Below, in pieces: positions 1 through 64,000 of a DNA stretch of 64,000 bases. The stretch is from positions 1-64,000 of the forward strand of contig CALWJV010000005.1 in the NCBI GenBank assembly GCA_944381115.1. Reading direction: 5' to 3'. Position 1 is the first letter of the stretch. Every line of letters begins with the position of its first letter. Source of the stretch: an uncultured Clostridia bacterium. GTDB lineage: Bacteria; Bacillota; Clostridia; Oscillospirales; CAG-272. The notes beneath the pieces were generated by a model. The model ran no database searches. It was not told the DNA's origin and saw nothing but the letters and a program-made list of their open reading frames with translations. Position numbers and translations under genes: made by a program.

Positions 1-3000
1 TTTCTCCGTCTGCAAAATTATCTGCGAATGCATATTCTACCTGTGCGTTCGTTATTTTATCTGTTTCTATGTCAAGATAAAATACTACCTTTACATCACT
101 TCCAAGAATTAGACTGTTGCCATAAAGCGATGTTATTCCATCAAGTTTTTCACCGCATGCAATGCATATTCCTTTATCATCAATAACAATGTGATTTACT
201 CCGTCACATGCAATCTTTCCGTATCTGTCTGATTCATATTGCGTATCATCAACGGTAAATTTCGTATCGATCATCGGTAAACCAAGTTCGTTATAATATC
301 TTGTTATTCCATCCTCTTGTACAAATCCCGTCTTGATATCACTCGTTGTTACAGGTGTAAGCTGCTGATTATCCGTAACTGTCAATTCACCGTTATTCAT
401 TGTATAAAACTTATACGGTTTTGTGCTTTCATAAATATATGCATCTTTGACATATATAGCTACATCGGCATCATTAACCTGTGGGAATCTTACGTATGTT
501 GAATAGTACATGTCATCATTCATTTTTACAGAAAATACTTTTACTCCGTTTGCGTACAGGTCAATGCTTCCTCTCTCTTCATTAGAAAGTTTTTCGCTTG
601 TATTAGATGCCAAAGGAGACGGGCAGTTTACAACAAACGAAAGTTTTGTAAATTCTGTCGTATTAAGTTTTATTAATTTCTGCTCGCCAATATAGATCCA
701 TCCGTCTCTGTTCAATTTCAAGTAATTGAAATTAGTGCGTGACGTTCCGTCTTTCTTAAACCCGTCTACATAGAACAGATTGGAGGTTGATTCATATTCA
801 TTGTCAACGAAATAATCAGCAAGCATTATGTCAAATTCTACAACTATACTCTTGTTTTGTACACCTGTGCCGCCAGCAAGCGTCCACTGAGTATAACTGT
901 TGTGGTCAACTCCGTTTCCGGCATCTTCATCACGGTATGAAATGTAAAGTGTCGCTTTTTTTTCTGTTTCACCTATGGGTATCAGCGCACTGCCAAAACT
1001 TACGTCTCTTGATGCATCAAATGCACCACCACCTTGGGCTCCTTTACCGCTGACAACAGATCCGTCAGGAGAAGAATTTATTGGATTTGCAGGTGTGTAA
1101 TCAATATAAGGTGCATAAGAAGATACATGACGTCCATCTGCTTCTCTGCCAATTACAGATCCGTTCCAGCCAACAATATATTTTTCGCCGTCAATGGTAA
1201 AGTTCTCTGTTGCATATCCGCCCTGACCGTCGTAATAGCGGACAATTGAGCCAACTCCGTAAAAACCTGAAAGATTTTTCTGGAAAGGATTCATTACTTC
1301 CGAATTACTTTTTATTGCTTTCAAAGAAATAGATTTTATGCATATGTCATTATTATTAATGTTATTTACATTATCATTGTAAATGCAAAGAATACGTACA
1401 AAATCAGGTTTGAAATCGGTAGAACCCGATTTGTAATTTAGAGCAAATTCAGTTATATGTGCAATTTTTCCGTCAAATGACATAACAGCTATAACTTTAC
1501 TTCCCTGTACATTACAGAAAATATCCATGGTAAAGGTGCTATATTTGTCCTTTGAAAGTGTTCCCAAAATTGCGTTTCCGTACTTCAATTCTCCATCTGA
1601 GTTTATATTTACCTGAAGATTATCTGAATTTTGTCCATTGGAAGTGACATTTCCAGATGATCTGAAGAAGAATAACTTTGTTGGAATAACCCCGTCTTCT
1701 CCTGCCTTAAGTTCCATTGTAAACCTTAGATTGGAACCTGCAGCAACATTGTTTGGTATCTGAAAATACGCCTGATTTAATTCATTAGAAGCATCAAGTC
1801 CCTCAACCTTATGCCACTGAATTGCAATGCTTCCGTCGCTCTCTTCAATATACTTTATTGTACCGGGAGCTATTATTCCATCAGCATTATTGGGACTTCC
1901 GGGAATCGATGTTACGTTGGAACCAGGTGTCTGACCGCTGAAATCAGAGGTAAATACATTCATTTCAGGCTGTTCAGTTTTATCTCCGCGTGCTACACGT
2001 GTTCCAAAAAGGAAGTTATCCATGTAAAGCCCTTTGTGTGCATTATCGTCTACATTATTGTGCCAAACCAAATTTCTGACTTCAGAAAACGGAAGGGTAT
2101 TTGCGGTAAATTCGTGTCCACTTGTATTGTTTACACCGTTGTTCATTGCTTCAATAACCGAGTCTGGAACAAACTCAGTTACATTTGCAAGTATATCATT
2201 TATATAAACGTAAAGTTTATTGGTTTTTCTGTCTGTTGCAACAGCAATTCTTGTATACTCATCCTTGGAAAGGAATCCGCAGAGATTTTGAGGACTTTGC
2301 GTATATTTGCCATCTGCCATTGCTCCACCCGCGTAAATAGCACCTGTTGCGGATACAGATACGAGGCAGAAAGACACTGCATGTTGAGGTCTGTAAACAA
2401 GACCGTATAATATACCACCCAATATATTTTCGCCGTCCATTTTGAAGTCACCGCTCATATAGTAATCAAATGTTCCGTTTCCGTTAATACCGGAATAAGT
2501 TGAATTGGATGTTCCCGTAGTAATATTGAAGTAGAAATCATCGTTTGCGCCGGTTTTTTCTGCGCTTCCGATGTAGAGGGCTTTATTTCCGTCTTCTTCA
2601 GTTAAAATTTCCAAGCACGGTCTTACATTTTTTGCTGAGAAACTCGAATTGTTGTTGTATTCTGCGTTGAGTGTAAGATCAATTTTGTCGCTACTGGGAA
2701 ATTTATATGAAGTTACTCCGTCTTCAAACTGCCAGTTATTGAAAGTATTATAAACTCTCAGGTATATGTTCTGAGATTCAAATTCTTCATTTATATCTTC
2801 AAGAGTTCTGGTCGTTATTTTTTCAGTGTTTAAATTACTGAGAACAACACCGTCGGAAGAAATAAGGTATTTCGTGTTACCTATAACTATATCGCTCTTT
2901 GCATATGAACCGGTTCCGTCATAATAACGAAGAACTCCGTCAACTTCAAAAAATCCTTTTTTGCAGAAGGGCGCAATATATCCGTTTACATTATAATCAT

Positions 3001-4633
3001 CAGTAGCTGCCCAAGAAAAACTTTTTATATGCAGGTCATCCTCGGAAAGATTTGCGACTTCGTCACTATATACCTGATATATGCGGATATGTAGGTTTGT
3101 ATAATCTTTTTCAGCAAATACTGCGGTATTAACCAATACATCATCTATTTTAACAAAGGCAACCATTGTATCGGCGCCGTTTGCCATAACATCAACAGTT
3201 ATGTTTATGTATTTATCCTTTGGAATTTCGCAAAGCACTTTGCCGTCTATTGAATTATAAAGGATGTTGTTATCTACATAAACCAAACATTTATCATTAT
3301 TATCTTTATTTCTTATGGCTATAAGTTCGGTACCGTTATTCTTCGGATGAACACCGCCTTTTCCTGCTTTTATATCCATTGAAAATCTGAAGTTTTCGGT
3401 GGTATCTTCTCTAATGATTCCAAACCAAGCCTGATCGCTCTCATTTCCTGCGATTAGATCAGCGTAACTGTAACCGAGTGCAATCGTTCCGTCGTCCTCT
3501 ACTATGTATTCAACTGCACTTGCATTGGGGTTACCCGGATTGGAATAAAGAACACCGTTAAATTCTGCATTTGAATAGGTATTTCCAATTTCTGAGTAAC
3601 TAACTTTATCGGTTGTTTTCTTTTCTGAAAAATCAGAAATTGCCCAAGTTTCATCATTTGTCTGCTCTGTGGTTCTTGCATAACGTCTTCCGTAGAGGAA
3701 GTTATCCATGTAAAGCCCATCATGCGTTTCTTTTCCTTCAATGTTATTTGTGGCAATATACATTCTGACAGATTCGATCGGCATATTTTTCTGGGTAACC
3801 TGAGATCCCGCTTCTTCATTGCGCTCATTTACCATGCTTTCAGAGATAAACTCTGTTCCTTGTTCATTTATAATAAGACCGTTTATGAATACATAATATT
3901 TGTTAGTTGCTCTATCTGTCGAAAAAGCAATTCTTGTGTATTCTTCACTAGAAAGTTTACCTATCGAATCACCTTTACACTCACTTCCTCCAATGTAAAG
4001 AGTTCCGTCAGTATCCACACTTACGAGAGGAATAGATTTAGGTCCGCTTCCTGCTCCCGTTTCTTTCAAATTGTATCTGTAAATTATGTTGAAAAGAGAA
4101 ATAGGTCCGGAAATTTTTTCTCCGCCCATTTTAAGGTCTACGCTTAAGAATATATCCTGAGACATATCTCCGCTTTGATCAAAACCGGACATTGCTACAA
4201 AGTTTTCAAGATTGGTAATATAATCTACACCATTTTGCGGATTATCGGGGTCTGCAAAAACAGCGTTTCCGAGGTAAAGAGCCTTGTTTCCATTTTCTTC
4301 CGTTACAATAGAAAACGCTTTTTTATGATCGGCAAGATTTAATGAACTGATTCCGTCATTGTAACGGTATTCAGTATCTGCCTTTTCATTGTAAGAATAT
4401 TCCCACGATTCTGTTGGGGTTCCAAGATCAGTCATATCATCAAAAGTATAATATGCACCAAGCGTCAACTTTTGTTCTGCAAACGCTTCTTTTATCTCGC
4501 TGATGGTCAGATCTTCTGCTTTTGCCTGTTCAATTTCCGCTATCGGATCCAACGCAAAAATTGATATCGGAAGCATTCCGACCAACATCAAAACCATCAA
4601 AACGAGTGCAAGTACCCTGGTTTTCTTTTTCAT
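1..4633 (-). CDS. Very large secreted modular surface protein, partial (C-terminus off the left edge)
   Basis: The frame reads open from an ATG at 4633, behind an AAAGGAG site, to the window edge, giving at least 1544 residues. Residues 1-28 form a signal peptide (MKKK, then a Leu/Met/Val-rich core ending near IFA). Two long tandem units follow. Unit A (about 58-320 and 623-887) has recurring text such as EYTRIA..TDR.TNK.YV.IN and GLYMDNFL.G.R.AR. Unit B (about 375-598 and 922-1162) has FR/RFTM..KAG..GV and DL/ICIKS. Both look like concanavalin/LamG-type beta-sandwiches. A third, diverged unit starts near 1220. Each unit ends in a short aromatic repeat (GF...DG..RYY...G) near residues 560, 1124 and 1435, resembling cell-wall-binding repeats of clostridial surface proteins. 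A C-x2-C knuckle lies near 1500. Likely role, by inference: extracellular glycan or wall binding. No catalytic domain is visible in the part present. Confidence 0.8.
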   Translation of the reverse strand, partial: MKKKTRVLALVLMVLMLVGMLPISIFALDPIAEIEQAKAEDLTISEIKEAFAEQKLTLGAYYTFDDMTDLGTPTESWEYSYNEKADTEYRYNDGISSLNLADHKKAFSIVTEENGNKALYLGNAVFADPDNPQNGVDYITNLENFVAMSGFDQSGDMSQDIFLSVDLKMGGEKISGPISLFNIIYRYNLKETGAGSGPKSIPLVSVDTDGTLYIGGSECKGDSIGKLSSEEYTRIAFSTDRATNKYYVFINGLIINEQGTEFISESMVNERNEEAGSQVTQKNMPIESVRMYIATNNIEGKETHDGLYMDNFLYGRRYARTTEQTNDETWAISDFSEKKTTDKVSYSEIGNTYSNAEFNGVLYSNPGNPNASAVEYIVEDDGTIALGYSYADLIAGNESDQAWFGIIREDTTENFRFSMDIKAGKGGVHPKNNGTELIAIRNKDNNDKCLVYVDNNILYNSIDGKVLCEIPKDKYINITVDVMANGADTMVAFVKIDDVLVNTAVFAEKDYTNLHIRIYQVYSDEVANLSEDDLHIKSFSWAATDDYNVNGYIAPFCKKGFFEVDGVLRYYDGTGSYAKSDIVIGNTKYLISSDGVVLSNLNTEKITTRTLEDINEEFESQNIYLRVYNTFNNWQFEDGVTSYKFPSSDKIDLTLNAEYNNNSSFSAKNVRPCLEILTEEDGNKALYIGSAEKTGANDDFYFNITTGTSNSTYSGINGNGTFDYYMSGDFKMDGENILGGILYGLVYRPQHAVSFCLVSVSATGAIYAGGAMADGKYTQSPQNLCGFLSKDEYTRIAVATDRKTNKLYVYINDILANVTEFVPDSVIEAMNNGVNNTSGHEFTANTLPFSEVRNLVWHNNVDDNAHKGLYMDNFLFGTRVARGDKTEQPEMNVFTSDFSGQTPGSNVTSIPGSPNNADGIIAPGTIKYIEESDGSIAIQWHKVEGLDASNELNQAYFQIPNNVAAGSNLRFTMELKAGEDGVIPTKLFFFRSSGNVTSNGQNSDNLQVNINSDGELKYGNAILGTLSKDKYSTFTMDIFCNVQGSKVIAVMSFDGKIAHITEFALNYKSGSTDFKPDFVRILCIYNDNVNNINNNDICIKSISLKAIKSNSEVMNPFQKNLSGFYGVGSIVRYYDGQGGYATENFTIDGEKYIVGWNGSVIGREADGRHVSSYAPYIDYTPANPINSSPDGSVVSGKGAQGGGAFDASRDVSFGSALIPIGETEKKATLYISYRDEDAGNGVDHNSYTQWTLAGGTGVQNKSIVVEFDIMLADYFVDNEYESTSNLFYVDGFKKDGTSRTNFNYLKLNRDGWIYIGEQKLIKLNTTEFTKLSFVVNCPSPLASNTSEKLSNEERGSIDLYANGVKVFSVKMNDDMYYSTYVRFPQVNDADVAIYVKDAYIYESTKPYKFYTMNNGELTVTDNQQLTPVTTSDIKTGFVQEDGITRYYNELGLPMIDTKFTVDDTQYESDRYGKIACDGVNHIVIDDKGICIACGEKLDGITSLYGNSLILGSDVKVVFYLDIETDKITNAQVEYAFADNFADGE

Positions 4634-4673
4634 ACAGTTCTCCTTTGAGTTGAATTATTTTTTAGATAAATAT

Positions 4674-4702
4674 ATTTTACTTTTTTTAGCAATATTTTTC
4701 AA
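4674..4702 (-). promoter_or_regulatory. Sigma-A-type promoter of the giant surface protein
   Basis: On the minus strand, TTGAAA (4697-4702) and TAAAAT (4674-4679) are separated by exactly 17 bases, about 40 bases before the start codon at 4633. Confidence 0.6.
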
Positions 4703-5043
4703 TACTTGTGCCGTTTTGTTTACATTTTATACCCAAAATATTTACTTAATGTTTAATAATTACACTTTTAAACTTTATATTTTTAACAAAATAAAAACAC
4801 TGTTTTGTGCATTTTAACCAAAGCATGTTTTCCCGTTTTTCAAGATGCATAACAGCTTGAGTATGCAGACATGTCCAAAAAACATTTTTTGTTTTTTTAA
4901 TTCCGGTGTTTTCAAAATATTTTATTGCTTGTTAGTTTTTTTATAAGTGACTTTTAAAGTATTTAATACTCCTTTGTTTTTATACAGTCTTTTTATCTTA
5001 AGTCTCATTTTTCAACAAAAACCATTATAATCGCAATTTGCTT
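4703..5043. other. AT-rich intergenic region without a recognisable gene
   Basis: About 340 bases between the promoter of the surface protein and the end of proA. It is rich in A/T homopolymers. I see no open frame with a ribosome binding site, no RNA gene and no strong hairpin, so the proA transcript end is not visible. Confidence 0.5.
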
Positions 5044-6285
5044 TTATCTTATTTGTCCGTTGCCTTCTACAATATATTTTACAGTCGTCAGTTCCGCAAG
5101 CCCCATTGGTCCTCTTGTGTGCAGCTTTTGAGTAGATATACCTATTTCAGCACCAAATCCAAATTCTCCTCCATCAGTAAATCTTGTAGACGCATTTACA
5201 TACACTGCCGCTGCATCAATTTCATTCACAAACTTAATCGCGTTTGCGTAATTCTCGGTCATTATCGCTTCGCTGTGACCAGTAGTGTATTTTCTTATAT
5301 GTTCAATTGCTTCGTCAAGATTTTTTACAACCTTAACTGCAAGAATATAATCATCAAATTCCGTTTCATAATCCTTCTCTGTCGCTTTAATAGCTTCAGG
5401 CAGAATTTTTAATGTATGATCACACCCTCTGATCTCAAGTACGCTTGGTCTTGCTTTTTCCGCAAACGCCGGCAAAAATTCTTTTGCAATACTTTCATGG
5501 ACCAGCATGGTTTCCACAGCATTACAGACCGACGGACGTGAAAGTTTTGCATTGATCGCCACTTTGACCGCTTTATCAATATCCGCAAATTCATCAATGT
5601 ATATATGGCAGTTTCCCGCTCCGGTTTCTATCACCGGAACCTTTGAGTTTTCAACAACAGCCTTGATTAATCCCTTTCCTCCTCTCGGAATAATTACATC
5701 AACATACCCACGCATTTCCATAAGCGCATTTGTTCCTTCTCTGGTGGTATCATCTATAAGCGCTATAACATCCGGTGACACATCCGAAAGAGCAATCGCT
5801 TCTTTCATTACTTTTATAAGGGCTCTGTTGGTATTGACTGCCTCTTTACCGCCTCTTAAAACGGCGCCGTTTCCGCTTTTCAAACATAGTGCAGCAGCAT
5901 CTACAGTAACATTCGGACGCGCCTCATAGATCATTCCTATAACACCTATCGGTACGCTTATTTTTGTTATTTTAAGTCCGTTGGGTCTGACAAAAACCTT
6001 TCCGGTACCAACAGGGTCAGGCAACGCAACAACCTGCATGAGTGAGTCCGCAATACCTGAAATCCTTTCTATGTTCAGCGAAAGTCTGTCTATCATTGTT
6101 TTTGGTATTACGTCCTTTGATGCTTTAATATCTTTTTTATTTTCTTCAAGTATGTAATCAGAATTTTCAATAAGTGCCTTTGCTATTTTTTTTATAGCGT
6201 CATTTTTTTTGTCTGTATTTAAATTTGCAAGTCCTTTTTGTGCGTTCTTAACGCTTTCACAAAGTTCTAAAACATATTCTTTCAT
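5044..6285 (-). CDS. proA: Gamma-glutamyl phosphate reductase
   Basis: ProA reduces gamma-glutamyl phosphate to glutamate semialdehyde with NADPH, the second step of proline synthesis in the cytoplasm. The 413-residue protein has normal family length. Visible landmarks are GAVLRGGKEA, VIPRGGKGLI, ETGAGNCHIYID, the catalytic cysteine in SRPSVCNAVETM (near residue 253) and the C-terminal GAEIGISTQKLHTRGP block. Start: ATG at 6285; the nearest AAGGAG is about 13 bases upstream, slightly far. proB, its usual partner, is not in the window. It is probably the last gene of a run with the AI-2E-type exporter (69-base gap), TrhP and the MltG-like protein, none of which has an obvious proline link. Confidence 0.95.
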   Translation of the reverse strand: MKEYVLELCESVKNAQKGLANLNTDKKNDAIKKIAKALIENSDYILEENKKDIKASKDVIPKTMIDRLSLNIERISGIADSLMQVVALPDPVGTGKVFVRPNGLKITKISVPIGVIGMIYEARPNVTVDAAALCLKSGNGAVLRGGKEAVNTNRALIKVMKEAIALSDVSPDVIALIDDTTREGTNALMEMRGYVDVIIPRGGKGLIKAVVENSKVPVIETGAGNCHIYIDEFADIDKAVKVAINAKLSRPSVCNAVETMLVHESIAKEFLPAFAEKARPSVLEIRGCDHTLKILPEAIKATEKDYETEFDDYILAVKVVKNLDEAIEHIRKYTTGHSEAIMTENYANAIKFVNEIDAAAVYVNASTRFTDGGEFGFGAEIGISTQKLHTRGPMGLAELTTVKYIVEGNGQIR

Positions 6286-6354
6286 ATTCGTTTTTCATTC
6301 TCCTTCTGATTCCGAAAAAGGCATCTGCAGATCATATTATGTTTTTTGTATTTG

Positions 6355-7860
6355 TCACAGTACTCTGTCGTTAACGGCATCTTCCACTTTGTTATTTTTC
6401 AGTTCTCCGCCGTTATCTTCCAAAAATTCAGTGGTTACCTCAAAGTTTGTAAAGTCATCTCCGTGCAAAACGTCACCATCTGATTCTTTTTCTTCTATAT
6501 TTTTTTTATTGTCGGATTCCATTACCCGTATATCATTATTTTTTTCTTCACCAATATCATTCGATTCATTGTCTGAATTTTCTACACCGACATCTTCATC
6601 ATTAGTCTTTCGGTATCCGCCGGCCTTTTTATCACCTGAGAACTTATTTTTTATTCTTTCCCTAAGCGGTGGTTTATCTTTATTTGACAAAAATTCGTTC
6701 TCATATTTTTTTATAAATTCGCCTTCTCCTTTTTTTGTTGCACTTTTCCTGATAAGTTTTCCTGCAATATCATATATTACAGCAAAAATAGGAGAGCCTA
6801 TTATCATACCGAAAAAACCAAAAAGTCCTCCGAAAAGAAGAATTGCAAAAAGTACCCAAAAACTTGAAAGCCCTGTATTGCTCCCGATTATTTTAGGCGC
6901 TATTATATTGCCGTCGACCTGTTGCAAGATCCAAATCATTATAATAAAAATCACTGCTTGTTTTATAGAATTTTCCGATGCTGCAATTATTATCGGAACG
7001 GAAAACATCATTCCTATATACGGTCCGAAGAAAGGAATAATATTTGCAACCCCCACTATAAATGCTATGAGTAGCGGAAGTGGCATTGAGGTAATGCGGC
7101 AAAGTATGTAACATATCACCGCAATAAGCGTACTGTCTATAAGCGTTCCCGCAAAGTATCCGGAAAACATTCTGTCGGCAAACTTTACTTCATTAAATAT
7201 CAAGTTGGCTTCCTTTTTATTGAAAATACCTTTTATCAGCATTTTTGCCTGAGCACCTATCTTTTTTCTTCCGTTAAGAAGATATACCGAAACAATGAAA
7301 CCTATGACGAGATTTACTATAAAAGTAAATGTAACCATTATCCCGCCGGTTATTCCGTTTATTAAATTTGTCAATAAAGGCAAAAATGAATTTGTGTACC
7401 AAGCATATGCCGCTTCAATTATATGTCCGAGATTTTCCGCTAAAAACGGATTTTCCGCAACAATTTGATTTAAATATGCTACAACTGTATTATAAAATCC
7501 CGATATCTGAGACACCACTTTTATAACACTTGTTACCAATTGAGGAATAATTATCCAAAGAAAGAAAAATACTATTGCACCGAAAATTATGTAAGTCGTC
7601 ACCATACTTAAGTAATGCGATGCTTTTTTTGACGATGCATAAGAAAATTTTTTAATAAATATTTTAGTGTAACGTTTTTCAAAAAAATTGCACATAGGTT
7701 TTAATAGGTATGCTATAACCATCCCGTAAAACACCGGTCGAAGCGATCGGGATATCACCCTTCTTACACCCGATGTCACATTAAGCATCACAAAAAACAG
7801 TATGATAAATAGCATTGCGACCATTATATAAAAAAAAGCCTTCGGAATTTTTTTAATCAT
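6355..7860 (-). CDS. AI-2E family transporter with acidic C-terminal tail
   Basis: A 501-residue polytopic membrane protein of the AI-2E transporter (UPF0118/PerM) family. Members export small molecules or act in Na+/H+ exchange, and the substrate here cannot be told. Residues 1-370 contain about eight hydrophobic segments and family-like text near 265-300 (LLIAFIVGVANIIPFFGPYIG) and 335-370 (FWVLFAILLFGGLFGFFGMI). Residues from about 385 on are a hydrophilic, strongly acidic, Asn/Asp/Glu-rich tail of some 115 residues that ordinary family members lack. Start: ATG at 7860 with AAGGAAAAC upstream. The gap to trhP is 37 bases, so co-transcription is likely. Confidence 0.85.
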   Translation of the reverse strand: MIKKIPKAFFYIMVAMLFIILFFVMLNVTSGVRRVISRSLRPVFYGMVIAYLLKPMCNFFEKRYTKIFIKKFSYASSKKASHYLSMVTTYIIFGAIVFFFLWIIIPQLVTSVIKVVSQISGFYNTVVAYLNQIVAENPFLAENLGHIIEAAYAWYTNSFLPLLTNLINGITGGIMVTFTFIVNLVIGFIVSVYLLNGRKKIGAQAKMLIKGIFNKKEANLIFNEVKFADRMFSGYFAGTLIDSTLIAVICYILCRITSMPLPLLIAFIVGVANIIPFFGPYIGMMFSVPIIIAASENSIKQAVIFIIMIWILQQVDGNIIAPKIIGSNTGLSSFWVLFAILLFGGLFGFFGMIIGSPIFAVIYDIAGKLIRKSATKKGEGEFIKKYENEFLSNKDKPPLRERIKNKFSGDKKAGGYRKTNDEDVGVENSDNESNDIGEEKNNDIRVMESDNKKNIEEKESDGDVLHGDDFTNFEVTTEFLEDNGGELKNNKVEDAVNDRVL

Positions 7861-7897
7861 CTGTTTTCCTTCTTTCTAAAATTAATTTATAGATTCA

Positions 7898-9169
7898 TTA
7901 ATTTTCTATGGCATACCTAAGCACGGAAAACTCCGGCACAGGAAACGGTACATCTATTGAAAACCTCATCATGGGGTGCGGTACTGAGGAAATTTTTTCA
8001 CCGTTTTCTCCATAAATTGCAGATACTTTGAACCGATATCCCGTTTTTCCTGGAATAAGCAGTTCCACCGCCTCTCCTGCAGAAAATTTGTTTTTTTGCA
8101 TAAAGGTGGCACGACCTGTTTTATCATCGTAATAAAGTGCAGTGGCAAGTGCAGTCTGTTCTTTGATATACCCGGGAGAGGTGCAGATATTTGAATTATC
8201 CACGCTGTCGCCAAAGAAAAATCCCGTACAGTACTGTCTGTGACAAACACTTTCAAGTTCCGCCATCCAACTCGGATTAAAAATGTAGTTTTCAGGGGAT
8301 TCAAAATATGCATCCGTTGCCATACGGTAAGCATTTGTAACCGTTGCAGTATAACAGGCACTTTTCATTCTGCCCTCTATCTTAAAACAGGATATGCCCG
8401 ACTGAACTAATTCCGGTATATGCCCGATCATGCAAAGGTCTCTCGAACTGTATGTATAACTTTCACCGCCTTCTTCTATGACCGTAAATCGTTCGCCTTC
8501 TCTTTTTACTTCTTCAATCTCTCCTATAAAACAGGAATTACCGTAAAGTTTGTATTCCCAGCGGCATGGCTGAGCACATGCCCCTCTGTTCGCGTCTCTG
8601 CCAGTAAGGTAATTTGAAAGCAAACATCTGCCGCTGTACGCAACACACATAGAACCGTGAACAAATGTTTCAATTTCAAGTTCTGGCGGAGTGTTTTCCC
8701 TTATCTCTTTTATTTCATCAAGGGAAAGTTCCCTAGCAAGTATCACTCTTGATGCACCTAATTTATACCATTCATTGCAGGTGGCCGCGCTTACTGCACT
8801 TGCCTGTGTCGAAACGTGAAGTGCAATATCCGGAACGGTTTCCTTGGCAAGCATAAAAACCCCGAGATCCGATATTATTAACGAATCAACTCCGGTACTC
8901 CCGAGAAACTCAAGGTAACTTCGCAGCCTTTTGTATTCTCCTGTCCGCGGCATGGTATTCACAGTTATATACACTTTTACGTTATGCCCGTGGGCATATT
9001 TTACCGCCTCTGAAATTTCTTCATCGGTGAAGTTGCCTGCCGCGGAGCGCATTCCAAAGACGTTTCCGGCAAGGTAAACGCTGTCTGCACCAAATGCTAT
9101 TGCTGCACGTAGTTTTTCCGGATTCCCTGCCGGTGAAAGTATTTCGGGTTTAGTCATCTCTGAATTCAT
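7898..9169 (-). CDS. trhP: U32 family tRNA hydroxylation protein TrhP
   Basis: A 423-residue peptidase-U32-family protein. Characterised relatives (TrhP of E. coli and B. subtilis) are needed for prephenate-dependent 5-hydroxyuridine formation at tRNA position 34, rather than being peptidases. Visible: the N-terminal PEILSPAGNPEKLRAAIAFGAD block, then the Cys cluster SMCVAYSGRCLLSNYL and NRGACAQPCRW near residues 175-205, matching the four Fe-S ligands of UbiU/TrhP-type proteins, then KIEGRMKS near 255. Length matches the longer B. subtilis paralogue (TrhP2). The second paralogue normally adjacent in B. subtilis is absent. It lies 31 bases after the MltG-like gene, as in the B. subtilis mltG-yrrM-trhP1-trhP2 order. 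Confidence 0.88.
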   Translation of the reverse strand: MNSEMTKPEILSPAGNPEKLRAAIAFGADSVYLAGNVFGMRSAAGNFTDEEISEAVKYAHGHNVKVYITVNTMPRTGEYKRLRSYLEFLGSTGVDSLIISDLGVFMLAKETVPDIALHVSTQASAVSAATCNEWYKLGASRVILARELSLDEIKEIRENTPPELEIETFVHGSMCVAYSGRCLLSNYLTGRDANRGACAQPCRWEYKLYGNSCFIGEIEEVKREGERFTVIEEGGESYTYSSRDLCMIGHIPELVQSGISCFKIEGRMKSACYTATVTNAYRMATDAYFESPENYIFNPSWMAELESVCHRQYCTGFFFGDSVDNSNICTSPGYIKEQTALATALYYDDKTGRATFMQKNKFSAGEAVELLIPGKTGYRFKVSAIYGENGEKISSVPHPMMRFSIDVPFPVPEFSVLRYAIEN

Positions 9170-9200
9170 TCCTTATACAATATATTTTTTCTCTTAAACT

Positions 9201-9551
9201 TTATTGAAATGCAGACAGAATACCGTCAAATCCGCCTGTATTTTGCAAAACATATCTTCCTTCTTTAACTGGTTTATTTTTTCCTCTTAATTCAGCATAA
9301 AGAATAAACCACAGACGGCTGTCTATCAATCCTTCTTTTTTCAATGTTTTTGATGCCTTATATAGGCTCTGATCCCGGTCAAGAATCACTACTGTCTGTC
9401 CGCTTACCGCTGTAAGCGAAAATGCATCGTTTACCAAAAACATCATCAAAAGTGAAAGAAGGAATGAAACAAGTATCACTGCAATAATATAAACGGCCGT
9501 CCGCTTTTTTCTTTTTCCGCTCGTCATTTCTTTTTTATTCGTTTTTACCAT
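9201..9551 (-). CDS. Short MltG-like membrane protein lacking the catalytic domain
   Basis: A 116-residue protein. Start chosen as the ATG at 9551 because GGAGGGG sits 8 bases upstream; an upstream in-frame GTG at 9584 has no such site. Residues 1-18 are basic, 19-40 are a transmembrane helix, and 45-116 resemble the LysM-like N-terminal part of the endolytic transglycosylase MltG (KTLKKEGLIDSRLWFILYAELRGKNKPVKEGRYVL). MltG proteins are usually 330-380 residues, with the YceG catalytic domain after this point. Here the frame stops and TrhP begins 31 bases later, so no catalytic remnant is present. Synteny with trhP supports mltG ancestry. Function is unknown: a regulator or wall-binding remnant is possible. 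Confidence 0.75.
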   Translation of the reverse strand: MVKTNKKEMTSGKRKKRTAVYIIAVILVSFLLSLLMMFLVNDAFSLTAVSGQTVVILDRDQSLYKASKTLKKEGLIDSRLWFILYAELRGKNKPVKEGRYVLQNTGGFDGILSAFQ

Positions 9552-9676
9552 ACCGTACCCCTCCGCTTTTTTGTCCCATATCACTCTTTAATTTTCTGCT
9601 TTTTTTATATGTAAAGGAGTACTTTTTAAACAGACAAAAAAATTCTTCCGTTTATATCTAAAAACTTTTTTATGTA

Positions 9677-9700
9677 AAATACGGGTAATTTAAATACGGG
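9677..9700. repeat. Direct repeat of AAATACGGG upstream of the MltG-like gene
   Basis: AAATACGGG occurs at 9677-9685 and again at 9692-9700, a 15-base period, in the region upstream of the MltG-like gene and downstream of the cyclo-ligase gene. It may be an operator; nothing else supports that. Confidence 0.3.
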
Positions 9701-9779
9701 GGTATCAATTTTTGACTTAAAAATCGCTTATACGGTCACATTTTTTAACAAAAAAGTAAAATATGATATTTCAGTAGAT

Positions 9780-10415
9780 TTACCGTTTTATTCTTATTAT
9801 TTCTCTATCTGTAACAAGAATGTGGACCGCTTTGTCGAACTCGCTGCGGGGAAGTTTTGCAGTAATAAACGGGTGATAAACAACTCCAATCGCCGTTATT
9901 CCGTATTTTGAAAGATACCGGTCGTAATATCCTCCTCCGTACCCCATTCTGAATCCTTCATTATCGTATCCGAGTGCAGGAACAAGACATACGGTTTTAC
10001 CATCATCTTTTGGCATGAAGATCGGGCAACATTCTTTTGGCTCATAAATAGAATAACTTCCCTTTTCAAGTTCATCAAAGGATCTTATTATCCGAAAATT
10101 CATATCCGGTGATTTTTTCTCGCATAAAGGAAGCGCAAGTGTTTTTCCCATGTCAAGCACTGCTTTGTTTATTTTTTTTACATCCGTTTCATTTTCAAGC
10201 GGCCAAAAAGACATTACGGTATCAGCATTCTTAAATTCATCAAGAGAACAGATATTTTGATAAAGTTCAAAAGAATATTTTTCCTTTTCAGGACCGGAAA
10301 GCATCTTTCGCTTTTCGGTCAGTTCTTTTCTTATGCCTTTTTTCACCTCATCTATTTTTCCGTATGTCTCTTCATACGACGTAAAAATCATATTTTTATC
10401 ATGCAATAATTGCAT
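9780..10415 (-). CDS. 5-formyltetrahydrofolate cyclo-ligase
   Basis: Converts 5-formyl-THF to 5,10-methenyl-THF using ATP, clearing an inhibitory folate. The 211-residue protein carries the family core: KGIRKELTEKRKML at the N-terminus, SFWPLENETD near residue 73, LVPALGYDNEGFRMGYGGGYYDRYL near 145-170 (the ATP-binding signature) and ITAIGVVYHPFI near 173. The first ATG (10415) overlaps the preceding gene by 17 bases. ATG codon 9 (10391) is an alternative; neither has a clear ribosome binding site, which suggests translational coupling to the PfpI gene. Confidence 0.9.
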   Translation of the reverse strand: MQLLHDKNMIFTSYEETYGKIDEVKKGIRKELTEKRKMLSGPEKEKYSFELYQNICSLDEFKNADTVMSFWPLENETDVKKINKAVLDMGKTLALPLCEKKSPDMNFRIIRSFDELEKGSYSIYEPKECCPIFMPKDDGKTVCLVPALGYDNEGFRMGYGGGYYDRYLSKYGITAIGVVYHPFITAKLPRSEFDKAVHILVTDREIIRIKR

Positions 10416-10944
10416 TTTTTACTTTTTCCGCGGTTTCTATTCCGCAAAGCGTTTCAATTATTTTTAATCCGAAAGCCATCGCAACACCGGCTCCTGTAGC
10501 AGTTATTATGTTCCCGTCCTTTACGCATTTTTCCTCCGTTTCGATCCTACCCAAAAGACATTCTTCAAAACCGGGATAACATATTGCTTTTTTCCCTTTT
10601 AAAAATCCTTTTTTACCGATAATTGAAGGTGCCGCGCAGATCGCGGCAATATATCTGCCGTTTTTGAAAGCATTATCAAGAGCAGATTGGACACTTTCAG
10701 ATGCATCAAGATTTTTTGTTCCCGGCATACCTCCCGGAAGCATTATAAGCTCTGCATCTTCCGGAGCGTACCCCGCAGACTTTATCGTTGTATCAGCCTT
10801 TACGATTATTCCGTGTGATCCTGTTACATAGACATCATCTGTTATTGAAACCGTTTTTGCTTCAATCTCCGCGCGTCGCATAAGATCAAGAGGAAAAAGC
10901 GCTTCCGTTTCTTCAAATCCGTTTGCAAGATAAATATATACCAT
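10399..10944 (-). CDS. DJ-1/PfpI family protein
   Basis: A 181-residue protein of the DJ-1/ThiJ/PfpI superfamily (DJ-1/YajL branch). Visible: ANGFEETEALFPLDLMRRA at the N-terminus with the conserved acidic residue, LIMLPGGMPGTKNL near residue 68, the nucleophile-elbow cysteine in AAICAAPSIIGKKG near 100 and ITATGAGVAMAFGLKIIE near 150. Family members are reported as chaperones, glyoxalases or deglycases; which applies cannot be told from sequence. ATG at 10944 follows AAGGAGG at good spacing. The stop overlaps the start of the cyclo-ligase gene, an arrangement common in Clostridia. Confidence 0.88.
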   Translation of the reverse strand: MVYIYLANGFEETEALFPLDLMRRAEIEAKTVSITDDVYVTGSHGIIVKADTTIKSAGYAPEDAELIMLPGGMPGTKNLDASESVQSALDNAFKNGRYIAAICAAPSIIGKKGFLKGKKAICYPGFEECLLGRIETEEKCVKDGNIITATGAGVAMAFGLKIIETLCGIETAEKVKNAIIA

Positions 10945-11045
10945 TTGTAAATCCCTCCTTTTTTGTTTTACATTTTTTCATTTACTTCACACCTTCCCCG
11001 TTAATGTAAAACTCAACTGATTTTTCATGCAACATTTCCGGGGCA

Positions 11046-14000
11046 TCAATAATTTGCATTCCTGAGTTTCCACTGTTCAAATGTCTGGCGGTCAATAAGA
11101 ATCTCTCTGGGTTTTGATCCGTTTCTCTGAGAAATAAACCCAAGACTTTCAAGTGCATCGACTATATCCGCGGCTCGGTTAAATCCAATATGCAAATGTC
11201 TTTGAATAACATTTGTGGTAACCACTCTGTTTTCAAGAATGTAGTCCATCGCCTTGCAAATATATTCATAGTCGACCTCAGAGCCGTCAATTGCTTCTCC
11301 GCTTTCTCCGTCTCCAAATGATGTTGCCTTTTTATTTGACTTATTTATTTTATCTGTTTCAATATCAAGCTGACGCATTACTTCAGGATCAAATTCCGCT
11401 TCTCCGTTATTTTCAATTATAAAGTTAGTTACCCTTTTTATCTCACTTGAACTTACAAAAGCCCCTTGCACTCTGACTCTTCCGCATCCGGTCGCCTGAT
11501 AAAGCATATCTCCTCTTCCGAGAAGTTTTTCCGCTCCTACTGCACCGAGTATTATACGAGAGTCGGCACTTGAAGAAACCTGAAATGAGATACGCGCGGG
11601 TATATTCGCTTTGATAAGTCCGGTCACAATATCTACAGACGGTCTCTGTGTTCCCACGATAAGGTGTATTCCGCACGCCCTTGCTTTAGCCGCAAGTCTG
11701 TTTATAAGTGTTTCAACATGCTCTCTTACCTGAAGCATAAGATCGGCAAGTTCATCTATCACTATAATTATCTGAGGCAGATATTCAAGTGTCGGATCCT
11801 GCTCTTTGAGTTCATAATATTCATCCTGGTTCCGCACACCCAATCTGTCCATTATTTCATAACGACGTTCCATTTCGTTTACCGCCCACCGAAGAGCCGC
11901 CGCCGCTCTTTGCGGGTCGTCTATAACCGGCATTACAAGGTGCGGAATTTTAGAGTAAATATTAAGTTCAACCCTTTTGGGGTCAATAAGAAGAAGTTGT
12001 ACTTCGTCCGGGGTCGTCCTGTACAAAAGACTCAAAAGCATACAGTTTATGGCAACGGATTTACCGGATTTTGTCTGGCCCGCAATAAGAACATGAGGCA
12101 TATCGTCAATATCCATATATACCGGTTTTCCGGTTACAGTAAGACCGACGCAAACGGTTATTTTACTTTTTGCCGTCATAAAATCTCGGTTTTCAATAAG
12201 TGAACGCAAAGAAACCACAGAAACGATCTTATTCGGTACCTCTATTCCTATGACCGATTTTCCGGGCACTGTCGCTATCCGCACACCGTCCGATTGAAGT
12301 TCTAACCCTATATCTTCTATAAGGTTCGTTATCGCTTTGACTTTTACTCCGGGTCCGGGTACTATTTCATATCTGGTGATCGTAGGTCCTGCACTGTAAC
12401 CGACAAGTGATGCTTCTATTTTGAAACTTGCAAGTTTTCCGAGAAGTTTATTTCTTACCTCTATAACATCCGCTTCGGTTACCGTTGTTTCACTCGGGCG
12501 CTGCTCAAGAAGTACAGAAGAAGGAAATACATAATTCGGGTAAAATTTCTCTGAGTGGTCCCTGTACATGACATCTTCATCTTTTTTGTTGTCATTTGCT
12601 GTTTTACCTGATGCAGATACTGAACCGAAAAATATATTCGGTCTTTCTCTGGATACTCCCGGATTATCTTCTTGCAGAACATAATCATCTTCATCTTCTG
12701 CTTCTTCAATATCCTCGGTATAATCATCAGAATTGATTCCGGATGTATTTATAGTACCGTTAAACGGCTCAGCATTTTTGACTGCAACATTCCACGGTGC
12801 TGTATTTCCGGATATAGAGCTGTGCTTATCATAGTCAAACAAATTTTCCGTTTTCTTTGTAATGGCATTTTCTTCTGTTGCATTCGAATCTCCATTACCG
12901 ACATCTCCGGTTTTATAAACATTATTTCCGGAAATTCCCGAGTTTGTTCCGCTGTTTACATTATTTGCAAAATTTGTATTTTGTTTTTCTCCCTGCAAAA
13001 TACTGATATGGATACCTCCGCTTGCAACGCCGTCACGTATTCCTTTTTGTTCTTCAACGTTTTGCATCCCAGTTTCAAATTTCGGAATTTTTTCATTGCT
13101 CTGTTCTGTATTAGAATGCATATTTTTTATATCAGTTACATAAATACTTCCGTTTTTCTCTGCTTGTCCGTTACCTGAAATATAAATATTGTTCTCGGAA
13201 ATACCGTCCGTTATGTCATTTGGTTCCTGATGGCTTTCAATATTTTGTCTTGCAAATGCGTCCCTGTTTTTAAACGGGTCAGCAAACGGAGAATAAACTC
13301 CTGTATTCGCCGTTTTTTTATCATAACCGTCTGTTTTACCGCCGTTTTTCATAAACTCTTCTTTTTTTATAAGCGGCTGCGCAAACGGCGAGTAGGCACG
13401 GGATGACCCGTTTTGCACTGCTGTTCTGAATGGAATGGAAATGTTTTTTTCGGTAGTAGACGGCTTTGATTCGGTACCTTCTGAATATATATCCTGCACT
13501 TCTCCGAGTTTTGTTTCCGGTGCCCTGAGATCTATGGTTTTCGGTGCTTTTTTTATACCTGTATTTCCAATTGAATTACCGTAAACAAACGGGTCCATAC
13601 CGCTGTTGTTTTTTACGAAAAACGGCGGTACGCTTCTTGCTTCACCTTCAATGGTGGGCTTTACTTCTTCTTTCGACACTTCACTTTCTTTCGAACTGAT
13701 TTTTTCCGGTGATTTTTTCGGAATTTTCGGTACTGCTGTCTTCTCCGACCCAAACATTCTGAGTTCTTTTATATATACAAATGCACCTGCTTTTGTCGTA
13801 CCGATAAAAAATATAAGCGATATGATACAGACTGATACAGAAAAAATTACTGAAAAAACGTTTCCGAGTGCGGCATTCATGATCTTTCCGACAATACCTC
13901 CGAAAACACCCCCGCCTTCCCCGTTATATCCTTTGACAAAGTAATCCGGGATATTTACCGGAACTGCTCCGATATTATCAATCGAAAATAAAGAATTAAT

Positions 14001-14333
14001 TGCCGCCAAAAATAATATGAATACACTGAGCATAACTGATTTGAATGCTCTTGTTTTATTTTCGGTTATACTGTTATAAAAAAAAGAAATGACCAGGACC
14101 CCTGCAGGAATAAAATATGCCGCAGACCCGAAAAGACCGGTGAAAATATTATGGATCCACATACCCACAAATCCTGTTTTTTCTTCAAATATTAAACAAC
14201 TTTCCACAACCAAAGATAAGATCATAAGCATAAACGGTACTAAAAAGTAACCGGTCTTTACAATTTTACGCTCTTTGCCTTCTTCGGCCTTCTGTCTTCC
14301 CTGAGAAGTTGATTTTTTTTGAGTTTTTTTCAT
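11046..14333 (-). CDS. ftsK: DNA translocase FtsK/SpoIIIE
   Basis: A membrane-anchored ATP-driven DNA pump that clears chromosome ends through the closing septum or into the forespore. About four transmembrane helices lie in residues 25-200. A very long polar linker (about 200-610) is rich in Asn, Gly, Ser and Glu. The alpha/beta motor follows, with Walker A GQTKSGKS near 751 and Walker B IIVIDELADLM near 855. The C-terminal winged-helix gamma domain (DYILENRVVTTNVIQRHL) spans about 1020-1085. At 1095 residues it is some 300 longer than typical SpoIIIE (about 790), and the excess is the linker. The linker has two copies of a YSPFA.P motif followed by a basic/aromatic patch. The ATG at 14333 has only a moderate GGA-type site. 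Confidence 0.95.
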   Translation of the reverse strand: MKKTQKKSTSQGRQKAEEGKERKIVKTGYFLVPFMLMILSLVVESCLIFEEKTGFVGMWIHNIFTGLFGSAAYFIPAGVLVISFFYNSITENKTRAFKSVMLSVFILFLAAINSLFSIDNIGAVPVNIPDYFVKGYNGEGGGVFGGIVGKIMNAALGNVFSVIFSVSVCIISLIFFIGTTKAGAFVYIKELRMFGSEKTAVPKIPKKSPEKISSKESEVSKEEVKPTIEGEARSVPPFFVKNNSGMDPFVYGNSIGNTGIKKAPKTIDLRAPETKLGEVQDIYSEGTESKPSTTEKNISIPFRTAVQNGSSRAYSPFAQPLIKKEEFMKNGGKTDGYDKKTANTGVYSPFADPFKNRDAFARQNIESHQEPNDITDGISENNIYISGNGQAEKNGSIYVTDIKNMHSNTEQSNEKIPKFETGMQNVEEQKGIRDGVASGGIHISILQGEKQNTNFANNVNSGTNSGISGNNVYKTGDVGNGDSNATEENAITKKTENLFDYDKHSSISGNTAPWNVAVKNAEPFNGTINTSGINSDDYTEDIEEAEDEDDYVLQEDNPGVSRERPNIFFGSVSASGKTANDNKKDEDVMYRDHSEKFYPNYVFPSSVLLEQRPSETTVTEADVIEVRNKLLGKLASFKIEASLVGYSAGPTITRYEIVPGPGVKVKAITNLIEDIGLELQSDGVRIATVPGKSVIGIEVPNKIVSVVSLRSLIENRDFMTAKSKITVCVGLTVTGKPVYMDIDDMPHVLIAGQTKSGKSVAINCMLLSLLYRTTPDEVQLLLIDPKRVELNIYSKIPHLVMPVIDDPQRAAAALRWAVNEMERRYEIMDRLGVRNQDEYYELKEQDPTLEYLPQIIIVIDELADLMLQVREHVETLINRLAAKARACGIHLIVGTQRPSVDIVTGLIKANIPARISFQVSSSADSRIILGAVGAEKLLGRGDMLYQATGCGRVRVQGAFVSSSEIKRVTNFIIENNGEAEFDPEVMRQLDIETDKINKSNKKATSFGDGESGEAIDGSEVDYEYICKAMDYILENRVVTTNVIQRHLHIGFNRAADIVDALESLGFISQRNGSKPREILIDRQTFEQWKLRNANY

Positions 14334-14642
14334 TTGTCAACCGGTCCTTTCCTTCTTAATAACTTTACGCTTTTATAATGATATGCCGTACAAATATTAA
14401 TGCACAGAACGGTAATATCATTTTTTACTAAATACATGATAAGTTAAAAAAATTTTCTTGCCATTTACCCATTTTTATTATAGTTTGTTGAATTTCTCTA
14501 TTTTTATTCCCGAATCATGTTTTATTCCGATTTTTAAATGATAATTTCATGTAGTTATAATATTATGATATCATTAAACAAAAATAAATACAAGAGGATT
14601 TTTAAAAAAAATAAAAATATTTTTTGAGACTTTTTTCTTTTT
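14334..14642. other. AT-rich intergenic region between uvrA and ftsK
   Basis: Very A/T-rich, especially 14450-14640. It presumably holds the ftsK promoter, but I could not identify a convincing -35/-10 pair. No open frame with a ribosome binding site and no RNA gene seen. Confidence 0.4.
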
Positions 14643-14703
14643 AAAAAACAGTGCCGTCGAACAATAATTCCCATAAAGAAATTTGCTCCGATTCGTCACT
14701 GTT
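14643..14703 (-). terminator. Probable uvrA terminator
   Basis: On the minus strand AACAGTG (14697-14703) pairs with CACTGTT (14647-14653), followed by a run of U. The loop is long (about 43 bases) but contains further CGAA/TTCG pairing. It lies 45 bases after the uvrA stop. Confidence 0.45.
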
Positions 14704-14747
14704 CTTATTTTTCAATATTTTCTCGTCACTTTTTTTCTGTGTCAAAA

Positions 14748-17570
14748 CTATTTGAAAAGAATCTTTTTTAAGTACTGACCGGTATATGAACCAGCCGTCT
14801 TTGCAACCTCTTCCGGAGTTCCGGCCGCAATTACGGTTCCCCCGCCGTCTCCTCCCTCCGGTCCCATATCAATGATATAATCAGCTGTTTTGATCATCTC
14901 AAGATTGTGCTCTATTACAATAACCGTATTTTCAGCGTCAACAAGCCGCTGAAGAACGTCTACCAGTTTTTCAACATCGGCCGTGTGAAGTCCGGTAGTC
15001 GGTTCATCAAGTATATAAACAGTTTTTCCGGTCGCACGTTTTGAAAGTTCTGTTGCAAGTTTTACCCTTTGTGCCTCTCCTCCAGAAAGAGTTGTCGAAG
15101 ACTGTCCGATCTTTATATATCCGAGTCCCACGTCGTAAAGAGTATCAAGTTTCTTCTTAAGTCTGGGAAGTTCTGAGAAAAAATTTCTTCCTTCTTCCAC
15201 TGTCATATCCAAAACATCAAATATGTTTTTCCCTTTGTACTTGACTTCAAGTGTATCCCGGTTATAACGTTTTCCTTTACAAACATCACATGTAACGTAA
15301 ACGTCAGGAAGAAAGTGCATCTCTATGCATTTTACACCGTCTCCTTCGCACGCCTCGCATCGTCCTCCTTTTACATTAAAAGAAAATCTACCGCTTTTGT
15401 AACCCCTTGTCTTCGCATCAGGCGTTTGAGCAAAAAGTTCGCGTATATCGGAAAAAAGTCCTGTATAGGTTGCGGGATTTGACCGCGGAGTACGTCCGAT
15501 AGGACTTTGATCTATTGCTATGACCTTATCAAGAGCTTCTATTCCTTCAATACTTTTATATTTACCAGGTGATGTACTCGCACGGTTTAATTTTTTTGCC
15601 AAAACCTGATACAGTATACCGTTTACAAGAGAGGATTTTCCCGATCCGGAAACGCCCGTAATGCATATAAAGACACCAAGCGGAAACGAAACATCTATAT
15701 CTTTCAGATTATTTTCCGCAGCACCCCTTACCGTAACATATCTTCCGTTTCCTTTTCTTCTTTCTTTAGGTATTGCAATTGATCTTCTTCCGGAGAGAAA
15801 TGCTCCCGTAATTGAGTTTTTGTTGTTTTTTATCTCTTCAGGAGTACCGGCTGCAACAACATAACCGCCGTGGATCCCGGCTCCGGGACCTATGTCTACT
15901 ATATAATCTGATTCCTCCATCGTTTCTTCGTCATGCTCGACTATTATAAGACTGTTCCCAAGATCGCGAAGCGATTTCAGCGCTGCTATAAGTTTACCGT
16001 TATCACGCTGGTGAAGTCCTATACTCGGTTCATCAAGAATGTAAAGAACACCCATGAGCGATGAGCCTATCTGTGTTGCAAGCCGTATTCTTTGCGCCTC
16101 TCCTCCTGAAAGGGTCCCCGCTTTTCTGGTAAGTGAAAGATACTCAAGTCCGACATTTTTCAAAAATCCTAATCGTGAACGGATCTCCTTGAATATCTCC
16201 TCCGCTATCTTGATTTCAGACCCGCTAAACTTCAGCGAGTTTACAAAATCCAACGCTTCATTTATTGACAGACGACAAAAATCATCTATACTTTTTCCCC
16301 CGACGGTCACAGACAGTATTTCCGGTTTAAGACGTTTCCCTCCGCAAACTTTACACGGTGTAATATCTTTAAAAGCATCGTAATAATCGTCATACCCGAA
16401 CATTTTTTCACGGTGCGAGATCATATTTATCAGTCCTTCAAATTTTATTTCCTGATGTCTGACTTTGTTTTCAAAAGATCGTGTTACTTTATAAAGTTTA
16501 TCTCCTGTTCCGTATAAAAGCGCATGAAGTGCCTCGGGAGAATAGTCTTTTATTGGTTTATCGAAATCAAATCCGGCATATGCACCGGCTGCTTCAAAAA
16601 GAGGACCGGAATAAGTTTCTTCGTCAAGAGTTTTAAATCCGTTGACAGCAACCGCTCCCTGTCTGAGGGACAGACTGTCGTCTGGTATTATTTTCTCCGG
16701 AGAAAGGACGCTGCTTTCTCCGAGTCCCGCACATTCCGGACATGCTCCTATTGGATTGTTAAAAGAAAACATCCTCGGTTCAAGTTCAGGGAAACTTATA
16801 TTATGTTCCTCGCAGGCATAGTTTTGAGAAAATGTAAACTCTTTGGAATCATTACCTACAATAGAGATATTTACGTTTCCGTCAGCCTGCGAGAGAGCCG
16901 TTTCCACAGAATCGGAAAGACGCGTCCGCATTTCTTCCTTAATCACCAATCGGTCAACTACTATTTCAACTGTATGCTTTATATTTTTATCCAGTTGGAT
17001 ATCTTCGCTCAGATCATAAATTATGCCGTCTACCCGTACACGTACAAACCCACTCTTTTTTGCCGCTTCAAGCACCTTTTCGTGACGTCCTTTTTTATCT
17101 CTCACGACAGGGGCAAGTACCATAAATTTTGTACCTGACGGAAGAGAAAGTATTTTTTCTATTATCTGATCGGTAGACTGACGTCTTATCTCTTTTCCGC
17201 ATACCGGGCAGTGCGGAATCCCGACTCTTGCGTACAAAAGCCGTAGATAATCATATATTTCAGTGACCGTTCCGACAGTAGAACGCGGATTTTTTGAAGT
17301 CGTTTTCTGATCTATCGAGATTGCAGGCGAAAGTCCTTCTATTGAGTCCACGTCGGGCTTGTCCAACTGTCCGAGAAACTGTCGCGCATATGAAGAAAGC
17401 GACTCCACAAAACGTCTGTGACCTTCAGCGTATATTGTATCAAAAGCGAGAGACGACTTTCCTGAACCGGAAAGCCCGGTAAAGACCACCATTTTATCTC
17501 TCGGTATCTTTAAATTTATATTTTTAAGATTGTTGGCTCTTGCGCCGACAATATCTATATAGGATGCCAT
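14748..17570 (-). CDS. uvrA: Excinuclease ABC subunit A
   Basis: UvrA is the damage-sensing ATPase of nucleotide excision repair and loads UvrB onto lesions. The 940 residues show two ABC modules: Walker [13 protein letters not shown] near 32 and [12 protein letters not shown] near 643, with [12 protein letters not shown] near 489 and [12 protein letters not shown] near 827. Zinc modules are visible at [10 protein letters not shown] and in the second half at CEACEGDG and CDVCKGKR. Length and order are standard. ATG at 17570 follows AGGAGAAATA. It lies 109 bases after uvrB, in the usual uvrB-uvrA order. Confidence 0.98.
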
Positions 17571-17679
17571 TATTTCTCCTTGTGTTCACCGTTACGTTAT
17601 TTTTTACAAGGCCGGGACGATTACGTAATTTTTTTGCCTACAAAATTCCCGAATGTCCCGATCTTTCTTTTTAACAGAC

Positions 17680-19650
17680 TTAATTTTTGTATGATTTTAA
17701 TTCGGCTATTCGGTCGCGCAGTTTTGCCGCGGCCTCAAATTCAAGCCTCTTTGCGGATTCTTTCATTCTGTTTGTAAGTTCCTCGATAAGTTTATCTCTT
17801 TCCTTCTTAGTCATCTTCTTTTCCGTATTCTTATCGATTCCGCCCTTGCCTATTCCGAGATCTATTACCTCGTGTATAGGTTTTACAATTGTCTTCGGAA
17901 TTATTCCGTGTGATTCATTGTAATCTGTCTGTACCTTTCTTCTTCGGTTAGTTTCATTTATTGCAGCCTGCATTGAGCGTGTAACGGTATCTGCGTAAAG
18001 TATTACTTTGCCGTTTGCGTTTCTTGCCGCGCGTCCGACTATCTGTATAAGCGAAGTTTCGGAACGTAAAAAGCCCTCTTTATCTGCATCAAGCACTGCA
18101 ACGAGTGAGACTTCCGGAAGGTCAAGCCCCTCTCGTAGAAGGTTTATCCCGACAAGTACATCAAAAACACCCAATCTGAGATCGTGTATTATCTGCATTC
18201 TTTCTATGGTCTCAACACTGTGATGGATATATTTGACCTTTATTCCGTTCATAGAGAAAAATTCCGTCAGATCTTCTGCCATCTTTTTCGTAAGAGTCGT
18301 TACCAGCACTCTTTCTTTACGTTCTGCACGGGACATAATTTCCCCCATAAGATCATCCACCTGTCCCTTGACCGGTCTTACCTCTATTTCCGGATCGACA
18401 AGTCCCGTCGGTCTTATAAGTTGTTCAATTATCTTTTCCGAGTGTTTTTTTTCGTATTCTCCGGGGGTTGCACTTACAAACACTACCGTTTTCATCTTTT
18501 TTTCAAATTCATCAAAATACAGCGGTCTGTTATCAAACGCCGACGGAAGACGGAAACCGAATTCCACCAAATTTGTTTTTCTAGCCCTGTCTCCTCCGCT
18601 CATTCCTCTTACCTGCGGAAGCGTTACATGCGATTCGTCTATAAACATAACAAAATCATCAGGAAAATAGTCAAGAAGCGTGTACGGAGTACTTCCTCTT
18701 TTTCTTCCCGATAGGATGACAGAGTAATTTTCAACTCCGGAACAGTAACCTATCTCTCGCATCATTTCAACGTCATATCTTGTTCTTTCCTCTATCCTCT
18801 GTGCCTCTATAAGTTTGCCCTGGGACTTAAAATACTCAACTCTTTCTTCCATCTCTTCGAGTATCGCCGAAAGTGCCGCTTCGCGTTTTTCGGGAGAAAC
18901 GGCATAGTGAGTAGCGGGAAAAATGACTGCATAACTTACATTCCTTATAAGTTCTCCGGTAACAAAATCAATCTCCGAGATCCTTTCTATTTCGTCTCCG
19001 AAAAATTCAATCCTTACAATTACATTATCGGATCCCGAAGGATGTACTTCAACAACGTCTCCCCGGACTCTGAATTTATTTCTTTCAAGATTTATGTCAT
19101 TGCGGTCATAACTTATCGATACCAGCCTTTTTAAAAGTTCATTTCGTTCCATCTGCGCACCGACGCGTATATCAACAACAAGGCTTTTATATTCCTCAGG
19201 ATCTCCTAGGCTGTATATACAGGATACAGAAGCAACTATTATTACGTCACGTCTTTCAAAAAGAGACGATGTTGCGCTGTGACGTAACTTATCTATCTCA
19301 TCGTTTACCAACGCATCTTTTTCTATATATATATCCTTTCCGGGAATATACGCCTCCGGCTGATAATAATCATAGTACGAAACAAAATATTCAACTGCAT
19401 TCTCCGGAAAAAATTCACGAAATTCAGAGCAAAGTTGTGCTGCAAGCGTCTTATTATGCGCAAGCACAAGGGTAGGTCGGTTAATCTTTGCAATAACATT
19501 AGCCATCGTAAAGGTCTTACCGGATCCGGTAACTCCGAGAAGGGTCTGAAAACGCATTCCCTTTTTTATACCGTCTGCAAGCATTTCTATTGCTCCCGGC
19601 TGATCCCCGGTCGGCGCAAAATCTGATTTTAAAATAAATTTGTCGGGCAT
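17680..19650 (-). CDS. uvrB: Excinuclease ABC subunit B
   Basis: UvrB is the DNA-damage-verifying helicase-like subunit that recruits UvrC. The 656-residue protein has Walker [13 protein letters not shown] near residue 38, the beta-hairpin text [12 protein letters not shown] near 90, DEXX-box IDESH near 335, the motif [19 protein letters not shown] near 535 and the UvrC-binding UVR motif [13 protein letters not shown] at the end. Start corrected to the ATG at 19650, which has AAAGGAGTTAAA directly upstream; the in-frame TTG at 19665 lies inside that ribosome binding site. Confidence 0.98.
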
Positions 19651-19715
19651 TTTAACTCCTTTCAAGATTTTTTTGCTTTATAAATTATAAAAAGTTATAA
19701 TTATTTATTCCCCCA

Positions 19716-19748
19716 TAAAAAACCGTTTTAATTGTGTAACGGTTTTTA
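19716..19748 (-). terminator. Hairpin terminator downstream of the UPF0210 gene
   Basis: AAAAACCGTT (19718-19727) and AACGGTTTTT (19738-19747) form a 10-bp stem, followed on the minus strand by a U-run. It separates the UPF0210 operon from uvrB. Confidence 0.65.
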
Positions 19749-19767
19749 ATCACCGCCTGAGTCAATT

Positions 19768-19809
19768 AAAGCATAAGCAAAATAACAGTGTTATCAGGCT
19801 TATGCTTTG
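19768..19809 (-). terminator. Second hairpin after the UPF0210 gene
   Basis: AAAGCATAAGC pairs with GCTTATGCTTT (11 bp), with further ATAAC/GTTAT pairing in the loop. It starts 16 bases after the stop codon. There is no strong U-run, so it may be an mRNA 3-prime stabiliser preceding the terminator at 19716. Confidence 0.45.
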
Positions 19810-19824
19810 AACTATAACAGATCT

Positions 19825-21171
19825 TTAATTTTTCAGACTGTGAAGCGGTGCGGGAATAAGCCCTCCTCTATTTATAAACTTGGCCGGAGAGGTACTTTTG
19901 ATCGGCATTATCGGTGCACTTCCGAGAAGGCCTCCGAGTTCTATCTCATCTCCGACTTTTTTCCCGGCTGCCGGAATGATCCTGACCGCCGTTGTCTTTG
20001 TATTTATAACGCCGATCGCAATTTCATCGGCTATCATTGCAGATATGACCTCCGCACTTGTATCGCCCGGAACAGCAACCATATCTATGCCCACAGAACA
20101 GACCGCTGTCATTGCTTCAAGTTTTTCAAGTGTGAGAACTCCGCTTTTTGCGGCTGCTATCATTCCTTCGTCCTCAGATACCGGAATGAATGCTCCGGAA
20201 AGTCCTCCGACGTGGCTGGACGCCATAACTCCGCCCTTCTTGACAGCGTCGTTGAGGAGCGCAAGACATGCTGTCGTTCCGCACCCTCCGCACGTTTCAA
20301 GCCCCATCTCTTCGAGTATCCTTGCGACCGAATCTCCCACTGCCGGAGTAGGCGCAAGAGACAGATCGACTATACCGGACGGCACTCCCAGCCTTTCTGA
20401 TACCAGAGAGTTGACGAGTTGTCCCATACGGGTTATCTTAAACGCCGTTTTCTTTATTATCTCAGAAACTTCGGTAAGATCCGCCTCCGGCGCTTTTTCC
20501 AAAGCCGATTTTACGACACCGGGTCCCGAAACTCCGACATTTATTACACATTCCGGCTCACCCACTCCGTGAAAAGCCCCTGCCATGAACGGGTTATCCT
20601 GTACGGCATTTGCAAAGACGACAAGTTTTGCACAGCCCATAAAATCCCGCTCTGCGATTTTTTTTATAATCTGACCCATAAGTTTTAATGCGTCCATGTT
20701 TATACCGGCTTTTGAACTTCCGACATTTATCGAGGCGCAGACATTTCTTGTGGATCCAAGTGCAGACGGCAGGCTGTTTATAAGTCTTAGATCTCCTTTT
20801 GTAAAACCCTTTTCGACAAGAGCAGAAAACCCGCCTATGAAATCGATTCCAAGGGTATCCGCTGCGCGTTGCATTGCTAGAGCAAGAGGAGTAAGGTCCT
20901 CGGTTTCGACCGCACCTCCAAGTATTGAGATCGGTGTGACCGAAACTCTTTTGTTTACGATCGGCACCCCGTATTCTCTACTGATATTTTCTGCAGTCGG
21001 AACGAGTTTCTCAGCCTTTTTGGTTATTTTATTGTAAATAAGATCAGCAGTCTCTTTAATACTCCCGCGTATACAGTCAACGAGAGAAATACCCATGGTA
21101 ACCGTTCTTATATCTAGGTGTTCCTCTTCAATCATTTTTATAGTATCGATCACATCGTATGCATCTATCAT
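19825..21171 (-). CDS. PFL family protein, UPF0210/DUF711
   Basis: A conserved protein of the UPF0210 (DUF711) family, distantly related to pyruvate-formate-lyase/ribonucleotide-reductase folds, with no established reaction. Visible: [13 protein letters not shown] near residue 22, PISILGG near 80, [15 protein letters not shown] near 120, [21 protein letters not shown] near 290 and the C-terminal [12 protein letters not shown]. Length 448 is typical (about 450). Start placed at ATG 21171 (MIDAYDV), which has AAAGG 9 bases upstream and matches the family N-terminus; the longer frame from 21210 has no site. It follows the ACT-domain UPF0237 gene by 60 bases. This pair is conserved across Firmicutes, suggesting the small protein is its ligand-sensing partner. 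Confidence 0.93.
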
Positions 21172-21231
21172 CTTCAAAACCTTTCTTTCAAATGTCAAAA
21201 CAAATGTCAAAAATGACCTTCGTTTCGAAAA

Positions 21232-21513
21232 TCAAATTCTATGCATTGCGTTAAAAAGATCTTCATGGGTGGCACGAATGACGACACCCATTTTCTCTCC
21301 GGTTTTTTTCATTATCTCGGAAAATTCAGAAAAACTTATATTGATTTTCATTGTGTCAACAAGCATTATCATCGCAAATGTCGTGTCATAGACCTTTTGT
21401 GTAATATCAAGTATATTTACTCCGTATTCACTGCATTTTCCGCTGACCTTGGCTATTATACCGACTGCGTCTGTACCTATTACGGTTATAACCGCTCTTG
21501 AACTTGTTTTCAT
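21232..21513 (-). CDS. ACT domain protein, UPF0237
   Basis: A 93-residue stand-alone ACT domain (UPF0237). Beta-alpha-beta text: RAVITVIGTDAVGIIAKVSGKCSEYGVN..., then TFAMIMLVDTMK, then the C-terminal helix ending LFNAMHRI. ACT domains bind amino acids or other small ligands. The fixed pairing with the UPF0210 protein downstream argues for a regulatory role in that system. ATG at 21513; AAAGGAAC lies upstream. A closer out-of-frame ATG precedes it but stops after two codons. Confidence 0.92.
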   Translation of the reverse strand: MKTSSRAVITVIGTDAVGIIAKVSGKCSEYGVNILDITQKVYDTTFAMIMLVDTMKINISFSEFSEIMKKTGEKMGVVIRATHEDLFNAMHRI

Positions 21514-21598
21514 GGCATTTTATGTTCCTTTCGATTTCGATGTCTCTCTTTATTTGGGTTAAATATAAAACTCTCTCCGTTACATTAAGGAAGTATTG

Positions 21599-23062
21599 TC
21601 AGGATCCGTGATAGTGGTTTACCATTTTGTGTGTAACAGGGTCAACCATTCTGAATATCGCATCAAGTTCGTCGTCACCCATTACTGTCGTACGTCCGTC
21701 AACATATTCAGCATCGACAAGTTCTTTTATCTTTGCAATAACCGGATGTTTTTTATCTATTGCAATCGGAGTACCGTTAAGACGGTAGAATCCGTTCATC
21801 CAGTGTGCGATTCCCGCAAGACCGCTGTGAGAATCGACCGCGACCGCGGCAGGACGTCCGAGTATCTTCTCGGTATTGAATATATTGTATATCTCCTCAT
21901 CTTTAAGAAGTCCGTCTGCATGTATTCCGGCACGGGTTACGTTGAAATTTCTGCCGACAAACGGTGTTCTCGGAGGAATTTCATAGCCGATCTCGTCTTC
22001 AAAATATCTTGCAATCTCAGTTATTGCGGTAAAGTCCATTCCGTCATTCGTGCCTTTGAAGGACGCATACTCCATTGCCATTGCTTCAATTGGGCAGTTT
22101 CCGGTACGCTCTCCTATTCCGAGCATAGAACAGTTTACAGACGAACAGCCGTAAAGCCATGCGGTTGAAGCGTTGGTAACAACTTTGTAGAAGTCGTTAT
22201 GTCCGTGCCATTCGAGCATTTCACTTGGAACTCCGGCATAATGTTTAAGACCGTAGATTATTCCGGCAACGCTTCTGGGAAGCGCCGCTCCGGGATAGGA
22301 TACTCCGAATCCCATAGTATCGCATGCACGAATCTTGATCGGTATGTCCGACTCTATGCTGAGTTTTTGAAGTTCGGTCGCAAACGGCACTACGAATCCG
22401 TAAAAATCCGCCCGCGTTATATCTTCAAAATGACAGCGAGGGCGTATGCCTTTATCAAGAACACTTTTTACAACGCCAAGATATTTATCCATCGCCTTTG
22501 CTCGGGTAAGTCCCATCTTTTTATATATATGATAATCGGAGCAGGAAACGAGAATACCGGTCTCTTTGACGCCAAATTGCTTTACAAGATCAAAGTCTTT
22601 TTCGTTTGCTCTTATCCACGTCGTTATTTCCGGAAACTCATATCCGAGGTCCATACAGGCTTTGAGCGCCTTGCGGTCCTTTTCCGTATAGACGAAAAAT
22701 TCGCTCTGACGTACAAGTCCTTTCGGTCCGCCAAGTTTGTGTAGAAGTTTGAAAAGGTGAACGATCTGCTCTACCGTAAAAGGAGAGGTAGACTGCTGAC
22801 CGTCACGGAATGTGGTATCAGTCATCCAGATCTCTTCAGGCATGTTCAGCGGTACCAATCTGTGGTTAAACGCCACTTTCGGTATTGATTCATAATCGAA
22901 AAGTTGTCTGTAAAGATTCGGTGTTTCTCTGTTTTGAAGCGAAAACTTATAGTCTGCTTGTTCAAGAAGATTGGTCGCTTCCGAAAATTCAAGTACTGAA
23001 GGTGTATAAATACCTCCCTCGGACATTGATTCGTTAAGTTTTTTGTCGTTAAATTCTTCCAT
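21599..23062 (-). CDS. Homocitrate/isopropylmalate synthase-type condensing enzyme, candidate Re-citrate synthase
   Basis: A 487-residue protein of the HMGL-like (DRE-TIM) acyl-CoA condensing superfamily. Metal- and substrate-site motifs: TDTTFRDGQQ near residue 79, RCHFEDITRADFYG near 200, the HGHND metal ligand near 288 and NVTRAGIHADG near 370. It is not a canonical LeuA (no LeuA-dimer regulatory domain). This subfamily is widespread in Clostridia and often annotated as 2-isopropylmalate synthase. It resembles the Re-face citrate synthases of clostridia, but substrate specificity cannot be settled here. Start: ATG at 23062 with CGGAGAATACAT upstream; the frame reaches 23110 without a better site. 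It precedes the UPF0237/UPF0210 pair by 85 bases. Confidence 0.85.
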   Translation of the reverse strand: MEEFNDKKLNESMSEGGIYTPSVLEFSEATNLLEQADYKFSLQNRETPNLYRQLFDYESIPKVAFNHRLVPLNMPEEIWMTDTTFRDGQQSTSPFTVEQIVHLFKLLHKLGGPKGLVRQSEFFVYTEKDRKALKACMDLGYEFPEITTWIRANEKDFDLVKQFGVKETGILVSCSDYHIYKKMGLTRAKAMDKYLGVVKSVLDKGIRPRCHFEDITRADFYGFVVPFATELQKLSIESDIPIKIRACDTMGFGVSYPGAALPRSVAGIIYGLKHYAGVPSEMLEWHGHNDFYKVVTNASTAWLYGCSSVNCSMLGIGERTGNCPIEAMAMEYASFKGTNDGMDFTAITEIARYFEDEIGYEIPPRTPFVGRNFNVTRAGIHADGLLKDEEIYNIFNTEKILGRPAAVAVDSHSGLAGIAHWMNGFYRLNGTPIAIDKKHPVIAKIKELVDAEYVDGRTTVMGDDELDAIFRMVDPVTHKMVNHYHGS

Positions 23063-23158
23063 ATGTATTCTCCGTTCCATCGGCAGGAGCCGACTTTTTA
23101 TATTAAACAATTATGACCCGCAGAATTACCCAAAGTCTATACCGCGTACCGGTGTTAT

Positions 23159-23548
23159 TCAGACAGCGGTACCCGTTATAAGACGGATCAGCCAGACCGC
23201 GATAAGCAACGCAATAAGCAGAAAAAATGCGGTCAACCATATCTTTGTTCTTTTTTTATCCGCCGCGGCAAGGATACCGGTCAGGCAAATAAGCGCAAAA
23301 ACAGGAAAAGCGGGATTATATTCAAATGCCACCGAAAAATCAAGGCGAATCAGCGAAAGGTACGCTCTTGTCATTCCGCAGAAAGGACACGGTACACCCA
23401 ATATCGCTTTTACGGGGCATCCGATTTTTAATACAATATTTAAGGTTATCGAAATTCCCGCAAATACAAATATTATTATTGCCCATACGAATGTAGAAAG
23501 TGACGCAATTTTTTCGCCAACTTCTGATATTTTATTTTTAAACTTCAT
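23159..23548 (-). CDS. DUF2752 membrane protein
   Basis: A 129-residue membrane protein of the DUF2752 family, recognised by GCPVKAILGVPCPFCGMTRAYLSL with its Cys-rich GCP...CPxCGxTR motif (residues about 43-62). Hydrophobic helices lie at roughly 18-40, 82-98 and 103-125. Function unknown for the family. Start taken as ATG 23548; an upstream TTG at 23572 would overlap prmC by 17 bases and lacks a ribosome binding site. It lies immediately after the prmC stop, so it is coupled to that operon. Confidence 0.82.
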   Translation of the reverse strand: MKFKNKISEVGEKIASLSTFVWAIIIFVFAGISITLNIVLKIGCPVKAILGVPCPFCGMTRAYLSLIRLDFSVAFEYNPAFPVFALICLTGILAAADKKRTKIWLTAFFLLIALLIAVWLIRLITGTAV

Positions 23549-23555
23549 TTTAATT

Positions 23556-24281
23556 TCAATTTTTTCTTTCAAGCAGTGCCACCCGGTCGTTTCCGCCGTA
23601 ATCCTTTGTTACCGTACAGAAAAATCCGTTCTGCTCTGCAAGTTGCTTTATGCTTTTTCCCTGATCGTATCCGATCTCAAAAATAAATATGCCATTTTCT
23701 TTAAGTGCTCCGGAATAATGCTTTAATATCCCGCGATAAAAATCCATTCCGTCTTTTCCGCCGTCAAGCGCGACCGTTGGCTCATAACGGCCTGTTTCAA
23801 GTTTCGGAATTACGTCACTTTTTACATATGGCGGATTTGATATCACAGCATCATAAATTTTTTCTTTCGGTTTTGTTTTCATGATATCCGCAACAAAAAA
23901 TTTTACATCTGTTCCGTTCAATAAAGCATTTTCTTTTGCCGCCGTTATTGCTCCTTCAGAAATATCGTACCCCTCTCCGGTAAGATCAGGGCGGTTTTTT
24001 ATTATCGATATTGCTATGCATCCGCTTCCCGTGCACAAATCGGCAAATCTTCCGTTTTTCGGTATCATACCGATCGCCTTTTCAACTGTATGCTCGGTAT
24101 CAGGTCTCGGAATAAGACAGTATTTATTCAGTTTGAACGTGAGTCCGTAAAAATACCATTCGCCGATCACGTATGCAAGCGGTTCTCCGCCCTCTACGCG
24201 TTTTTTTGCATTAATGAACTCTTCTTCGTCCACAAAGTGTTCAGCAAGTATTTCTTTTTCTAATCTTGTAAGATTAGCCAT
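23556..24281 (-). CDS. prmC: Peptide chain release factor N5-glutamine methyltransferase
   Basis: PrmC methylates the GGQ glutamine of release factors RF1/RF2 using SAM. The 241-residue protein shows PLAYVIGEWYFYGL and IPRPDTE near residues 34-62, the SAM-binding FADLCTGSGCIAISI near 80, and the catalytic NPPY near 150. It is about 40 residues shorter at the N-terminus than E. coli PrmC, so the helical release-factor-docking domain is reduced. It overlaps the upstream DUF1385 gene by 8 bases, as in many Clostridia, but prfA is not next to it here. Confidence 0.93.
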   Translation of the reverse strand: MANLTRLEKEILAEHFVDEEEFINAKKRVEGGEPLAYVIGEWYFYGLTFKLNKYCLIPRPDTEHTVEKAIGMIPKNGRFADLCTGSGCIAISIIKNRPDLTGEGYDISEGAITAAKENALLNGTDVKFFVADIMKTKPKEKIYDAVISNPPYVKSDVIPKLETGRYEPTVALDGGKDGMDFYRGILKHYSGALKENGIFIFEIGYDQGKSIKQLAEQNGFFCTVTKDYGGNDRVALLERKN

Positions 24282-25362
24282 TTTCCGTATTTAATCCGCT
24301 GTCCCGGACTTCTTCATTGCAATCATGAATATCCGTCTCCTCGGACTCTCCTGTCTCTTCAGATCCCATTTCCTTCGATTCATTTTCTTCAATTTGTGCG
24401 TCCGGTTTTATATAATCCGGAAATTCTTCCGGCATCGAAGATTTCAGTGCATGTATTGCAACCTCAATCTGATCAAGGTCCGGCTCTCTTGTTGTTATCC
24501 TTTGCATAAGGAGTCCCGGGAAAGAAAGTGCTTTTGTAAATATATTCTCATGCTTTCCGGAAAACATTATAAATTCGAACCCAAGTCCCACTATTATGGG
24601 AAGAAAAGCAAGTTTTGTTAGAAAACGAAGAAACATATTCTCCCATGTAAATATCGGAAGAGAAGAAACGAAAATGCTTATTATGATTATAACGAACATA
24701 AAACTTGTTCCGCACCTTGGATGAAAACGCTTATACTTTTTTACGTTTTCCGGAGTAAGTTCTTCTCCTGATTCGTAACAAAATATTGATTTATGCTCCG
24801 CACCGTGATATTCAAAAGTCCGGCGAATATCCTTCATAAGCAGACAAAGCAACAGATATCCTATAAAAATTGCTATCTTTAATACACCTTCAATAACATT
24901 ACGCCAAACTCCGAGTTGTCCTCCGGACGCTTTATCTATAAGATTTGTACAGAACGACGGAAGAAAAATAAACAAAAAAAGACTTAGTGCGATTCCGAGA
25001 AATACGGATATCCACATAATAAGGTCAACAATTCCTTTGCCAAAATGCTTCTTCATCCACTTTTCGAATTTGCCTTCTTCGACTTCTTCGTCAATTCCGT
25101 AAAGTCTGGCTGAGATATCTAAAGTTTTTATACTTAATTTAAGCATTTCGACCATATTTATAACTCCGCGTAAAATCGGAATATTAAGTGTTTTATGCTT
25201 TTTCCTTAACGAAACGAAGGTTTCATCCTGAACAACTATCGTCCCGTCTTCTTTTCTGACTGCAACACTGTATCGGTCTTTGTGTTTCATCATTACGCCT
25301 TCAAGAACAGCCTGACCGCCAACTACACCAAGCCGACAGTTTTTTTCTTTCTTTATCCTCAA
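24274..25362 (-). CDS. DUF1385 (YqhQ-type) membrane protein with acidic tail
   Basis: A 362-residue membrane protein of the DUF1385/YqhQ family. N-terminal VGGQAVLEGVMMKHKDR (about 13-30), several transmembrane helices between about 115 and 275, and the family block YHGAEHKSIFCYESGEELTPENVK near 185-210 with HPRCGTSFMFV following. Residues 325-362 are an acidic Glu-rich tail. Function is not established. The start is a TTG at 25362, preceded by AAAGGACATAACA; an in-frame stop sits just before it and no ATG precedes the conserved GGQAVLEGVM, so a non-ATG start is required. Confidence 0.88.
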   Translation of the reverse strand: MRIKKEKNCRLGVVGGQAVLEGVMMKHKDRYSVAVRKEDGTIVVQDETFVSLRKKHKTLNIPILRGVINMVEMLKLSIKTLDISARLYGIDEEVEEGKFEKWMKKHFGKGIVDLIMWISVFLGIALSLFLFIFLPSFCTNLIDKASGGQLGVWRNVIEGVLKIAIFIGYLLLCLLMKDIRRTFEYHGAEHKSIFCYESGEELTPENVKKYKRFHPRCGTSFMFVIIIISIFVSSLPIFTWENMFLRFLTKLAFLPIIVGLGFEFIMFSGKHENIFTKALSFPGLLMQRITTREPDLDQIEVAIHALKSSMPEEFPDYIKPDAQIEENESKEMGSEETGESEETDIHDCNEEVRDSGLNTENG

Positions 25363-25410
25363 TTATGTTATGTCCTTTCCGAAAACATTTTTCGTGTTTT
25401 CTATTTATAA

Positions 25411-25437
25411 AAATTTTAGTAGTTATAACTAAAATTT
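25411..25437. repeat. Perfect 10-bp inverted repeat upstream of the DUF1385 gene
   Basis: AAATTTTAGT (25411-25420) and ACTAAAATTT (25428-25437) flank a 7-base spacer, about 50 bases upstream of the DUF1385 start. It could be an operator or an mRNA leader hairpin; it has no G/C clamp or U-run, so a terminator is unlikely. Confidence 0.4.
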
Positions 25438-25524
25438 ATAAGTATTGTATTCTTGATTATTATATCAAATAAATATTATGAGGATATATATTAATTGTTA
25501 ATTATTTCTCTCACTCTTTTTGAA

Positions 25525-25562
25525 AAAAGCGGAGCAAAAACTTTTCTATTGCTTCGTTCGTT
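25525..25562 (-). terminator. Possible cinA terminator
   Basis: On the minus strand CGAAGCAA and TTGCTCCG pair 7 of 8 around a short loop and are followed by a U-run, starting within about 12 bases of the cinA stop. Confidence 0.45.
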
Positions 25563-25573
25563 TTTGTTTATTT

Positions 25574-26818
25574 TTATTTGATCTCTTTCAGTGCTTCGGA
25601 AAGCGCGTTTGTTGAAGCAAGGAGACGAACTCTGTCACGTCCCGATGTAAGCATTAACCGCACAGTTCGTGTTCCTTTCTCACTTGATATTCCGAGGTAA
25701 ACAAGACCTACCGGTTTTTCCTCGCTACCTCCCCCCGGTCCGGCAATACCGGTCGTTGCAATTCCAACATCGGCTCCGGACAAGTTCCTTACTCCTTCAG
25801 CCATTTCAGCGGCCGTTTCTTTTGACACGGCGCCGTAATTTTCCAGCGTTTTCTTTTTTACGGACAGTAGTTTTATTTTTGCTTCATTTGAATATGTCAC
25901 AACACCATATCCGAACATTTCCGAACTTCCCGCAACATCGGTTATCCGCTTAGCGATGAGTCCCCCGGTACAAGATTCTGCCGTTGCAATTGTTTTACCT
26001 TTCTTTATATAATTTTCAACTACCGTACATGCAAGATCGGTATCAAATCCATAGATGTATCCGCCGACTTCGGTTTTTTGTATTTTATCGACCATGTCAA
26101 GGCACATTTTCCGGCATTCTTCTTCATCATGTCCTGAAGCCGTGACCCTCAGTCTTACCTCTCCGTTCCCGCAATATGGTGCCACTGTCGGATTAAGCGA
26201 ACTGTCCATGAGATCTTTAAGTATATTTTCAACCTCAGACTCGCCCATACCGAAGATATTTACATTGATACTTACAAATCTTTTATCGGTAAATTTTTGA
26301 AGATACGGCATTACCGATTCATCAAACATTTTTTTCATTTCAAAAGGAGGTCCGGGCAGCATTATTATAATTTTTCCTTTTTCAAAATCCTCTATTGCAC
26401 AGCCCGGTGCCGTTCCCGCATCGTTTTGAAATACGGTAGATCCTTCCGGTATCATTGCCTGTTTTTCGTTATTTCCGGTCATTGTCTTACATCTGAAAGC
26501 AAACCTTTGTTTTATTCTTTCAAGTGCTTCTTCATTTAAAACAAGTTTTCTTCCCATACAGGCCGCGGCTGTTTCCTTTGTCAAATCATCATATGTCGGA
26601 CCAAGTCCTCCGCTCATTATCAAAAGGTCTGCTCTTTCAAGAGCTCCTTTTATGGCATCGGAAAGTCTTTCCGGATTATCACCTACCACCGCCTGATAAT
26701 ACTGATTTATTCCAAGTCTTGCAAGCCGCTCTGATATGTATGCAGCGTTTGTGTTTACTATATCTCCTATAAGAATTTCAGTACCTACACAGAGTATCTC
26801 AGCGTTTTTTATATTCAT
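25574..26818 (-). CDS. cinA: CinA: molybdopterin-binding-type domain fused to NMN amidohydrolase domain
   Basis: A 414-residue CinA protein. Residues 1-170 are the MoCF-like domain (EILCVGTEILIGDIVNTNA, MSGGLGPTYDDLTKE), associated in family members with NMN/ADP-ribose pyrophosphatase activity. Residues about 255-414 are the CinA C-terminal amidohydrolase domain (TIATAESCTGGLIAKRITD near 278, GIATTGIAGPGGG near 352), which deamidates nicotinamide mononucleotide. In naturally transformable Firmicutes cinA is induced with recA, but recA is not next to it here. ATG at 26818 with a GGAGAAACAG site. Divergent from the isomerase gene at 26952. Confidence 0.95.
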   Translation of the reverse strand: MNIKNAEILCVGTEILIGDIVNTNAAYISERLARLGINQYYQAVVGDNPERLSDAIKGALERADLLIMSGGLGPTYDDLTKETAAACMGRKLVLNEEALERIKQRFAFRCKTMTGNNEKQAMIPEGSTVFQNDAGTAPGCAIEDFEKGKIIIMLPGPPFEMKKMFDESVMPYLQKFTDKRFVSINVNIFGMGESEVENILKDLMDSSLNPTVAPYCGNGEVRLRVTASGHDEEECRKMCLDMVDKIQKTEVGGYIYGFDTDLACTVVENYIKKGKTIATAESCTGGLIAKRITDVAGSSEMFGYGVVTYSNEAKIKLLSVKKKTLENYGAVSKETAAEMAEGVRNLSGADVGIATTGIAGPGGGSEEKPVGLVYLGISSEKGTRTVRLMLTSGRDRVRLLASTNALSEALKEIK

Positions 26819-26859
26819 TACTGTTTCTCCTTTTCAAAGTAAAAAGTTTTATTTTATTA

Positions 26860-26888
26860 TTGACTAAATTTTAATTCTATGATATAAT
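26860..26888 (+). promoter_or_regulatory. Sigma-A-type promoter of the isomerase gene
   Basis: TTGACT (26860-26865) and TATAAT (26883-26888) with a 17-base spacer, about 63 bases before the start at 26952. Transcription should begin near 26895, inside the inverted repeat at 26892-26921. Confidence 0.75.
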
Positions 26889-26891
26889 TAT

Positions 26892-26921
26892 AAGCAAGAG
26901 TAAATATATAACTCTTTGCTT
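26892..26921 (+). promoter_or_regulatory. Inverted repeat at the predicted transcript start
   Basis: AAGCAAGAGT (26892-26901) and ACTCTTTGCTT (26911-26921) can pair with one bulged base. The second arm carries TATAACTCTTTG (26907-26918), a 12-mer repeated exactly at 58748-58759 upstream of the paralogous isomerase gene. It could be an operator or a 5-prime mRNA hairpin. Confidence 0.4.
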
Positions 26922-26951
26922 CATAAATTCTGAAAATCGGAGGATTTTATT

Positions 26952-27779
26952 ATGTTAAAATTTGAAAAGACACTTCCCGTAGGCCTTCAACTTTACTCTG
27001 TTAGAGATTTTCTTCAGAAAGATTTCGAAGGTACTCTTAAAAAACTCAAAGATATGGGATATGACTATGTTGAACCCGCAGGATTTTACGGTATGACCGC
27101 TGAAAAATTCAGTGATGGTCTCAAAAAAGCGGGGCTTACCGCCATTTCTGCACACATTCCTTACGCCGAAATGATGAGTGACAGCAACAAAGTAATAAAC
27201 GATTGCCTTACTCTCGGTATAAAATATCTTGCTATACCTTACCTCGATGAAAAAACACGTCCAGGTGCAGCTGATTTCGAAAATGTACTTAATACAATCA
27301 GAGAATTCGGTAAAAAATGTGCAGAAAACGGCATTACGCTTCTTTACCACAACCATGATTTCGAGTTCATAAAAATGCCTGACGGACGTTACGGGCTTGA
27401 CTATATGTACGAAACCGTCGACGCATCCATTCTTGCTACCGAACTTGACTGTTGTTGGGTAAAAGTCGCGGGCGAAGATCCCGTTGAGTATGTCAAAAAA
27501 TATGCCGGACGTTGTCCGGTCGTTCATCTTAAGGACTTTACAGGAGTAAAAAGCGAAAATATGTACAATCTTATCGGTCTTAAAGAAACGGCAAAATCAA
27601 CATCCTCTTTTGAATTCCGTCCGGTAGGATACGGCAAACAAGATATTCCTTCCATAATCAAGGCTGCGATCGCAAGCGGTGCAAAGTATCTTGTAGTTGA
27701 ACAGGATCAACCCGGAGAACAAACCTCTCTTGAGGCTGCCGAGATGTCAAGAAACTATCTTAAATCCCTTGGCTTCTAA
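26952..27779 (+). CDS. Sugar phosphate isomerase/epimerase-like TIM barrel
   Basis: A 275-residue protein of the xylose-isomerase-like TIM-barrel (AP endonuclease 2/IolE-type) superfamily. Characteristic text: GLQLYSVRDFL near residue 11, AGFYG near 41, the metal-site strand LLYHNHDFEF near 130, ELDCCWVKVAGEDPVEYV near 160, PVVHLKDF near 188 and LVVEQDQPGEQ near 238. Such enzymes isomerise or epimerise sugars or keto-inositols with a divalent metal; the substrate is not predictable. ATG at 26952 follows CGGAGGATTTTATT. It is monocistronic, with its own promoter and terminator. A shorter paralogue lies at 58893. Confidence 0.87.
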   Translation: MLKFEKTLPVGLQLYSVRDFLQKDFEGTLKKLKDMGYDYVEPAGFYGMTAEKFSDGLKKAGLTAISAHIPYAEMMSDSNKVINDCLTLGIKYLAIPYLDEKTRPGAADFENVLNTIREFGKKCAENGITLLYHNHDFEFIKMPDGRYGLDYMYETVDASILATELDCCWVKVAGEDPVEYVKKYAGRCPVVHLKDFTGVKSENMYNLIGLKETAKSTSSFEFRPVGYGKQDIPSIIKAAIASGAKYLVVEQDQPGEQTSLEAAEMSRNYLKSLGF

Positions 27780-27838
27780 AAAATCTGTGCAAAATAAATA
27801 TAGAATATCAGGATTTTATAAGTAATATTTAAATTTTA

Positions 27839-27886
27839 TTTCGCATAGTCAAAAAAATGTTTTTTCTTGACTATGCGAAATTTTTT
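27839..27886. terminator. Strong hairpin terminator after the isomerase gene
   Basis: TTTCGCATAGTCAA (from 27839) pairs with TTGACTATGCGAAA (ending 27880), extended by an A-tract/T-tract, with T6 following on the plus strand. It probably also stops transcripts of the convergent gene at 27987. Confidence 0.85.
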
Positions 27887-27986
27887 CTACAAATCTACAT
27901 ATTTTCATTTGATTTTTGATTGCAGTTGTGCTTATTTATTATTTTTAATTTCTTTTTTACTGAAATATTTTACAGTTATCCGTTTT

Positions 27987-28496
27987 TTAATCAATCGGCT
28001 TTTCAGATCTCAGGCAAATTTCCTTTTCAAATATATGATCTGCTTCTATAAATATCAAAACTTTATTTCCGTTAAATTCGATCGCTACGGCAAATCTGTC
28101 ATCCGCGCGGTAATTTGAACAGTAATTTAATACTTTATTTACCTTTCCGCATTTTTTTTCAAACTCGGCGGTATTTTTACATCTATGGCATTCATATACC
28201 GAAACAAAATCAAAATTCACAACAGGTATCTCTCTTTTTCCTGAAATTTTTATAACGGTAAAAGACGGCTCCTTTCCTATTCTGTCAGAATCGGTTATAA
28301 CATATTTGTAATCGGTAAGAAGATACCTTGAAATCAGCATTATACCGAACGCTAGCAACCCAAGCGCTGAAAGTTGGAACAGCATTTTGCCTGCCGGTAC
28401 AAACTCTCCCGCTGTATATAAAGCAGTTGCAAAAATTATACTTGCAGCCGCAGTATATGCTGCCTTTTTAGGTCTTTTAATGGGTGTATATATCAT
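27987..28496 (-). CDS. Uncharacterised small membrane protein
   Basis: A 169-residue protein I do not recognise. The start is ATG 28496, preceded by ACGGAGGCGGAA; the in-frame GTG at 28538 has no site. Residues about 14-33 and 38-56 are two hydrophobic helices separated by a short turn. The rest is a soluble alpha/beta-looking region with Cys pairs (YECHRCKN near 103, then a single Cys in KKCGKVNK and another in LNYCSNY). That helical-hairpin-plus-soluble-domain layout resembles small PH-like membrane proteins, but this is only an impression. It follows ymdB by 62 bases and is probably co-transcribed with it. Confidence 0.7.
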   Translation of the reverse strand: MIYTPIKRPKKAAYTAAASIIFATALYTAGEFVPAGKMLFQLSALGLLAFGIMLISRYLLTDYKYVITDSDRIGKEPSFTVIKISGKREIPVVNFDFVSVYECHRCKNTAEFEKKCGKVNKVLNYCSNYRADDRFAVAIEFNGNKVLIFIEADHIFEKEICLRSEKPID

Positions 28497-28558
28497 TTCC
28501 GCCTCCGTAACGATCTTAAATTTTTTCAGATATATCACGGCATTAAGTTTATCTACGT

Positions 28559-29323
28559 TTAAAATCTGATCCCTTTTATCCCTGTGACACGTCTGTTTTC
28601 TACAGTAAAGACTGCCCCCGTTGCCTCCGCTTCCCCTTCTGCGTATTCAAATTTTCTCGGAAGATGAAGTTTCATCCTGTCGATTACTCTGTCACACTTT
28701 ACTCCCAAAATTGAATCGATCGGTCCGCACATTCCAAGATCAGTTATAAACCCGGTTCCTTGCGGTAAAATCCTCGCATCAGATGTTTGCACATGTGTAT
28801 GAGTTCCGAAAACTCCAGTAAGTTTTCCGTCAAAATATCTTGCAACTGCCGCTTTCTCCGCTGTAGCCTCCGCGTGGATATCAAGAAATGAAAGAGTATA
28901 ATTTCCTTTCTCTTTCTTCAGTATATCCTCTACCGTCTTAAAAGGGCAAGCAAGCGCTTCCATAAACATGGTGCCCAAAACATTTATTACTAGTATCCTT
29001 TCCATACCACAGTCATATATTAAATATCCTTTTCCAGGACACTCTTCAGGAAAATTTGCCGGTCGAATAACAAATTTATTTTCATCTATAAAATTATAAG
29101 CAGGGAAAATTCTGAAAATATGATTACCGCCGGTAAGAACATCGGCGCCTGCAGAAAAAAGTACTTTTGCCGAATTTCTGTCAAGTCCGTTTCCACTTGC
29201 TGAATTTTCAGCATTTACTATCGTAAAATCTATATTTTCCGTTTGTTTGAATTTCCGAAGATTGTTTTTCAGATATTCTACTCCTATATCTCCGGTTACG
29301 TCTCCGATTGCAAGTATTTTCAT
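28559..29323 (-). CDS. ymdB: YmdB family metallophosphoesterase (2',3'-cAMP phosphodiesterase type)
   Basis: A 254-residue TIGR00282/YmdB protein. B. subtilis YmdB is a metallophosphoesterase acting on cyclic nucleotides that affects biofilm and motility decisions and is encoded next to rny, as here. Metal ligands are visible in order: GDVTGD near residue 7, NAENSASG near 39, GGNHIF near 66, LDIHAEATAEK near 148 and GTHTHVQTSDARILP near 172. ATG at 29323. A terminator-like hairpin separates it from rny. Confidence 0.93.
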   Translation of the reverse strand: MKILAIGDVTGDIGVEYLKNNLRKFKQTENIDFTIVNAENSASGNGLDRNSAKVLFSAGADVLTGGNHIFRIFPAYNFIDENKFVIRPANFPEECPGKGYLIYDCGMERILVINVLGTMFMEALACPFKTVEDILKKEKGNYTLSFLDIHAEATAEKAAVARYFDGKLTGVFGTHTHVQTSDARILPQGTGFITDLGMCGPIDSILGVKCDRVIDRMKLHLPRKFEYAEGEAEATGAVFTVENRRVTGIKGIRF

Positions 29324-29401
29324 TTTCTTCCTCTGATATCTCTTTAATATTTTTTATTTTTTTCTCTATATCATCCGTTTTTTCCCTTACACCTGAACAA
29401 T

Positions 29402-29439
29402 AAAAGAGGCTTGCCAGAAATCCTGCGTAAGCCCCTTTT
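29402..29439 (-). terminator. Terminator downstream of rny
   Basis: Minus-strand AAAAGGGGCTTAC...GCAAGCCTCTTTT hairpin with a short U-run, beginning 15 bases after the rny stop and before ymdB. Confidence 0.65.
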
Positions 29440-29453
29440 GTTAAATTTATAAT

Positions 29454-31001
29454 TTATTTTGCGTAGTCAACCGCTCTGCTTTCCCGAATAACATTTATCT
29501 TGATTTGTCCCGGGTATTCAAGGCTTTCTTCAATTTTCTTAACTATGTCTCGGGCTACAAGCACCATTTGTTCGTCGTTAACCACTTCCGGCTTAACCAT
29601 TATACGTACTTCTCGTCCTGCTTGAATAGCATATGATTTTTCAACTCCTCCGAAACTGTTTGCAATTTCTTCAAGTTTCTGAAGTCTCTTGATGTAATTT
29701 TCCAGATTCTCACGACGCGCACCCGGTCTTGCTGCGGAAATTGCATCCGCCGCCTGAACAATTACCGCTATTATTGTATTTGGCTCGACATCGTTATGAT
29801 GCGCCTCAATAGCATGTATTACTTCTGGGTTTTCCTTGTATTTCTTTGCAATGTCAACGCCCAGTTGAACATGTGATCCCTCCACTTCTGCCGTTAGCGC
29901 CTTACCTATATCGTGAAGAAGTCCTGCTCTCTTTGCGATAACACTATCAACACCAAGTTCATCTGCTATAATTCCGGCTATATATGCTACTTCAAGAGAG
30001 TGAATAAGTACGTTCTGTCCGTAACTTGTACGGTATTTGAGTCTTCCGAGGAGTTTTACAAGTTCCGGATTGATTGCGTGGATACCTATTTCAAATGTCG
30101 CCCTTTCTCCGGCCTGCTTTATGCTACTTTCAACTTCTTTCCGGGCTTTCTCTACTGTATCCTCTATTCTGGTTGGATGTATCCTTCCGTCTGATATAAG
30201 TTTTTCAAGGGTAAGTCTTGCAATCTCCCTTCTCACCGGGTCAAAACAAGAAATTGCAATCGTCTCCGGAGTATCGTCTATTATCAAATCGACTCCTGTA
30301 AGTTGTTCTATTGCTCTTATATTTCTTCCCTCTCGTCCGATTATCCTTCCCTTCATTTCATCACTTGGAAGAGTTACTGCTGACACGGTAGTTTCAGATA
30401 CATGATCCGATGCGCATCTTTGAATTGCAAGGGATATTATATCTCTTGCCTTTTGATCTGCCTCTTCTTTAAGTCTTGATTCAATCTCTATTATCTTGAG
30501 CGCCGCGTCATGCTGAACATCTGCCTCAATCCGCGAAAGAAGTTCTGCTTTTGCCTCTTCTACAGTATACCCTGATATTTTTTGAAGTTCGGTTAAATGC
30601 TTATTCAATACTTCCAAAATCTCTGCTTTAAGGTCATCTGCTTCTTTAAGTTTTTCGTTAAGCTGTTCATTTTTGCGGTCAAGAGCCTCGCTCTTTTTTT
30701 CAAGAACTTCTTCCTTGGATGAAAGTCTGTGTTCTTGACGGGTGATTTCGAAACGCTGTTCTTTGATTTCGCGTTCCATTTCGTTTTTGTCCTTAAGTAT
30801 CTGTTCCTTGGCTTCTACAATTGCGGCTTTTTTGCTGTTCTCTGCCTCTTTTGCGGCTTCGTCCACTATTCGTTTGGCTTCTTGTTCAGCAGAACCGATT
30901 TTAGCTTCTGCGTTTTTCTTACGAAGAAATGAACCAAGAAAGATACCTCCGACACCAAAAACTACTGTTGTAATTAAAAATATAATTTCAAGCAGTGTCA
31001 T
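29454..31001 (-). CDS. rny: Ribonuclease Y
   Basis: RNase Y is the membrane-anchored endoribonuclease that initiates mRNA decay in many Firmicutes. The 515-residue protein has an N-terminal membrane helix (about 4-24), a long Glu/Lys/Ala-rich coiled coil (about 30-180), a KH domain ([21 protein letters not shown] near 215) and an HD domain ([10 protein letters not shown] near 331, GLLHDIGKA near 357, EAHHNDVEP near 395). Length and order are standard. ATG at 31001 follows AGAAGGAGGACACA. Confidence 0.97.
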
Positions 31002-31082
31002 TGTGTCCTCCTTCTATTGGTAATATATTTATTTTTTTATGTTAAAGTTAATTTTTATTAATTAAACAATCACATATATTTC

Positions 31083-31111
31083 ATTTTATACTTATTTTTA
31101 TAGATTGTCAA
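31083..31111 (-). promoter_or_regulatory. Sigma-A-type promoter of rny
   Basis: Minus strand: consensus TTGACA (31106-31111) and TAAAAT (31083-31088) with a 17-base spacer, about 80 bases before the rny start. Confidence 0.75.
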
Positions 31112-31276
31112 GTCTATTTTGTAAAGTTTATAAATATTTCGCGGTGCCCCATTGAACAAATATTCAAAAATTTGCTGATTTTTATTTTTCCGGATCGCGT
31201 TTAAATTTTTTTTTATAACTCTATAAAGAGTTTCCCGTTTTACCGAACTGAATACTTAACGCTTACGGATAAATAA

Positions 31277-31319
31277 AGCGGCTTTGCATAATGCCTTAAA
31301 TAAAGCATGCAAAACCGCT
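31277..31319 (-). terminator. Terminator downstream of truB
   Basis: Minus strand AGCGGTTTTGCAT (from 31319) pairs with ATGCAAAGCCGCT (to 31277), followed by a TTTATTT run. The rest of the rny-truB gap (31112-31276) holds a short AACTCT/AGAGTT palindrome and nothing else I recognise. Confidence 0.6.
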
Positions 31320-31373
31320 AAACTGTAACCTAAAATCAGTATTAAACCGTACCGTTGTCTGTAAATGACATAT

Positions 31374-32288
31374 CTATTTTATTCTGAACTGTTTCAAAGG
31401 TTTAATTGCTGTTCCGTCCTGATAATTCTGAACTTTTCCAATTGCAAAGAAACCATCGCTGTCGTACATTTTAACAAGACTTCCCTCGGTAAAATCCGAT
31501 CCTATTTTTTTTTGGTATATTTCACATCCGCAGGATGCAAGTTTTGAAAAAAAATCAGAAAGTTTAACACCCGGGACATTTTCAAACAACATTTCTATTG
31601 GGATAAGTGCTTTTGCTTTTTCTTCGGCACTCATCTGCATAAGTTGCTCCTCCGTGTAACTATTTTCTATTCCAAACGCACCCGCAGATGTCCTTATCAA
31701 CGTTTTCATAACTGCTCCGCATCCAAGTCTGTTTCCTATATCTGCACAGAGAGTACGTATATATGTTCCTTTTGAAACACGTACATTCATAAGATATTCA
31801 CCCGGAGATTCTGTTTCGTAAAGTTCCAACTTTTCAACTTTTACCCTGCGCTTTTCTCTTTCTATCTCTTTACCTTTTCGCGCAAGATCAACCAGTTTTT
31901 TCCCGTCAACTTTAAGCGCGCTGTACATCGGAGGAACCTGCATTATATCTCCTACAAATTCTCCTGAGACGTTTTTCACAGTCGTAAAATCGGGAAGCAT
32001 TCCATAAAATTGCTTGATAACTGTTCCTGTTATATCCTCCGTATCTGTTGTCAGACCAAGTTTAAGCGTTGCCACGTACTCCTTTGTGTCTGAAGATAAT
32101 AAATCTGCCGCTTTTACTGCTCTTCCGACCATGACGACTAACACGCCCTCAGCAAGTGGATCAAGTGTTCCCGTATGTCCTACCTGCCTTGTACCGTATA
32201 GTTTTCTCACTTTGTAAATAACATCATGAGAGGTACAACCTCTCGGTTTATTAAAGCAAAGGATTCCACAAAGTTTTTCTTTACTCAT
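31374..32288 (-). CDS. truB: tRNA pseudouridine-55 synthase
   Basis: TruB makes pseudouridine 55 in the T-loop of nearly all tRNAs. The 304-residue protein shows GILCFNKPRGCTSHDV near 8-23, the catalytic aspartate D43 in GHTGTLDPLAEGVL, YVATLKLGLTTDTEDITG near 86 and VSKGTYIRTLCADIG near 185. A C-terminal PUA-like region (about 245-304) is present. ATG at 32288 with GAAAGG. It follows nrnA by 45 bases, the usual nrnA-truB order; rbfA, usually upstream of these, is instead at 44500. ribF is not adjacent. Confidence 0.96.
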   Translation of the reverse strand: MSKEKLCGILCFNKPRGCTSHDVIYKVRKLYGTRQVGHTGTLDPLAEGVLVVMVGRAVKAADLLSSDTKEYVATLKLGLTTDTEDITGTVIKQFYGMLPDFTTVKNVSGEFVGDIMQVPPMYSALKVDGKKLVDLARKGKEIEREKRRVKVEKLELYETESPGEYLMNVRVSKGTYIRTLCADIGNRLGCGAVMKTLIRTSAGAFGIENSYTEEQLMQMSAEEKAKALIPIEMLFENVPGVKLSDFFSKLASCGCEIYQKKIGSDFTEGSLVKMYDSDGFFAIGKVQNYQDGTAIKPLKQFRIK

Positions 32289-32333
32289 GTGTTGCGCCTT
32301 TCTGTCTGTTTTATAAAATACAAGTCGACATAA

Positions 32334-33311
32334 TTATAACGATACATTCAAAATTAATTCAAGTACCTTTTGACGCGCCACTTCCGGTGTTTCGGATTTA
32401 ATCACAGCCCCGGCTGCCCTTTCATGACCGCCTCCGCCAAATTTTCTGCATAATTCGCTTGCACTCACTTTTTCACCGGATCGCATGGAAATTTTATAAC
32501 TTTCCGGATCTGCGCTGTCTTGACGTAGCGTCACAGAAAGTTCAACTCCTTCTATTTCACGAAGTTTTGACACCGTATCACTGAATGCATCGTCTGTCAT
32601 TCCTTTTTTCATGTCATTTGTTACCATAAAAAAAGCTATCTTTCCACCAATATAAAACTCAGATTCCGAAAGCATTATCTTTTCAGCAGCAATTTCTTCA
32701 TAAGTTTTTATTCCGAAAAGTCTGTGCGAAACATATACATGATCTGCGCCCTCATCAATCAGCTCTGCTGCTATTCGCATTGTCCTTGACGTTACATTTG
32801 AATATTTAAACGATCCCGTATCCGAAGATAATGCCGCATATAACGCTGTCGCAGATTCTTTATTAAGAATACCTTCTCCGAGTTCTTCAAGTTCTCTTAT
32901 AAGCATATATATGATTTCTCCGGTTGCCGCCGCAGATGAATCTGTATAATTTTTTCCGGCATAATCGTCTCCATCCTTATGATGGTCAATCTTCAAATCG
33001 ATCTTTCCATCATATGTGTTTCCTACTCGATTCAACACTGAGCAATCAATTGAACAAACAAGTTCCGGCAGATCGCTCCCCTTATCGTCCACCCCAAGTT
33101 GTTCCTTTCCTTCTGTCAGAAAAATAAGCCGTTTAGGCACTTCGTCTTCACAAACAACGGTTACTTTATGACTTCCTTTTGCCTCAAGTGCATGTTTAAG
33201 TCCAAACGCTGAACCTAACGTATCTCCGTCTGGATGTATGTGACATAAAAGACGTATATTTCTTTTTTTTATAAAAAGTTTTGCAACTTCTTTTATATTA
33301 ATATCGTTCAT
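32334..33311 (-). CDS. nrnA: DHH-family oligoribonuclease/pAp phosphatase
   Basis: NrnA-type enzymes degrade nano-RNAs, pGpG and 3'-phosphoadenosine 5'-phosphate. The 325-residue protein has the DHH phosphoesterase motifs: CHIHPDGDTLGSAFGL near 22-38, CSIDCS near 86, the DHH triad in KIDHHKDG near 109, SSDTGSFKYSN near 163 and the DHHA1 C-terminal motif KFGGGGHERAAGAVI near 290-305. In NrnA motif II is usually VVDxx; here it is SIDCS. ATG at 33311. Runs into truB. Confidence 0.92.
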   Translation of the reverse strand: MNDINIKEVAKLFIKKRNIRLLCHIHPDGDTLGSAFGLKHALEAKGSHKVTVVCEDEVPKRLIFLTEGKEQLGVDDKGSDLPELVCSIDCSVLNRVGNTYDGKIDLKIDHHKDGDDYAGKNYTDSSAAATGEIIYMLIRELEELGEGILNKESATALYAALSSDTGSFKYSNVTSRTMRIAAELIDEGADHVYVSHRLFGIKTYEEIAAEKIMLSESEFYIGGKIAFFMVTNDMKKGMTDDAFSDTVSKLREIEGVELSVTLRQDSADPESYKISMRSGEKVSASELCRKFGGGGHERAAGAVIKSETPEVARQKVLELILNVSL

Positions 33312-33355
33312 ATTTTCCGCTTTTCTTTTTTTATTTTTCCTACAAAAATTCAGGT

Positions 33356-34150
33356 CTAAAGCCTGTAAATCTTTTTTGCGTTTTCAAATGTTATGGCACA
33401 AACCTCTTCGTAACTAATCCCTTTTATTTCAGCTAATTTTTCCGCTGTTGCCTTCATAAGAATCGAGTCATTTCTTTTTCCTCTGTACGGGTGAGGTGCA
33501 AGATATGGACAGTCGGTTTCAATAAGCATCCTGTCATTAGGTACGATTTTAGCCACCTCAGGCAGTTTTGCAGCATTTTTAAAAGTAAGTACACCTGAAA
33601 AAGATATATAATATCCTCTTGAAATAAGTTCTTCCGCCATTTCCGGGCTACCACTGTAACTGTGAAAAATACCGTTTACATTTGGATGATTGCGAATAAT
33701 TTCCATTGTATCTCCGTGTGCTTCTCTGTCATGGATAATAACCGGATATCCGGTCTCTTCCGCAAGTCGGAGTTGTATTTCAAACCATTTTTTTTGAATC
33801 TGCCTTGACGGCTCCTCCCAATGATAGTCCAGCCCTATTTCACCTATCGCAACTGTTTTCGATTTTTTCAAATATTGCCTGAGTATTTCAATAGTATCGG
33901 GATTATTCTCCGCCTCCTGTGCGTCATTCGGGTGAAGTCCGGCACTTGCATAGAAAAAATCGTATTTTTCTGCCAGTGCAGCCGCCTTTGGAAGTGTATC
34001 AAAAGAGCATCCTATATCAACCACCGCTCCGACGCCGTTTTCCTTCAAAGACGGAATAAGTTCATCTCTGTCTTCATCAAAACGCATGTCATCATAATGA
34101 GCATGCGTATCGAAAAGAAGCGGGACAGTTTTGTTTTCTTCAACTAACAT
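33356..34150 (-). CDS. tatD: TatD family deoxyribonuclease
   Basis: A 264-residue TatD-type metal-dependent hydrolase (3'-5' exonuclease activity in E. coli). Metal-site motifs in order: LFDTHAHYDDMRF near 12-24, GEIGLDYHW near 98, VIIHDREAHGD near 134, IFHSYSGSPEMAEEL near 160 and LIETDCPYLAPHPYRGKRN near 208. Length is standard. It follows metG by 109 bases, the conserved metG-tatD order of Firmicutes. ATG at 34150; the site AGGATAAA is about 13 bases upstream. Confidence 0.95.
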   Translation of the reverse strand: MLVEENKTVPLLFDTHAHYDDMRFDEDRDELIPSLKENGVGAVVDIGCSFDTLPKAAALAEKYDFFYASAGLHPNDAQEAENNPDTIEILRQYLKKSKTVAIGEIGLDYHWEEPSRQIQKKWFEIQLRLAEETGYPVIIHDREAHGDTMEIIRNHPNVNGIFHSYSGSPEMAEELISRGYYISFSGVLTFKNAAKLPEVAKIVPNDRMLIETDCPYLAPHPYRGKRNDSILMKATAEKLAEIKGISYEEVCAITFENAKKIYRL

Positions 34151-34259
34151 AAAAGATATTTATCCTGTAAAAATCCGTATATTTATTTATTTTATGAATT
34201 TTTGTCTTTTTGACCAACTTTTTATTATAAGGCCAATAATAAATAATTCCCGTTTTCGG

Positions 34260-36206
34260 TCAGCATATTCTGTCGCCTATGGCGGCGTCATCGTCTGCAA
34301 ACAGAACATGAACGTCGTCATGTCCCGAGGCAAGTATCATTCCGTTACTCTCCTCTCCTGCCAGCATTCTCGGCTTTAAATTTGCTACCATTATGATCTT
34401 TTTTCCGATAAGTTCCTCCGGCTTATAGAACTTTGCTATACCGGAAAGTACCTGTCGTTTTTCAAAGCCGAGATCAAGTTGAAATTTCAATAGTTTTTTT
34501 GACTTCGGCATTACCTCACATTCGAGAACTTTTGCCACACGCAGGTCCGGTTTTAAAAAGTCATTAAATTCTATTGCTTCCGCAAGAGGTTCGTACTCTT
34601 TCTCAGATAACTCTTCTTTAATTTCTTTTGCTTTATTTACATCTTTTTCGTTATCCTTGTTTTCTTCAGACAGTTTTGCAAAAAATTCTTTTTCGTCTAT
34701 TCTTGCAAAAAGCACTGCCGGCTCTGCTGTTTCATTATTTGCAGCAAGTCCGCCGAATTCTGTCGTCTTACAGTCTGTTCCAAGCTGCTCCAGAATCTTT
34801 TTTGAAGTCTCAGGTACAAAAGGTTCAAGCAGTACTGCTCCTATTCTTATCGTTTCAAGAAGATTATACAAAATTGTTCCAAGACGTTTTTCGGCGCCTT
34901 CAGCCTTTGCAAGCGTCCAAGGTGTAGTCTCATCTATATATTTATTTGCCCGGCGGAATGCTTCAAATATTGCCGCAAGCGCATCCGATACTCGGTAACC
35001 GTCCATATAACTTCTGACGTCTTTGACTGCCTTTTCTATCGCTTCTCTGAGTTCTGCGTCCGGCCCCTCTTCTTCCCCGCGCTGCTGAATCTTTTTACCA
35101 AAATATTTCTTATTCATTGCTGCAGTACGGTTTACAAGATTCCCAAGATTATTTGCAAGATCGGTATTGTATACCGAAATAATACTTTCGTATGTTATGC
35201 TTCCATCTGCGGCAAACGGCATCGCCGAAAGGGTATAATATCTTACTCCGTCCACCCCGAAAAGTTCTGCAAGTTCATCGGCGTACATTACGTTTCCTTT
35301 TGACTTTGACATTTTGTCTGTTCCGAAATTAAGCCAACCGTGACCGTATATCTTCTTCGGAAGAGGAAGCTCAAGTGCAAGTAGCATTATAGGCCAGTAT
35401 ATGGTGTGAAAACGGACTATATCTTTTCCTATTACATGAAGGTCGCATGGCCAATATTTTTTGAAAAGTTCTCCCTGCTCATCGACATCGTATCCAAGAG
35501 CGGTAATGTAGTTAGAAAGCGCGTCTATCCAAACATAGATAACATGCTTTTCGTCTCCCGGCACCGGTACTCCCCACGTAAACGAACTTCTTGTAACACA
35601 GAGATCCTGAAGTCCGGGCTTCAGAAAATTATTTACCATCTCTTTGAGCCTTGACTCCGGTTCAACAAATCCCGGATTCTCTTCAATATGTTTCAGAAGC
35701 CTGTCGGCATACTTACTCATTTTAAAAAAGTATGCTTCCTCTCTTGCCCTTTGAACTGGTCTGCCGCAGTCCGGGCATTTTCCGTCTACTACCTGTGTAT
35801 CAGTAAAAAACGATTCATCAGGCACGCAGTACCATCCTTCGTACTCTCCTTTATATATATCTCCTTTTTCCAGAAGTTTTTTGAAAATGTCTGAGACGGC
35901 CTTTTCATGGTACCCGTCCGTTGTTCTTATGAATTTATCGTATGATGCGCCTACGAGCGACCATATTCTCTTAACTTCGGCATTTACCCCGTCTACAAAC
36001 TCCTTCGGTGTAATGCCGAGTTCAGCAGCTTTTGTTTCTATCTTGATTCCGTGCTCATCGGTACCTGTCAGAAAAAATACATCGTACCCCTGCTGACGCT
36101 TATATCTTGCGATAGCATCTGTCAGTATTACCTCATATGTGTTCCCTATATGCGGTTTACCGGAGCAATAAGGTATTGCCGTTGTCAAATAAAACTTTTC
36201 TTTCAA
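34260..36206 (-). CDS. metG: Methionyl-tRNA synthetase
   Basis: Charges tRNA-Met. The 648-residue protein has a HIGH-type motif (PYCSGKPHIGNTYEV near 12-26), a CPDCGRPV zinc knuckle near 138, WIDALSNYITALGYD near 235, KMSKSKGN near 296 and a C-terminal tRNA-binding (EMAP/Trbp111) domain from about 545, joined by a Glu/Lys-rich linker. The start is taken as TTG 36206, preceded by GGAAGGGGATAAT; the in-frame TTG at 36233 lies upstream of that site and no ATG is available. The non-ATG start is noteworthy for such a highly expressed gene. Confidence 0.97.
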   Translation of the reverse strand: MKEKFYLTTAIPYCSGKPHIGNTYEVILTDAIARYKRQQGYDVFFLTGTDEHGIKIETKAAELGITPKEFVDGVNAEVKRIWSLVGASYDKFIRTTDGYHEKAVSDIFKKLLEKGDIYKGEYEGWYCVPDESFFTDTQVVDGKCPDCGRPVQRAREEAYFFKMSKYADRLLKHIEENPGFVEPESRLKEMVNNFLKPGLQDLCVTRSSFTWGVPVPGDEKHVIYVWIDALSNYITALGYDVDEQGELFKKYWPCDLHVIGKDIVRFHTIYWPIMLLALELPLPKKIYGHGWLNFGTDKMSKSKGNVMYADELAELFGVDGVRYYTLSAMPFAADGSITYESIISVYNTDLANNLGNLVNRTAAMNKKYFGKKIQQRGEEEGPDAELREAIEKAVKDVRSYMDGYRVSDALAAIFEAFRRANKYIDETTPWTLAKAEGAEKRLGTILYNLLETIRIGAVLLEPFVPETSKKILEQLGTDCKTTEFGGLAANNETAEPAVLFARIDEKEFFAKLSEENKDNEKDVNKAKEIKEELSEKEYEPLAEAIEFNDFLKPDLRVAKVLECEVMPKSKKLLKFQLDLGFEKRQVLSGIAKFYKPEELIGKKIIMVANLKPRMLAGEESNGMILASGHDDVHVLFADDDAAIGDRIC

Positions 36207-36281
36207 AATTATCCCCTTCCTTACGCTTTTCAAAAAAGCCAGTCAAAATCTCTGTTTATGACTTTTTGCATTTTTACGTTA

Positions 36282-37415
36282 TCATATTGATGTAATACTA
36301 AGATTTGTAAATTCTGCTGAGCGTATCTCTTCTTCTTTATTTTGTATAACTGTTTTCTTTCCGTCCAAAATAATGTTTTGTCCTATAACATTTTTTATCA
36401 CGACTGCATTGTCAGGTCTGCGTACTCCAAATCTTTCTATCAACTTGAAATTTTTTATTTCAAGTCCGTCAAAATTCGATTCTATACAGACTGCGGGATT
36501 TTTATTTTCCGCTCTTGTAGAATATGCAGTCATATTTTCTATTGTAAAGTTTTCTACGTGCCCGACACCCAACGGTTTATCCTCTTCTTTAAATATCGGC
36601 GCTCTGCAATATCTTGCCGCGTCGGCATTTACGGCATATGCACGATATCCACCATAAACATTTTTTATATGCACATTTTTTATTTTAGCGTCAACACTTA
36701 AAATTCTTATAATGGTATGGCAATCCTCTGCAAAAAGATTTTCCATGTTAACATTTTCAAAATCGTCCCGCAAAAGGTCAAGATTCTCTATCCTGTCTAT
36801 GCAGTCATCTGCGTTTATTGCTATCAAATCGTCATTTGTCTGACCTTTTGAAAGCGCATATATATTTTTTACACTTCCATTTCTCACATTTCCGCCGAAA
36901 TGCAGTCCATCCTGATTTTTACCAAAAGCATCACTGACAAAACTTATGTTTTCTATTTTAAAACCTTCTATACCCGACATCCGAATATAATATGTTGTGG
37001 AATTTGCAACAGTAAATCCGTTAAGAGTCAGCCCTTTTACGTTCTGAAAATTCATAACACTTCCGGAATATCCGTTCTTATCAAACAGATCATCCGGCTT
37101 TCTGTTTCCCCACCCCTTATTGTTTCCGTCAAAAACTCCGCCGCATATCTTTATGTTTTCGTTTCCGTTTTCGTGGTCCGAGTTCGTTATAAGAAAGTCA
37201 CCTCTGTGCTTCTGTACCTCTCCGTCCATTATAAATCTTGCTCCCGGGGTCACATTCAAAACGGTATTCGAATTTATTTTCAATGTTTTGCTTATAAGAT
37301 AACAGCCCAGTGGAATAAATATCTCATTTTCTCCACTGTCAAGCAGCGACTGAAGCGCTTCACTGTCATCGTGAACTCCATCGCCGTATATTTTATAATC
37401 TTCAAAACAAATCAT
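36282..37415 (-). CDS. Pectate-lyase-like/GH28-like beta-helix protein
   Basis: A 377-residue right-handed parallel beta-helix protein. The start resembles the Pectate_lyase_3 leader (YGDGVHDDSEALQSLLDSGENEIFIPLGCYLIS), followed by repeated I-x-I-x-N/G turns. At the site where GH28 enzymes have NTDG, DD and GHG, this protein has NQDGLHF (near 170), TNDDLIAIN (near 195) and EDCHTIIRI (near 230), so acidic residues are kept but the His motif differs. No signal peptide, so it is probably cytoplasmic, acting on imported oligosaccharides. ATG at 37415 follows AACAGGAGG. It sits between rluD and metG, genes with which it has no functional link. Confidence 0.78.
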   Translation of the reverse strand: MICFEDYKIYGDGVHDDSEALQSLLDSGENEIFIPLGCYLISKTLKINSNTVLNVTPGARFIMDGEVQKHRGDFLITNSDHENGNENIKICGGVFDGNNKGWGNRKPDDLFDKNGYSGSVMNFQNVKGLTLNGFTVANSTTYYIRMSGIEGFKIENISFVSDAFGKNQDGLHFGGNVRNGSVKNIYALSKGQTNDDLIAINADDCIDRIENLDLLRDDFENVNMENLFAEDCHTIIRILSVDAKIKNVHIKNVYGGYRAYAVNADAARYCRAPIFKEEDKPLGVGHVENFTIENMTAYSTRAENKNPAVCIESNFDGLEIKNFKLIERFGVRRPDNAVVIKNVIGQNIILDGKKTVIQNKEEEIRSAEFTNLSITSI

Positions 37416-37447
37416 TGATCTGCCTCCTGTTAAAAATTCAGTAAAAA

Positions 37448-38350
37448 CTAACCGTTTTGCTCCCTGAGACTTTTAAGCACCTTTTCAAACCATTCCGGAA
37501 GCGGCACACTTATTACCTTGTATTCCCCGGTTTTCGGGTGGATAAATCCTACGCTCTTTGCATAAAGCATCTGACCGGATAACATAGACGAATGCTTCTT
37601 TTCAAAAAGTGTGTTACCTCCTCCGTATACCGTGTCTCCCATAAGCGGGTGTCCGATATTTGAAAAATGTACTCTTATCTGATGTGTCCTTCCGGTTTCA
37701 AGCCGGGCCTCAATATAGGTAAATCCGTTAAACCGTTCAAGAACTTTGTAGTGCGTTACCGCTTCTCTTCCTCCGGGTACAACCGACATTTTTTTCCTGT
37801 CACAGGGATGCCTGCCTATAGGTTTATTAATTGTTCCCTCATCATCTTTAAGATTGCCGACAACGATTGCACGGTACACTCTGTCAGCCTTATGTTCCTT
37901 AATCTGAGAAGCAAGGCAGACGTGCGCTACATCATTCTTTGCAACAACCAGCAATCCTGCGGTATCTTTATCAATTCTGTGTACTATTCCCGGACGGATC
38001 ACACCGTTTATACCAGAAAGCCCGTCCCCGCAGTGATAAAGAAGAGCATTAACCAATGTACCGCTATAATTACCTGCCGCAGGATGGACGACCATACCCT
38101 TTGGCTTGTTGACTACAATGACATCGTTGTCTTCGTATACAATGTCAAGCGGAATATTTTCCGGTAGTGCCGCATCTGGAACAGGTTCCGGAAAGTCTAC
38201 TTCTATATTATCGCTTTCGGATATTTTATAATTTTTCGGCCTTACCGTTCCGTTTACCGTAACCAGCCCGCTTTCTATAAGTTTTTGTGCGGAGGAGCGT
38301 GTGATCTTTTCTTTTTCCGAAACAAATATATCAAGTCTCTGTCCTTCCAA
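37448..38350 (-). CDS. rluD: RluD-family 23S rRNA pseudouridine synthase
   Basis: A 300-residue RluA/RluD-type pseudouridine synthase. An N-terminal S4 RNA-binding domain (RLDIFVSEKEKITRSSAQKLIESGLV) is followed by the catalytic domain with IVYEDNDVIVVNKPKGMVVHP near 70, HRIDKDTAGLLVVAKN near 125 (catalytic Asp) and RLETGRTHQIRVHFSNIGHPLMGD near 215. Targets are probably large-subunit rRNA uridines. The start is a TTG at 38350, preceded by GGGGAGGG at slightly long spacing; no ATG fits. Downstream of lspA, as in B. subtilis (lspA-ylyB). Confidence 0.93.
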   Translation of the reverse strand: MEGQRLDIFVSEKEKITRSSAQKLIESGLVTVNGTVRPKNYKISESDNIEVDFPEPVPDAALPENIPLDIVYEDNDVIVVNKPKGMVVHPAAGNYSGTLVNALLYHCGDGLSGINGVIRPGIVHRIDKDTAGLLVVAKNDVAHVCLASQIKEHKADRVYRAIVVGNLKDDEGTINKPIGRHPCDRKKMSVVPGGREAVTHYKVLERFNGFTYIEARLETGRTHQIRVHFSNIGHPLMGDTVYGGGNTLFEKKHSSMLSGQMLYAKSVGFIHPKTGEYKVISVPLPEWFEKVLKSLREQNG

Positions 38351-38452
38351 AAAATTTCACCCTCCCCGGCATAAGACTCCTTGTTTGCATTTAAATCTTT
38401 TTTGGTCATCCGGTTTTACACACGCTTTTACTTTATTTTAAAGAATAAGCGG

Positions 38453-39106
38453 TCACTTTTCCGTATCACCCGGTTCCTTTTTTATTGTCTTGGATACAGT
38501 TTTTTTTAAATCGTCTTCAGTGCATTCATCTGTATTTTTTTCACTGTTTATATATTCTTCTGTACACAAGGTATTCTGCTCTCCGTTTTCAATTTTTTCC
38601 TTACCGTTTTTTGCATTTCTTACCTCAGCAAGAATATAGTATAGTATTAAAAGCCCAACGCCAACGCAAACAAATGTATCTGCAAGATTAAAAATCCAGG
38701 ACCACAGCTTCGGAAAAGCACAAAAGTCTATAAAGTCCACAACTTCTCCGTAAAAAATACGGTCTATCATATTCCCTATACCCCCACCGAGGATCATGGA
38801 TACTGATATATAAAATAAAGTACTGTTATCGTCCCAAAAAATTATAAGGGCCAAAAGCGCAAATATCATTATTACCGATGCAGTCATAAACAGCCACCTT
38901 GCATCGGAAAGACTGCCAAACGCCGCACCCGGGTTGGTTATATAAGTAATATGCAAAATATTTTTTATTAGCGGTATGCTTTGACCCAGATCCATGTTTT
39001 TCATGACGATTATTTTTGAAATATAGTCTATTATAACCGTAAATAATGTCACAAAAAGCGCAATAGCGGTACCTTTTTTATTTATTGCAATCTTTATTTT
39101 TTTCAC
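38453..39106 (-). CDS. lspA: Signal peptidase II with acidic C-terminal extension
   Basis: LspA removes signal peptides from prolipoproteins in the membrane. Four transmembrane helices (about 15-32, 70-90, 96-113, 143-161) and both catalytic aspartates are visible: D115 in GNMIDRIFYGEVVDFID and D143 in FNLADTF. Residue 64 onward of the canonical NPGAAFG is intact. At 217 residues it is about 55 longer than usual; the excess is a Glu/Lys/Asn-rich cytoplasmic tail from about 163. The start is a GTG at 39106 with AAGGA nine bases upstream. Confidence 0.95.
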   Translation of the reverse strand: MKKIKIAINKKGTAIALFVTLFTVIIDYISKIIVMKNMDLGQSIPLIKNILHITYITNPGAAFGSLSDARWLFMTASVIMIFALLALIIFWDDNSTLFYISVSMILGGGIGNMIDRIFYGEVVDFIDFCAFPKLWSWIFNLADTFVCVGVGLLILYYILAEVRNAKNGKEKIENGEQNTLCTEEYINSEKNTDECTEDDLKKTVSKTIKKEPGDTEK

Positions 39107-39229
39107 CAGAAAATTTCCTTTTTAATATAAGCAGGTCAACACGGAAGTGTCTTTTATACATAGGTATACAAAGACAGTTTCCGTAAAATTTTATATTCCG
39201 TTGTCCCGCTTTATTGTTGATTTTTTACT

Positions 39230-42016
39230 TTATCCTATTATTCTCTTACAACGTGGGCATATAAATTCGTCATCATATGCAACAGCGTCCTCAGAGTGCT
39301 TCCAGCAACGCGCACACTTCTTTCCGTCTGCTTTTTCAATTGATGCAAAAATAATTTCCCCGTCCTTCGGTTTACCTTTGATAAGTATTGTCTTCGAAAC
39401 TATAAAAACGTCAGAAAGTTCTTCAATGTCAAAAGAACTGAGAAAATCATAAATTTCTCCGTCAGCTGTGACAGTTACCTTTGCCTCAAGCGATTTTCCG
39501 ATAAGTTTTTCGGCCCTTGCCACTTCAAGTGCCGAAAGGACAACGTCGCGAAGTTCAAAGAGTTTGTTATATTTTTCCTCTTCTTTTGCATAATGTTCCG
39601 TACCGTCATACTCCGGCATCATGTTCAGTACCACATTTCTTACATCGTCCGTCTTTACATGCGGCATTGATTTCCAGATCTCATCTGCAGTAAATACAAG
39701 TATGGGAGAAATAAGCCTTGTGAGCGCTGAAAGTATTTTATACATTGTGGTCTGAGCTGCACGGCGTCCTTCTCCGTCCTTTTTCTCAACATATGTCCTG
39801 TCTTTGGAAATATCAATATAAAGTTTAGACATATCTGTGGTACAGAAATTGCTTATTTCATGAAATGCAATATGAAATTGGAAGTTTTCGTATGCTTCTC
39901 TTACATTTTTTATAAGATTGTTAAGTCTTGCAAGCGCCCATTTATCGATATCGGGAAGTTTGTTTTCATCCACCATATCTTTATCGGGATCAAAATCTGT
40001 CTCTGAAGTACCGAGATTGCCAATCAGGATTCTTGCGGTATTACGTATCTTACGGTATACCTCGGAAAGTTGTTTGAGAATATCTTTTGAGATCCTTGCG
40101 TCAACGGTAAAATCAACAGACGACACCCATAAACGGAGTATATCTGCACCGTAAGTATCTATAACGTCTTTGGGAGATACTGCGTTGCCTGCACTTTTGT
40201 GCATAGCCTTTCCCTCTCCGTCAACGGTCCATCCGTGTGTCACTATCTTCTTGTACGGTGCTCTTCCTCTTGCCGCTATGCTTGTAAGCATGGAAGACTG
40301 GAACCAGCCTCTGTACTGATCTCCGCCTTCAAGGTAAAGATCGGCGGGAGAACAAAGTTCTTCTCTTTCCTCAAGTACTGCGGCATGAGAAGATCCGGAG
40401 TCAAACCAAACGTCCATTATATCTTTTTCCTTGGTAAAATGCGTACATCCGCATTCGCACTTAAGTCCGGGAACTATTTCTTCCGCAGGCATATCATACC
40501 ATGCATTTGATCCTTTTTCTCTGAATAAAGCCGAAATTGCTTTTATCGTTGTGTCATTTATTATATATTTTCCGCAGCCGTCACAGTAAAGTATCGGTAT
40601 TGGCACTCCCCAGTTCCTTTGACGCGAAATACACCAGTCGTTCCTTTCGCGTATCATGGCTACCATTCTGTCTTTGCCCCATGCGGGTACCCATTCAATG
40701 CCGTCGCATGCTTTGACCGCCTCTTCCGTCATATCGGAAACGGAAGCAAACCACTGCTCTGTTGCACGGTAAATTATAGGATTCTTACATCTCCAACAAT
40801 GCGGGTATGAGTGGACTATTTTTTGGACCGCGAGAAGGGCTCCGCTTTCTTTGAGGTCTTTAAGTATTTCTTTATTTGCATCATCTGTTTTGAGTCCGCT
40901 GTACTTTCCGGCAAGTTCCGTAAGTCTTCCTTTGGAATCCACAGGCACTATAAGTTTCGGAAGAGAGGGGTATTTGCGCCATACTTCAAAGTCCTCGATA
41001 CCAAATCCCGGCGCAGTATGGACGCAACCTGTTCCTCCTTCAAGGGTTACGTGTGATCCGTTTATTACGTATGAAACTCTGTCAAGGAACGGGTGCGCCG
41101 CCTTCATTCCTTCCATTTCTCTGCCCTTCAGAGTCCCGATAACTTCAAAATCTTCTATTCCTGCCGCCTTTGCAACGCTTTCAAGAAGTCCGGATGCAAT
41201 GATATATGCTTCATCTGACACCTTTACAACCGAATATTCAAAATCCGGATTAAGACATATTCCCATGTTTCCGGGAAGCGTCCATGTGGTTGTCGTCCAT
41301 ATTACAAAGTAAACTTTTTCGGGAACACCCCTTATATTCCTTATTTTCTCGCCCAGGTCTTCTGTAACTTCAAACTTTACAAAAATGGAATCACACGGGT
41401 CATCGTTATATTCAATTTCTGCCTCTGCAAGAGCCGTTTCATCGTATGCACACCAATAAACCGGCTTCATACCCTTGTAAATATACCCCTTCTTTGCCAT
41501 TTCGCCGAAAACTTCTATCTGTTTTGCTTCAAATTCCGGTTTCAGCGTCAGGTATGGATTTTCCCAGTCTCCTATAATACCGAGCCGCTTAAATCCTTCT
41601 CTTTGTCTGTCAACATAGGAAAGAACAAAGTCCTTACATTTATTCCGGAATTCTGAAACCGTCATAGATCCTCTGTCAAGTTTTGTTTGCTTTATAATTG
41701 CACTTTCTGCAGGAAGTCCGTGACAGTCCCATCCCGGAACATACGGTGCATATTTTCCGCTCATATTTTTATATCGGACAATAAAATCCTTTAAAATTTT
41801 ATTTAATGCATGTCCGATATGAATATCCCCGTTTGCATACGGAGGACCGTCATGAAGAATATACTTCTGCTTTCCTTTATTTTTCTCCATAAGCGTTTTA
41901 TATAAAGATTCGTCTTCCCATTCTTTAAGCATATCCGGTTCTCTCTGAGGAAGATTTGCCCTCATTGCAAAATCGGTCACGGGCAGATTAAGTGTTTTTG
42001 AAAAATCGGTTGCCAT
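39230..42016 (-). CDS. ileS: Isoleucyl-tRNA synthetase
   Basis: Charges tRNA-Ile and edits misactivated valine. The 928 residues show DGPPYANGDIHIGHALNK near 55-75 (HIGH motif), WTTTTWTLPGN near 238 (editing domain), the KMSKS position written as KAMHKSAGN near 604 (a form common in Clostridia), and a C-terminal zinc knuckle CARCWKH...CPRC near 900-925. Length is that of the bacterial-type enzyme. ATG at 42016 follows TAGGAGAAAGTCAAA. It lies in the yggS-sepF-ileS-lspA-rluD cluster; divIVA, ylmG and ylmH, which often sit between sepF and ileS, are missing. No T-box is present in the 122-base leader. Confidence 0.98.
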   Translation of the reverse strand: MATDFSKTLNLPVTDFAMRANLPQREPDMLKEWEDESLYKTLMEKNKGKQKYILHDGPPYANGDIHIGHALNKILKDFIVRYKNMSGKYAPYVPGWDCHGLPAESAIIKQTKLDRGSMTVSEFRNKCKDFVLSYVDRQREGFKRLGIIGDWENPYLTLKPEFEAKQIEVFGEMAKKGYIYKGMKPVYWCAYDETALAEAEIEYNDDPCDSIFVKFEVTEDLGEKIRNIRGVPEKVYFVIWTTTTWTLPGNMGICLNPDFEYSVVKVSDEAYIIASGLLESVAKAAGIEDFEVIGTLKGREMEGMKAAHPFLDRVSYVINGSHVTLEGGTGCVHTAPGFGIEDFEVWRKYPSLPKLIVPVDSKGRLTELAGKYSGLKTDDANKEILKDLKESGALLAVQKIVHSYPHCWRCKNPIIYRATEQWFASVSDMTEEAVKACDGIEWVPAWGKDRMVAMIRERNDWCISRQRNWGVPIPILYCDGCGKYIINDTTIKAISALFREKGSNAWYDMPAEEIVPGLKCECGCTHFTKEKDIMDVWFDSGSSHAAVLEEREELCSPADLYLEGGDQYRGWFQSSMLTSIAARGRAPYKKIVTHGWTVDGEGKAMHKSAGNAVSPKDVIDTYGADILRLWVSSVDFTVDARISKDILKQLSEVYRKIRNTARILIGNLGTSETDFDPDKDMVDENKLPDIDKWALARLNNLIKNVREAYENFQFHIAFHEISNFCTTDMSKLYIDISKDRTYVEKKDGEGRRAAQTTMYKILSALTRLISPILVFTADEIWKSMPHVKTDDVRNVVLNMMPEYDGTEHYAKEEEKYNKLFELRDVVLSALEVARAEKLIGKSLEAKVTVTADGEIYDFLSSFDIEELSDVFIVSKTILIKGKPKDGEIIFASIEKADGKKCARCWKHSEDAVAYDDEFICPRCKRIIG

Positions 42017-42138
42017 TTTGACTTTCTCCTATATAGATTATTTTCAACTTTTGAAAATCTCTGTTTCAAATTTTCTTATCACGCATTTATTTTTATCTTC
42101 AATGATCTTTGTGCAGAATAAACACGGTTTTTTTGTCT

Positions 42139-42510
42139 TTATTTACTTTCCGTATCAACGGAAACTCCATCGGGGGTAAGAAGGAATGTCCTGTCTGACG
42201 GACGTTCTATGGTACCGTTTATCGCATAGATCACACCTGCTATGTAATCTATCATTCTTTTTGCCGTTTCGTCGTCAACATTATCCAGATTTAGAACTAC
42301 TGTTTGCCCGGCTTTCAGGCTGTCCGCCACCTCAGTTGCGTCTCCGAGGTTGTTCGGACGTACAACTTTCATTTTAAGTGCACTGCTGTTTATTGTAGGT
42401 TCTTTGGTTGGTATCGGTTGTTGAATGGGCTCAACCACCGGTTGTACATTTTTATATTCAAAGTTATCTTCCTGATACGGATCTGCTTTTTTATTGTTAA
42501 ATAAACTCAT
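42139..42510 (-). CDS. sepF: Cell division protein SepF
   Basis: SepF binds FtsZ filaments and the membrane and aligns the septum. The 123-residue protein begins MSLFNNKK at ATG 42510, directly after AAGGAGGAAAAT; the upstream extension to 42630 is not coding. Residues 1-45 form a variable polar linker. Residues about 46-120 are the SepF core, with KMKVVRPNNLGDATEVADSLKAG, TVVLNLDNVDDETAKRMIDYIAG and TFLLTPDGV, all typical. The N-terminal amphipathic helix seen in longer SepF proteins is weak here. Placed between yggS and ileS as expected. Confidence 0.95.
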   Translation of the reverse strand: MSLFNNKKADPYQEDNFEYKNVQPVVEPIQQPIPTKEPTINSSALKMKVVRPNNLGDATEVADSLKAGQTVVLNLDNVDDETAKRMIDYIAGVIYAINGTIERPSDRTFLLTPDGVSVDTESK

Positions 42511-42625
42511 ATTTTCCTCCTTATACCGCTTTTGATCTTTTTGATTTTTGTTTTTATAACTCTCTGCAAATGTTGATTCTGCCTGAATTTTTTTCGCACA
42601 TTTTTGTTGCCATGTACGGTCCGGT

Positions 42626-42654
42626 ATCATATCTTAAACAATAATTTCAATCAA
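42626..42654 (-). promoter_or_regulatory. Sigma-A-type promoter upstream of sepF
   Basis: Minus strand: TTGATT (42649-42654) and TATGAT (42626-42631) with a 17-base spacer, about 115 bases before the sepF start and after the yggS stop. Confidence 0.55.
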
Positions 42655-42687
42655 TGCAGGTTTTTTCTCCGCATGTCCTTGACCATT

Positions 42688-43416
42688 TTATTTACATACC
42701 GGACTTTTTTCCGCATACTCTCTGCGCCCGAACAATGCGCTTCCGACTCTGACCAGGTTTGCTCCGCATCTTACCGCCGCTTCAAAACTGTCTGACATAC
42801 CCATGCTGAGAGTTTTCATCTCTACCCCGGAAATGCACATTTCTTTTATTTTTTCGTAAAGTTCTCTTACCTCTGTAAAATACATTTCGTACTCTTTTTC
42901 GGTAATTTTTGCCGGAGCCATTGTCATAAGACCTTCTATTTTTATATTTTTCAATTTTGACGCTTCTTTTATAAGGCTTTCCGCGTCTTCGGGAAATACT
43001 CCTCCCTTTTCTGCCTCCCTGCCTATATTTATTTCTATCAAGACAGGCATGATTTTTCCAATAGCCGCTGCGCGCTTGTTTATTTCCTCTGCAAGTTTTA
43101 TGCTGTCAAGCGACTGTATCATATCAACTTTGTCAATTATCTGTCTTACTTTATTGGTTTGAAGTCCTCCGATAAAATGGATACTGATCCCCTCTTTTTC
43201 AATATAAGGGTATTTTTCCAGAAGTTCCTGTACTTTGTTTTCACCTATGTATTTAAGTGAAAGGTTCTTTATTGCATAATTGATAACATCAGCACTGACC
43301 GTTTTAGTTGCTGCAAGAAGAATAACCTCTCTGCCGCACGATCCGGTTTTTATTTTTTCTCTTACTGCTTTGAACCGTTCTTCCAACTCTTTTGTATTTG
43401 CCGTATCCGTAATCAT
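42688..43416 (-). CDS. yggS: YggS/PLPBP family PLP homeostasis protein
   Basis: A 242-residue PLP-binding TIM-barrel protein. YggS-type proteins keep pyridoxal phosphate and amino/keto-acid pools balanced rather than catalysing a known reaction. The PLP lysine is K38 in ILLAATKTV; GENKVQELLEKY, IHFIGGLQTNKV, INIGREAEKGG and LSMGMSDSFEAAVRCGANLVRVGSALFG are all family blocks. Start corrected to ATG 43416, which has AAAGGGGGCAT upstream; the longer frame to 43494 lacks a site. It precedes sepF, matching the ylmE-sepF order. Confidence 0.94.
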   Translation of the reverse strand: MITDTANTKELEERFKAVREKIKTGSCGREVILLAATKTVSADVINYAIKNLSLKYIGENKVQELLEKYPYIEKEGISIHFIGGLQTNKVRQIIDKVDMIQSLDSIKLAEEINKRAAAIGKIMPVLIEINIGREAEKGGVFPEDAESLIKEASKLKNIKIEGLMTMAPAKITEKEYEMYFTEVRELYEKIKEMCISGVEMKTLSMGMSDSFEAAVRCGANLVRVGSALFGRREYAEKSPVCK

Positions 43417-43519
43417 ATGCCCCCTTTCATCCGCCTGTGCATCTTTATGACCGCTCACCTTGCTGTACTGTTTTAAAAACCTGTTAAGAATCAAAACGGT
43501 TTATCAAATTTTTATGATT

Positions 43520-44500
43520 TTACAATTGCTCTGACTTGATCCTGTTTCTTATAATTTTTTCTGCGTAATCCGCAATATACTCAATATCGTCTTTATAAAT
43601 TTCCCCTCTGCTCATTCCAAAGGTTTCCGGATCGTCTCTGTATATCCAAGTTATTTTCTTATTTTTCCTGAACCAGGTAATTTGACGCTTTGCATAATTT
43701 CTCGAATTTTTCTTTATCTGCTCTACTGTATCGGAAAGCGTTGCTTTTCCGTCTATGTAAGCGAGTATCTCTTTATATCCTATCCCCTGAGACGCTGTAC
43801 TCTCTCTAAAAGATTTACAGTCGAGCGCTTTAACTTCATTAATCAGACCCTCTTCAATCATCATATCCACTCTTTTATTTATCCTTCCGTAAAGAGTTTC
43901 ACGATTTTTATAATCCAGTCCGATTATAAACGCATCGTACCGGCTCTCTTTTTCTCTTGAGCGTCTGTCCCATTCGGTTTTTGTTATTCCCGTTATATAA
44001 CGTATCTCCAATGCACGTATAACACGTTTAACATTGTTTTTATGCGTTTTTTCAGCGGACTGCGGGTCAATTTTCAAAAGTTCCGCATAAAGTTCGTCCG
44101 GGCTTTTTTTCATTAACTTTTCCCGGTATTCAGTATCCTGGCCCGCTGCAGAAAATTCATTCTCCGAAAGCACGCTGTCAAGATACAGTCCCGTACCTCC
44201 ACAAAAGATCGGTATTTTCCCTCTTGCTAAAATTTCTTCCGCCTTTTTTTTGGCGAGTACCGCATAATCGGCACAGGAAAAATTTTCGATCGGTTCAGCA
44301 ATTCCGACAAGATGGTGTTTTATACCGCATGTCTCTTCATCCTTGACTTTTGCAGTTCCGATATCCATATTTTTATATATCTGCATCGAATCACAGGAAA
44401 TTATCTCTCCGTTAAATCTCTTGGCAAGTTCTACTGAAAGTGCGGTTTTTCCTGTCGCAGTCGGTCCGACTATCGCTATAATCTTTATTTTTTCCGCCAT
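43520..44500 (-). CDS. miaA: tRNA dimethylallyltransferase
   Basis: MiaA adds dimethylallyl to A37 of tRNAs reading UNN codons. The 326-residue protein has P-loop GPTATGKTALSVELAKRF near 12-29, EIISCDSMQIYKNMDIGTAK near 32, HHLVGIAEPIENFSCADY near 62, FCGGTGLYLDSVL near 98 and RNYAKRQITWFR near 276. ATG at 44500 forms a TGATG overlap with the rbfA stop; the in-frame TTG at 44503 overlaps rbfA more and is unlikely. No strong site of its own, so translational coupling to rbfA is probable. mutL and hfq, common miaA neighbours, are absent. Confidence 0.96.
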   Translation of the reverse strand: MAEKIKIIAIVGPTATGKTALSVELAKRFNGEIISCDSMQIYKNMDIGTAKVKDEETCGIKHHLVGIAEPIENFSCADYAVLAKKKAEEILARGKIPIFCGGTGLYLDSVLSENEFSAAGQDTEYREKLMKKSPDELYAELLKIDPQSAEKTHKNNVKRVIRALEIRYITGITKTEWDRRSREKESRYDAFIIGLDYKNRETLYGRINKRVDMMIEEGLINEVKALDCKSFRESTASQGIGYKEILAYIDGKATLSDTVEQIKKNSRNYAKRQITWFRKNKKITWIYRDDPETFGMSRGEIYKDDIEYIADYAEKIIRNRIKSEQL

Positions 44501-44880
44501 CAATCTTCAGACAAATCTTTTTCGCTGTCTTCTTCGTCTGGAAGTACATCACGGAGAAGTGCTGCTACTCTGTTTCCTCTTTCTATCGAATTATCATATG
44601 AAAAAGCAAGAAAAGGAGTTTCTCTTAAGTTTATCTTTGCTGCAAGTGCCGTCCTCAGATATCCTGCCGCACCTTTAAGTGCTGTTCTTACATCCTTTTC
44701 ACTGTACTTCTTTGAAAAAAATGAAAAGTATACTGTTGCGTTTTTAAGGTCCTTCGCACACGCTACATCGGTTATTGTAACTATGCTGTTCTGTATTCTC
44801 GGATCCTTAAGCTCCCTTACCGCTTCGGAAAGAGCCTGCAATATTTGCTCGTTTATTCTTGTTTGTCTGTAACCCGACAT
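44500..44880 (-). CDS. rbfA: Ribosome-binding factor A
   Basis: RbfA helps 30S subunit maturation at the 16S 5-prime end. The 126-residue KH-fold protein shows RINEQILQALSEAVRELKDPR near 6-26, ITDVACAKDLKNATVYFSFF near 36, GAAGYLRTALAAKINLRETPFLAFSYDNSIERGNR near 70-105, and an acidic tail. Start set at ATG 44880 because GGAG lies six bases upstream; ATG 44886 is directly abutted by that GGAG. It is separated from its usual infB-rbfA-nrnA-truB context and is fused by overlap to miaA. Confidence 0.93.
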   Translation of the reverse strand: MSGYRQTRINEQILQALSEAVRELKDPRIQNSIVTITDVACAKDLKNATVYFSFFSKKYSEKDVRTALKGAAGYLRTALAAKINLRETPFLAFSYDNSIERGNRVAALLRDVLPDEEDSEKDLSED

Positions 44881-44920
44881 ATTCATCTCCGCATATCTTT
44901 TTATTATGAAATTTCAAATT

Positions 44921-45739
44921 TCAGAAAAGTTTTTTAAGTACACTTTCAAAGTTTACTCCGTAAGTGTGCTCCTTTCCGTTCGTATTTAACATTGCATCAC
45001 ATACGAATCTTGCCGCCTTGGCTGAGGCCTCCAGTGCAGTACTTCCGTTTACAAAACTTCCTGTAAACACAGAGGAAAATATATCTCCGGTTCCGTGGAA
45101 AACTGCAGGAATCTTATCCTCAAAATGATACTGATACGTCTCTCCGTCGCTTACACAGACTCCGAGTTTGTCCGGTTGATAACTTACACCTTTCAGTATA
45201 ACATTTTTTACACCTATATCTTTCAGTCCACTTATAAGCGACTTTATATATTCTTCTCCGTACTCTTCTTTATATTCAATTCCGGTAATAAACGATGCCT
45301 CGGTTATATTCGGCAATACATAATCAGAACCATTTATATATTTTGACATCTTTTTTACAAATTCAAGATCAAAACCTTTATAAAGTTTTCCATGATCCGC
45401 CATTGCAGGGTCGGTTATTATCGGTGCTCCTTCTTTAAGGAGTTTTTTTCTGACATCTATAAGAATGTCAAGTTGTTTTGCGTTTCCGATATACCCGGTG
45501 TACAGACAATCAAACTTTTCACCGTATTTTTCCCAATGTGCAATTATATCCGGCATATCATCAGTAAGATCCCTAAATGTATAACCGCTCCAAGAACCCG
45601 TATGTGTTGAAAGCACCGCTGACGGTAAAATAACACATTCTACCCCGAGTGCTGAAATTATAGGAAGGGCCACTGTTATGGAGCACTGTCCAAGGCAGGA
45701 AATATCCTGAACTGTAAGTATTCTTTTTGAAATTGACAT
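44921..45739 (-). CDS. Pyridoxal/pyridoxamine kinase-like protein
   Basis: A 272-residue PfkB/ribokinase-superfamily kinase of the pyridoxal kinase group, phosphorylating vitamin B6 vitamers with ATP. Landmarks: VQDISCLGQCSITVALPIISALG near 10-33, STHTGSWSGY near 45, ITDPAMADHGKLYKGF near 107, DYVLPNITEASFITG near 138 and the ATP/anion-hole motif HGTGDIFSSVFTG near 214. ATG at 45739 with AGAAGGAAATTTT. Upstream of rbfA by 40 bases. Functionally it fits with the PLP-handling yggS nearby, although they need not be linked. Confidence 0.88.
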   Translation of the reverse strand: MSISKRILTVQDISCLGQCSITVALPIISALGVECVILPSAVLSTHTGSWSGYTFRDLTDDMPDIIAHWEKYGEKFDCLYTGYIGNAKQLDILIDVRKKLLKEGAPIITDPAMADHGKLYKGFDLEFVKKMSKYINGSDYVLPNITEASFITGIEYKEEYGEEYIKSLISGLKDIGVKNVILKGVSYQPDKLGVCVSDGETYQYHFEDKIPAVFHGTGDIFSSVFTGSFVNGSTALEASAKAARFVCDAMLNTNGKEHTYGVNFESVLKKLF

Positions 45740-45851
45740 AAAATTTCCTTCTTTCCTTGCTTTAGAATTTTAAAGTTATCTTAAAAATCTATATTTCTTT
45801 TTTAACTTTTAATTTCTTGTTTAAAAACTCCGACCGCTAAAACTTGTTATG

Positions 45852-46865
45852 TTATTTTGCACCGAAAAAATTATAATCGACTGCGTAATCACCGTCTTCT
45901 TGTTTGATTATTCCGCAATTACAGTGTCTTGCTATATCAAATAGTTTTCTGCCATCTATTGCAACTATATCAGGCAATCCGTTTATTACAGTAGTTGCAT
46001 CTCTGTGGAATCGCGATGTCGTCATAAAAATTCCTTTTGTTCCTTTTTCGACGTAAAACGCACCGACAAACTGCTTGACTTCATTAAGCGTTACATTTGA
46101 ATTTGCTCTTTGTTTACACTGTACAAGTACGGTATCTTCAAATCCCAGCCAGTCCGAAACTGTTAGCATAAGGTCTATTCCTCCGTCATCCGCTCCGCCG
46201 ATAACATTACATGAACCGACAAGTTTTTCGCATGTAATAAAATACTTTTCAAGAAGCATTGCAGAGTAATTTTCAAAAAATTCTCCGCCTTTTGAGTTCA
46301 GAAATGAAATAAATTCTTCAAATACCGAATTCGGTCTTTTCATGAGTATCATATCGGAACCTATTGAATACCGGCCCCCTATATAACTTATCTTCCCTCT
46401 TTTTGTTAAGGACGATAGCAACTTTACAACCGTTTTTTTGATCATGGAATCGTCTTCAAGCGTAAGCGTTTCAGAAGCACCGAAATATACGGTTACTTTT
46501 TCGATTATCTCTTCTTCTGTCATTGCTCTCGACTGCAAAAGTGCAATAATGTACGGGGCGATCTCTGCCTCCGTTATAATCACCGCCGGCTTTTTTTTCA
46601 GTGTGACAATGTTTTTTTCATCTATTCCTATATCGCCGTATTTTTTCATATCGGCAAGTGCCGTCCCAACAATACTTCTGTAAAGTGCAAAGACGCCGCT
46701 TGCGGATCGGTCTTTACGCTCTGATTCGGTCATACCGGAACATTCCACCGCTTTGTCAATAATTAATTTTCGCTGTACAGGACCGTTTTTCAGGATATCA
46801 AGTATATCTTTTTTGCACTTTTTCAAATACGCTTTATAGTTTGTTTTTATTTCTTGCGTCGTCAT
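45852..46865 (-). CDS. Mrr-type restriction endonuclease
   Basis: A 337-residue protein with a C-terminal Mrr_cat (PD-D/ExK-like) nuclease domain at about 180-315: FENYSAMLLEKYF near 197, the catalytic D231 in GGADDGGIDLML, Q249-C-K251 in VLVQCKQR, and GIFMTTSRFHRDA near 278. Residues 1-175 look like two winged-helix repeats, as in Mrr_N, and probably bind DNA. No methyltransferase or other restriction gene is adjacent, so it would act as a type IV enzyme on modified DNA, if active. It has its own consensus promoter. ATG at 46865 follows AAAAGGGAGC. Confidence 0.85.
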   Translation of the reverse strand: MTTQEIKTNYKAYLKKCKKDILDILKNGPVQRKLIIDKAVECSGMTESERKDRSASGVFALYRSIVGTALADMKKYGDIGIDEKNIVTLKKKPAVIITEAEIAPYIIALLQSRAMTEEEIIEKVTVYFGASETLTLEDDSMIKKTVVKLLSSLTKRGKISYIGGRYSIGSDMILMKRPNSVFEEFISFLNSKGGEFFENYSAMLLEKYFITCEKLVGSCNVIGGADDGGIDLMLTVSDWLGFEDTVLVQCKQRANSNVTLNEVKQFVGAFYVEKGTKGIFMTTSRFHRDATTVINGLPDIVAIDGRKLFDIARHCNCGIIKQEDGDYAVDYNFFGAK

Positions 46866-46912
46866 TTACCGCTCCCTTTTAACTTATAAACTTTTATACA
46901 ATATTACTTTTT

Positions 46913-46941
46913 ATTATAAAATATAATTTATATTTTGTCAA
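46913..46941 (-). promoter_or_regulatory. Consensus sigma-A promoter of the Mrr-type gene
   Basis: Minus strand: TTGACA (46936-46941) and TATAAT (46913-46918) with a 17-base spacer, about 40 bases before the start. Confidence 0.8.
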
Positions 46942-47035
46942 GTATCAATTCATTTTTGAAATTGAAAAATTATTTTAAAGCAATCAGTCAATTTTTACTT
47001 TTGTCTTACCAAAAAGTTTTTAAGCATTTCTTCTT

Positions 47036-47051
47036 GTATAAAATTTTATAC
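47036..47051. repeat. 16-bp perfect palindrome next to the antiporter stop codon
   Basis: GTATAAAATTTTATAC reads identically on both strands and directly abuts the stop codon of the antiporter gene. It may be a protein-binding site or chance in A/T-rich DNA. Confidence 0.35.
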
Positions 47052-48296
47052 CTACTGGGCTTTTTGATCAATACTCAGATTTTCCGGTTTTGGGTCTTTT
47101 TTAATCTCTCCTGCTTTTGTAAGGACAAATTTTGTAAGGAGAGGACCGACGAGTTCATAAACAAGAGTTGCACAAAGCACGACAGCCCGGATCTTTATTC
47201 CATACTCTTCAGGGAGTGCGGAAATAACAATCTGGCTCATTCCGATTGCAACACCTGCCTGCGGAAGAAGTGCAACGCCAAGATATCTTTTAACATTTTT
47301 ACTTTCGCGAACAACCGTAGCACCAATCCGTGCGCCAAAATATTTTCCAAGAGATCGTAGAATTATATACATTACTCCGAGAAGTCCCACTGTCGGAAGT
47401 ATTCCAAGATCAAGCTCTGCTCCTGAAATAACAAAAAACAGCAAAAATACTACCGGAGTCCAATGATCGGTAATATCAATCATTTTTTCGCTTTCTGAAT
47501 AAAAATTTGCCATAACAGCCCCTATGGACATACAAAGCAGAAGTGAAGAAAGATTCCAAAGCGATGAAAGTGAAGTACCGAGAAAAACTGCGCAAATTAT
47601 AGAAGTAAGACGGTTTGAACGCGAATGAAAAAATCCCATTCCGAAAGTAAGAACAGCCCCTATAGCCGCACCTACAACAAGTGACAAAACTATTTCACGG
47701 AGCGGATCAAGAAGCATAAGTCCTATATTCGGACTTTCTGCAGCAGATAAAATTTTCGCTATCGAAAGCGATATTGAAAACACTATTAATCCTATTGCAT
47801 CGTCAAGTGCAACAACGGGAAGCAGTATATCTGTAATTGGCCCTTTTGCACTATATTGACGTACAACCATTAGTGTTGCCGCAGGTGCGGTTGCAGTTGC
47901 AATGGCGCCCAATGAAATGGCAACTGCAGGTGGGAAAAAAATAAGAAGACCTATATCAACCACCGCAGTAGTTACAAGCGCCTGAAAAAATGTTATTACA
48001 AGTACACTTTTTCCTATGGACCTTATTTTTGAAATTCTGAACTCTCCGCCTATTGAAAATGCAATGAACCCGAGAGCGACATTTACAAGAAGAGTAAGAG
48101 GCTCGATCAGATCCTGGGGTATTATCTGAAGGAAACTCGGACCAATCAAAACTCCTGCTATAAGATATCCGGTAACATTTGGTAATCCGAGAAACTTAAC
48201 AATTCTGTTGAAAATAAGCCCCGCCAAAACAGCGACTCCGAGAGAAAGCAAAATATCCTTTGCAAAAAACTCTCCTATTGAATTAAAAATCTCCAA
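47052..48296 (-). CDS. CPA2-family cation/proton antiporter
   Basis: A 414-residue membrane protein with about 12-13 helices, of the monovalent cation:proton antiporter-2 (KefB/GerN-like) family. Family text: LAGLIFNRIVKFLGLPNVTGYLIAGVLIGP split across residues 19-53, the ATATAPAATLMVVRQY region near 133-148, and the ion-binding double aspartate in PVVALDDAIGLIVFS near 160-174. No C-terminal TrkA-N domain, so it is the short type. Ion specificity (Na+ or K+) is not readable. The start is a TTG at 48296, preceded by AAGAAGG; no ATG fits. Divergent from the CDF gene. Confidence 0.88.
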   Translation of the reverse strand: MEIFNSIGEFFAKDILLSLGVAVLAGLIFNRIVKFLGLPNVTGYLIAGVLIGPSFLQIIPQDLIEPLTLLVNVALGFIAFSIGGEFRISKIRSIGKSVLVITFFQALVTTAVVDIGLLIFFPPAVAISLGAIATATAPAATLMVVRQYSAKGPITDILLPVVALDDAIGLIVFSISLSIAKILSAAESPNIGLMLLDPLREIVLSLVVGAAIGAVLTFGMGFFHSRSNRLTSIICAVFLGTSLSSLWNLSSLLLCMSIGAVMANFYSESEKMIDITDHWTPVVFLLFFVISGAELDLGILPTVGLLGVMYIILRSLGKYFGARIGATVVRESKNVKRYLGVALLPQAGVAIGMSQIVISALPEEYGIKIRAVVLCATLVYELVGPLLTKFVLTKAGEIKKDPKPENLSIDQKAQ

Positions 48297-48350
48297 AAAA
48301 ACGACCTTCTTTCAATTAGTTGATTTGTATATTTGTATGCATATTATTAT

Positions 48351-48379
48351 ATTATAAACTTCCTACAACTTAAATTCAA
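48351..48379 (-). promoter_or_regulatory. Promoter of the antiporter gene
   Basis: Minus strand: TTGAAT (48374-48379) and TATAAT (48351-48356) with a 17-base spacer, about 55 bases before the start at 48296. The remaining divergent region to 48567 has only weak candidates for the plus-strand CDF promoter (TTGCTT...TACCAT, ending near 48500). Confidence 0.65.
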
Positions 48380-48567
48380 TAATTATTTTGTATGAAAATA
48401 TATTTTTTCATGTTATTTTTTTGTAATATTTTAAAGGTTTTCAAAATTTTTGTGAAATTTTGAAAAAACGGTTGCTTTTTTTCATAAATTGTACTACCAT
48501 AAAAACAATATATTCGACATAATTTCTTGAATTTATAAAATTCAAGAACAAAAAAGGAGACTTTAAT

Positions 48568-49746
48568 TTGCTAAAACTGATTTTAAAACGATTTGTAAAA
48601 GATCCAGAAAATTTGTCAGACCCGCGGGTGCGTGAATCATACGGAACGGTATGCGGAATATACGGAATATTTTTAAATATACTTCTTTTTGCTGCAAAAT
48701 TCATTGCCGGAATTCTATCAGGGTCCCTTGCCATAACGGCGGACGCTTTTAACAATCTTTCTGATGCAGGCGCTTCAACCGTTACTCTTGCAGGATTCCG
48801 TCTGTCAAACAAAAAACCCGATCCCAACCATCCTTTTGGCCACGGAAGAATTGAATACATTTCAGGTCTTATTGTTTCGTTTATCATACTTCTTATGGGT
48901 TTTGAACTTGCTAAAATGTCATTTGAAAAACTGCTCAATCCTACGGAACCGGAAATTTCAATCGTTACCGTTATTATACTTGTTTTATCTGTGCTTATAA
49001 AATTATACATGTGTCTTTATAACAGAAAATACGGAAAAAAAATAAATTCTTCTGCAATGCAGGCAACCGGAACGGACAGTCTTAGCGATGCAACTTCTAC
49101 CTTTGTTGTTTTCATATCCGGAATAGTATGTCACTTTACCAGTTTTATATATCTTGACGGCATTTGCGGAATGGCTGTTTCCGTATTTATTTTATTTGCG
49201 GGATTTAAATCGGCAAAAGAAACTATTACGCCGCTACTCGGTCAACCTCCGAGCGAAGAATTCGTTCAAAAAGTAGAAAACATTACTCTTTCAAATGAAA
49301 AAATTCTCGGTATCCACGATATTGTTGTGCATGATTACGGTCCGGGCAGATGTATGGTCTCTCTGCACGCCGAGGTATCATGCAAAGAAGACATTCTTAC
49401 TCTTCATGATATTATTGACAACATAGAACATATACTCGCAAAGGAACTTAATTGTGAGGCTGTTATCCACATGGATCCTATCGATACCGATAATAAAAGA
49501 CTTAATGAAATCAAATATGTTTTGTCTGAGATAATACATAAAGTATGCGAAAGTGCAAGATTTCACGACCTTAGAATGGTACCGGGTCAAACGCATACAA
49601 ACCTGATATTTGATGTTGTGCTCCCTCTTGACTGTAAAGTAAATGAAAATGAGGCAAAGCGTATTATTTCGGAACTCGTTGCTGAATTTAATCCTGAATA
49701 CCGCTGCGTTATAAAATTTGACACGGATTTTACAAAACATATTTAA
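48568..49746 (+). CDS. Cation diffusion facilitator (metal efflux) transporter
   Basis: A 392-residue CDF-family exporter of divalent metals (Zn, Mn, Fe or Co; specificity unclear). Six membrane helices in the first 220 residues carry the metal-site text ITADAFNNLSDAGAS near 49-63 and SLSDATSTFVVF near 170, with HPFGHGRIEYISGL near 90. Residues from about 225 are the cytoplasmic dimerisation domain with KILGIHDIVVHDYGPGRCMVSLHAEV, followed by an extra C-terminal extension of about 90 residues, longer than in FieF (300 residues) and typical of some clostridial members. The start is a TTG at 48568, with AAAAAGGAGA at good spacing. Confidence 0.92.
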   Translation: MLKLILKRFVKDPENLSDPRVRESYGTVCGIYGIFLNILLFAAKFIAGILSGSLAITADAFNNLSDAGASTVTLAGFRLSNKKPDPNHPFGHGRIEYISGLIVSFIILLMGFELAKMSFEKLLNPTEPEISIVTVIILVLSVLIKLYMCLYNRKYGKKINSSAMQATGTDSLSDATSTFVVFISGIVCHFTSFIYLDGICGMAVSVFILFAGFKSAKETITPLLGQPPSEEFVQKVENITLSNEKILGIHDIVVHDYGPGRCMVSLHAEVSCKEDILTLHDIIDNIEHILAKELNCEAVIHMDPIDTDNKRLNEIKYVLSEIIHKVCESARFHDLRMVPGQTHTNLIFDVVLPLDCKVNENEAKRIISELVAEFNPEYRCVIKFDTDFTKHI

Positions 49747-49772
49747 ACATACTTGACCTTTAAAAAAGTATG
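49747..49772 (+). terminator. Weak hairpin after the CDF gene
   Basis: AACATACTT and AAGTATGTT pair over 9 bp just past the stop. There is no clear U-run, so it may be a stabiliser ahead of the terminator at 49806. Confidence 0.35.
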
Positions 49773-49805
49773 TTATATGTTTATTTCGAAATTTATTTAT
49801 AATTA

Positions 49806-49837
49806 AAAAAAGCAGAGATTTAAAACTCTGTTTTTTT
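49806..49837 (+). terminator. CDF gene terminator
   Basis: CAGAG/CTCTG stem extended by A/T tracts, followed by T7 on the plus strand. Confidence 0.6.
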
Positions 49838-50012
49838 AATTTACAATGCTTTTTTTGATATATCATAAAAAATTTGAAAAAACCGCTGCAAGTTGCACAA
49901 AAATAATAAATGTTATAAAAATAAATTTTTTATGCTAAAAATTTTTATAAATTAAAATTGATATATAAAATGATATATAAAAACACCGTTTGATTTAACC
50001 TGTTTTTTTGAT

Positions 50013-50060
50013 TCTACAATTTGTAGAGAAGCATTTTATGCAGTAGAACGCTTCTTTTTT
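50013..50060 (+). terminator. Palindrome and terminator-like hairpin upstream of degV
   Basis: TCTACAA-T-TTGTAGA (50013-50027) is a 15-bp palindrome. It runs into AGAAGC (50027-50032), which pairs with GCTTCT (50050-50055), followed by T6. This lies upstream of the degV promoter and may insulate it from read-through. The rest of 49838-50012 is A/T-rich without recognisable features. Confidence 0.45.
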
Positions 50061-50109
50061 ACTCTACCGAATAAATTTTCAAAGTAGAAAAACAAGACTC
50101 ATCGGTAGG

Positions 50110-50138
50110 TTGATTTTCCAATAAAAAACGGGTATAAT
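50110..50138 (+). promoter_or_regulatory. Promoter of the DegV gene
   Basis: TTGATT (50110-50115) and TATAAT (50133-50138) with a 17-base spacer. Transcription would start near 50145, giving a leader of about 145 bases that contains a two-part hairpin at 50153-50190 (AACGG/CCGTT enclosing AAAAAC/GTTTTT). Confidence 0.7.
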
Positions 50139-50289
50139 AAAATTGCAGGCGAAACGGAATTGAAAAACAGTAAAAAGTTTTTGAACCGTTATACAAAAAC
50201 GTAAAGGGTTTAATATAAACGCATAAAGTAGTTTTATCTCTATACCGCCACGCCGGACTTTAAATCTAATCTTGAAAGGAACAAACGCC

Positions 50290-51177
50290 ATGGCAAATTA
50301 CATTATAAGCACCTGCTCGACCGCAGATCTTACAAAAGAACATTTTGAAAAGAGAGACATAAAATACGTATGTTTCCACTATTTCCTTAATGGTAAGGAA
50401 TATCCCGATGATCTTGGACAAACTCTTTCATTCAAAGATTTTTACAGGGAAATAGAAAAAAAAGCCAAAACAAGAACTTCACAGGTAAATATTGATGAAT
50501 TTATTGAATTTTTTACTCCTTTTTTGGAAAACGGTCAGGATATAATACATCTTTCACTTTCGAGCGGAATTTCCGGAGTATACAACTCCGCTACAGCTGC
50601 TGCAGATGAACTCCGGAACAAATATCCCGAAAGGAAAATATATATCGTTGACACCCTTTCCGCTTCTTCAGGACTCGGCCTTTTTGCCGATATAATCGCA
50701 GATATGCGCGATGAAGGCAAAAGCATTGATGAACTTTACAAGTGGGCAGAGGAAAATAAACTTCGCTTTAATCATTGGTTCTTCTCTACAGACTTGACAT
50801 ACTTCGTTCTCGGCGGACGTATTTCTAAAGTCAGCGGATTCATCGGCACAAAACTGAAAATCTGTCCTCTTTTCAACGTTGACCAAGAAGGTAAACTTGT
50901 TCCGAGAGAAAAAGTCCGCACAAAACAGGCAGTCATAAACCGGATTGTTAAAAAAATGGAAGAAGAGGCAGATGACGGTATCAACTACAACGGTAAATGT
51001 TACATTTCACACTCCGCTTGTTATAATGACGCAAAAGCCGTCGCCGATCTCATAGAAAGTAAATTTCCGAATATGAAGGGTAAAGTCGAAATAAACACAA
51101 TAGGCACCACAATAGGAAGTCATACAGGAATCGGAACGGTAGCACTTTTCTTTGTAGGCAAAAAAAGAACAAAATAA
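50290..51177 (+). CDS. DegV family fatty-acid-binding protein
   Basis: A 295-residue DegV/FakB-type protein. These bind a fatty acid and, with FakA kinase, feed exogenous fatty acids into phospholipid synthesis. Visible: ISTCSTADLTKEHFEKRDI at the N-terminus (family has DSTADL), TSQVNIDEFIEFF near 65, LSLSSGISGVYNSA near 88-101 (ligand carboxylate site), IVDTLSASSGLGL near 122 and GGRISKVSGFIGTKLKICPLF near 171-191. ATG at 50290 follows AAAGGAACAAACGCC; the upstream TTG at 50272 overlaps that site. No fakA is adjacent. Confidence 0.92.
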   Translation: MANYIISTCSTADLTKEHFEKRDIKYVCFHYFLNGKEYPDDLGQTLSFKDFYREIEKKAKTRTSQVNIDEFIEFFTPFLENGQDIIHLSLSSGISGVYNSATAAADELRNKYPERKIYIVDTLSASSGLGLFADIIADMRDEGKSIDELYKWAEENKLRFNHWFFSTDLTYFVLGGRISKVSGFIGTKLKICPLFNVDQEGKLVPREKVRTKQAVINRIVKKMEEEADDGINYNGKCYISHSACYNDAKAVADLIESKFPNMKGKVEINTIGTTIGSHTGIGTVALFFVGKKRTK

Positions 51178-51254
51178 TTAAAATATTTTTTCGCACGCTT
51201 TAAAAATCACTTAAAACAAAGTAAACAAAACGGAATTTTTTGGAAAGGAAAAAA

Positions 51255-51830
51255 ATGAATAAAAAAACATTGGCAAAAACAATAAGAGTTGTAACAATTC
51301 CTCCGCTTCTTGTAACATCTCTTCTTATAATTTTATTTTTTGGTCGTCCCGACGTATACCGCGGTCTATTTGATCTTTTTTTTGCAATAACTTTTCTTGC
51401 TATTATTCCGACTCTCGCATACCCTCTCCAACCTATAATTCCAGGATTTAAAAACAAAGGAAGAAAAGGTCAGAGAACTCTTGCATTTATAACGAGCGGG
51501 ATCGGTTATGTTGGCGGTATTTTATACGCGCTTATAAGCGGAGTAACTCAGGAACTTCTTCTTATTTTTGCAAGTTATTTTGTTTCGGTTATCGTTCTTA
51601 CCGTCTTCAATACCCTGCTTAAACTCAGAGCGAGTGGTCACTCATGCGGTGTTGTCGGTCCGCTGATTTTTACAGTATATTTTTTAGGATGGAGTTGGCT
51701 TATACCTTGTATAATTCTCGCATTTGCAGTTGCATGGTCATCGGTCTTCCTTAAACGTCACACTCCTAACGATATTTTCTTCGGTAGTATGTCCGCAACA
51801 CTTGCGTTTATATTTTGCGTTTTGATTTAA
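51255..51830 (+). CDS. PAP2-like membrane protein
   Basis: A 191-residue membrane protein with about five or six helices. The C-terminal half shows KLRASGHSCGVVGP near 122-135 and FLKRHTPNDIFFGSMSA near 165-180, which fit the SGH and H-x3-D motifs of type-2 phosphatidic acid phosphatases. The first PAP2 motif (K-x6-RP) is not evident and may be replaced by the KLRA just before SGH, so lipid phosphatase activity is only probable. ATG at 51255 follows GGAAAGGAAAA. It follows degV by 77 bases, and a lipid link between the two would make sense. Confidence 0.7.
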   Translation: MNKKTLAKTIRVVTIPPLLVTSLLIILFFGRPDVYRGLFDLFFAITFLAIIPTLAYPLQPIIPGFKNKGRKGQRTLAFITSGIGYVGGILYALISGVTQELLLIFASYFVSVIVLTVFNTLLKLRASGHSCGVVGPLIFTVYFLGWSWLIPCIILAFAVAWSSVFLKRHTPNDIFFGSMSATLAFIFCVLI

Positions 51831-51860
51831 ATTTACGTTTTTAATTACAAAATTTTTATG

Positions 51861-51900
51861 AAATAAAAAAGAAGCGGTCGTTATCGCTTCTTTTTTATTT
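51861..51900. terminator. Bidirectional terminator
   Basis: AAATAAAAAAGAAGCG pairs perfectly with CGCTTCTTTTTTATTT (16 bp, 8-base loop). It serves the plus-strand PAP2-like gene and the convergent HTH gene, whose stop codon (51895-51897) lies inside the stem. Confidence 0.9.
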
Positions 51901-52503
51901 GCCTGATTTTTTCCTTTTACATACGTTAGGTAATTTAAGGAAAAATGAAAGCAATATTATTACTTCGATCGGTATACCGAGAAAAAGTAGTTGCCAATAT
52001 ATCCTGCCAAAATCCAGAAAAACAAAAAATATCGTAAATAAAATACTCTGCACAAACGCAGAAACAAATATTATATTATATTTTCTTTTTCCCCATAATG
52101 TGTTCATTACAGTGATCACAAGGAAAGATATCATTGCAGCATACTGAAACATAATCGGGTAAAAAATACCTGATAAAGACAAGATTATATACGCCAATGA
52201 TGCAACAGTGAAGATCCCGACTACCGTAATAAGCGCAACGATCAACCTGCTGGTCTTCTTTTTTACCGGAACCGGAAGCGATTCGTCTGCTCCGTGATAT
52301 GTGAGGATATAGTCGACGCTTACTCCGAAAAGTTTACTCATTTGCAAAAGTACATACGCATCAGGGATCGCTTCGCCTCTCTCCCATTTGGAAACGGCTT
52401 TATCTGAGTAACTGAGTTCTTGACCAAGTTCAAATTGAGTCATTTTTCTGTCTGTTCTCAACCTGGATATGTTTTCCGATACTATATTTTTCAGTTCCTG
52501 CAC
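51895..52503 (-). CDS. XRE-type HTH domain fused to a membrane domain
   Basis: A 202-residue protein. Residues 5-60 are an HTH_3 (Cro/C1) domain: ENISRLRTDRKMTQFELGQELSYSDKAVSKWERGEAIPDAYVL. Residues about 85-195 hold four hydrophobic helices. Such HTH-membrane proteins are common in Clostridia and are thought to sense membrane or cell-envelope signals, but no target is known. The start is a GTG at 52503 with GGGAGG about 10 bases upstream. Monocistronic; its stop codon is within the shared bidirectional terminator. Confidence 0.88.
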   Translation of the reverse strand: MQELKNIVSENISRLRTDRKMTQFELGQELSYSDKAVSKWERGEAIPDAYVLLQMSKLFGVSVDYILTYHGADESLPVPVKKKTSRLIVALITVVGIFTVASLAYIILSLSGIFYPIMFQYAAMISFLVITVMNTLWGKRKYNIIFVSAFVQSILFTIFFVFLDFGRIYWQLLFLGIPIEVIILLSFFLKLPNVCKRKKSGK

Positions 52504-52612
52504 CGTGCCGTTCCTCCCTTTAAAAATTTACAACCCATTTATTATTATATAATTTCCGAATTAATTTTTAAATAACATTTTTTAAATATTTTTCAATACT
52601 TTTCGCGTTTTA

Positions 52613-52650
52613 ATAAAAAAAACCCCGAAATTTGTACTATTTCGGGGTTT
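52613..52650 (-). terminator. Terminator of the TrpB2 gene
   Basis: Minus strand AAACCCCGAAAT pairs with ATTTCGGGGTTT (12 bp), followed by T8; the hairpin starts about 10 bases after the stop codon. Confidence 0.9.
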
Positions 52651-52658
52651 ATATTTTT

Positions 52659-54029
52659 TCAAAGTTTTACATCAGGAATAGTTGCAAATCCCTTTTCAAG
52701 AACCTCATCGGTCGGAATATAGTCAGACATGTTTCCGTCATTAAAACTCTTGTACGCTGTCATATCAAAGTAACCTGTTCCGGTAAGACCGAAGAGTATC
52801 GTCTTATCTTCTCCTGTCTCCCTGCATTTTACTGCCTCATCAATTGCTATCTTTATTGCGTGGCTACTTTCCGGCGCCGGAAGTATTCCTTCACAACGCG
52901 CAAACTCCGTTGCCGCAGCAAAAACATCTGTCTGAATAACAGAACACGCTTCCATAAGGCCGTCTGCATAAAGTTGAGAAAGTGTACTGCTCATACCATG
53001 ATAACGTAATCCTCCTGCGTGCCCCGGGGCAGGCATAAATCCGCTTCCGAGCGTGTACATTTTGGCAAGCGGACATACCATACCCGTATCGCAGTAATCA
53101 TATGCAAATTTTCCTCTTGTAAAACTCGGGCAAGATGCAGGCTCAGCTGCTATTATTTGGTAGTCGGCATTTCCCTTTATCATCTCTCCTACAAAAGGAG
53201 AAATAAGCCCTCCGAGGTTGGATCCCCCGCCTGCGCACCCGATGATTATATCAGGCTTTACTCCGTATTTGTCAAGTGCGATCTTGCTTTCAAGCCCGAT
53301 TATGCTTTGATGAAGCATTACCTGGTTCAGAACGCTTCCGAGTACATAGCGGTATCCATTATGTGACGTTGCAGCCTCAACCGCCTCTGAGATCGCGCAA
53401 CCGAGAGAACCGTCTGTACCGGGAAACTCTTTTAATATCTTGCGTCCGACCTCCGTCGTGTCAGACGGTGAGGGCGTGACCTGCGCTCCGTAAGTTCTCA
53501 TTACCTCGCGTCGGAACGGCTTCTGCTCATATGAACATTTTACCATATAAACATGGCATTCAAGCCCAAAATATGCACATGCCATTGAAAGCGCAGTTCC
53601 CCATTGTCCGGCTCCTGTTTCTGTTGTGACTCCTTTAAGTCCCTGCTTCTTGGCATAATACGCCTGTGCTATTGCAGAGTTAAGTTTATGGCTTCCAGAC
53701 GTATTGTTTCCTTCAAATTTATAGTAAATTTTGGCCGGAGTCTTAAGTTTTTCTTCAAGGCAATATGCTCTGACAAGCGGAGACGGACGGTACATTTTAT
53801 AAAAATTTCTTATTTCTTCGGGTATATCAATGTATGCCGTCGTGTCATCAAGTTCCTGTTGGATAAGTTCGTCACAGAATACCGGACGAAGATCTTCGTA
53901 TCCCATAGGTTTCAAAGTTTTCGGATTTAAAAGAGGCGCCGGTTTGTTTTTCATATCGGCACGCACATTGTACCATTTTTTAGGCATCTCTTCTTCTGTA
54001 AGATAAATTTTGTAAGGTATTTTTTCCAT
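52659..54029 (-). CDS. trpB: TrpB2-type tryptophan synthase beta chain
   Basis: A 456-residue TrpB of the long TrpB2 class, which makes tryptophan from indole and serine and does not need TrpA in the usual complex. Visible: RPSPLVRAYCLEEKL near 81, the PLP lysine in NNTSGSHKLNSAIAQAYYA near 110, TETGAGQWGTALSMACAYFG near 136, the phosphate-binding GCAGGGSNLGG near 250 and HAGGLRYHGM near 340. No other trp gene is nearby. Expression is controlled by the T-box at 54202-54484. ATG at 54029 with GGAAAGGATG upstream, about 170 bases after the T-box terminator. Confidence 0.95.
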   Translation of the reverse strand: MEKIPYKIYLTEEEMPKKWYNVRADMKNKPAPLLNPKTLKPMGYEDLRPVFCDELIQQELDDTTAYIDIPEEIRNFYKMYRPSPLVRAYCLEEKLKTPAKIYYKFEGNNTSGSHKLNSAIAQAYYAKKQGLKGVTTETGAGQWGTALSMACAYFGLECHVYMVKCSYEQKPFRREVMRTYGAQVTPSPSDTTEVGRKILKEFPGTDGSLGCAISEAVEAATSHNGYRYVLGSVLNQVMLHQSIIGLESKIALDKYGVKPDIIIGCAGGGSNLGGLISPFVGEMIKGNADYQIIAAEPASCPSFTRGKFAYDYCDTGMVCPLAKMYTLGSGFMPAPGHAGGLRYHGMSSTLSQLYADGLMEACSVIQTDVFAAATEFARCEGILPAPESSHAIKIAIDEAVKCRETGEDKTILFGLTGTGYFDMTAYKSFNDGNMSDYIPTDEVLEKGFATIPDVKL

Positions 54030-54201
54030 GGCTTTTGACCATCCTTTCCCGGCTTTGTAATTTGCCGATATAATGCCTTCTACAGGCTCTTTTTTCTTTC
54101 GTGGGCTACGGAAAAATTTGTTATGCCCTTAAAATTTTTAAAAACTTATATTTTTTGGCTTTAGGCATGTTACCAAAGAAGTTTTTATAAAATTTTAAAA
54201 C

Positions 54202-54484
54202 AAAAAATCCTGTCCCACAGTAAAACTGCCGGGACAGGACTGTAAATATCCTGCGGTGCCACCCATGCTTGACGCTTTTTGCGCCCTCTCTGCGTATGCT
54301 TCACATACCGGTTTTGTTTACGGAGTCCCTACTCCGTCTTACCTACTCAATTCCACTGATTTTCCTGTTTTCTTTCGGCTCGCCCTCAGAAGCCCATTCA
54401 CGAATCGTTTCCGTACCGTAATCCCACCGCCTACGGCTCTCTGTAACAGTTGCAAATCGCTACTATTCTTCGTCATCGGTTTAC
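54202..54484 (-). promoter_or_regulatory. T-box riboswitch, tRNA-Trp specifier (UGG)
   Basis: The leader reads on the minus strand. Stem I starts with CCGATGACGAAGAATAGTA (K-turn/GA motif) and has AGAGAGCC and GGTGGGA in its distal part. The specifier loop reads GAA-TGG-G, with UGG at 54396-54394, cognate to tRNA-Trp. The conserved T-box TGGGTGGCACCGC lies at 54265-54253. It is followed by a strong terminator (54202-54239) with stem TCCTGTCCC/GGGACAGGA and a U6 run. Uncharged tRNA-Trp would stabilise the antiterminator and turn on trpB. Confidence 0.93.
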
Positions 54485-54490
54485 GTTGCT

Positions 54491-54518
54491 ATTATATCAC
54501 TTTTTTTTCATTTGTCAA
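54491..54518 (-). promoter_or_regulatory. Promoter of the T-box/trpB transcript
   Basis: Minus strand: consensus TTGACA (54513-54518) and TATAAT (54491-54496) with a 16-base spacer, placing the start just before the T-box stem I. Confidence 0.85.
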
Positions 54519-54537
54519 TAGATTTCAAAAAAAATTT

Positions 54538-54855
54538 TTATGCATTTCTCGTATAATGCGCTATTAAATTTCTTTCTTTTCCGGATAGCAAATCATACCC
54601 GGTTATTACAGCACCTCCGAGACTCATAAGTTCTGAAAAGTCCGTTTCATCAATATAACTCCTGAAAACATCGTGCTGTGAAGAAAAAACTATAAATTCC
54701 TTACCGCGCGTAAGCAACGCCCCTTCTCTGCCGACAATTATATCATCGCCGTCACCAAAACGTTCCATTACATATTTTATATGCATTCCGTGCAGTTTTT
54801 TTGCCATTTTACGCCGAAATTTTACCTCTTTGCTTATTTTCTCCAATCCGAACAT
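54538..54855 (-). CDS. Small conserved-looking protein of unknown function downstream of hprK
   Basis: A 105-residue soluble protein I cannot assign to a named family. It starts at ATG 54855 after AAAGGATCGTAAAAGG. A basic N-terminal helix (about 7-30) is followed by an alternating beta-rich part with DDIIVGREGALLTRGKEFIVFSS near 37-59, a VFRSYIDETDFSELMSLGGAVITGYDLLSG block near 63-92 and a short C-terminus. Codon use and the ribosome site indicate a real gene. It lies 79 bases after hprK and so is probably in the thiI-hprK operon. The downstream trpB promoter starts just past its stop. Confidence 0.75.
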   Translation of the reverse strand: MFGLEKISKEVKFRRKMAKKLHGMHIKYVMERFGDGDDIIVGREGALLTRGKEFIVFSSQHDVFRSYIDETDFSELMSLGGAVITGYDLLSGKERNLIAHYTRNA

Positions 54856-54934
54856 CCTTTTACGATCCTTTCGTTTTCAGGTTATAAAGATGCTTTTATT
54901 CAGTTCTTTCCTCAATGATTCTTTATTACGTATT

Positions 54935-55900
54935 TTATCCATCTGTTTCGTTATTTGCCTGCATAGCCTGCTCTGCCATCTTCATAAGTCTGTTATTAAA
55001 TTCCTCTGCCGTATTGTAACCCATGGACTTTTGGCGGTGATTCATGGCAGCTATCTCAATAATTACAGCCAAGTTTCGTCCTGGACGTACTGGAATCAAA
55101 ACAGTAGGAATTTCTATTCCCATAATTTCGGTAAATTCCTGTTTAAGACCCATACGGTCATACATTCGTCCTTCTTCCCACGGTTCAAGTTTTATAATAA
55201 GTTCTATCTTCTCTGTCCCTTTTACAGAACCTATGCCGAAAAGACGACGGACATCAACTATACCTATTCCTCTGAGTTCAATATAATGGCGGATAAGTTC
55301 CGGAGAAGTTGCAAGCAATGTCTTTTCGCTTACCTTTCTTATCTCCACCGCATCGTCTGCAATAAGTCTGTGTCCTCTTTTTACAAGCTCGATCGCCGTT
55401 TCGCTTTTTCCTATTCCGGAATCACCCATAATTAATATACCTATACCGTAAACTTCAACCATAACACCGTGACGGGTAATCTGAGGAGCAGTTTTTTCAC
55501 GCAGATAACTTATAAGTTGAGCCATGAACTCCGATGTGCGCAACTGAGTACCGAGAATCGGGACGCCGTAATCCTCAGCAAATCTGAAAAATTCTTCGAA
55601 TGGCTTAAGTGAAGAGGAAAAAATTACACAAAGCGGCTTTGCAGCAAGAAATCTTTTTATATTCTCTTTTCGTGTCTCTTCGCTGAGTTCAGATACGTAC
55701 GTGTGTTCTTCTCTTCCGATTATCTGTATTCTATGCGGCTGATAAAGTTCGGTAAATCCGGCAAGCGGAAGTCCAGGGCGTCCTACTTCTGATGTGTTAA
55801 CGATCACATCGTTTTCTGTTATACAGAATATTTCAAGGTGAAATTGTTTTATAACATTAGAAAGATTTACACCTTTTTCTGACAATTCTTCCATTTCCAT
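54935..55900 (-). CDS. hprK: HPr kinase/phosphorylase
   Basis: HprK phosphorylates HPr at Ser46 in response to glycolytic intermediates and reverses this with phosphate, controlling carbon catabolite repression in Firmicutes. The 321-residue protein shows the catalytic-region RHGVMVEVYGIGI near 143-155, P-loop GDSGIGKS at 159-166, LIADDAVEIR near 177 and the HprK signature ELRGIGIVDVRRLFGIGSVK near 207-227. Length is standard. Start ATG 55900 (ATG 55894 is an alternative). lgt, frequently downstream, is absent. Confidence 0.96.
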   Translation of the reverse strand: MEMEELSEKGVNLSNVIKQFHLEIFCITENDVIVNTSEVGRPGLPLAGFTELYQPHRIQIIGREEHTYVSELSEETRKENIKRFLAAKPLCVIFSSSLKPFEEFFRFAEDYGVPILGTQLRTSEFMAQLISYLREKTAPQITRHGVMVEVYGIGILIMGDSGIGKSETAIELVKRGHRLIADDAVEIRKVSEKTLLATSPELIRHYIELRGIGIVDVRRLFGIGSVKGTEKIELIIKLEPWEEGRMYDRMGLKQEFTEIMGIEIPTVLIPVRPGRNLAVIIEIAAMNHRQKSMGYNTAEEFNNRLMKMAEQAMQANNETDG

Positions 55901-56036
55901 AATCCTGCCTTTTTTATGTTATTGATATCTTATATTTTTTATCTTAAATTTTTATCTTTAATAGGTATTTTTAATTTTTTCAGTTTTTGCCAATTAAAAA
56001 ACGGTTCTTTACGACTCGTGCAAAAATATTTTCACC

Positions 56037-57218
56037 TCAGTCACCGTACATTTTCATTATTACAGCGTCTGCCATTTCAAAAGCCCTGTCTTCAAGTTCG
56101 GAAAGATCTGCCCTTGATTCCTGCTCCAAAACTTTTGAAAGTTCGGGACGTGTTTTAGGGTGCCTCGGTGTGAAGATTGTACAACAGTCTTCATATGGTA
56201 AAACAGAAGTTTCAAACGTATTTATCTTTCTTGCAGTTTCGATTATCTCTTCTTTATCAAGTCCTATACACGGGCGGAAAACAAGCATTCCAGCCGCCGG
56301 GTCCGTAACTCCCATCGCAAGCATTGTCTGAGAAGCGACCTGACCAAGACTTTCTCCCGTTACAAGCGCGTCACAGTAGCGAGACCTTGCTATCCTTGCC
56401 GAAATACGCATCATACATCTGCGGAGCAAAAGCGTAAAATATTCTTCATCAACTGTATTTCTCAGCCTCTCCTGAATCTCGGTCACAGAAACACAATTTA
56501 CTCTTATAGGTCCGCAGTAATCGCTCATAATTCTTGCAAGTTCAAGGACTTTTTCTTTTGCAGCTTCAGATGTATAAGGAAAACTTTCAAAATGTACAGC
56601 TTCTATTTTCGCGCCGCGTTTTGCCATCATGTATCCGGCAACCGGGCTGTCTATTCCCCCGGAAAGCAGGAGCATTGCCCTGCCGGCAGATCCTACCGGC
56701 ATTCCTCCTGCTGCTTTTGATGCGTCAGCGTGGACAAAGGCATACTTTTCACGAACTTCAACAGTTACGGTAACATCTGGGTTTTCAAGGCTGACTTTAA
56801 TATTCGGAATGCATTCAAGTACAGCCCTTCCTGCCGCTGCCGCTATCTCCGGAGATGTCAGCGGAAAACGTTTATCTGCTCTTTTTGCGGTCGCCTTAAA
56901 CGTTTTTTTCGATTCCAAAAAACGCGGAATGTATTCCTTTAATGTACTTATTATGTTATCCATATCTTTTTCTGTACGGGCTGCTCTGCAAACGGTCGCA
57001 ATACCAAAAATCTTACAAAGTTCTGAAAAGACCGCCTCACTGTTGATACCGTCATCATTTGGCACAACGTATATAGTGGACTGTGCTCTGGTAACGGTAA
57101 AACTTCCGTATCTTGAAATGCGACCTTTTATTTCCTTTGACAGAGTGCTTTCAAAGTGGCTTTTGTTAAGCCCCTTCAACGCTATTTCTCCGTATTTACA
57201 CAAAAATATTTCCTTCAT
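56037..57218 (-). CDS. thiI: tRNA 4-thiouridine synthetase ThiI
   Basis: ThiI makes s4U8 in tRNA and can donate sulfur for thiamine thiazole synthesis. The 393-residue protein has the NFLD/THUMP region (KYGEIALKGLNKSHFE near 8, FPLTSPEIAAAAGRAV near 120) and the PP-loop adenylation motif LLLSGGIDSPVAGYMMAKRG near 182. No rhodanese domain, the short form usual in Firmicutes, which needs a partner cysteine desulfurase; none is adjacent. Start set at ATG 57218 (MKEIFLCKYGE), matching the family N-terminus; an in-frame GTG at 57236 sits within an AAAGG site and remains possible. Confidence 0.95.
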   Translation of the reverse strand: MKEIFLCKYGEIALKGLNKSHFESTLSKEIKGRISRYGSFTVTRAQSTIYVVPNDDGINSEAVFSELCKIFGIATVCRAARTEKDMDNIISTLKEYIPRFLESKKTFKATAKRADKRFPLTSPEIAAAAGRAVLECIPNIKVSLENPDVTVTVEVREKYAFVHADASKAAGGMPVGSAGRAMLLLSGGIDSPVAGYMMAKRGAKIEAVHFESFPYTSEAAKEKVLELARIMSDYCGPIRVNCVSVTEIQERLRNTVDEEYFTLLLRRCMMRISARIARSRYCDALVTGESLGQVASQTMLAMGVTDPAAGMLVFRPCIGLDKEEIIETARKINTFETSVLPYEDCCTIFTPRHPKTRPELSKVLEQESRADLSELEDRAFEMADAVIMKMYGD

Positions 57219-57262
57219 TTCAATCAAAAACCGCACCTTTCGAAGCCAAAATCTCTTCTATA

Positions 57263-57291
57263 ATTATATCGCATAACCTTTTCCTTGTCAA
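57263..57291 (-). promoter_or_regulatory. Consensus promoter of the thiI-hprK operon
   Basis: Minus strand: TTGACA (57286-57291) and TATAAT (57263-57268) with a 17-base spacer, about 40 bases before the thiI start. Confidence 0.8.
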
Positions 57292-57413
57292 GTAGCGATT
57301 TAAAATAAAAACATAATACAAAATGCCTTTCAAAATGACCTGCAGTTTTAAAAACGTATTTTATGTTATTTTCAGTTTATTTTTGCAAAAAATAATTTTT
57401 TTTTAAAAAACTA

Positions 57414-57442
57414 TTGCAATTTATTAAAAATAATGCTATAAT
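57414..57442 (+). promoter_or_regulatory. Promoter of the lipobox/acidic protein gene
   Basis: TTGCAA (57414-57419) and TATAAT (57437-57442) with a 17-base spacer and a TG extended -10. Transcription would start near 57449, which rules out the in-frame ATG at 57452 as a leadered start. Confidence 0.75.
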
Positions 57443-57496
57443 GTTAGCAGCATGTATTATTTTTTTATTTATTTAAGAAAGGCTTGGTACAAACTT

Positions 57497-58663
57497 ATGA
57501 ACAAAGTAAAACGTTTGTTTTCCGCCGCATTTGCGCTGATGTCGCTGTTTGCTGTGACCCTTCTCGGCGCTTGTGCAAAAAATACCACAATTTCCGTAAT
57601 ACTGAAAAGCAATGATACCAATGTCGGGGCTATAATAACCATAATTATTGCTGTTTTAGTTGTATTGGCATTTGTAGCACTTATTTTGCTTAAATTTAAA
57701 AAGAAAAAATCCTCTGAAGAAGAGGCTGAAGAAAGCGAAATTATGACGCAGGATCCCAATGCCGTTTCCGAATACATATCTGACGAAGAAAGAGAAGCCA
57801 TGCGGAAGGCCGCAGAAGAAGAAAAAGCAGCACAAGAAGAAACGCCGGCCGAAAAAGCCCAAGACGAAGGAGAAAAATCTCCTGAAGAGACTCCTGCCGA
57901 AGAAAAGGTAGCGGAAGAGCCTGAAAAAGAAGTTGTTGAAGAAGTCGCTGAAATAACCTCAGAAGATAAAGCAGATATTACCAAAGCAGAAAGAGAAGCC
58001 GAATCCCTCGGGTATACACTTGACGAAAACGGATTCCCAATTGTGCCTGAAGGAATGGTCGTTCGCTATAAATGGAGTTTCCTCGGTCGTCTTATACAGT
58101 CCGATGACGAACTTAAGTACCGTTATATGCTTTTGCGCCGTAAACTTCTTTCTTACAAGAAGGTCCGTTCAAATGTAAGTTGGAACTTTGACAGTTACTT
58201 CATCGGAAGAAATCCCATAGTAAAACTTAAAGTAAGAGGAAAGACCCTTGTTGCTTATTTCCCGTTTGACCCCAAAGAGATGGAAGGATCCAAATATATA
58301 GGTGAAGACGTCTCCGATATTTCAAGATATAAAGCAGTTCCATTTGCTTACCGTATCAATGGTATGAGAAAATTAAAATATGCTATGGAACTTATAGAAA
58401 GACAGCTTGTCGGAGTAAAATCAAAAGAACCGGAAGCCGTTGATGAATCCCGTATCGGAGAAATTATTCCGTATGAAAGTTTCAGAAAACTTTTCTTAAA
58501 AGGATATATCAGAATCGGCGGTGTTATTGAAGTCGGGGCAAGAGCATCTTCTCAGGACGACGATGACGACGATATAGAAGTAGATGAAAACGAAAACGAT
58601 GCAGAAGTCGCTCCTTCTGAACTCAAAGAAGAGTTCAACTTTAATCCCAAGCCTCAGTCGTAA
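57497..58663 (+). CDS. Lipobox-bearing membrane protein with acidic linker and a conserved C-terminal domain of unknown function
   Basis: A 388-residue protein. Residues 1-25 form a signal peptide ending in a lipobox-like LLGAC (C26). A second hydrophobic helix spans about 43-66 and is followed by KFKKKK. Residues about 72-168 are a Glu/Ala/Lys/Pro-rich, strongly acidic, probably coiled or disordered segment. Residues about 180-320 form a compact domain with YKWSFLGRLIQSDDELKYRY, LLSYKKVRSNVSWNFDSYFIGR, VKLKVRGKTLVAYFPFDP and FAYRINGMRKLKYAMELI. From memory this domain recurs in other clostridial proteins without known function. A short Asp run and tail end the protein. Start: ATG 57497 with AAAGG upstream. 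The lipid anchor and the second helix make topology uncertain. Confidence 0.82.
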   Translation: MNKVKRLFSAAFALMSLFAVTLLGACAKNTTISVILKSNDTNVGAIITIIIAVLVVLAFVALILLKFKKKKSSEEEAEESEIMTQDPNAVSEYISDEEREAMRKAAEEEKAAQEETPAEKAQDEGEKSPEETPAEEKVAEEPEKEVVEEVAEITSEDKADITKAEREAESLGYTLDENGFPIVPEGMVVRYKWSFLGRLIQSDDELKYRYMLLRRKLLSYKKVRSNVSWNFDSYFIGRNPIVKLKVRGKTLVAYFPFDPKEMEGSKYIGEDVSDISRYKAVPFAYRINGMRKLKYAMELIERQLVGVKSKEPEAVDESRIGEIIPYESFRKLFLKGYIRIGGVIEVGARASSQDDDDDDIEVDENENDAEVAPSELKEEFNFNPKPQS

Positions 58664-58665
58664 TA

Positions 58666-58705
58666 AAAAACTAACCCGAGACAAAGGAATTTTGCCTCGG
58701 GTTTC
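58666..58705 (+). terminator. Terminator after the lipobox/acidic protein gene
   Basis: AACCCGAG (58673-58680) pairs with CTCGGGTT (58696-58703), with an A-tract before; the T-run is short. Confidence 0.6.
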
Positions 58706-58713
58706 TGCAGATA

Positions 58714-58730
58714 ACAGCATAGTATGCTGT
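58714..58730. promoter_or_regulatory. 17-bp palindrome, operator-like
   Basis: ACAGCATA-G-TATGCTGT, a perfect 8+1+8 palindrome in the leader region of the second isomerase gene, just before the tandem repeat at 58736. Resembles a dimeric repressor site; no regulator is identified. Confidence 0.45.
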
Positions 58731-58735
58731 ATTTG

Positions 58736-58769
58736 CTCTTTGTATATTATAACTCTTTGTATACTATAA
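58736..58769. repeat. Tandem 17-bp repeat upstream of the second isomerase gene
   Basis: CTCTTTGTATATTATAA (58736-58752) is followed directly by CTCTTTGTATACTATAA (58753-58769), 16 of 17 identical. Position 58748-58759 contains TATAACTCTTTG, also found at 26907-26918 upstream of the other isomerase. Likely part of the promoter/operator; no clean -35/-10 pair was found. Confidence 0.55.
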
Positions 58770-58892
58770 ATCACAAGGCCGGACAAGTTACCCTTTCTGT
58801 TTGTTAAATCATTACTTACCGTTTTGTGAGTCACAGATACGGTAAAACAACGGCTTAAAATAAATATTAATAAAATGAAGGAGAAAAGTAAT

Positions 58893-59612
58893 ATGACAAA
58901 TTACGGACTTCAACTTTACAGTATCAGAGACATCACCGAAAATGACCTTAAAGGATCACTTAAAAAAGTAGCGGAACTCGGATACAAAAAAATGGAATTC
59001 GCTGGATTTTTCGGAAACAGCGCAGAATCGGTAAAAAACTGGCTTGATGAATACCATCTTACAGTTTCCGGAACGCATACCGGGCTTTCCGCACTTGACA
59101 ACGACTTTGAAGAAACGGTAAAATATCATAAAACCATTGGTTGTTATGACCTCATTGTTCCGAGTGCTCCGATCGCAACAAAGGTGGAAGTAGATACTCT
59201 TGTCGATAAAATGAATAAATATGATGAGTTGCTTAAAAAAGAAGGTATTCGACTTCATTACCACAACCATCATCGTGAATTTATGCCGAACAATGACGGA
59301 ATTATTGCGAATGAAGAACTTTTAAATAGAACAAATATTCTTTTTGAAATTGATACATACTGGGCATATGTTGCAAAAATAAATCCAATAGAAGTTCTTG
59401 ACAGATACGGAAAAAGAGTTAAGTTTATACATTTAAAAGACGGTTTTGCCGACGGCAAAGGTACTTCTCTCGGTCAGGGAACGGCTCCCGTAAAAGCTGT
59501 TCTGAAAAAGGCTCTTATTGAAGGATATGGAATAATCGTTGAAAGCGAAAGCCTGGATCCTACGGGTATTGAAGAAGTCAGCAGATGTATGGACTTCCTT
59601 AAACAGCAATAA
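58893..59612 (+). CDS. Second sugar phosphate isomerase/epimerase-like TIM barrel
   Basis: A 239-residue paralogue of the protein at 26952. GLQLYSIRDITENDLKGSLKKVAELGY near 5-31, EFAGFFG near 35, LHYHNHHREFM near 121, a metal-site EIDTYWAYV near 150 and FIHLKDGFADGKGTSLGQG near 178 follow the same order, but the protein is some 35 residues shorter in loops. Start at ATG 58893, which has AAGGAG nine bases upstream; the in-frame ATG 58875 overlaps that site. Substrate unknown. Monocistronic, with an unusual repeat-rich upstream region and a strong terminator. Confidence 0.85.
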   Translation: MTNYGLQLYSIRDITENDLKGSLKKVAELGYKKMEFAGFFGNSAESVKNWLDEYHLTVSGTHTGLSALDNDFEETVKYHKTIGCYDLIVPSAPIATKVEVDTLVDKMNKYDELLKKEGIRLHYHNHHREFMPNNDGIIANEELLNRTNILFEIDTYWAYVAKINPIEVLDRYGKRVKFIHLKDGFADGKGTSLGQGTAPVKAVLKKALIEGYGIIVESESLDPTGIEEVSRCMDFLKQQ

Positions 59613-59669
59613 ACAGGAGTGAAATACCGTATATTTTACATCTTTTTCTTATTAAAGTTTAACTATATC

Positions 59670-59702
59670 AAAATCCTGCCGCAGAAAGCGGCAGGATTTT
59701 TT
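59670..59702. terminator. Bidirectional terminator
   Basis: AAAATCCTGCCGC (59670-59682) pairs with GCGGCAGGATTTT with a 5-base loop; T6 on the plus strand, T4 on the minus. It serves the isomerase gene and probably the convergent GH2 gene. Confidence 0.85.
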
Positions 59703-59797
59703 CCGAAATTTTGTATTTTTACTGATAAACCATCAAGAGGTCTCAAATGATCACGGTGATCTTCCAAATTTTTCTTTCAAACAAATTACCTGAAACT

Positions 59798-61948
59798 TTA
59801 ATCGGTGTTCATTTGTCTTGTGTAAACCTTTTCTCCCGGTTTTTTAAGAAGTAAATTATATCTGCTTACTCCACATTCTGCCTCTAAAATAATTGAAAAC
59901 TTCTGTGTCTTTGTCACCGGAAGTTTAACATAAACAGTGTGCCCTCTTTTATTTTCGTTTGCTTTGACCACACCGGTCTTCCATTCCATAATAAACTGCT
60001 TTTCTCCGTCTATTTCCATATATACGTTTACTGTATCGCAAACATCATTCGGACTATCATTAAGCAACCATATTTCCGCTGTAAAATTCTCTCCCCCGGT
60101 GTAGTCAAACTTCTTTATCCTTGCACTTGGCATAACAGGACGCAATGCACTCTGTACCGCATAATATGAAGGCTTAGGATTTGACGGATAACTTAAAAGT
60201 GTATTTCCGGCAGCAGTAATCCATGGTTCATTATAGCACCAGTTTACCGTCATGGAACATTTAGGTTTTTGCCGCCTTCCCTCTTCAAATACCGCTTTAT
60301 ATCCCTCACACTGCAACCAGTGACTGTTCTCAATATAATCATCGAAAGTGTTTTGTTTACCAAAAATTTTATCCATTACATCAAAACAAAACCATCTGTT
60401 CGCACCCCAAGCATTAAATCCGTGATGAAGATTCCACACCGTGTTATCCTTTGAAGGGATCTTTTCAAGTTCTTTTTTCGGTACGATTTTTTCAAGGTAC
60501 TTTTTTTCCGTTATACACGGCACCCCGAATTCAGAATATGCAGTACAAGAAGAAGATTGGAAAATATCAAAAACACTTTTATTTGTGTCATTATCATAAA
60601 AAACATAATGTCCGTGTCCCATTCCCATAACCGGGGATGTCATCAAAAACGGGATCTCTTTATTATATTCGTAGCAAAGTTTATTAAGTAAACGAAGAGC
60701 ATATGACTGATCTGTCATTCCTGACCAGGAATTGAAAAGTTCATTTCCCCCGCACCAAAGGCTTAAAGATACATGGAGACGAAGCCGGTTTATTATCGCT
60801 GATGCCTCTTGTTCTAAAACGCTAAGATATTCCGGTGTACCTATATAATTATTACAGGCAAGCGGAAATTCCTGCCATACCATAAGACCAAGTTCATCAC
60901 AAAGGTCAAAAAATGGCTCTTTATCAATTATTGCTCCTCCCCAACAGCGAAGTATATTCATATTTGCTTCTTTTGCTAAAACCAATTGTGGCTCGTAGGT
61001 CTTTTTTGTTATGGTTCCGGTAAAAATTTCAGGATTTACCCAGTTTGTTCCTTTGGCAAAAATTTTTCTGCCGTTAAGACATATTGTAATCGGAGGGTTT
61101 GCTCTGCTTTTTGGAAAATCTCCGACATTCCATGCATCCGGTCCGTTCATTTCAAGAGTTAATTTTTTAAATCCTATTCTGCCCGTTTTTTCGTCTGTTT
61201 TACTTGTTACTTTGTATGTATAAAGATACGCGTCTCCCTGACCGTTACACCACCAAAGCCTTACATTATCAACAGTAAATTTTTTTTCAACTCCGCTATA
61301 TACAGTATTTCCTTCCATATCAAAAAGAGATATCTGTGTGTCGCCTTTACAATCTATCTCAAATTCTACCTCCGCTTTTCTTAAATCTGCGGACATTTCG
61401 TACTTATGACTTACGGAAATTATACTGTTAATGTTCCTTGTCTCAATATATGTTTCATTCCAAAGACCGCTGACTAAAAGGCGGGGATGCCAGTCCCAAC
61501 CGTATTCAACAGCGGGCTTACAACTTTGGTCTGCCTGGTCACGACACTCAGCAGCACCTGCCCTTTTCGGGTGCGGGTATATATATATTTCTAATTCGTT
61601 TCCGTTTTTCAGTTCATCGGTAATGTCGGTCTGCACCTTTGTAAACATACCGATATGATTTAAAATAACATTTTTATTGAGTATCACATCGTACTCATAC
61701 TCTATTCCTTCAGTAACGAAAAAAACGCTCTCTCCTTCTTCTGCTTTTACGTTTATCTCCGTTTTATATTTCCAGGCACAGTTTTCAACATCTCTGAATT
61801 TTTCGCAGGTATCCATCCAGTTTACATCGGGAAAATTATGGCGTCTTGCGTAATCAAGTTGAATGTTACCTGGGACATTTACCGGAAAATAATCTTCCTC
61901 TTTTCCGTCTTTTAAGCATACTCCTTGCCATTTTTGATAAAATTTCAT
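59798..61948 (-). CDS. GH2 beta-mannosidase-like glycoside hydrolase
   Basis: A 716-residue glycoside hydrolase family 2 protein of the beta-mannosidase-like group. An N-terminal sugar-binding/jelly-roll domain (about 1-180) is followed by an immunoglobulin-like domain and the TIM barrel from about 285. Barrel text: GTNWVNPEIFTG near 296, NILRCWGGAIIDKEPFFDLCDELGLMVWQEF near 322-352, acid/base glutamate in SLWCGGNELFN near 400, and nucleophile glutamate in YSEFGVPC near 471. No signal peptide, so it likely acts on imported mannosides or glycan fragments. Shorter than typical beta-mannosidases (about 820). ATG at 61948 follows AAAGGGAGAAGGGT. Substrate is inferred from family only. Confidence 0.88.
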   Translation of the reverse strand: MKFYQKWQGVCLKDGKEEDYFPVNVPGNIQLDYARRHNFPDVNWMDTCEKFRDVENCAWKYKTEINVKAEEGESVFFVTEGIEYEYDVILNKNVILNHIGMFTKVQTDITDELKNGNELEIYIYPHPKRAGAAECRDQADQSCKPAVEYGWDWHPRLLVSGLWNETYIETRNINSIISVSHKYEMSADLRKAEVEFEIDCKGDTQISLFDMEGNTVYSGVEKKFTVDNVRLWWCNGQGDAYLYTYKVTSKTDEKTGRIGFKKLTLEMNGPDAWNVGDFPKSRANPPITICLNGRKIFAKGTNWVNPEIFTGTITKKTYEPQLVLAKEANMNILRCWGGAIIDKEPFFDLCDELGLMVWQEFPLACNNYIGTPEYLSVLEQEASAIINRLRLHVSLSLWCGGNELFNSWSGMTDQSYALRLLNKLCYEYNKEIPFLMTSPVMGMGHGHYVFYDNDTNKSVFDIFQSSSCTAYSEFGVPCITEKKYLEKIVPKKELEKIPSKDNTVWNLHHGFNAWGANRWFCFDVMDKIFGKQNTFDDYIENSHWLQCEGYKAVFEEGRRQKPKCSMTVNWCYNEPWITAAGNTLLSYPSNPKPSYYAVQSALRPVMPSARIKKFDYTGGENFTAEIWLLNDSPNDVCDTVNVYMEIDGEKQFIMEWKTGVVKANENKRGHTVYVKLPVTKTQKFSIILEAECGVSRYNLLLKKPGEKVYTRQMNTD

Positions 61949-61975
61949 ACCCTTCTCCCTTTCATAGTTAAAAAA

Positions 61976-63553
61976 TCATCTCTGATTTTTATTTTTTTCT
62001 GTTTTCCTTTTTCCGCAAATCATGTACTTGACTGTTTCATAAAGTCGTACAAATGATAATATTTCCATTCTTTCTCTCGGAGTGTGTATAAATTCGCAAT
62101 TAGGTCCTATTGAAATTATTTCAGGTACAATTCCTTTTTCCTTCATTTTTTCGAAAATAATCCCACATTCAAGACCTGCATGTACCCTCGAAAAAATCAC
62201 CTTTTTCCCATAAAGGTCCGAAACCGCGTTTGCATATAATTTTTGTATGCTCTCTCCTTGTTTTGACTCCCAACCCGGGTAACGGTCTTTTATCTCTATT
62301 TCTCCTCCGCACAGGTGTAAAAGCCTTTCTATTTGTAATAATATCCTTTCCGAATAAAAAGGAATGCCCGATCTGATAAGATAACTTAACTCCAACGTTT
62401 TTTCTCCGGAATAAACTATCCCGAGATTTACAGATCCTGCTATATCCATTCTTTGTACACTTGTAATTTCTGAATCGGCACAACTTTTTTCATATCTGTC
62501 CGTAACACCTTGTGGCGTTACCGAAAGCACTGAAATACATACTGAACTACTCTTAAGCGAAAGCATTCCTCTGCACGTTATTTTATAAAACTCTTGTTCG
62601 CTAAACGCGTTTTCTTCCTTTTCTTGAGTGCTACCTAAGGTTCGGAATCTGACTGAAAAATGTTTTTTATCCTCTTTACATAAAACAGTCAGAATGTCAT
62701 TTTTTATTCCGTTCATTGCCTCTTTTGCCTTTTTTGCTTCTGTACTGTCTACAAATGCTATTATCGCTTTTGCATAATTGGGTATTACATTATCGCGTCC
62801 GCCGCCATTGATTTCAACTATATGAAAAGGGAATATTTTATATAATTTGTCTAATATAAATGCAATCAACTTTACCGCACTGCTTCTGCCAAGGTCAATA
62901 TCTATACCACTGTGACCTCCGGCAAGACCACTTACTTCAATACTGCATATTTTTCCTGCAGTCTTTACTCTTTGGATCGGTATTATTGCTTTTACATGTA
63001 TACCTCCTGCACATCCCATGCATGCATTAAACTCTTCTTCGCTGTCAAGATTAATTATATGATGCGACTTAATCTCTGAATAATCAAAACCAAATGCTCC
63101 ATACATTCCTGTTTCTTCTGAAGACGTAAAAAGATACTCTGTTTCAGGAGTTTCGAGTCCGGTATCGTCAAGCAGTGCAAGCATTAAAGCCACTCCTGCA
63201 CCATCGTCCGCTCCCAGTGTGGTCCCGTCTGCATAAATATATCTGTCATCACTCAGAATATCAATCCCCTCATTTAAAAAATCATGTTCTTTTCCCTCAA
63301 CGCTTTGGCATACCATATCTGTATGTGCCTGCAAAAGTATTCCCGGCAGATTTTCAAATCTGCATGATGCTTTTTTTCTCACAAAAACATTGTTGAATTT
63401 ATCTCTTTTACAATATAAATTGCGTTTCTTTGCAAATTTTTCAATGTAATCCGCAATCCCCTTTTCGTTGCCCGATTCTCTGGGTATTTTTGAAATTTCT
63501 TCAAAAAAACGAAAAAGAGAGGAAGGTATACAATTTTTTAAATTATTTTCCAT
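61976..63553 (-). CDS. pepD: Cytosolic aminoacyl-histidine dipeptidase (M20 PepD)
   Basis: A 525-residue M20C metallopeptidase that hydrolyses Xaa-His and other dipeptides. Metal and catalytic motifs: LLQAHTDMVCQSVEGKEHD near 73-92, DGTTLGADDGAGVALML near 113-130, YLFTSSEETGMYGAFGFD near 140-157 and the carboxylate DSEEEFNACMGCAGG near 172. The C-terminal HTPRERMEI stretch near 502 supplies the last metal histidine. Length is slightly above E. coli PepD (485). ATG at 63553. Between mnmA and the GH2 gene with 38- and 27-base gaps, so probably one transcript with both. Confidence 0.93.
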   Translation of the reverse strand: MENNLKNCIPSSLFRFFEEISKIPRESGNEKGIADYIEKFAKKRNLYCKRDKFNNVFVRKKASCRFENLPGILLQAHTDMVCQSVEGKEHDFLNEGIDILSDDRYIYADGTTLGADDGAGVALMLALLDDTGLETPETEYLFTSSEETGMYGAFGFDYSEIKSHHIINLDSEEEFNACMGCAGGIHVKAIIPIQRVKTAGKICSIEVSGLAGGHSGIDIDLGRSSAVKLIAFILDKLYKIFPFHIVEINGGGRDNVIPNYAKAIIAFVDSTEAKKAKEAMNGIKNDILTVLCKEDKKHFSVRFRTLGSTQEKEENAFSEQEFYKITCRGMLSLKSSSVCISVLSVTPQGVTDRYEKSCADSEITSVQRMDIAGSVNLGIVYSGEKTLELSYLIRSGIPFYSERILLQIERLLHLCGGEIEIKDRYPGWESKQGESIQKLYANAVSDLYGKKVIFSRVHAGLECGIIFEKMKEKGIVPEIISIGPNCEFIHTPRERMEILSFVRLYETVKYMICGKRKTEKNKNQR

Positions 63554-63591
63554 AAACTTTTACTCACCGTGTTTTTCCTTTCTTCACAGGA

Positions 63592-64000
63592 TCAGTTTTC
63601 GAACGCTTTATTAATTACACCTCCGCAAAGTATCCTTCCGTCTCTGTACATAACAGCACTTTGTCCGGGTGTTACTGCCTTTACAGGAGCGTTAAAATCC
63701 AGTCTCGATTTTTCTCCGCTTATCGTCAAAACCGAAGGCACCGGAACGGCGGTATAACGTATTTTTACATCAACTTCGTACCTTCCGTCTTTTTTTTCCA
63801 TAAGTTGATAATTCATATCTGTAAGCTCTGCCGATACAAAACCGTTTGCGCATGCATTTTTCAATGTTACCGTGTTATTTTCGGAATCTATATTTGAAAC
63901 AAACATGCGTTCCCCAAGCGCAATTCCCAATCCCTTGCGCTGTCCTACTGTATAGTTTATTATACCTTTATGTCGTCCGAGAATTTTTCCGTTTACATCA
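63592..64000 (-). CDS. mnmA: tRNA 2-thiouridylase MnmA, C-terminal part (start beyond the right edge)
   Basis: The frame runs off the window; about 136 residues are present. The portion beginning DVNGKILGRHKG continues with INYTVGQRKGLGIALGERMFVSNID, a strong MnmA signature, and ends in the MnmA C-terminal beta-barrel with PVKAVTPGQSAVMYRDGRILCGGVI. MnmA thiolates U34 of tRNA-Glu/Gln/Lys. The catalytic cysteines and PP-loop lie in the missing N-terminal part. The in-frame ATG at 63930 is internal, not a start. Confidence 0.95.
   Translation of the reverse strand, partial: DVNGKILGRHKGIINYTVGQRKGLGIALGERMFVSNIDSENNTVTLKNACANGFVSAELTDMNYQLMEKKDGRYEVDVKIRYTAVPVPSVLTISGEKSRLDFNAPVKAVTPGQSAVMYRDGRILCGGVINKAFEN

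Follow-up and report, generated by a model that had tools for sequence, protein, structure and literature searches.

What is the protein encoded at 57497-58663 of the 64-kb stretch of DNA analysed here (the window), and on which side of the membrane would it act? The open reading frame on the plus strand spans 57452-58663, and the natural start is the ATG at 57497, directly preceded by AAGAAAGG; with a stop codon at 58661-58663, the gene specifies a product of 388 amino acids. Each of the 7 genomes of the genus carries an orthologue (48-59% identity in the part that aligns), which shows that the gene is genuine and has been kept. An earlier note, made from the DNA letters, had thus correctly recognised a single gene with the anatomy given below.

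The flanking signals were less clear-cut than that note implied. A promoter-like site (TTGCAA-17-TATAAT with an extended -10 TG; 10/12 matches) occupies 57414-57442 on the plus strand, with its -35 element at 57414, and sits 54 bp upstream of the start codon. The elements of the "clean promoter" are therefore there, yet such sites are no more frequent around the gene than in shuffled sequence (4 observed versus 4.3 expected), and only the position supports this one. Likewise, a 13-bp hairpin follows the stop codon (58673-58703, assigned to neither strand), but its T-run is on the minus-strand side and the plus-strand sequence after it is only TTTCTG-like, so that "clean terminator" was a generous wording. 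This arrangement looks as if the hairpin could also terminate transcription arriving from the right. On the minus strand, a perfect TTGACA-17-TATAAT promoter at 57263-57291 faces the divergent thiI-like gene (56037-57236).

All features of the protein are encoded on the plus strand. Residues 1-27 (57497-57577) form a signal-peptide-like N-terminus made up of MNKVKR, a hydrophobic helix and LGAC-A, at the place where orthologues carry signal peptides of the signal peptidase I type. A second hydrophobic segment, residues 44-71 (57626-57709), consists of a transmembrane helix (44-65) followed by K66-F-KKKK71, and is predicted from the positive-inside rule in relatives to run with its N-terminal end out and its C-terminal end in. 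It leads into an acidic, probably disordered linker of about 106 residues (72-177; 57710-58027), with a net charge of about -29 over 110 residues. The linker is followed by a basic domain at residues 178-356 (58028-58564), with a core at 187-306 and C-terminal helices plus a strand at 317-345. An acidic tail (357-388; 58565-58660) ends in EEFNFNPKPQS, at the point where relatives such as the same-genus protein L030 run on into a domain resembling ribosomal protein uL15. The order of helix, acidic linker and basic domain is that of the tethered uL15-like proteins of gut Clostridia.

To place the domain relative to the membrane, we counted lysine and arginine residues on either side of the last helix before it in the 107 collected relatives that have such a helix, with helices taken from a simple hydropathy prediction. 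The 15 residues after the helix held more K+R than the 15 before it in 97 relatives, fewer in 5 and the same number in 5 (means of 3.4 and 0.7, respectively). In addition, relatives carry the same domain fused to cytosolic modules, namely DUF2357, GGDEF-EAL and a NucS-like nuclease. Given this bias and these fusions, the domain at 178-356 is most likely cytoplasmic and membrane-tethered, and the predicted topology, with the domain side inside, can be held with high confidence; the earlier note's view that the second helix returns the domain to the cell interior is borne out. The N-terminal signal peptide would allow the reversed arrangement, with the domain outside the cell, but the 97:5 bias and the cytosolic fusion partners make that extremely improbable.

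The same note had proposed that, if C26 is lipidated outside the cell, the second helix brings the domain back into the cytoplasm as an effector. The motif L23-G24-A25-C26 (57563-57574) is indeed a legal lipobox inside a plausible signal peptide. It overlaps, however, an AxA motif: A25-C26-A27|K28 would also suit signal peptidase I, and the N-terminus fits both readings. No lipobox was found in any of the four orthologues with a complete N-terminus (L026-L029), whose first helix terminates with a conventional signal peptidase I-like site. Nothing points to an effector role either, and the lipid-tethered effector is thus an improbable reading of this protein. The outward-to-inward course of the second helix is the same either way, whether the N-terminus is lipidated or cleaved by signal peptidase I.

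The domain itself, which the earlier note could not name, gave no believable match when searched alone against Pfam, NCBIfam and PDB sequences; the many weak matches obtained with the full-length protein arise from the acidic linker and helix and were set aside. The protein does not match the Pfam DUF5655 model (PF18899) and stays below its gathering threshold, and among 92 relatives two match that model weakly (best E 0.0015). A profile of 17 relatives (A1) recovered further members, among them, weakly, two proteins (L059 and L060) whose matched parts are DUF5655 domains above the Pfam cut-off. In profile-profile comparison, A1 aligned with a set of 13 DUF5655 domains (A2) at an hhalign probability of 96.1% (E 2.9e-9, 115 columns), and an alignment of 92 domains (A5) did so at 97.6% (E 1.8e-11), compared with at most 0.27% for 30 column-shuffled copies of A2 and 0.05% for the reversed alignment. 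Homology to DUF5655 thus extends along the whole domain, and its assignment as a divergent, basic branch related to DUF5655 is well supported. The domain also matches PDC-S18, a PADLOC candidate, in its C-terminal, DUF5655-containing part only (E 6e-4); relatives reach E 1e-13, and L059 and L060 match PDC-S18 over nearly their whole length. The literature collection searched held no paper on DUF5655, PDC-S18 or PDC-M26, and the family, though large, seems to be unstudied.

An AlphaFold2 model of the domain built with the A5 alignment had a pLDDT of 91.1 and a pTM of 0.84. The Foldseek search that the earlier note had suggested placed E. coli YjbR first (E 0.0096), and VIA-align superposed the model on YjbR with a Z of 8.6 (99 residues, rmsd 3.1), followed by YdhG/DUF1801 (8.4 and 8.3), NB7804A (8.0), DUF419 (7.8), the C-terminal DNA-binding domain of T4 MotA (6.3) and frataxin (6.0); other folds scored below 5. 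In a viral structure library, the first match was a "DUF5655 domain-containing protein". A double-wing alpha/beta fold of the YjbR/MotA type can therefore be predicted with considerable assurance. Z values near 8 speak for fold only and not for function: frataxin and YdhG share the YjbR-type fold yet are not DNA-binding proteins. The earlier note had regarded a confident match to a characterised family as grounds for abandoning its reading; a family link has emerged, but neither DUF5655 nor YjbR has, to our knowledge, a proven function, so that clause is only half triggered. For YjbR, DNA binding through the double wing has been proposed on structural grounds (PMC7641849).

The charge of the domain is a consistent feature of the group. 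Net positive charge was found in 172 of the 174 domain copies (mean +9.1 in 130 residues; +13 in the core of the window protein), and in about 19 alignment columns K/R accounts for at least 75% of residues. Conserved K/R positions include R214, R238, K243, R247, K249 and K294. At three positions where most relatives have a basic residue the window protein does not (W193, N226 and N288), which counts against nucleic-acid binding. The linkers preceding the domain show the reverse, with a net negative charge in 125/133 relatives (mean -23 per 100 aa). Most of the 13 DUF5655 domains used for comparison carry a slight negative charge (median -3); as far as so small a set can tell, basicity seems to mark this branch. 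Such a basic surface suits nucleic-acid binding but would suit other acidic partners too. Taking fold, charge and companion domains together, we infer that the protein is a membrane-tethered nucleic-acid-binding module, a reading to which we assign a probability of about 0.5.

To see how the family is distributed, we scanned 84,980 species, which yielded 157 relatives; the 80 that were kept belong to Clostridia-type MAGs, many from animal guts. Carriers made up 29/196 sampled genomes of the window's own GTDB family and 7/291 in the class sample, and of 147 genomes sampled from the order the window's own was the only one, a patchy distribution. Phages and plasmids, also searched, yielded no relatives. 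The usual layout starts with a helix, to which a large ectodomain is added in some cases, and continues through an acidic linker into one to three copies of the domain; a uL15-like domain often comes next. The latter follows the basic domain in 67/143 collected proteins (a few loci being counted twice), and its best matches are PDB uL15 chains, both by sequence (E 1e-11) and by fold. Proteins of 964-1767 aa (L033:4359-9035, L034:6587-10735, L035:8311-11205 and L036:3351-8654), encoded by four genomes of the genus, have all of these parts: a predicted large ectodomain with several membrane helices, the acidic linker, the basic domain and, at the C-terminus, a uL15-like domain. The window's own genome contains no copy of this type; in it, the domain occurs once and PF00828 is represented by one gene, presumably that for ribosomal L15.

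The window protein has no uL15-like domain, and no relic of one was found downstream of its stop codon. Within the genus, the uL15-like domain is also missing from five other relatives, which form one clade with the window protein (92/87) beside L030, a protein that has it; the rooting of this tree is uncertain. Because the tail of the window protein sits where L030 continues, loss of the uL15-like part by truncation is the simplest reading of these sequences, which would make the window protein a shortened member of the gut-Clostridia family. The genome-context survey suggested in the earlier note found neighbourhoods that are conserved only within subfamilies, and no operon partner shared by genes of the window type.

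Other relatives attach the domain to different machinery. Two SipW-like signal peptidases (L122:6533-8650 and L126:6436-7674; NCBIfam NF046067, E about 1e-11, below cut-off) carry one to three domain copies on their cytoplasmic C-terminus, and SipW-like signal peptidases are encoded next door to domain proteins at four further loci (L097, L120, L165 and L171). A GGDEF-EAL membrane protein (L123:4378-6744) has the domain at its C-terminus. In three proteins (L124:6115-7329, L125:5433-6665 and L127:459-1685), an N-terminal domain of about 270 residues is fused to a divergent copy; that of L124 and L125 has no match in Pfam or NCBIfam.

These companions bear on function in opposite ways. The uL15-like domain, the NucS-like nuclease and DUF2357 are nucleic-acid-related and count for nucleic-acid binding, whereas the signal peptidase and surface-ectodomain fusions point to envelope functions instead, and the lack of a uL15-like part in the window protein also speaks against the nucleic-acid reading. 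The leading rival, by virtue of the fused or adjoining SipW-like signal peptidases, is a docking role in the cytosol, in which the domain would serve membrane and secretion proteins by binding to lipid head groups, acidic linkers or partner proteins, with nucleic acid uninvolved. That the membrane proteins carrying the domain are so varied, and that an acidic linker accompanies it in 125/133 cases, is consistent with such a scaffold. The soluble, helix-free fusions to the NucS-like nuclease and DUF2357, together with the uL15-like companion, are easier to reconcile with nucleic acid, and we consider the scaffold possible but doubtful.

A separate observation concerns six loci (L113:2684-6839, L104:2366-6906, L116:2574-6702, L037:4171-9504, L118:6391-10426 and L054:9009-13334). 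In five of them a DUF2357-type protein carries a DUF5655-like domain; in the sixth, L054, the partner protein has no Pfam DUF2357 match. DUF2357 is the N-terminal domain of McrC (PMC11090510). The neighbour is a membrane-anchored, McrB-like AAA_5 protein (PDC-M26A, E about 1e-34), and we dropped the notion of DUF2357 fusions lacking an McrB partner when the neighbouring membrane protein was seen to carry the AAA_5 domain. SipW-like signal peptidases also adjoin; the five loci with DUF2357 thus hold a membrane-bound McrBC-like pair within an operon of secretion type. The presence of a DUF5655-like domain both on such pairs and on signal peptidases makes DUF5655 worth bench work.

Could the window gene then belong to an anti-phage system, in which the domain would sense or position foreign nucleic acid at the membrane? 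The candidate defence nuclease PDC-S18 has DUF5655 at its C-terminal end, and relatives are fused to DUF2357 beside membrane-bound AAA_5 proteins that match PDC-M26A. The window gene, however, stands alone beside genes that read as housekeeping (thiI-like, hprK-like and trpB-like), its genus-wide presence is unlike that of a typical mobile defence gene, phages and plasmids gave no relatives, and the protein has no nuclease. It gave no match to DUF2357 (PF09823). A defence role is possible for the relatives but unlikely for this solitary gene.

Returning to the tethered nucleic-acid-binding module, the mechanism that we propose would run as follows. The N-terminus would be exported or form a two-helix hairpin, and the helix at 44-65 would cross the membrane from the outside inwards. 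The long, disordered acidic linker would hold the compact basic domain in the cytoplasm and may act as a spacer that keeps it off the membrane surface. Close by the membrane, the domain's most likely task would be the binding of DNA or RNA, possibly in association with ribosomes. More tentatively, the whole gut-Clostridia family may rely on an acidic tether, together with the basic double-wing domain and often a uL15-derived domain, to keep RNA, ribosomes or DNA close to the inner membrane face, an extension that we regard as conceivable rather than probable; the window protein would then be its minimal form.

Whatever the ligand, an anonymous gene has now been placed in a family that can be recognised, and both the fold and the topology of its product can be predicted. 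If the basic and uL15-like domains do bind nucleic acid or ribosomes, these bacteria would tether that machinery to a wide variety of membrane proteins, something of which we found no description, and the family would provide an undescribed physical link from the envelope, with its surface proteins and signal peptidases, to the translation or nucleoid machinery.

Compared with known systems, the window gene is a minimal member of what appears to be an undescribed architectural variant of DUF5655/YjbR-like proteins. Its likeness to DUF5655 (PF18899) is one of profile-profile homology over the whole domain, from which it differs in being strongly basic where DUF5655 is slightly acidic, in its added C-terminal helices and in its membrane tether with an acidic linker. 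With YjbR/MmcQ (PF04237), YdhG/DUF1801 and the C-terminal domain of T4 MotA it shares a predicted fold only, at 5-14% identity and with no Pfam membership of its own. PDC-S18, whose C-terminal DUF5655 domain is matched weakly (E 6e-4), has an N-terminal PD-(D/E)XK nuclease that the window protein does not. Finally, the uL15/L18e family (PF00828) is represented in close relatives by their uL15-like C-terminal domain, whereas the window protein carries the tether and the basic domain and ends where that domain would begin.
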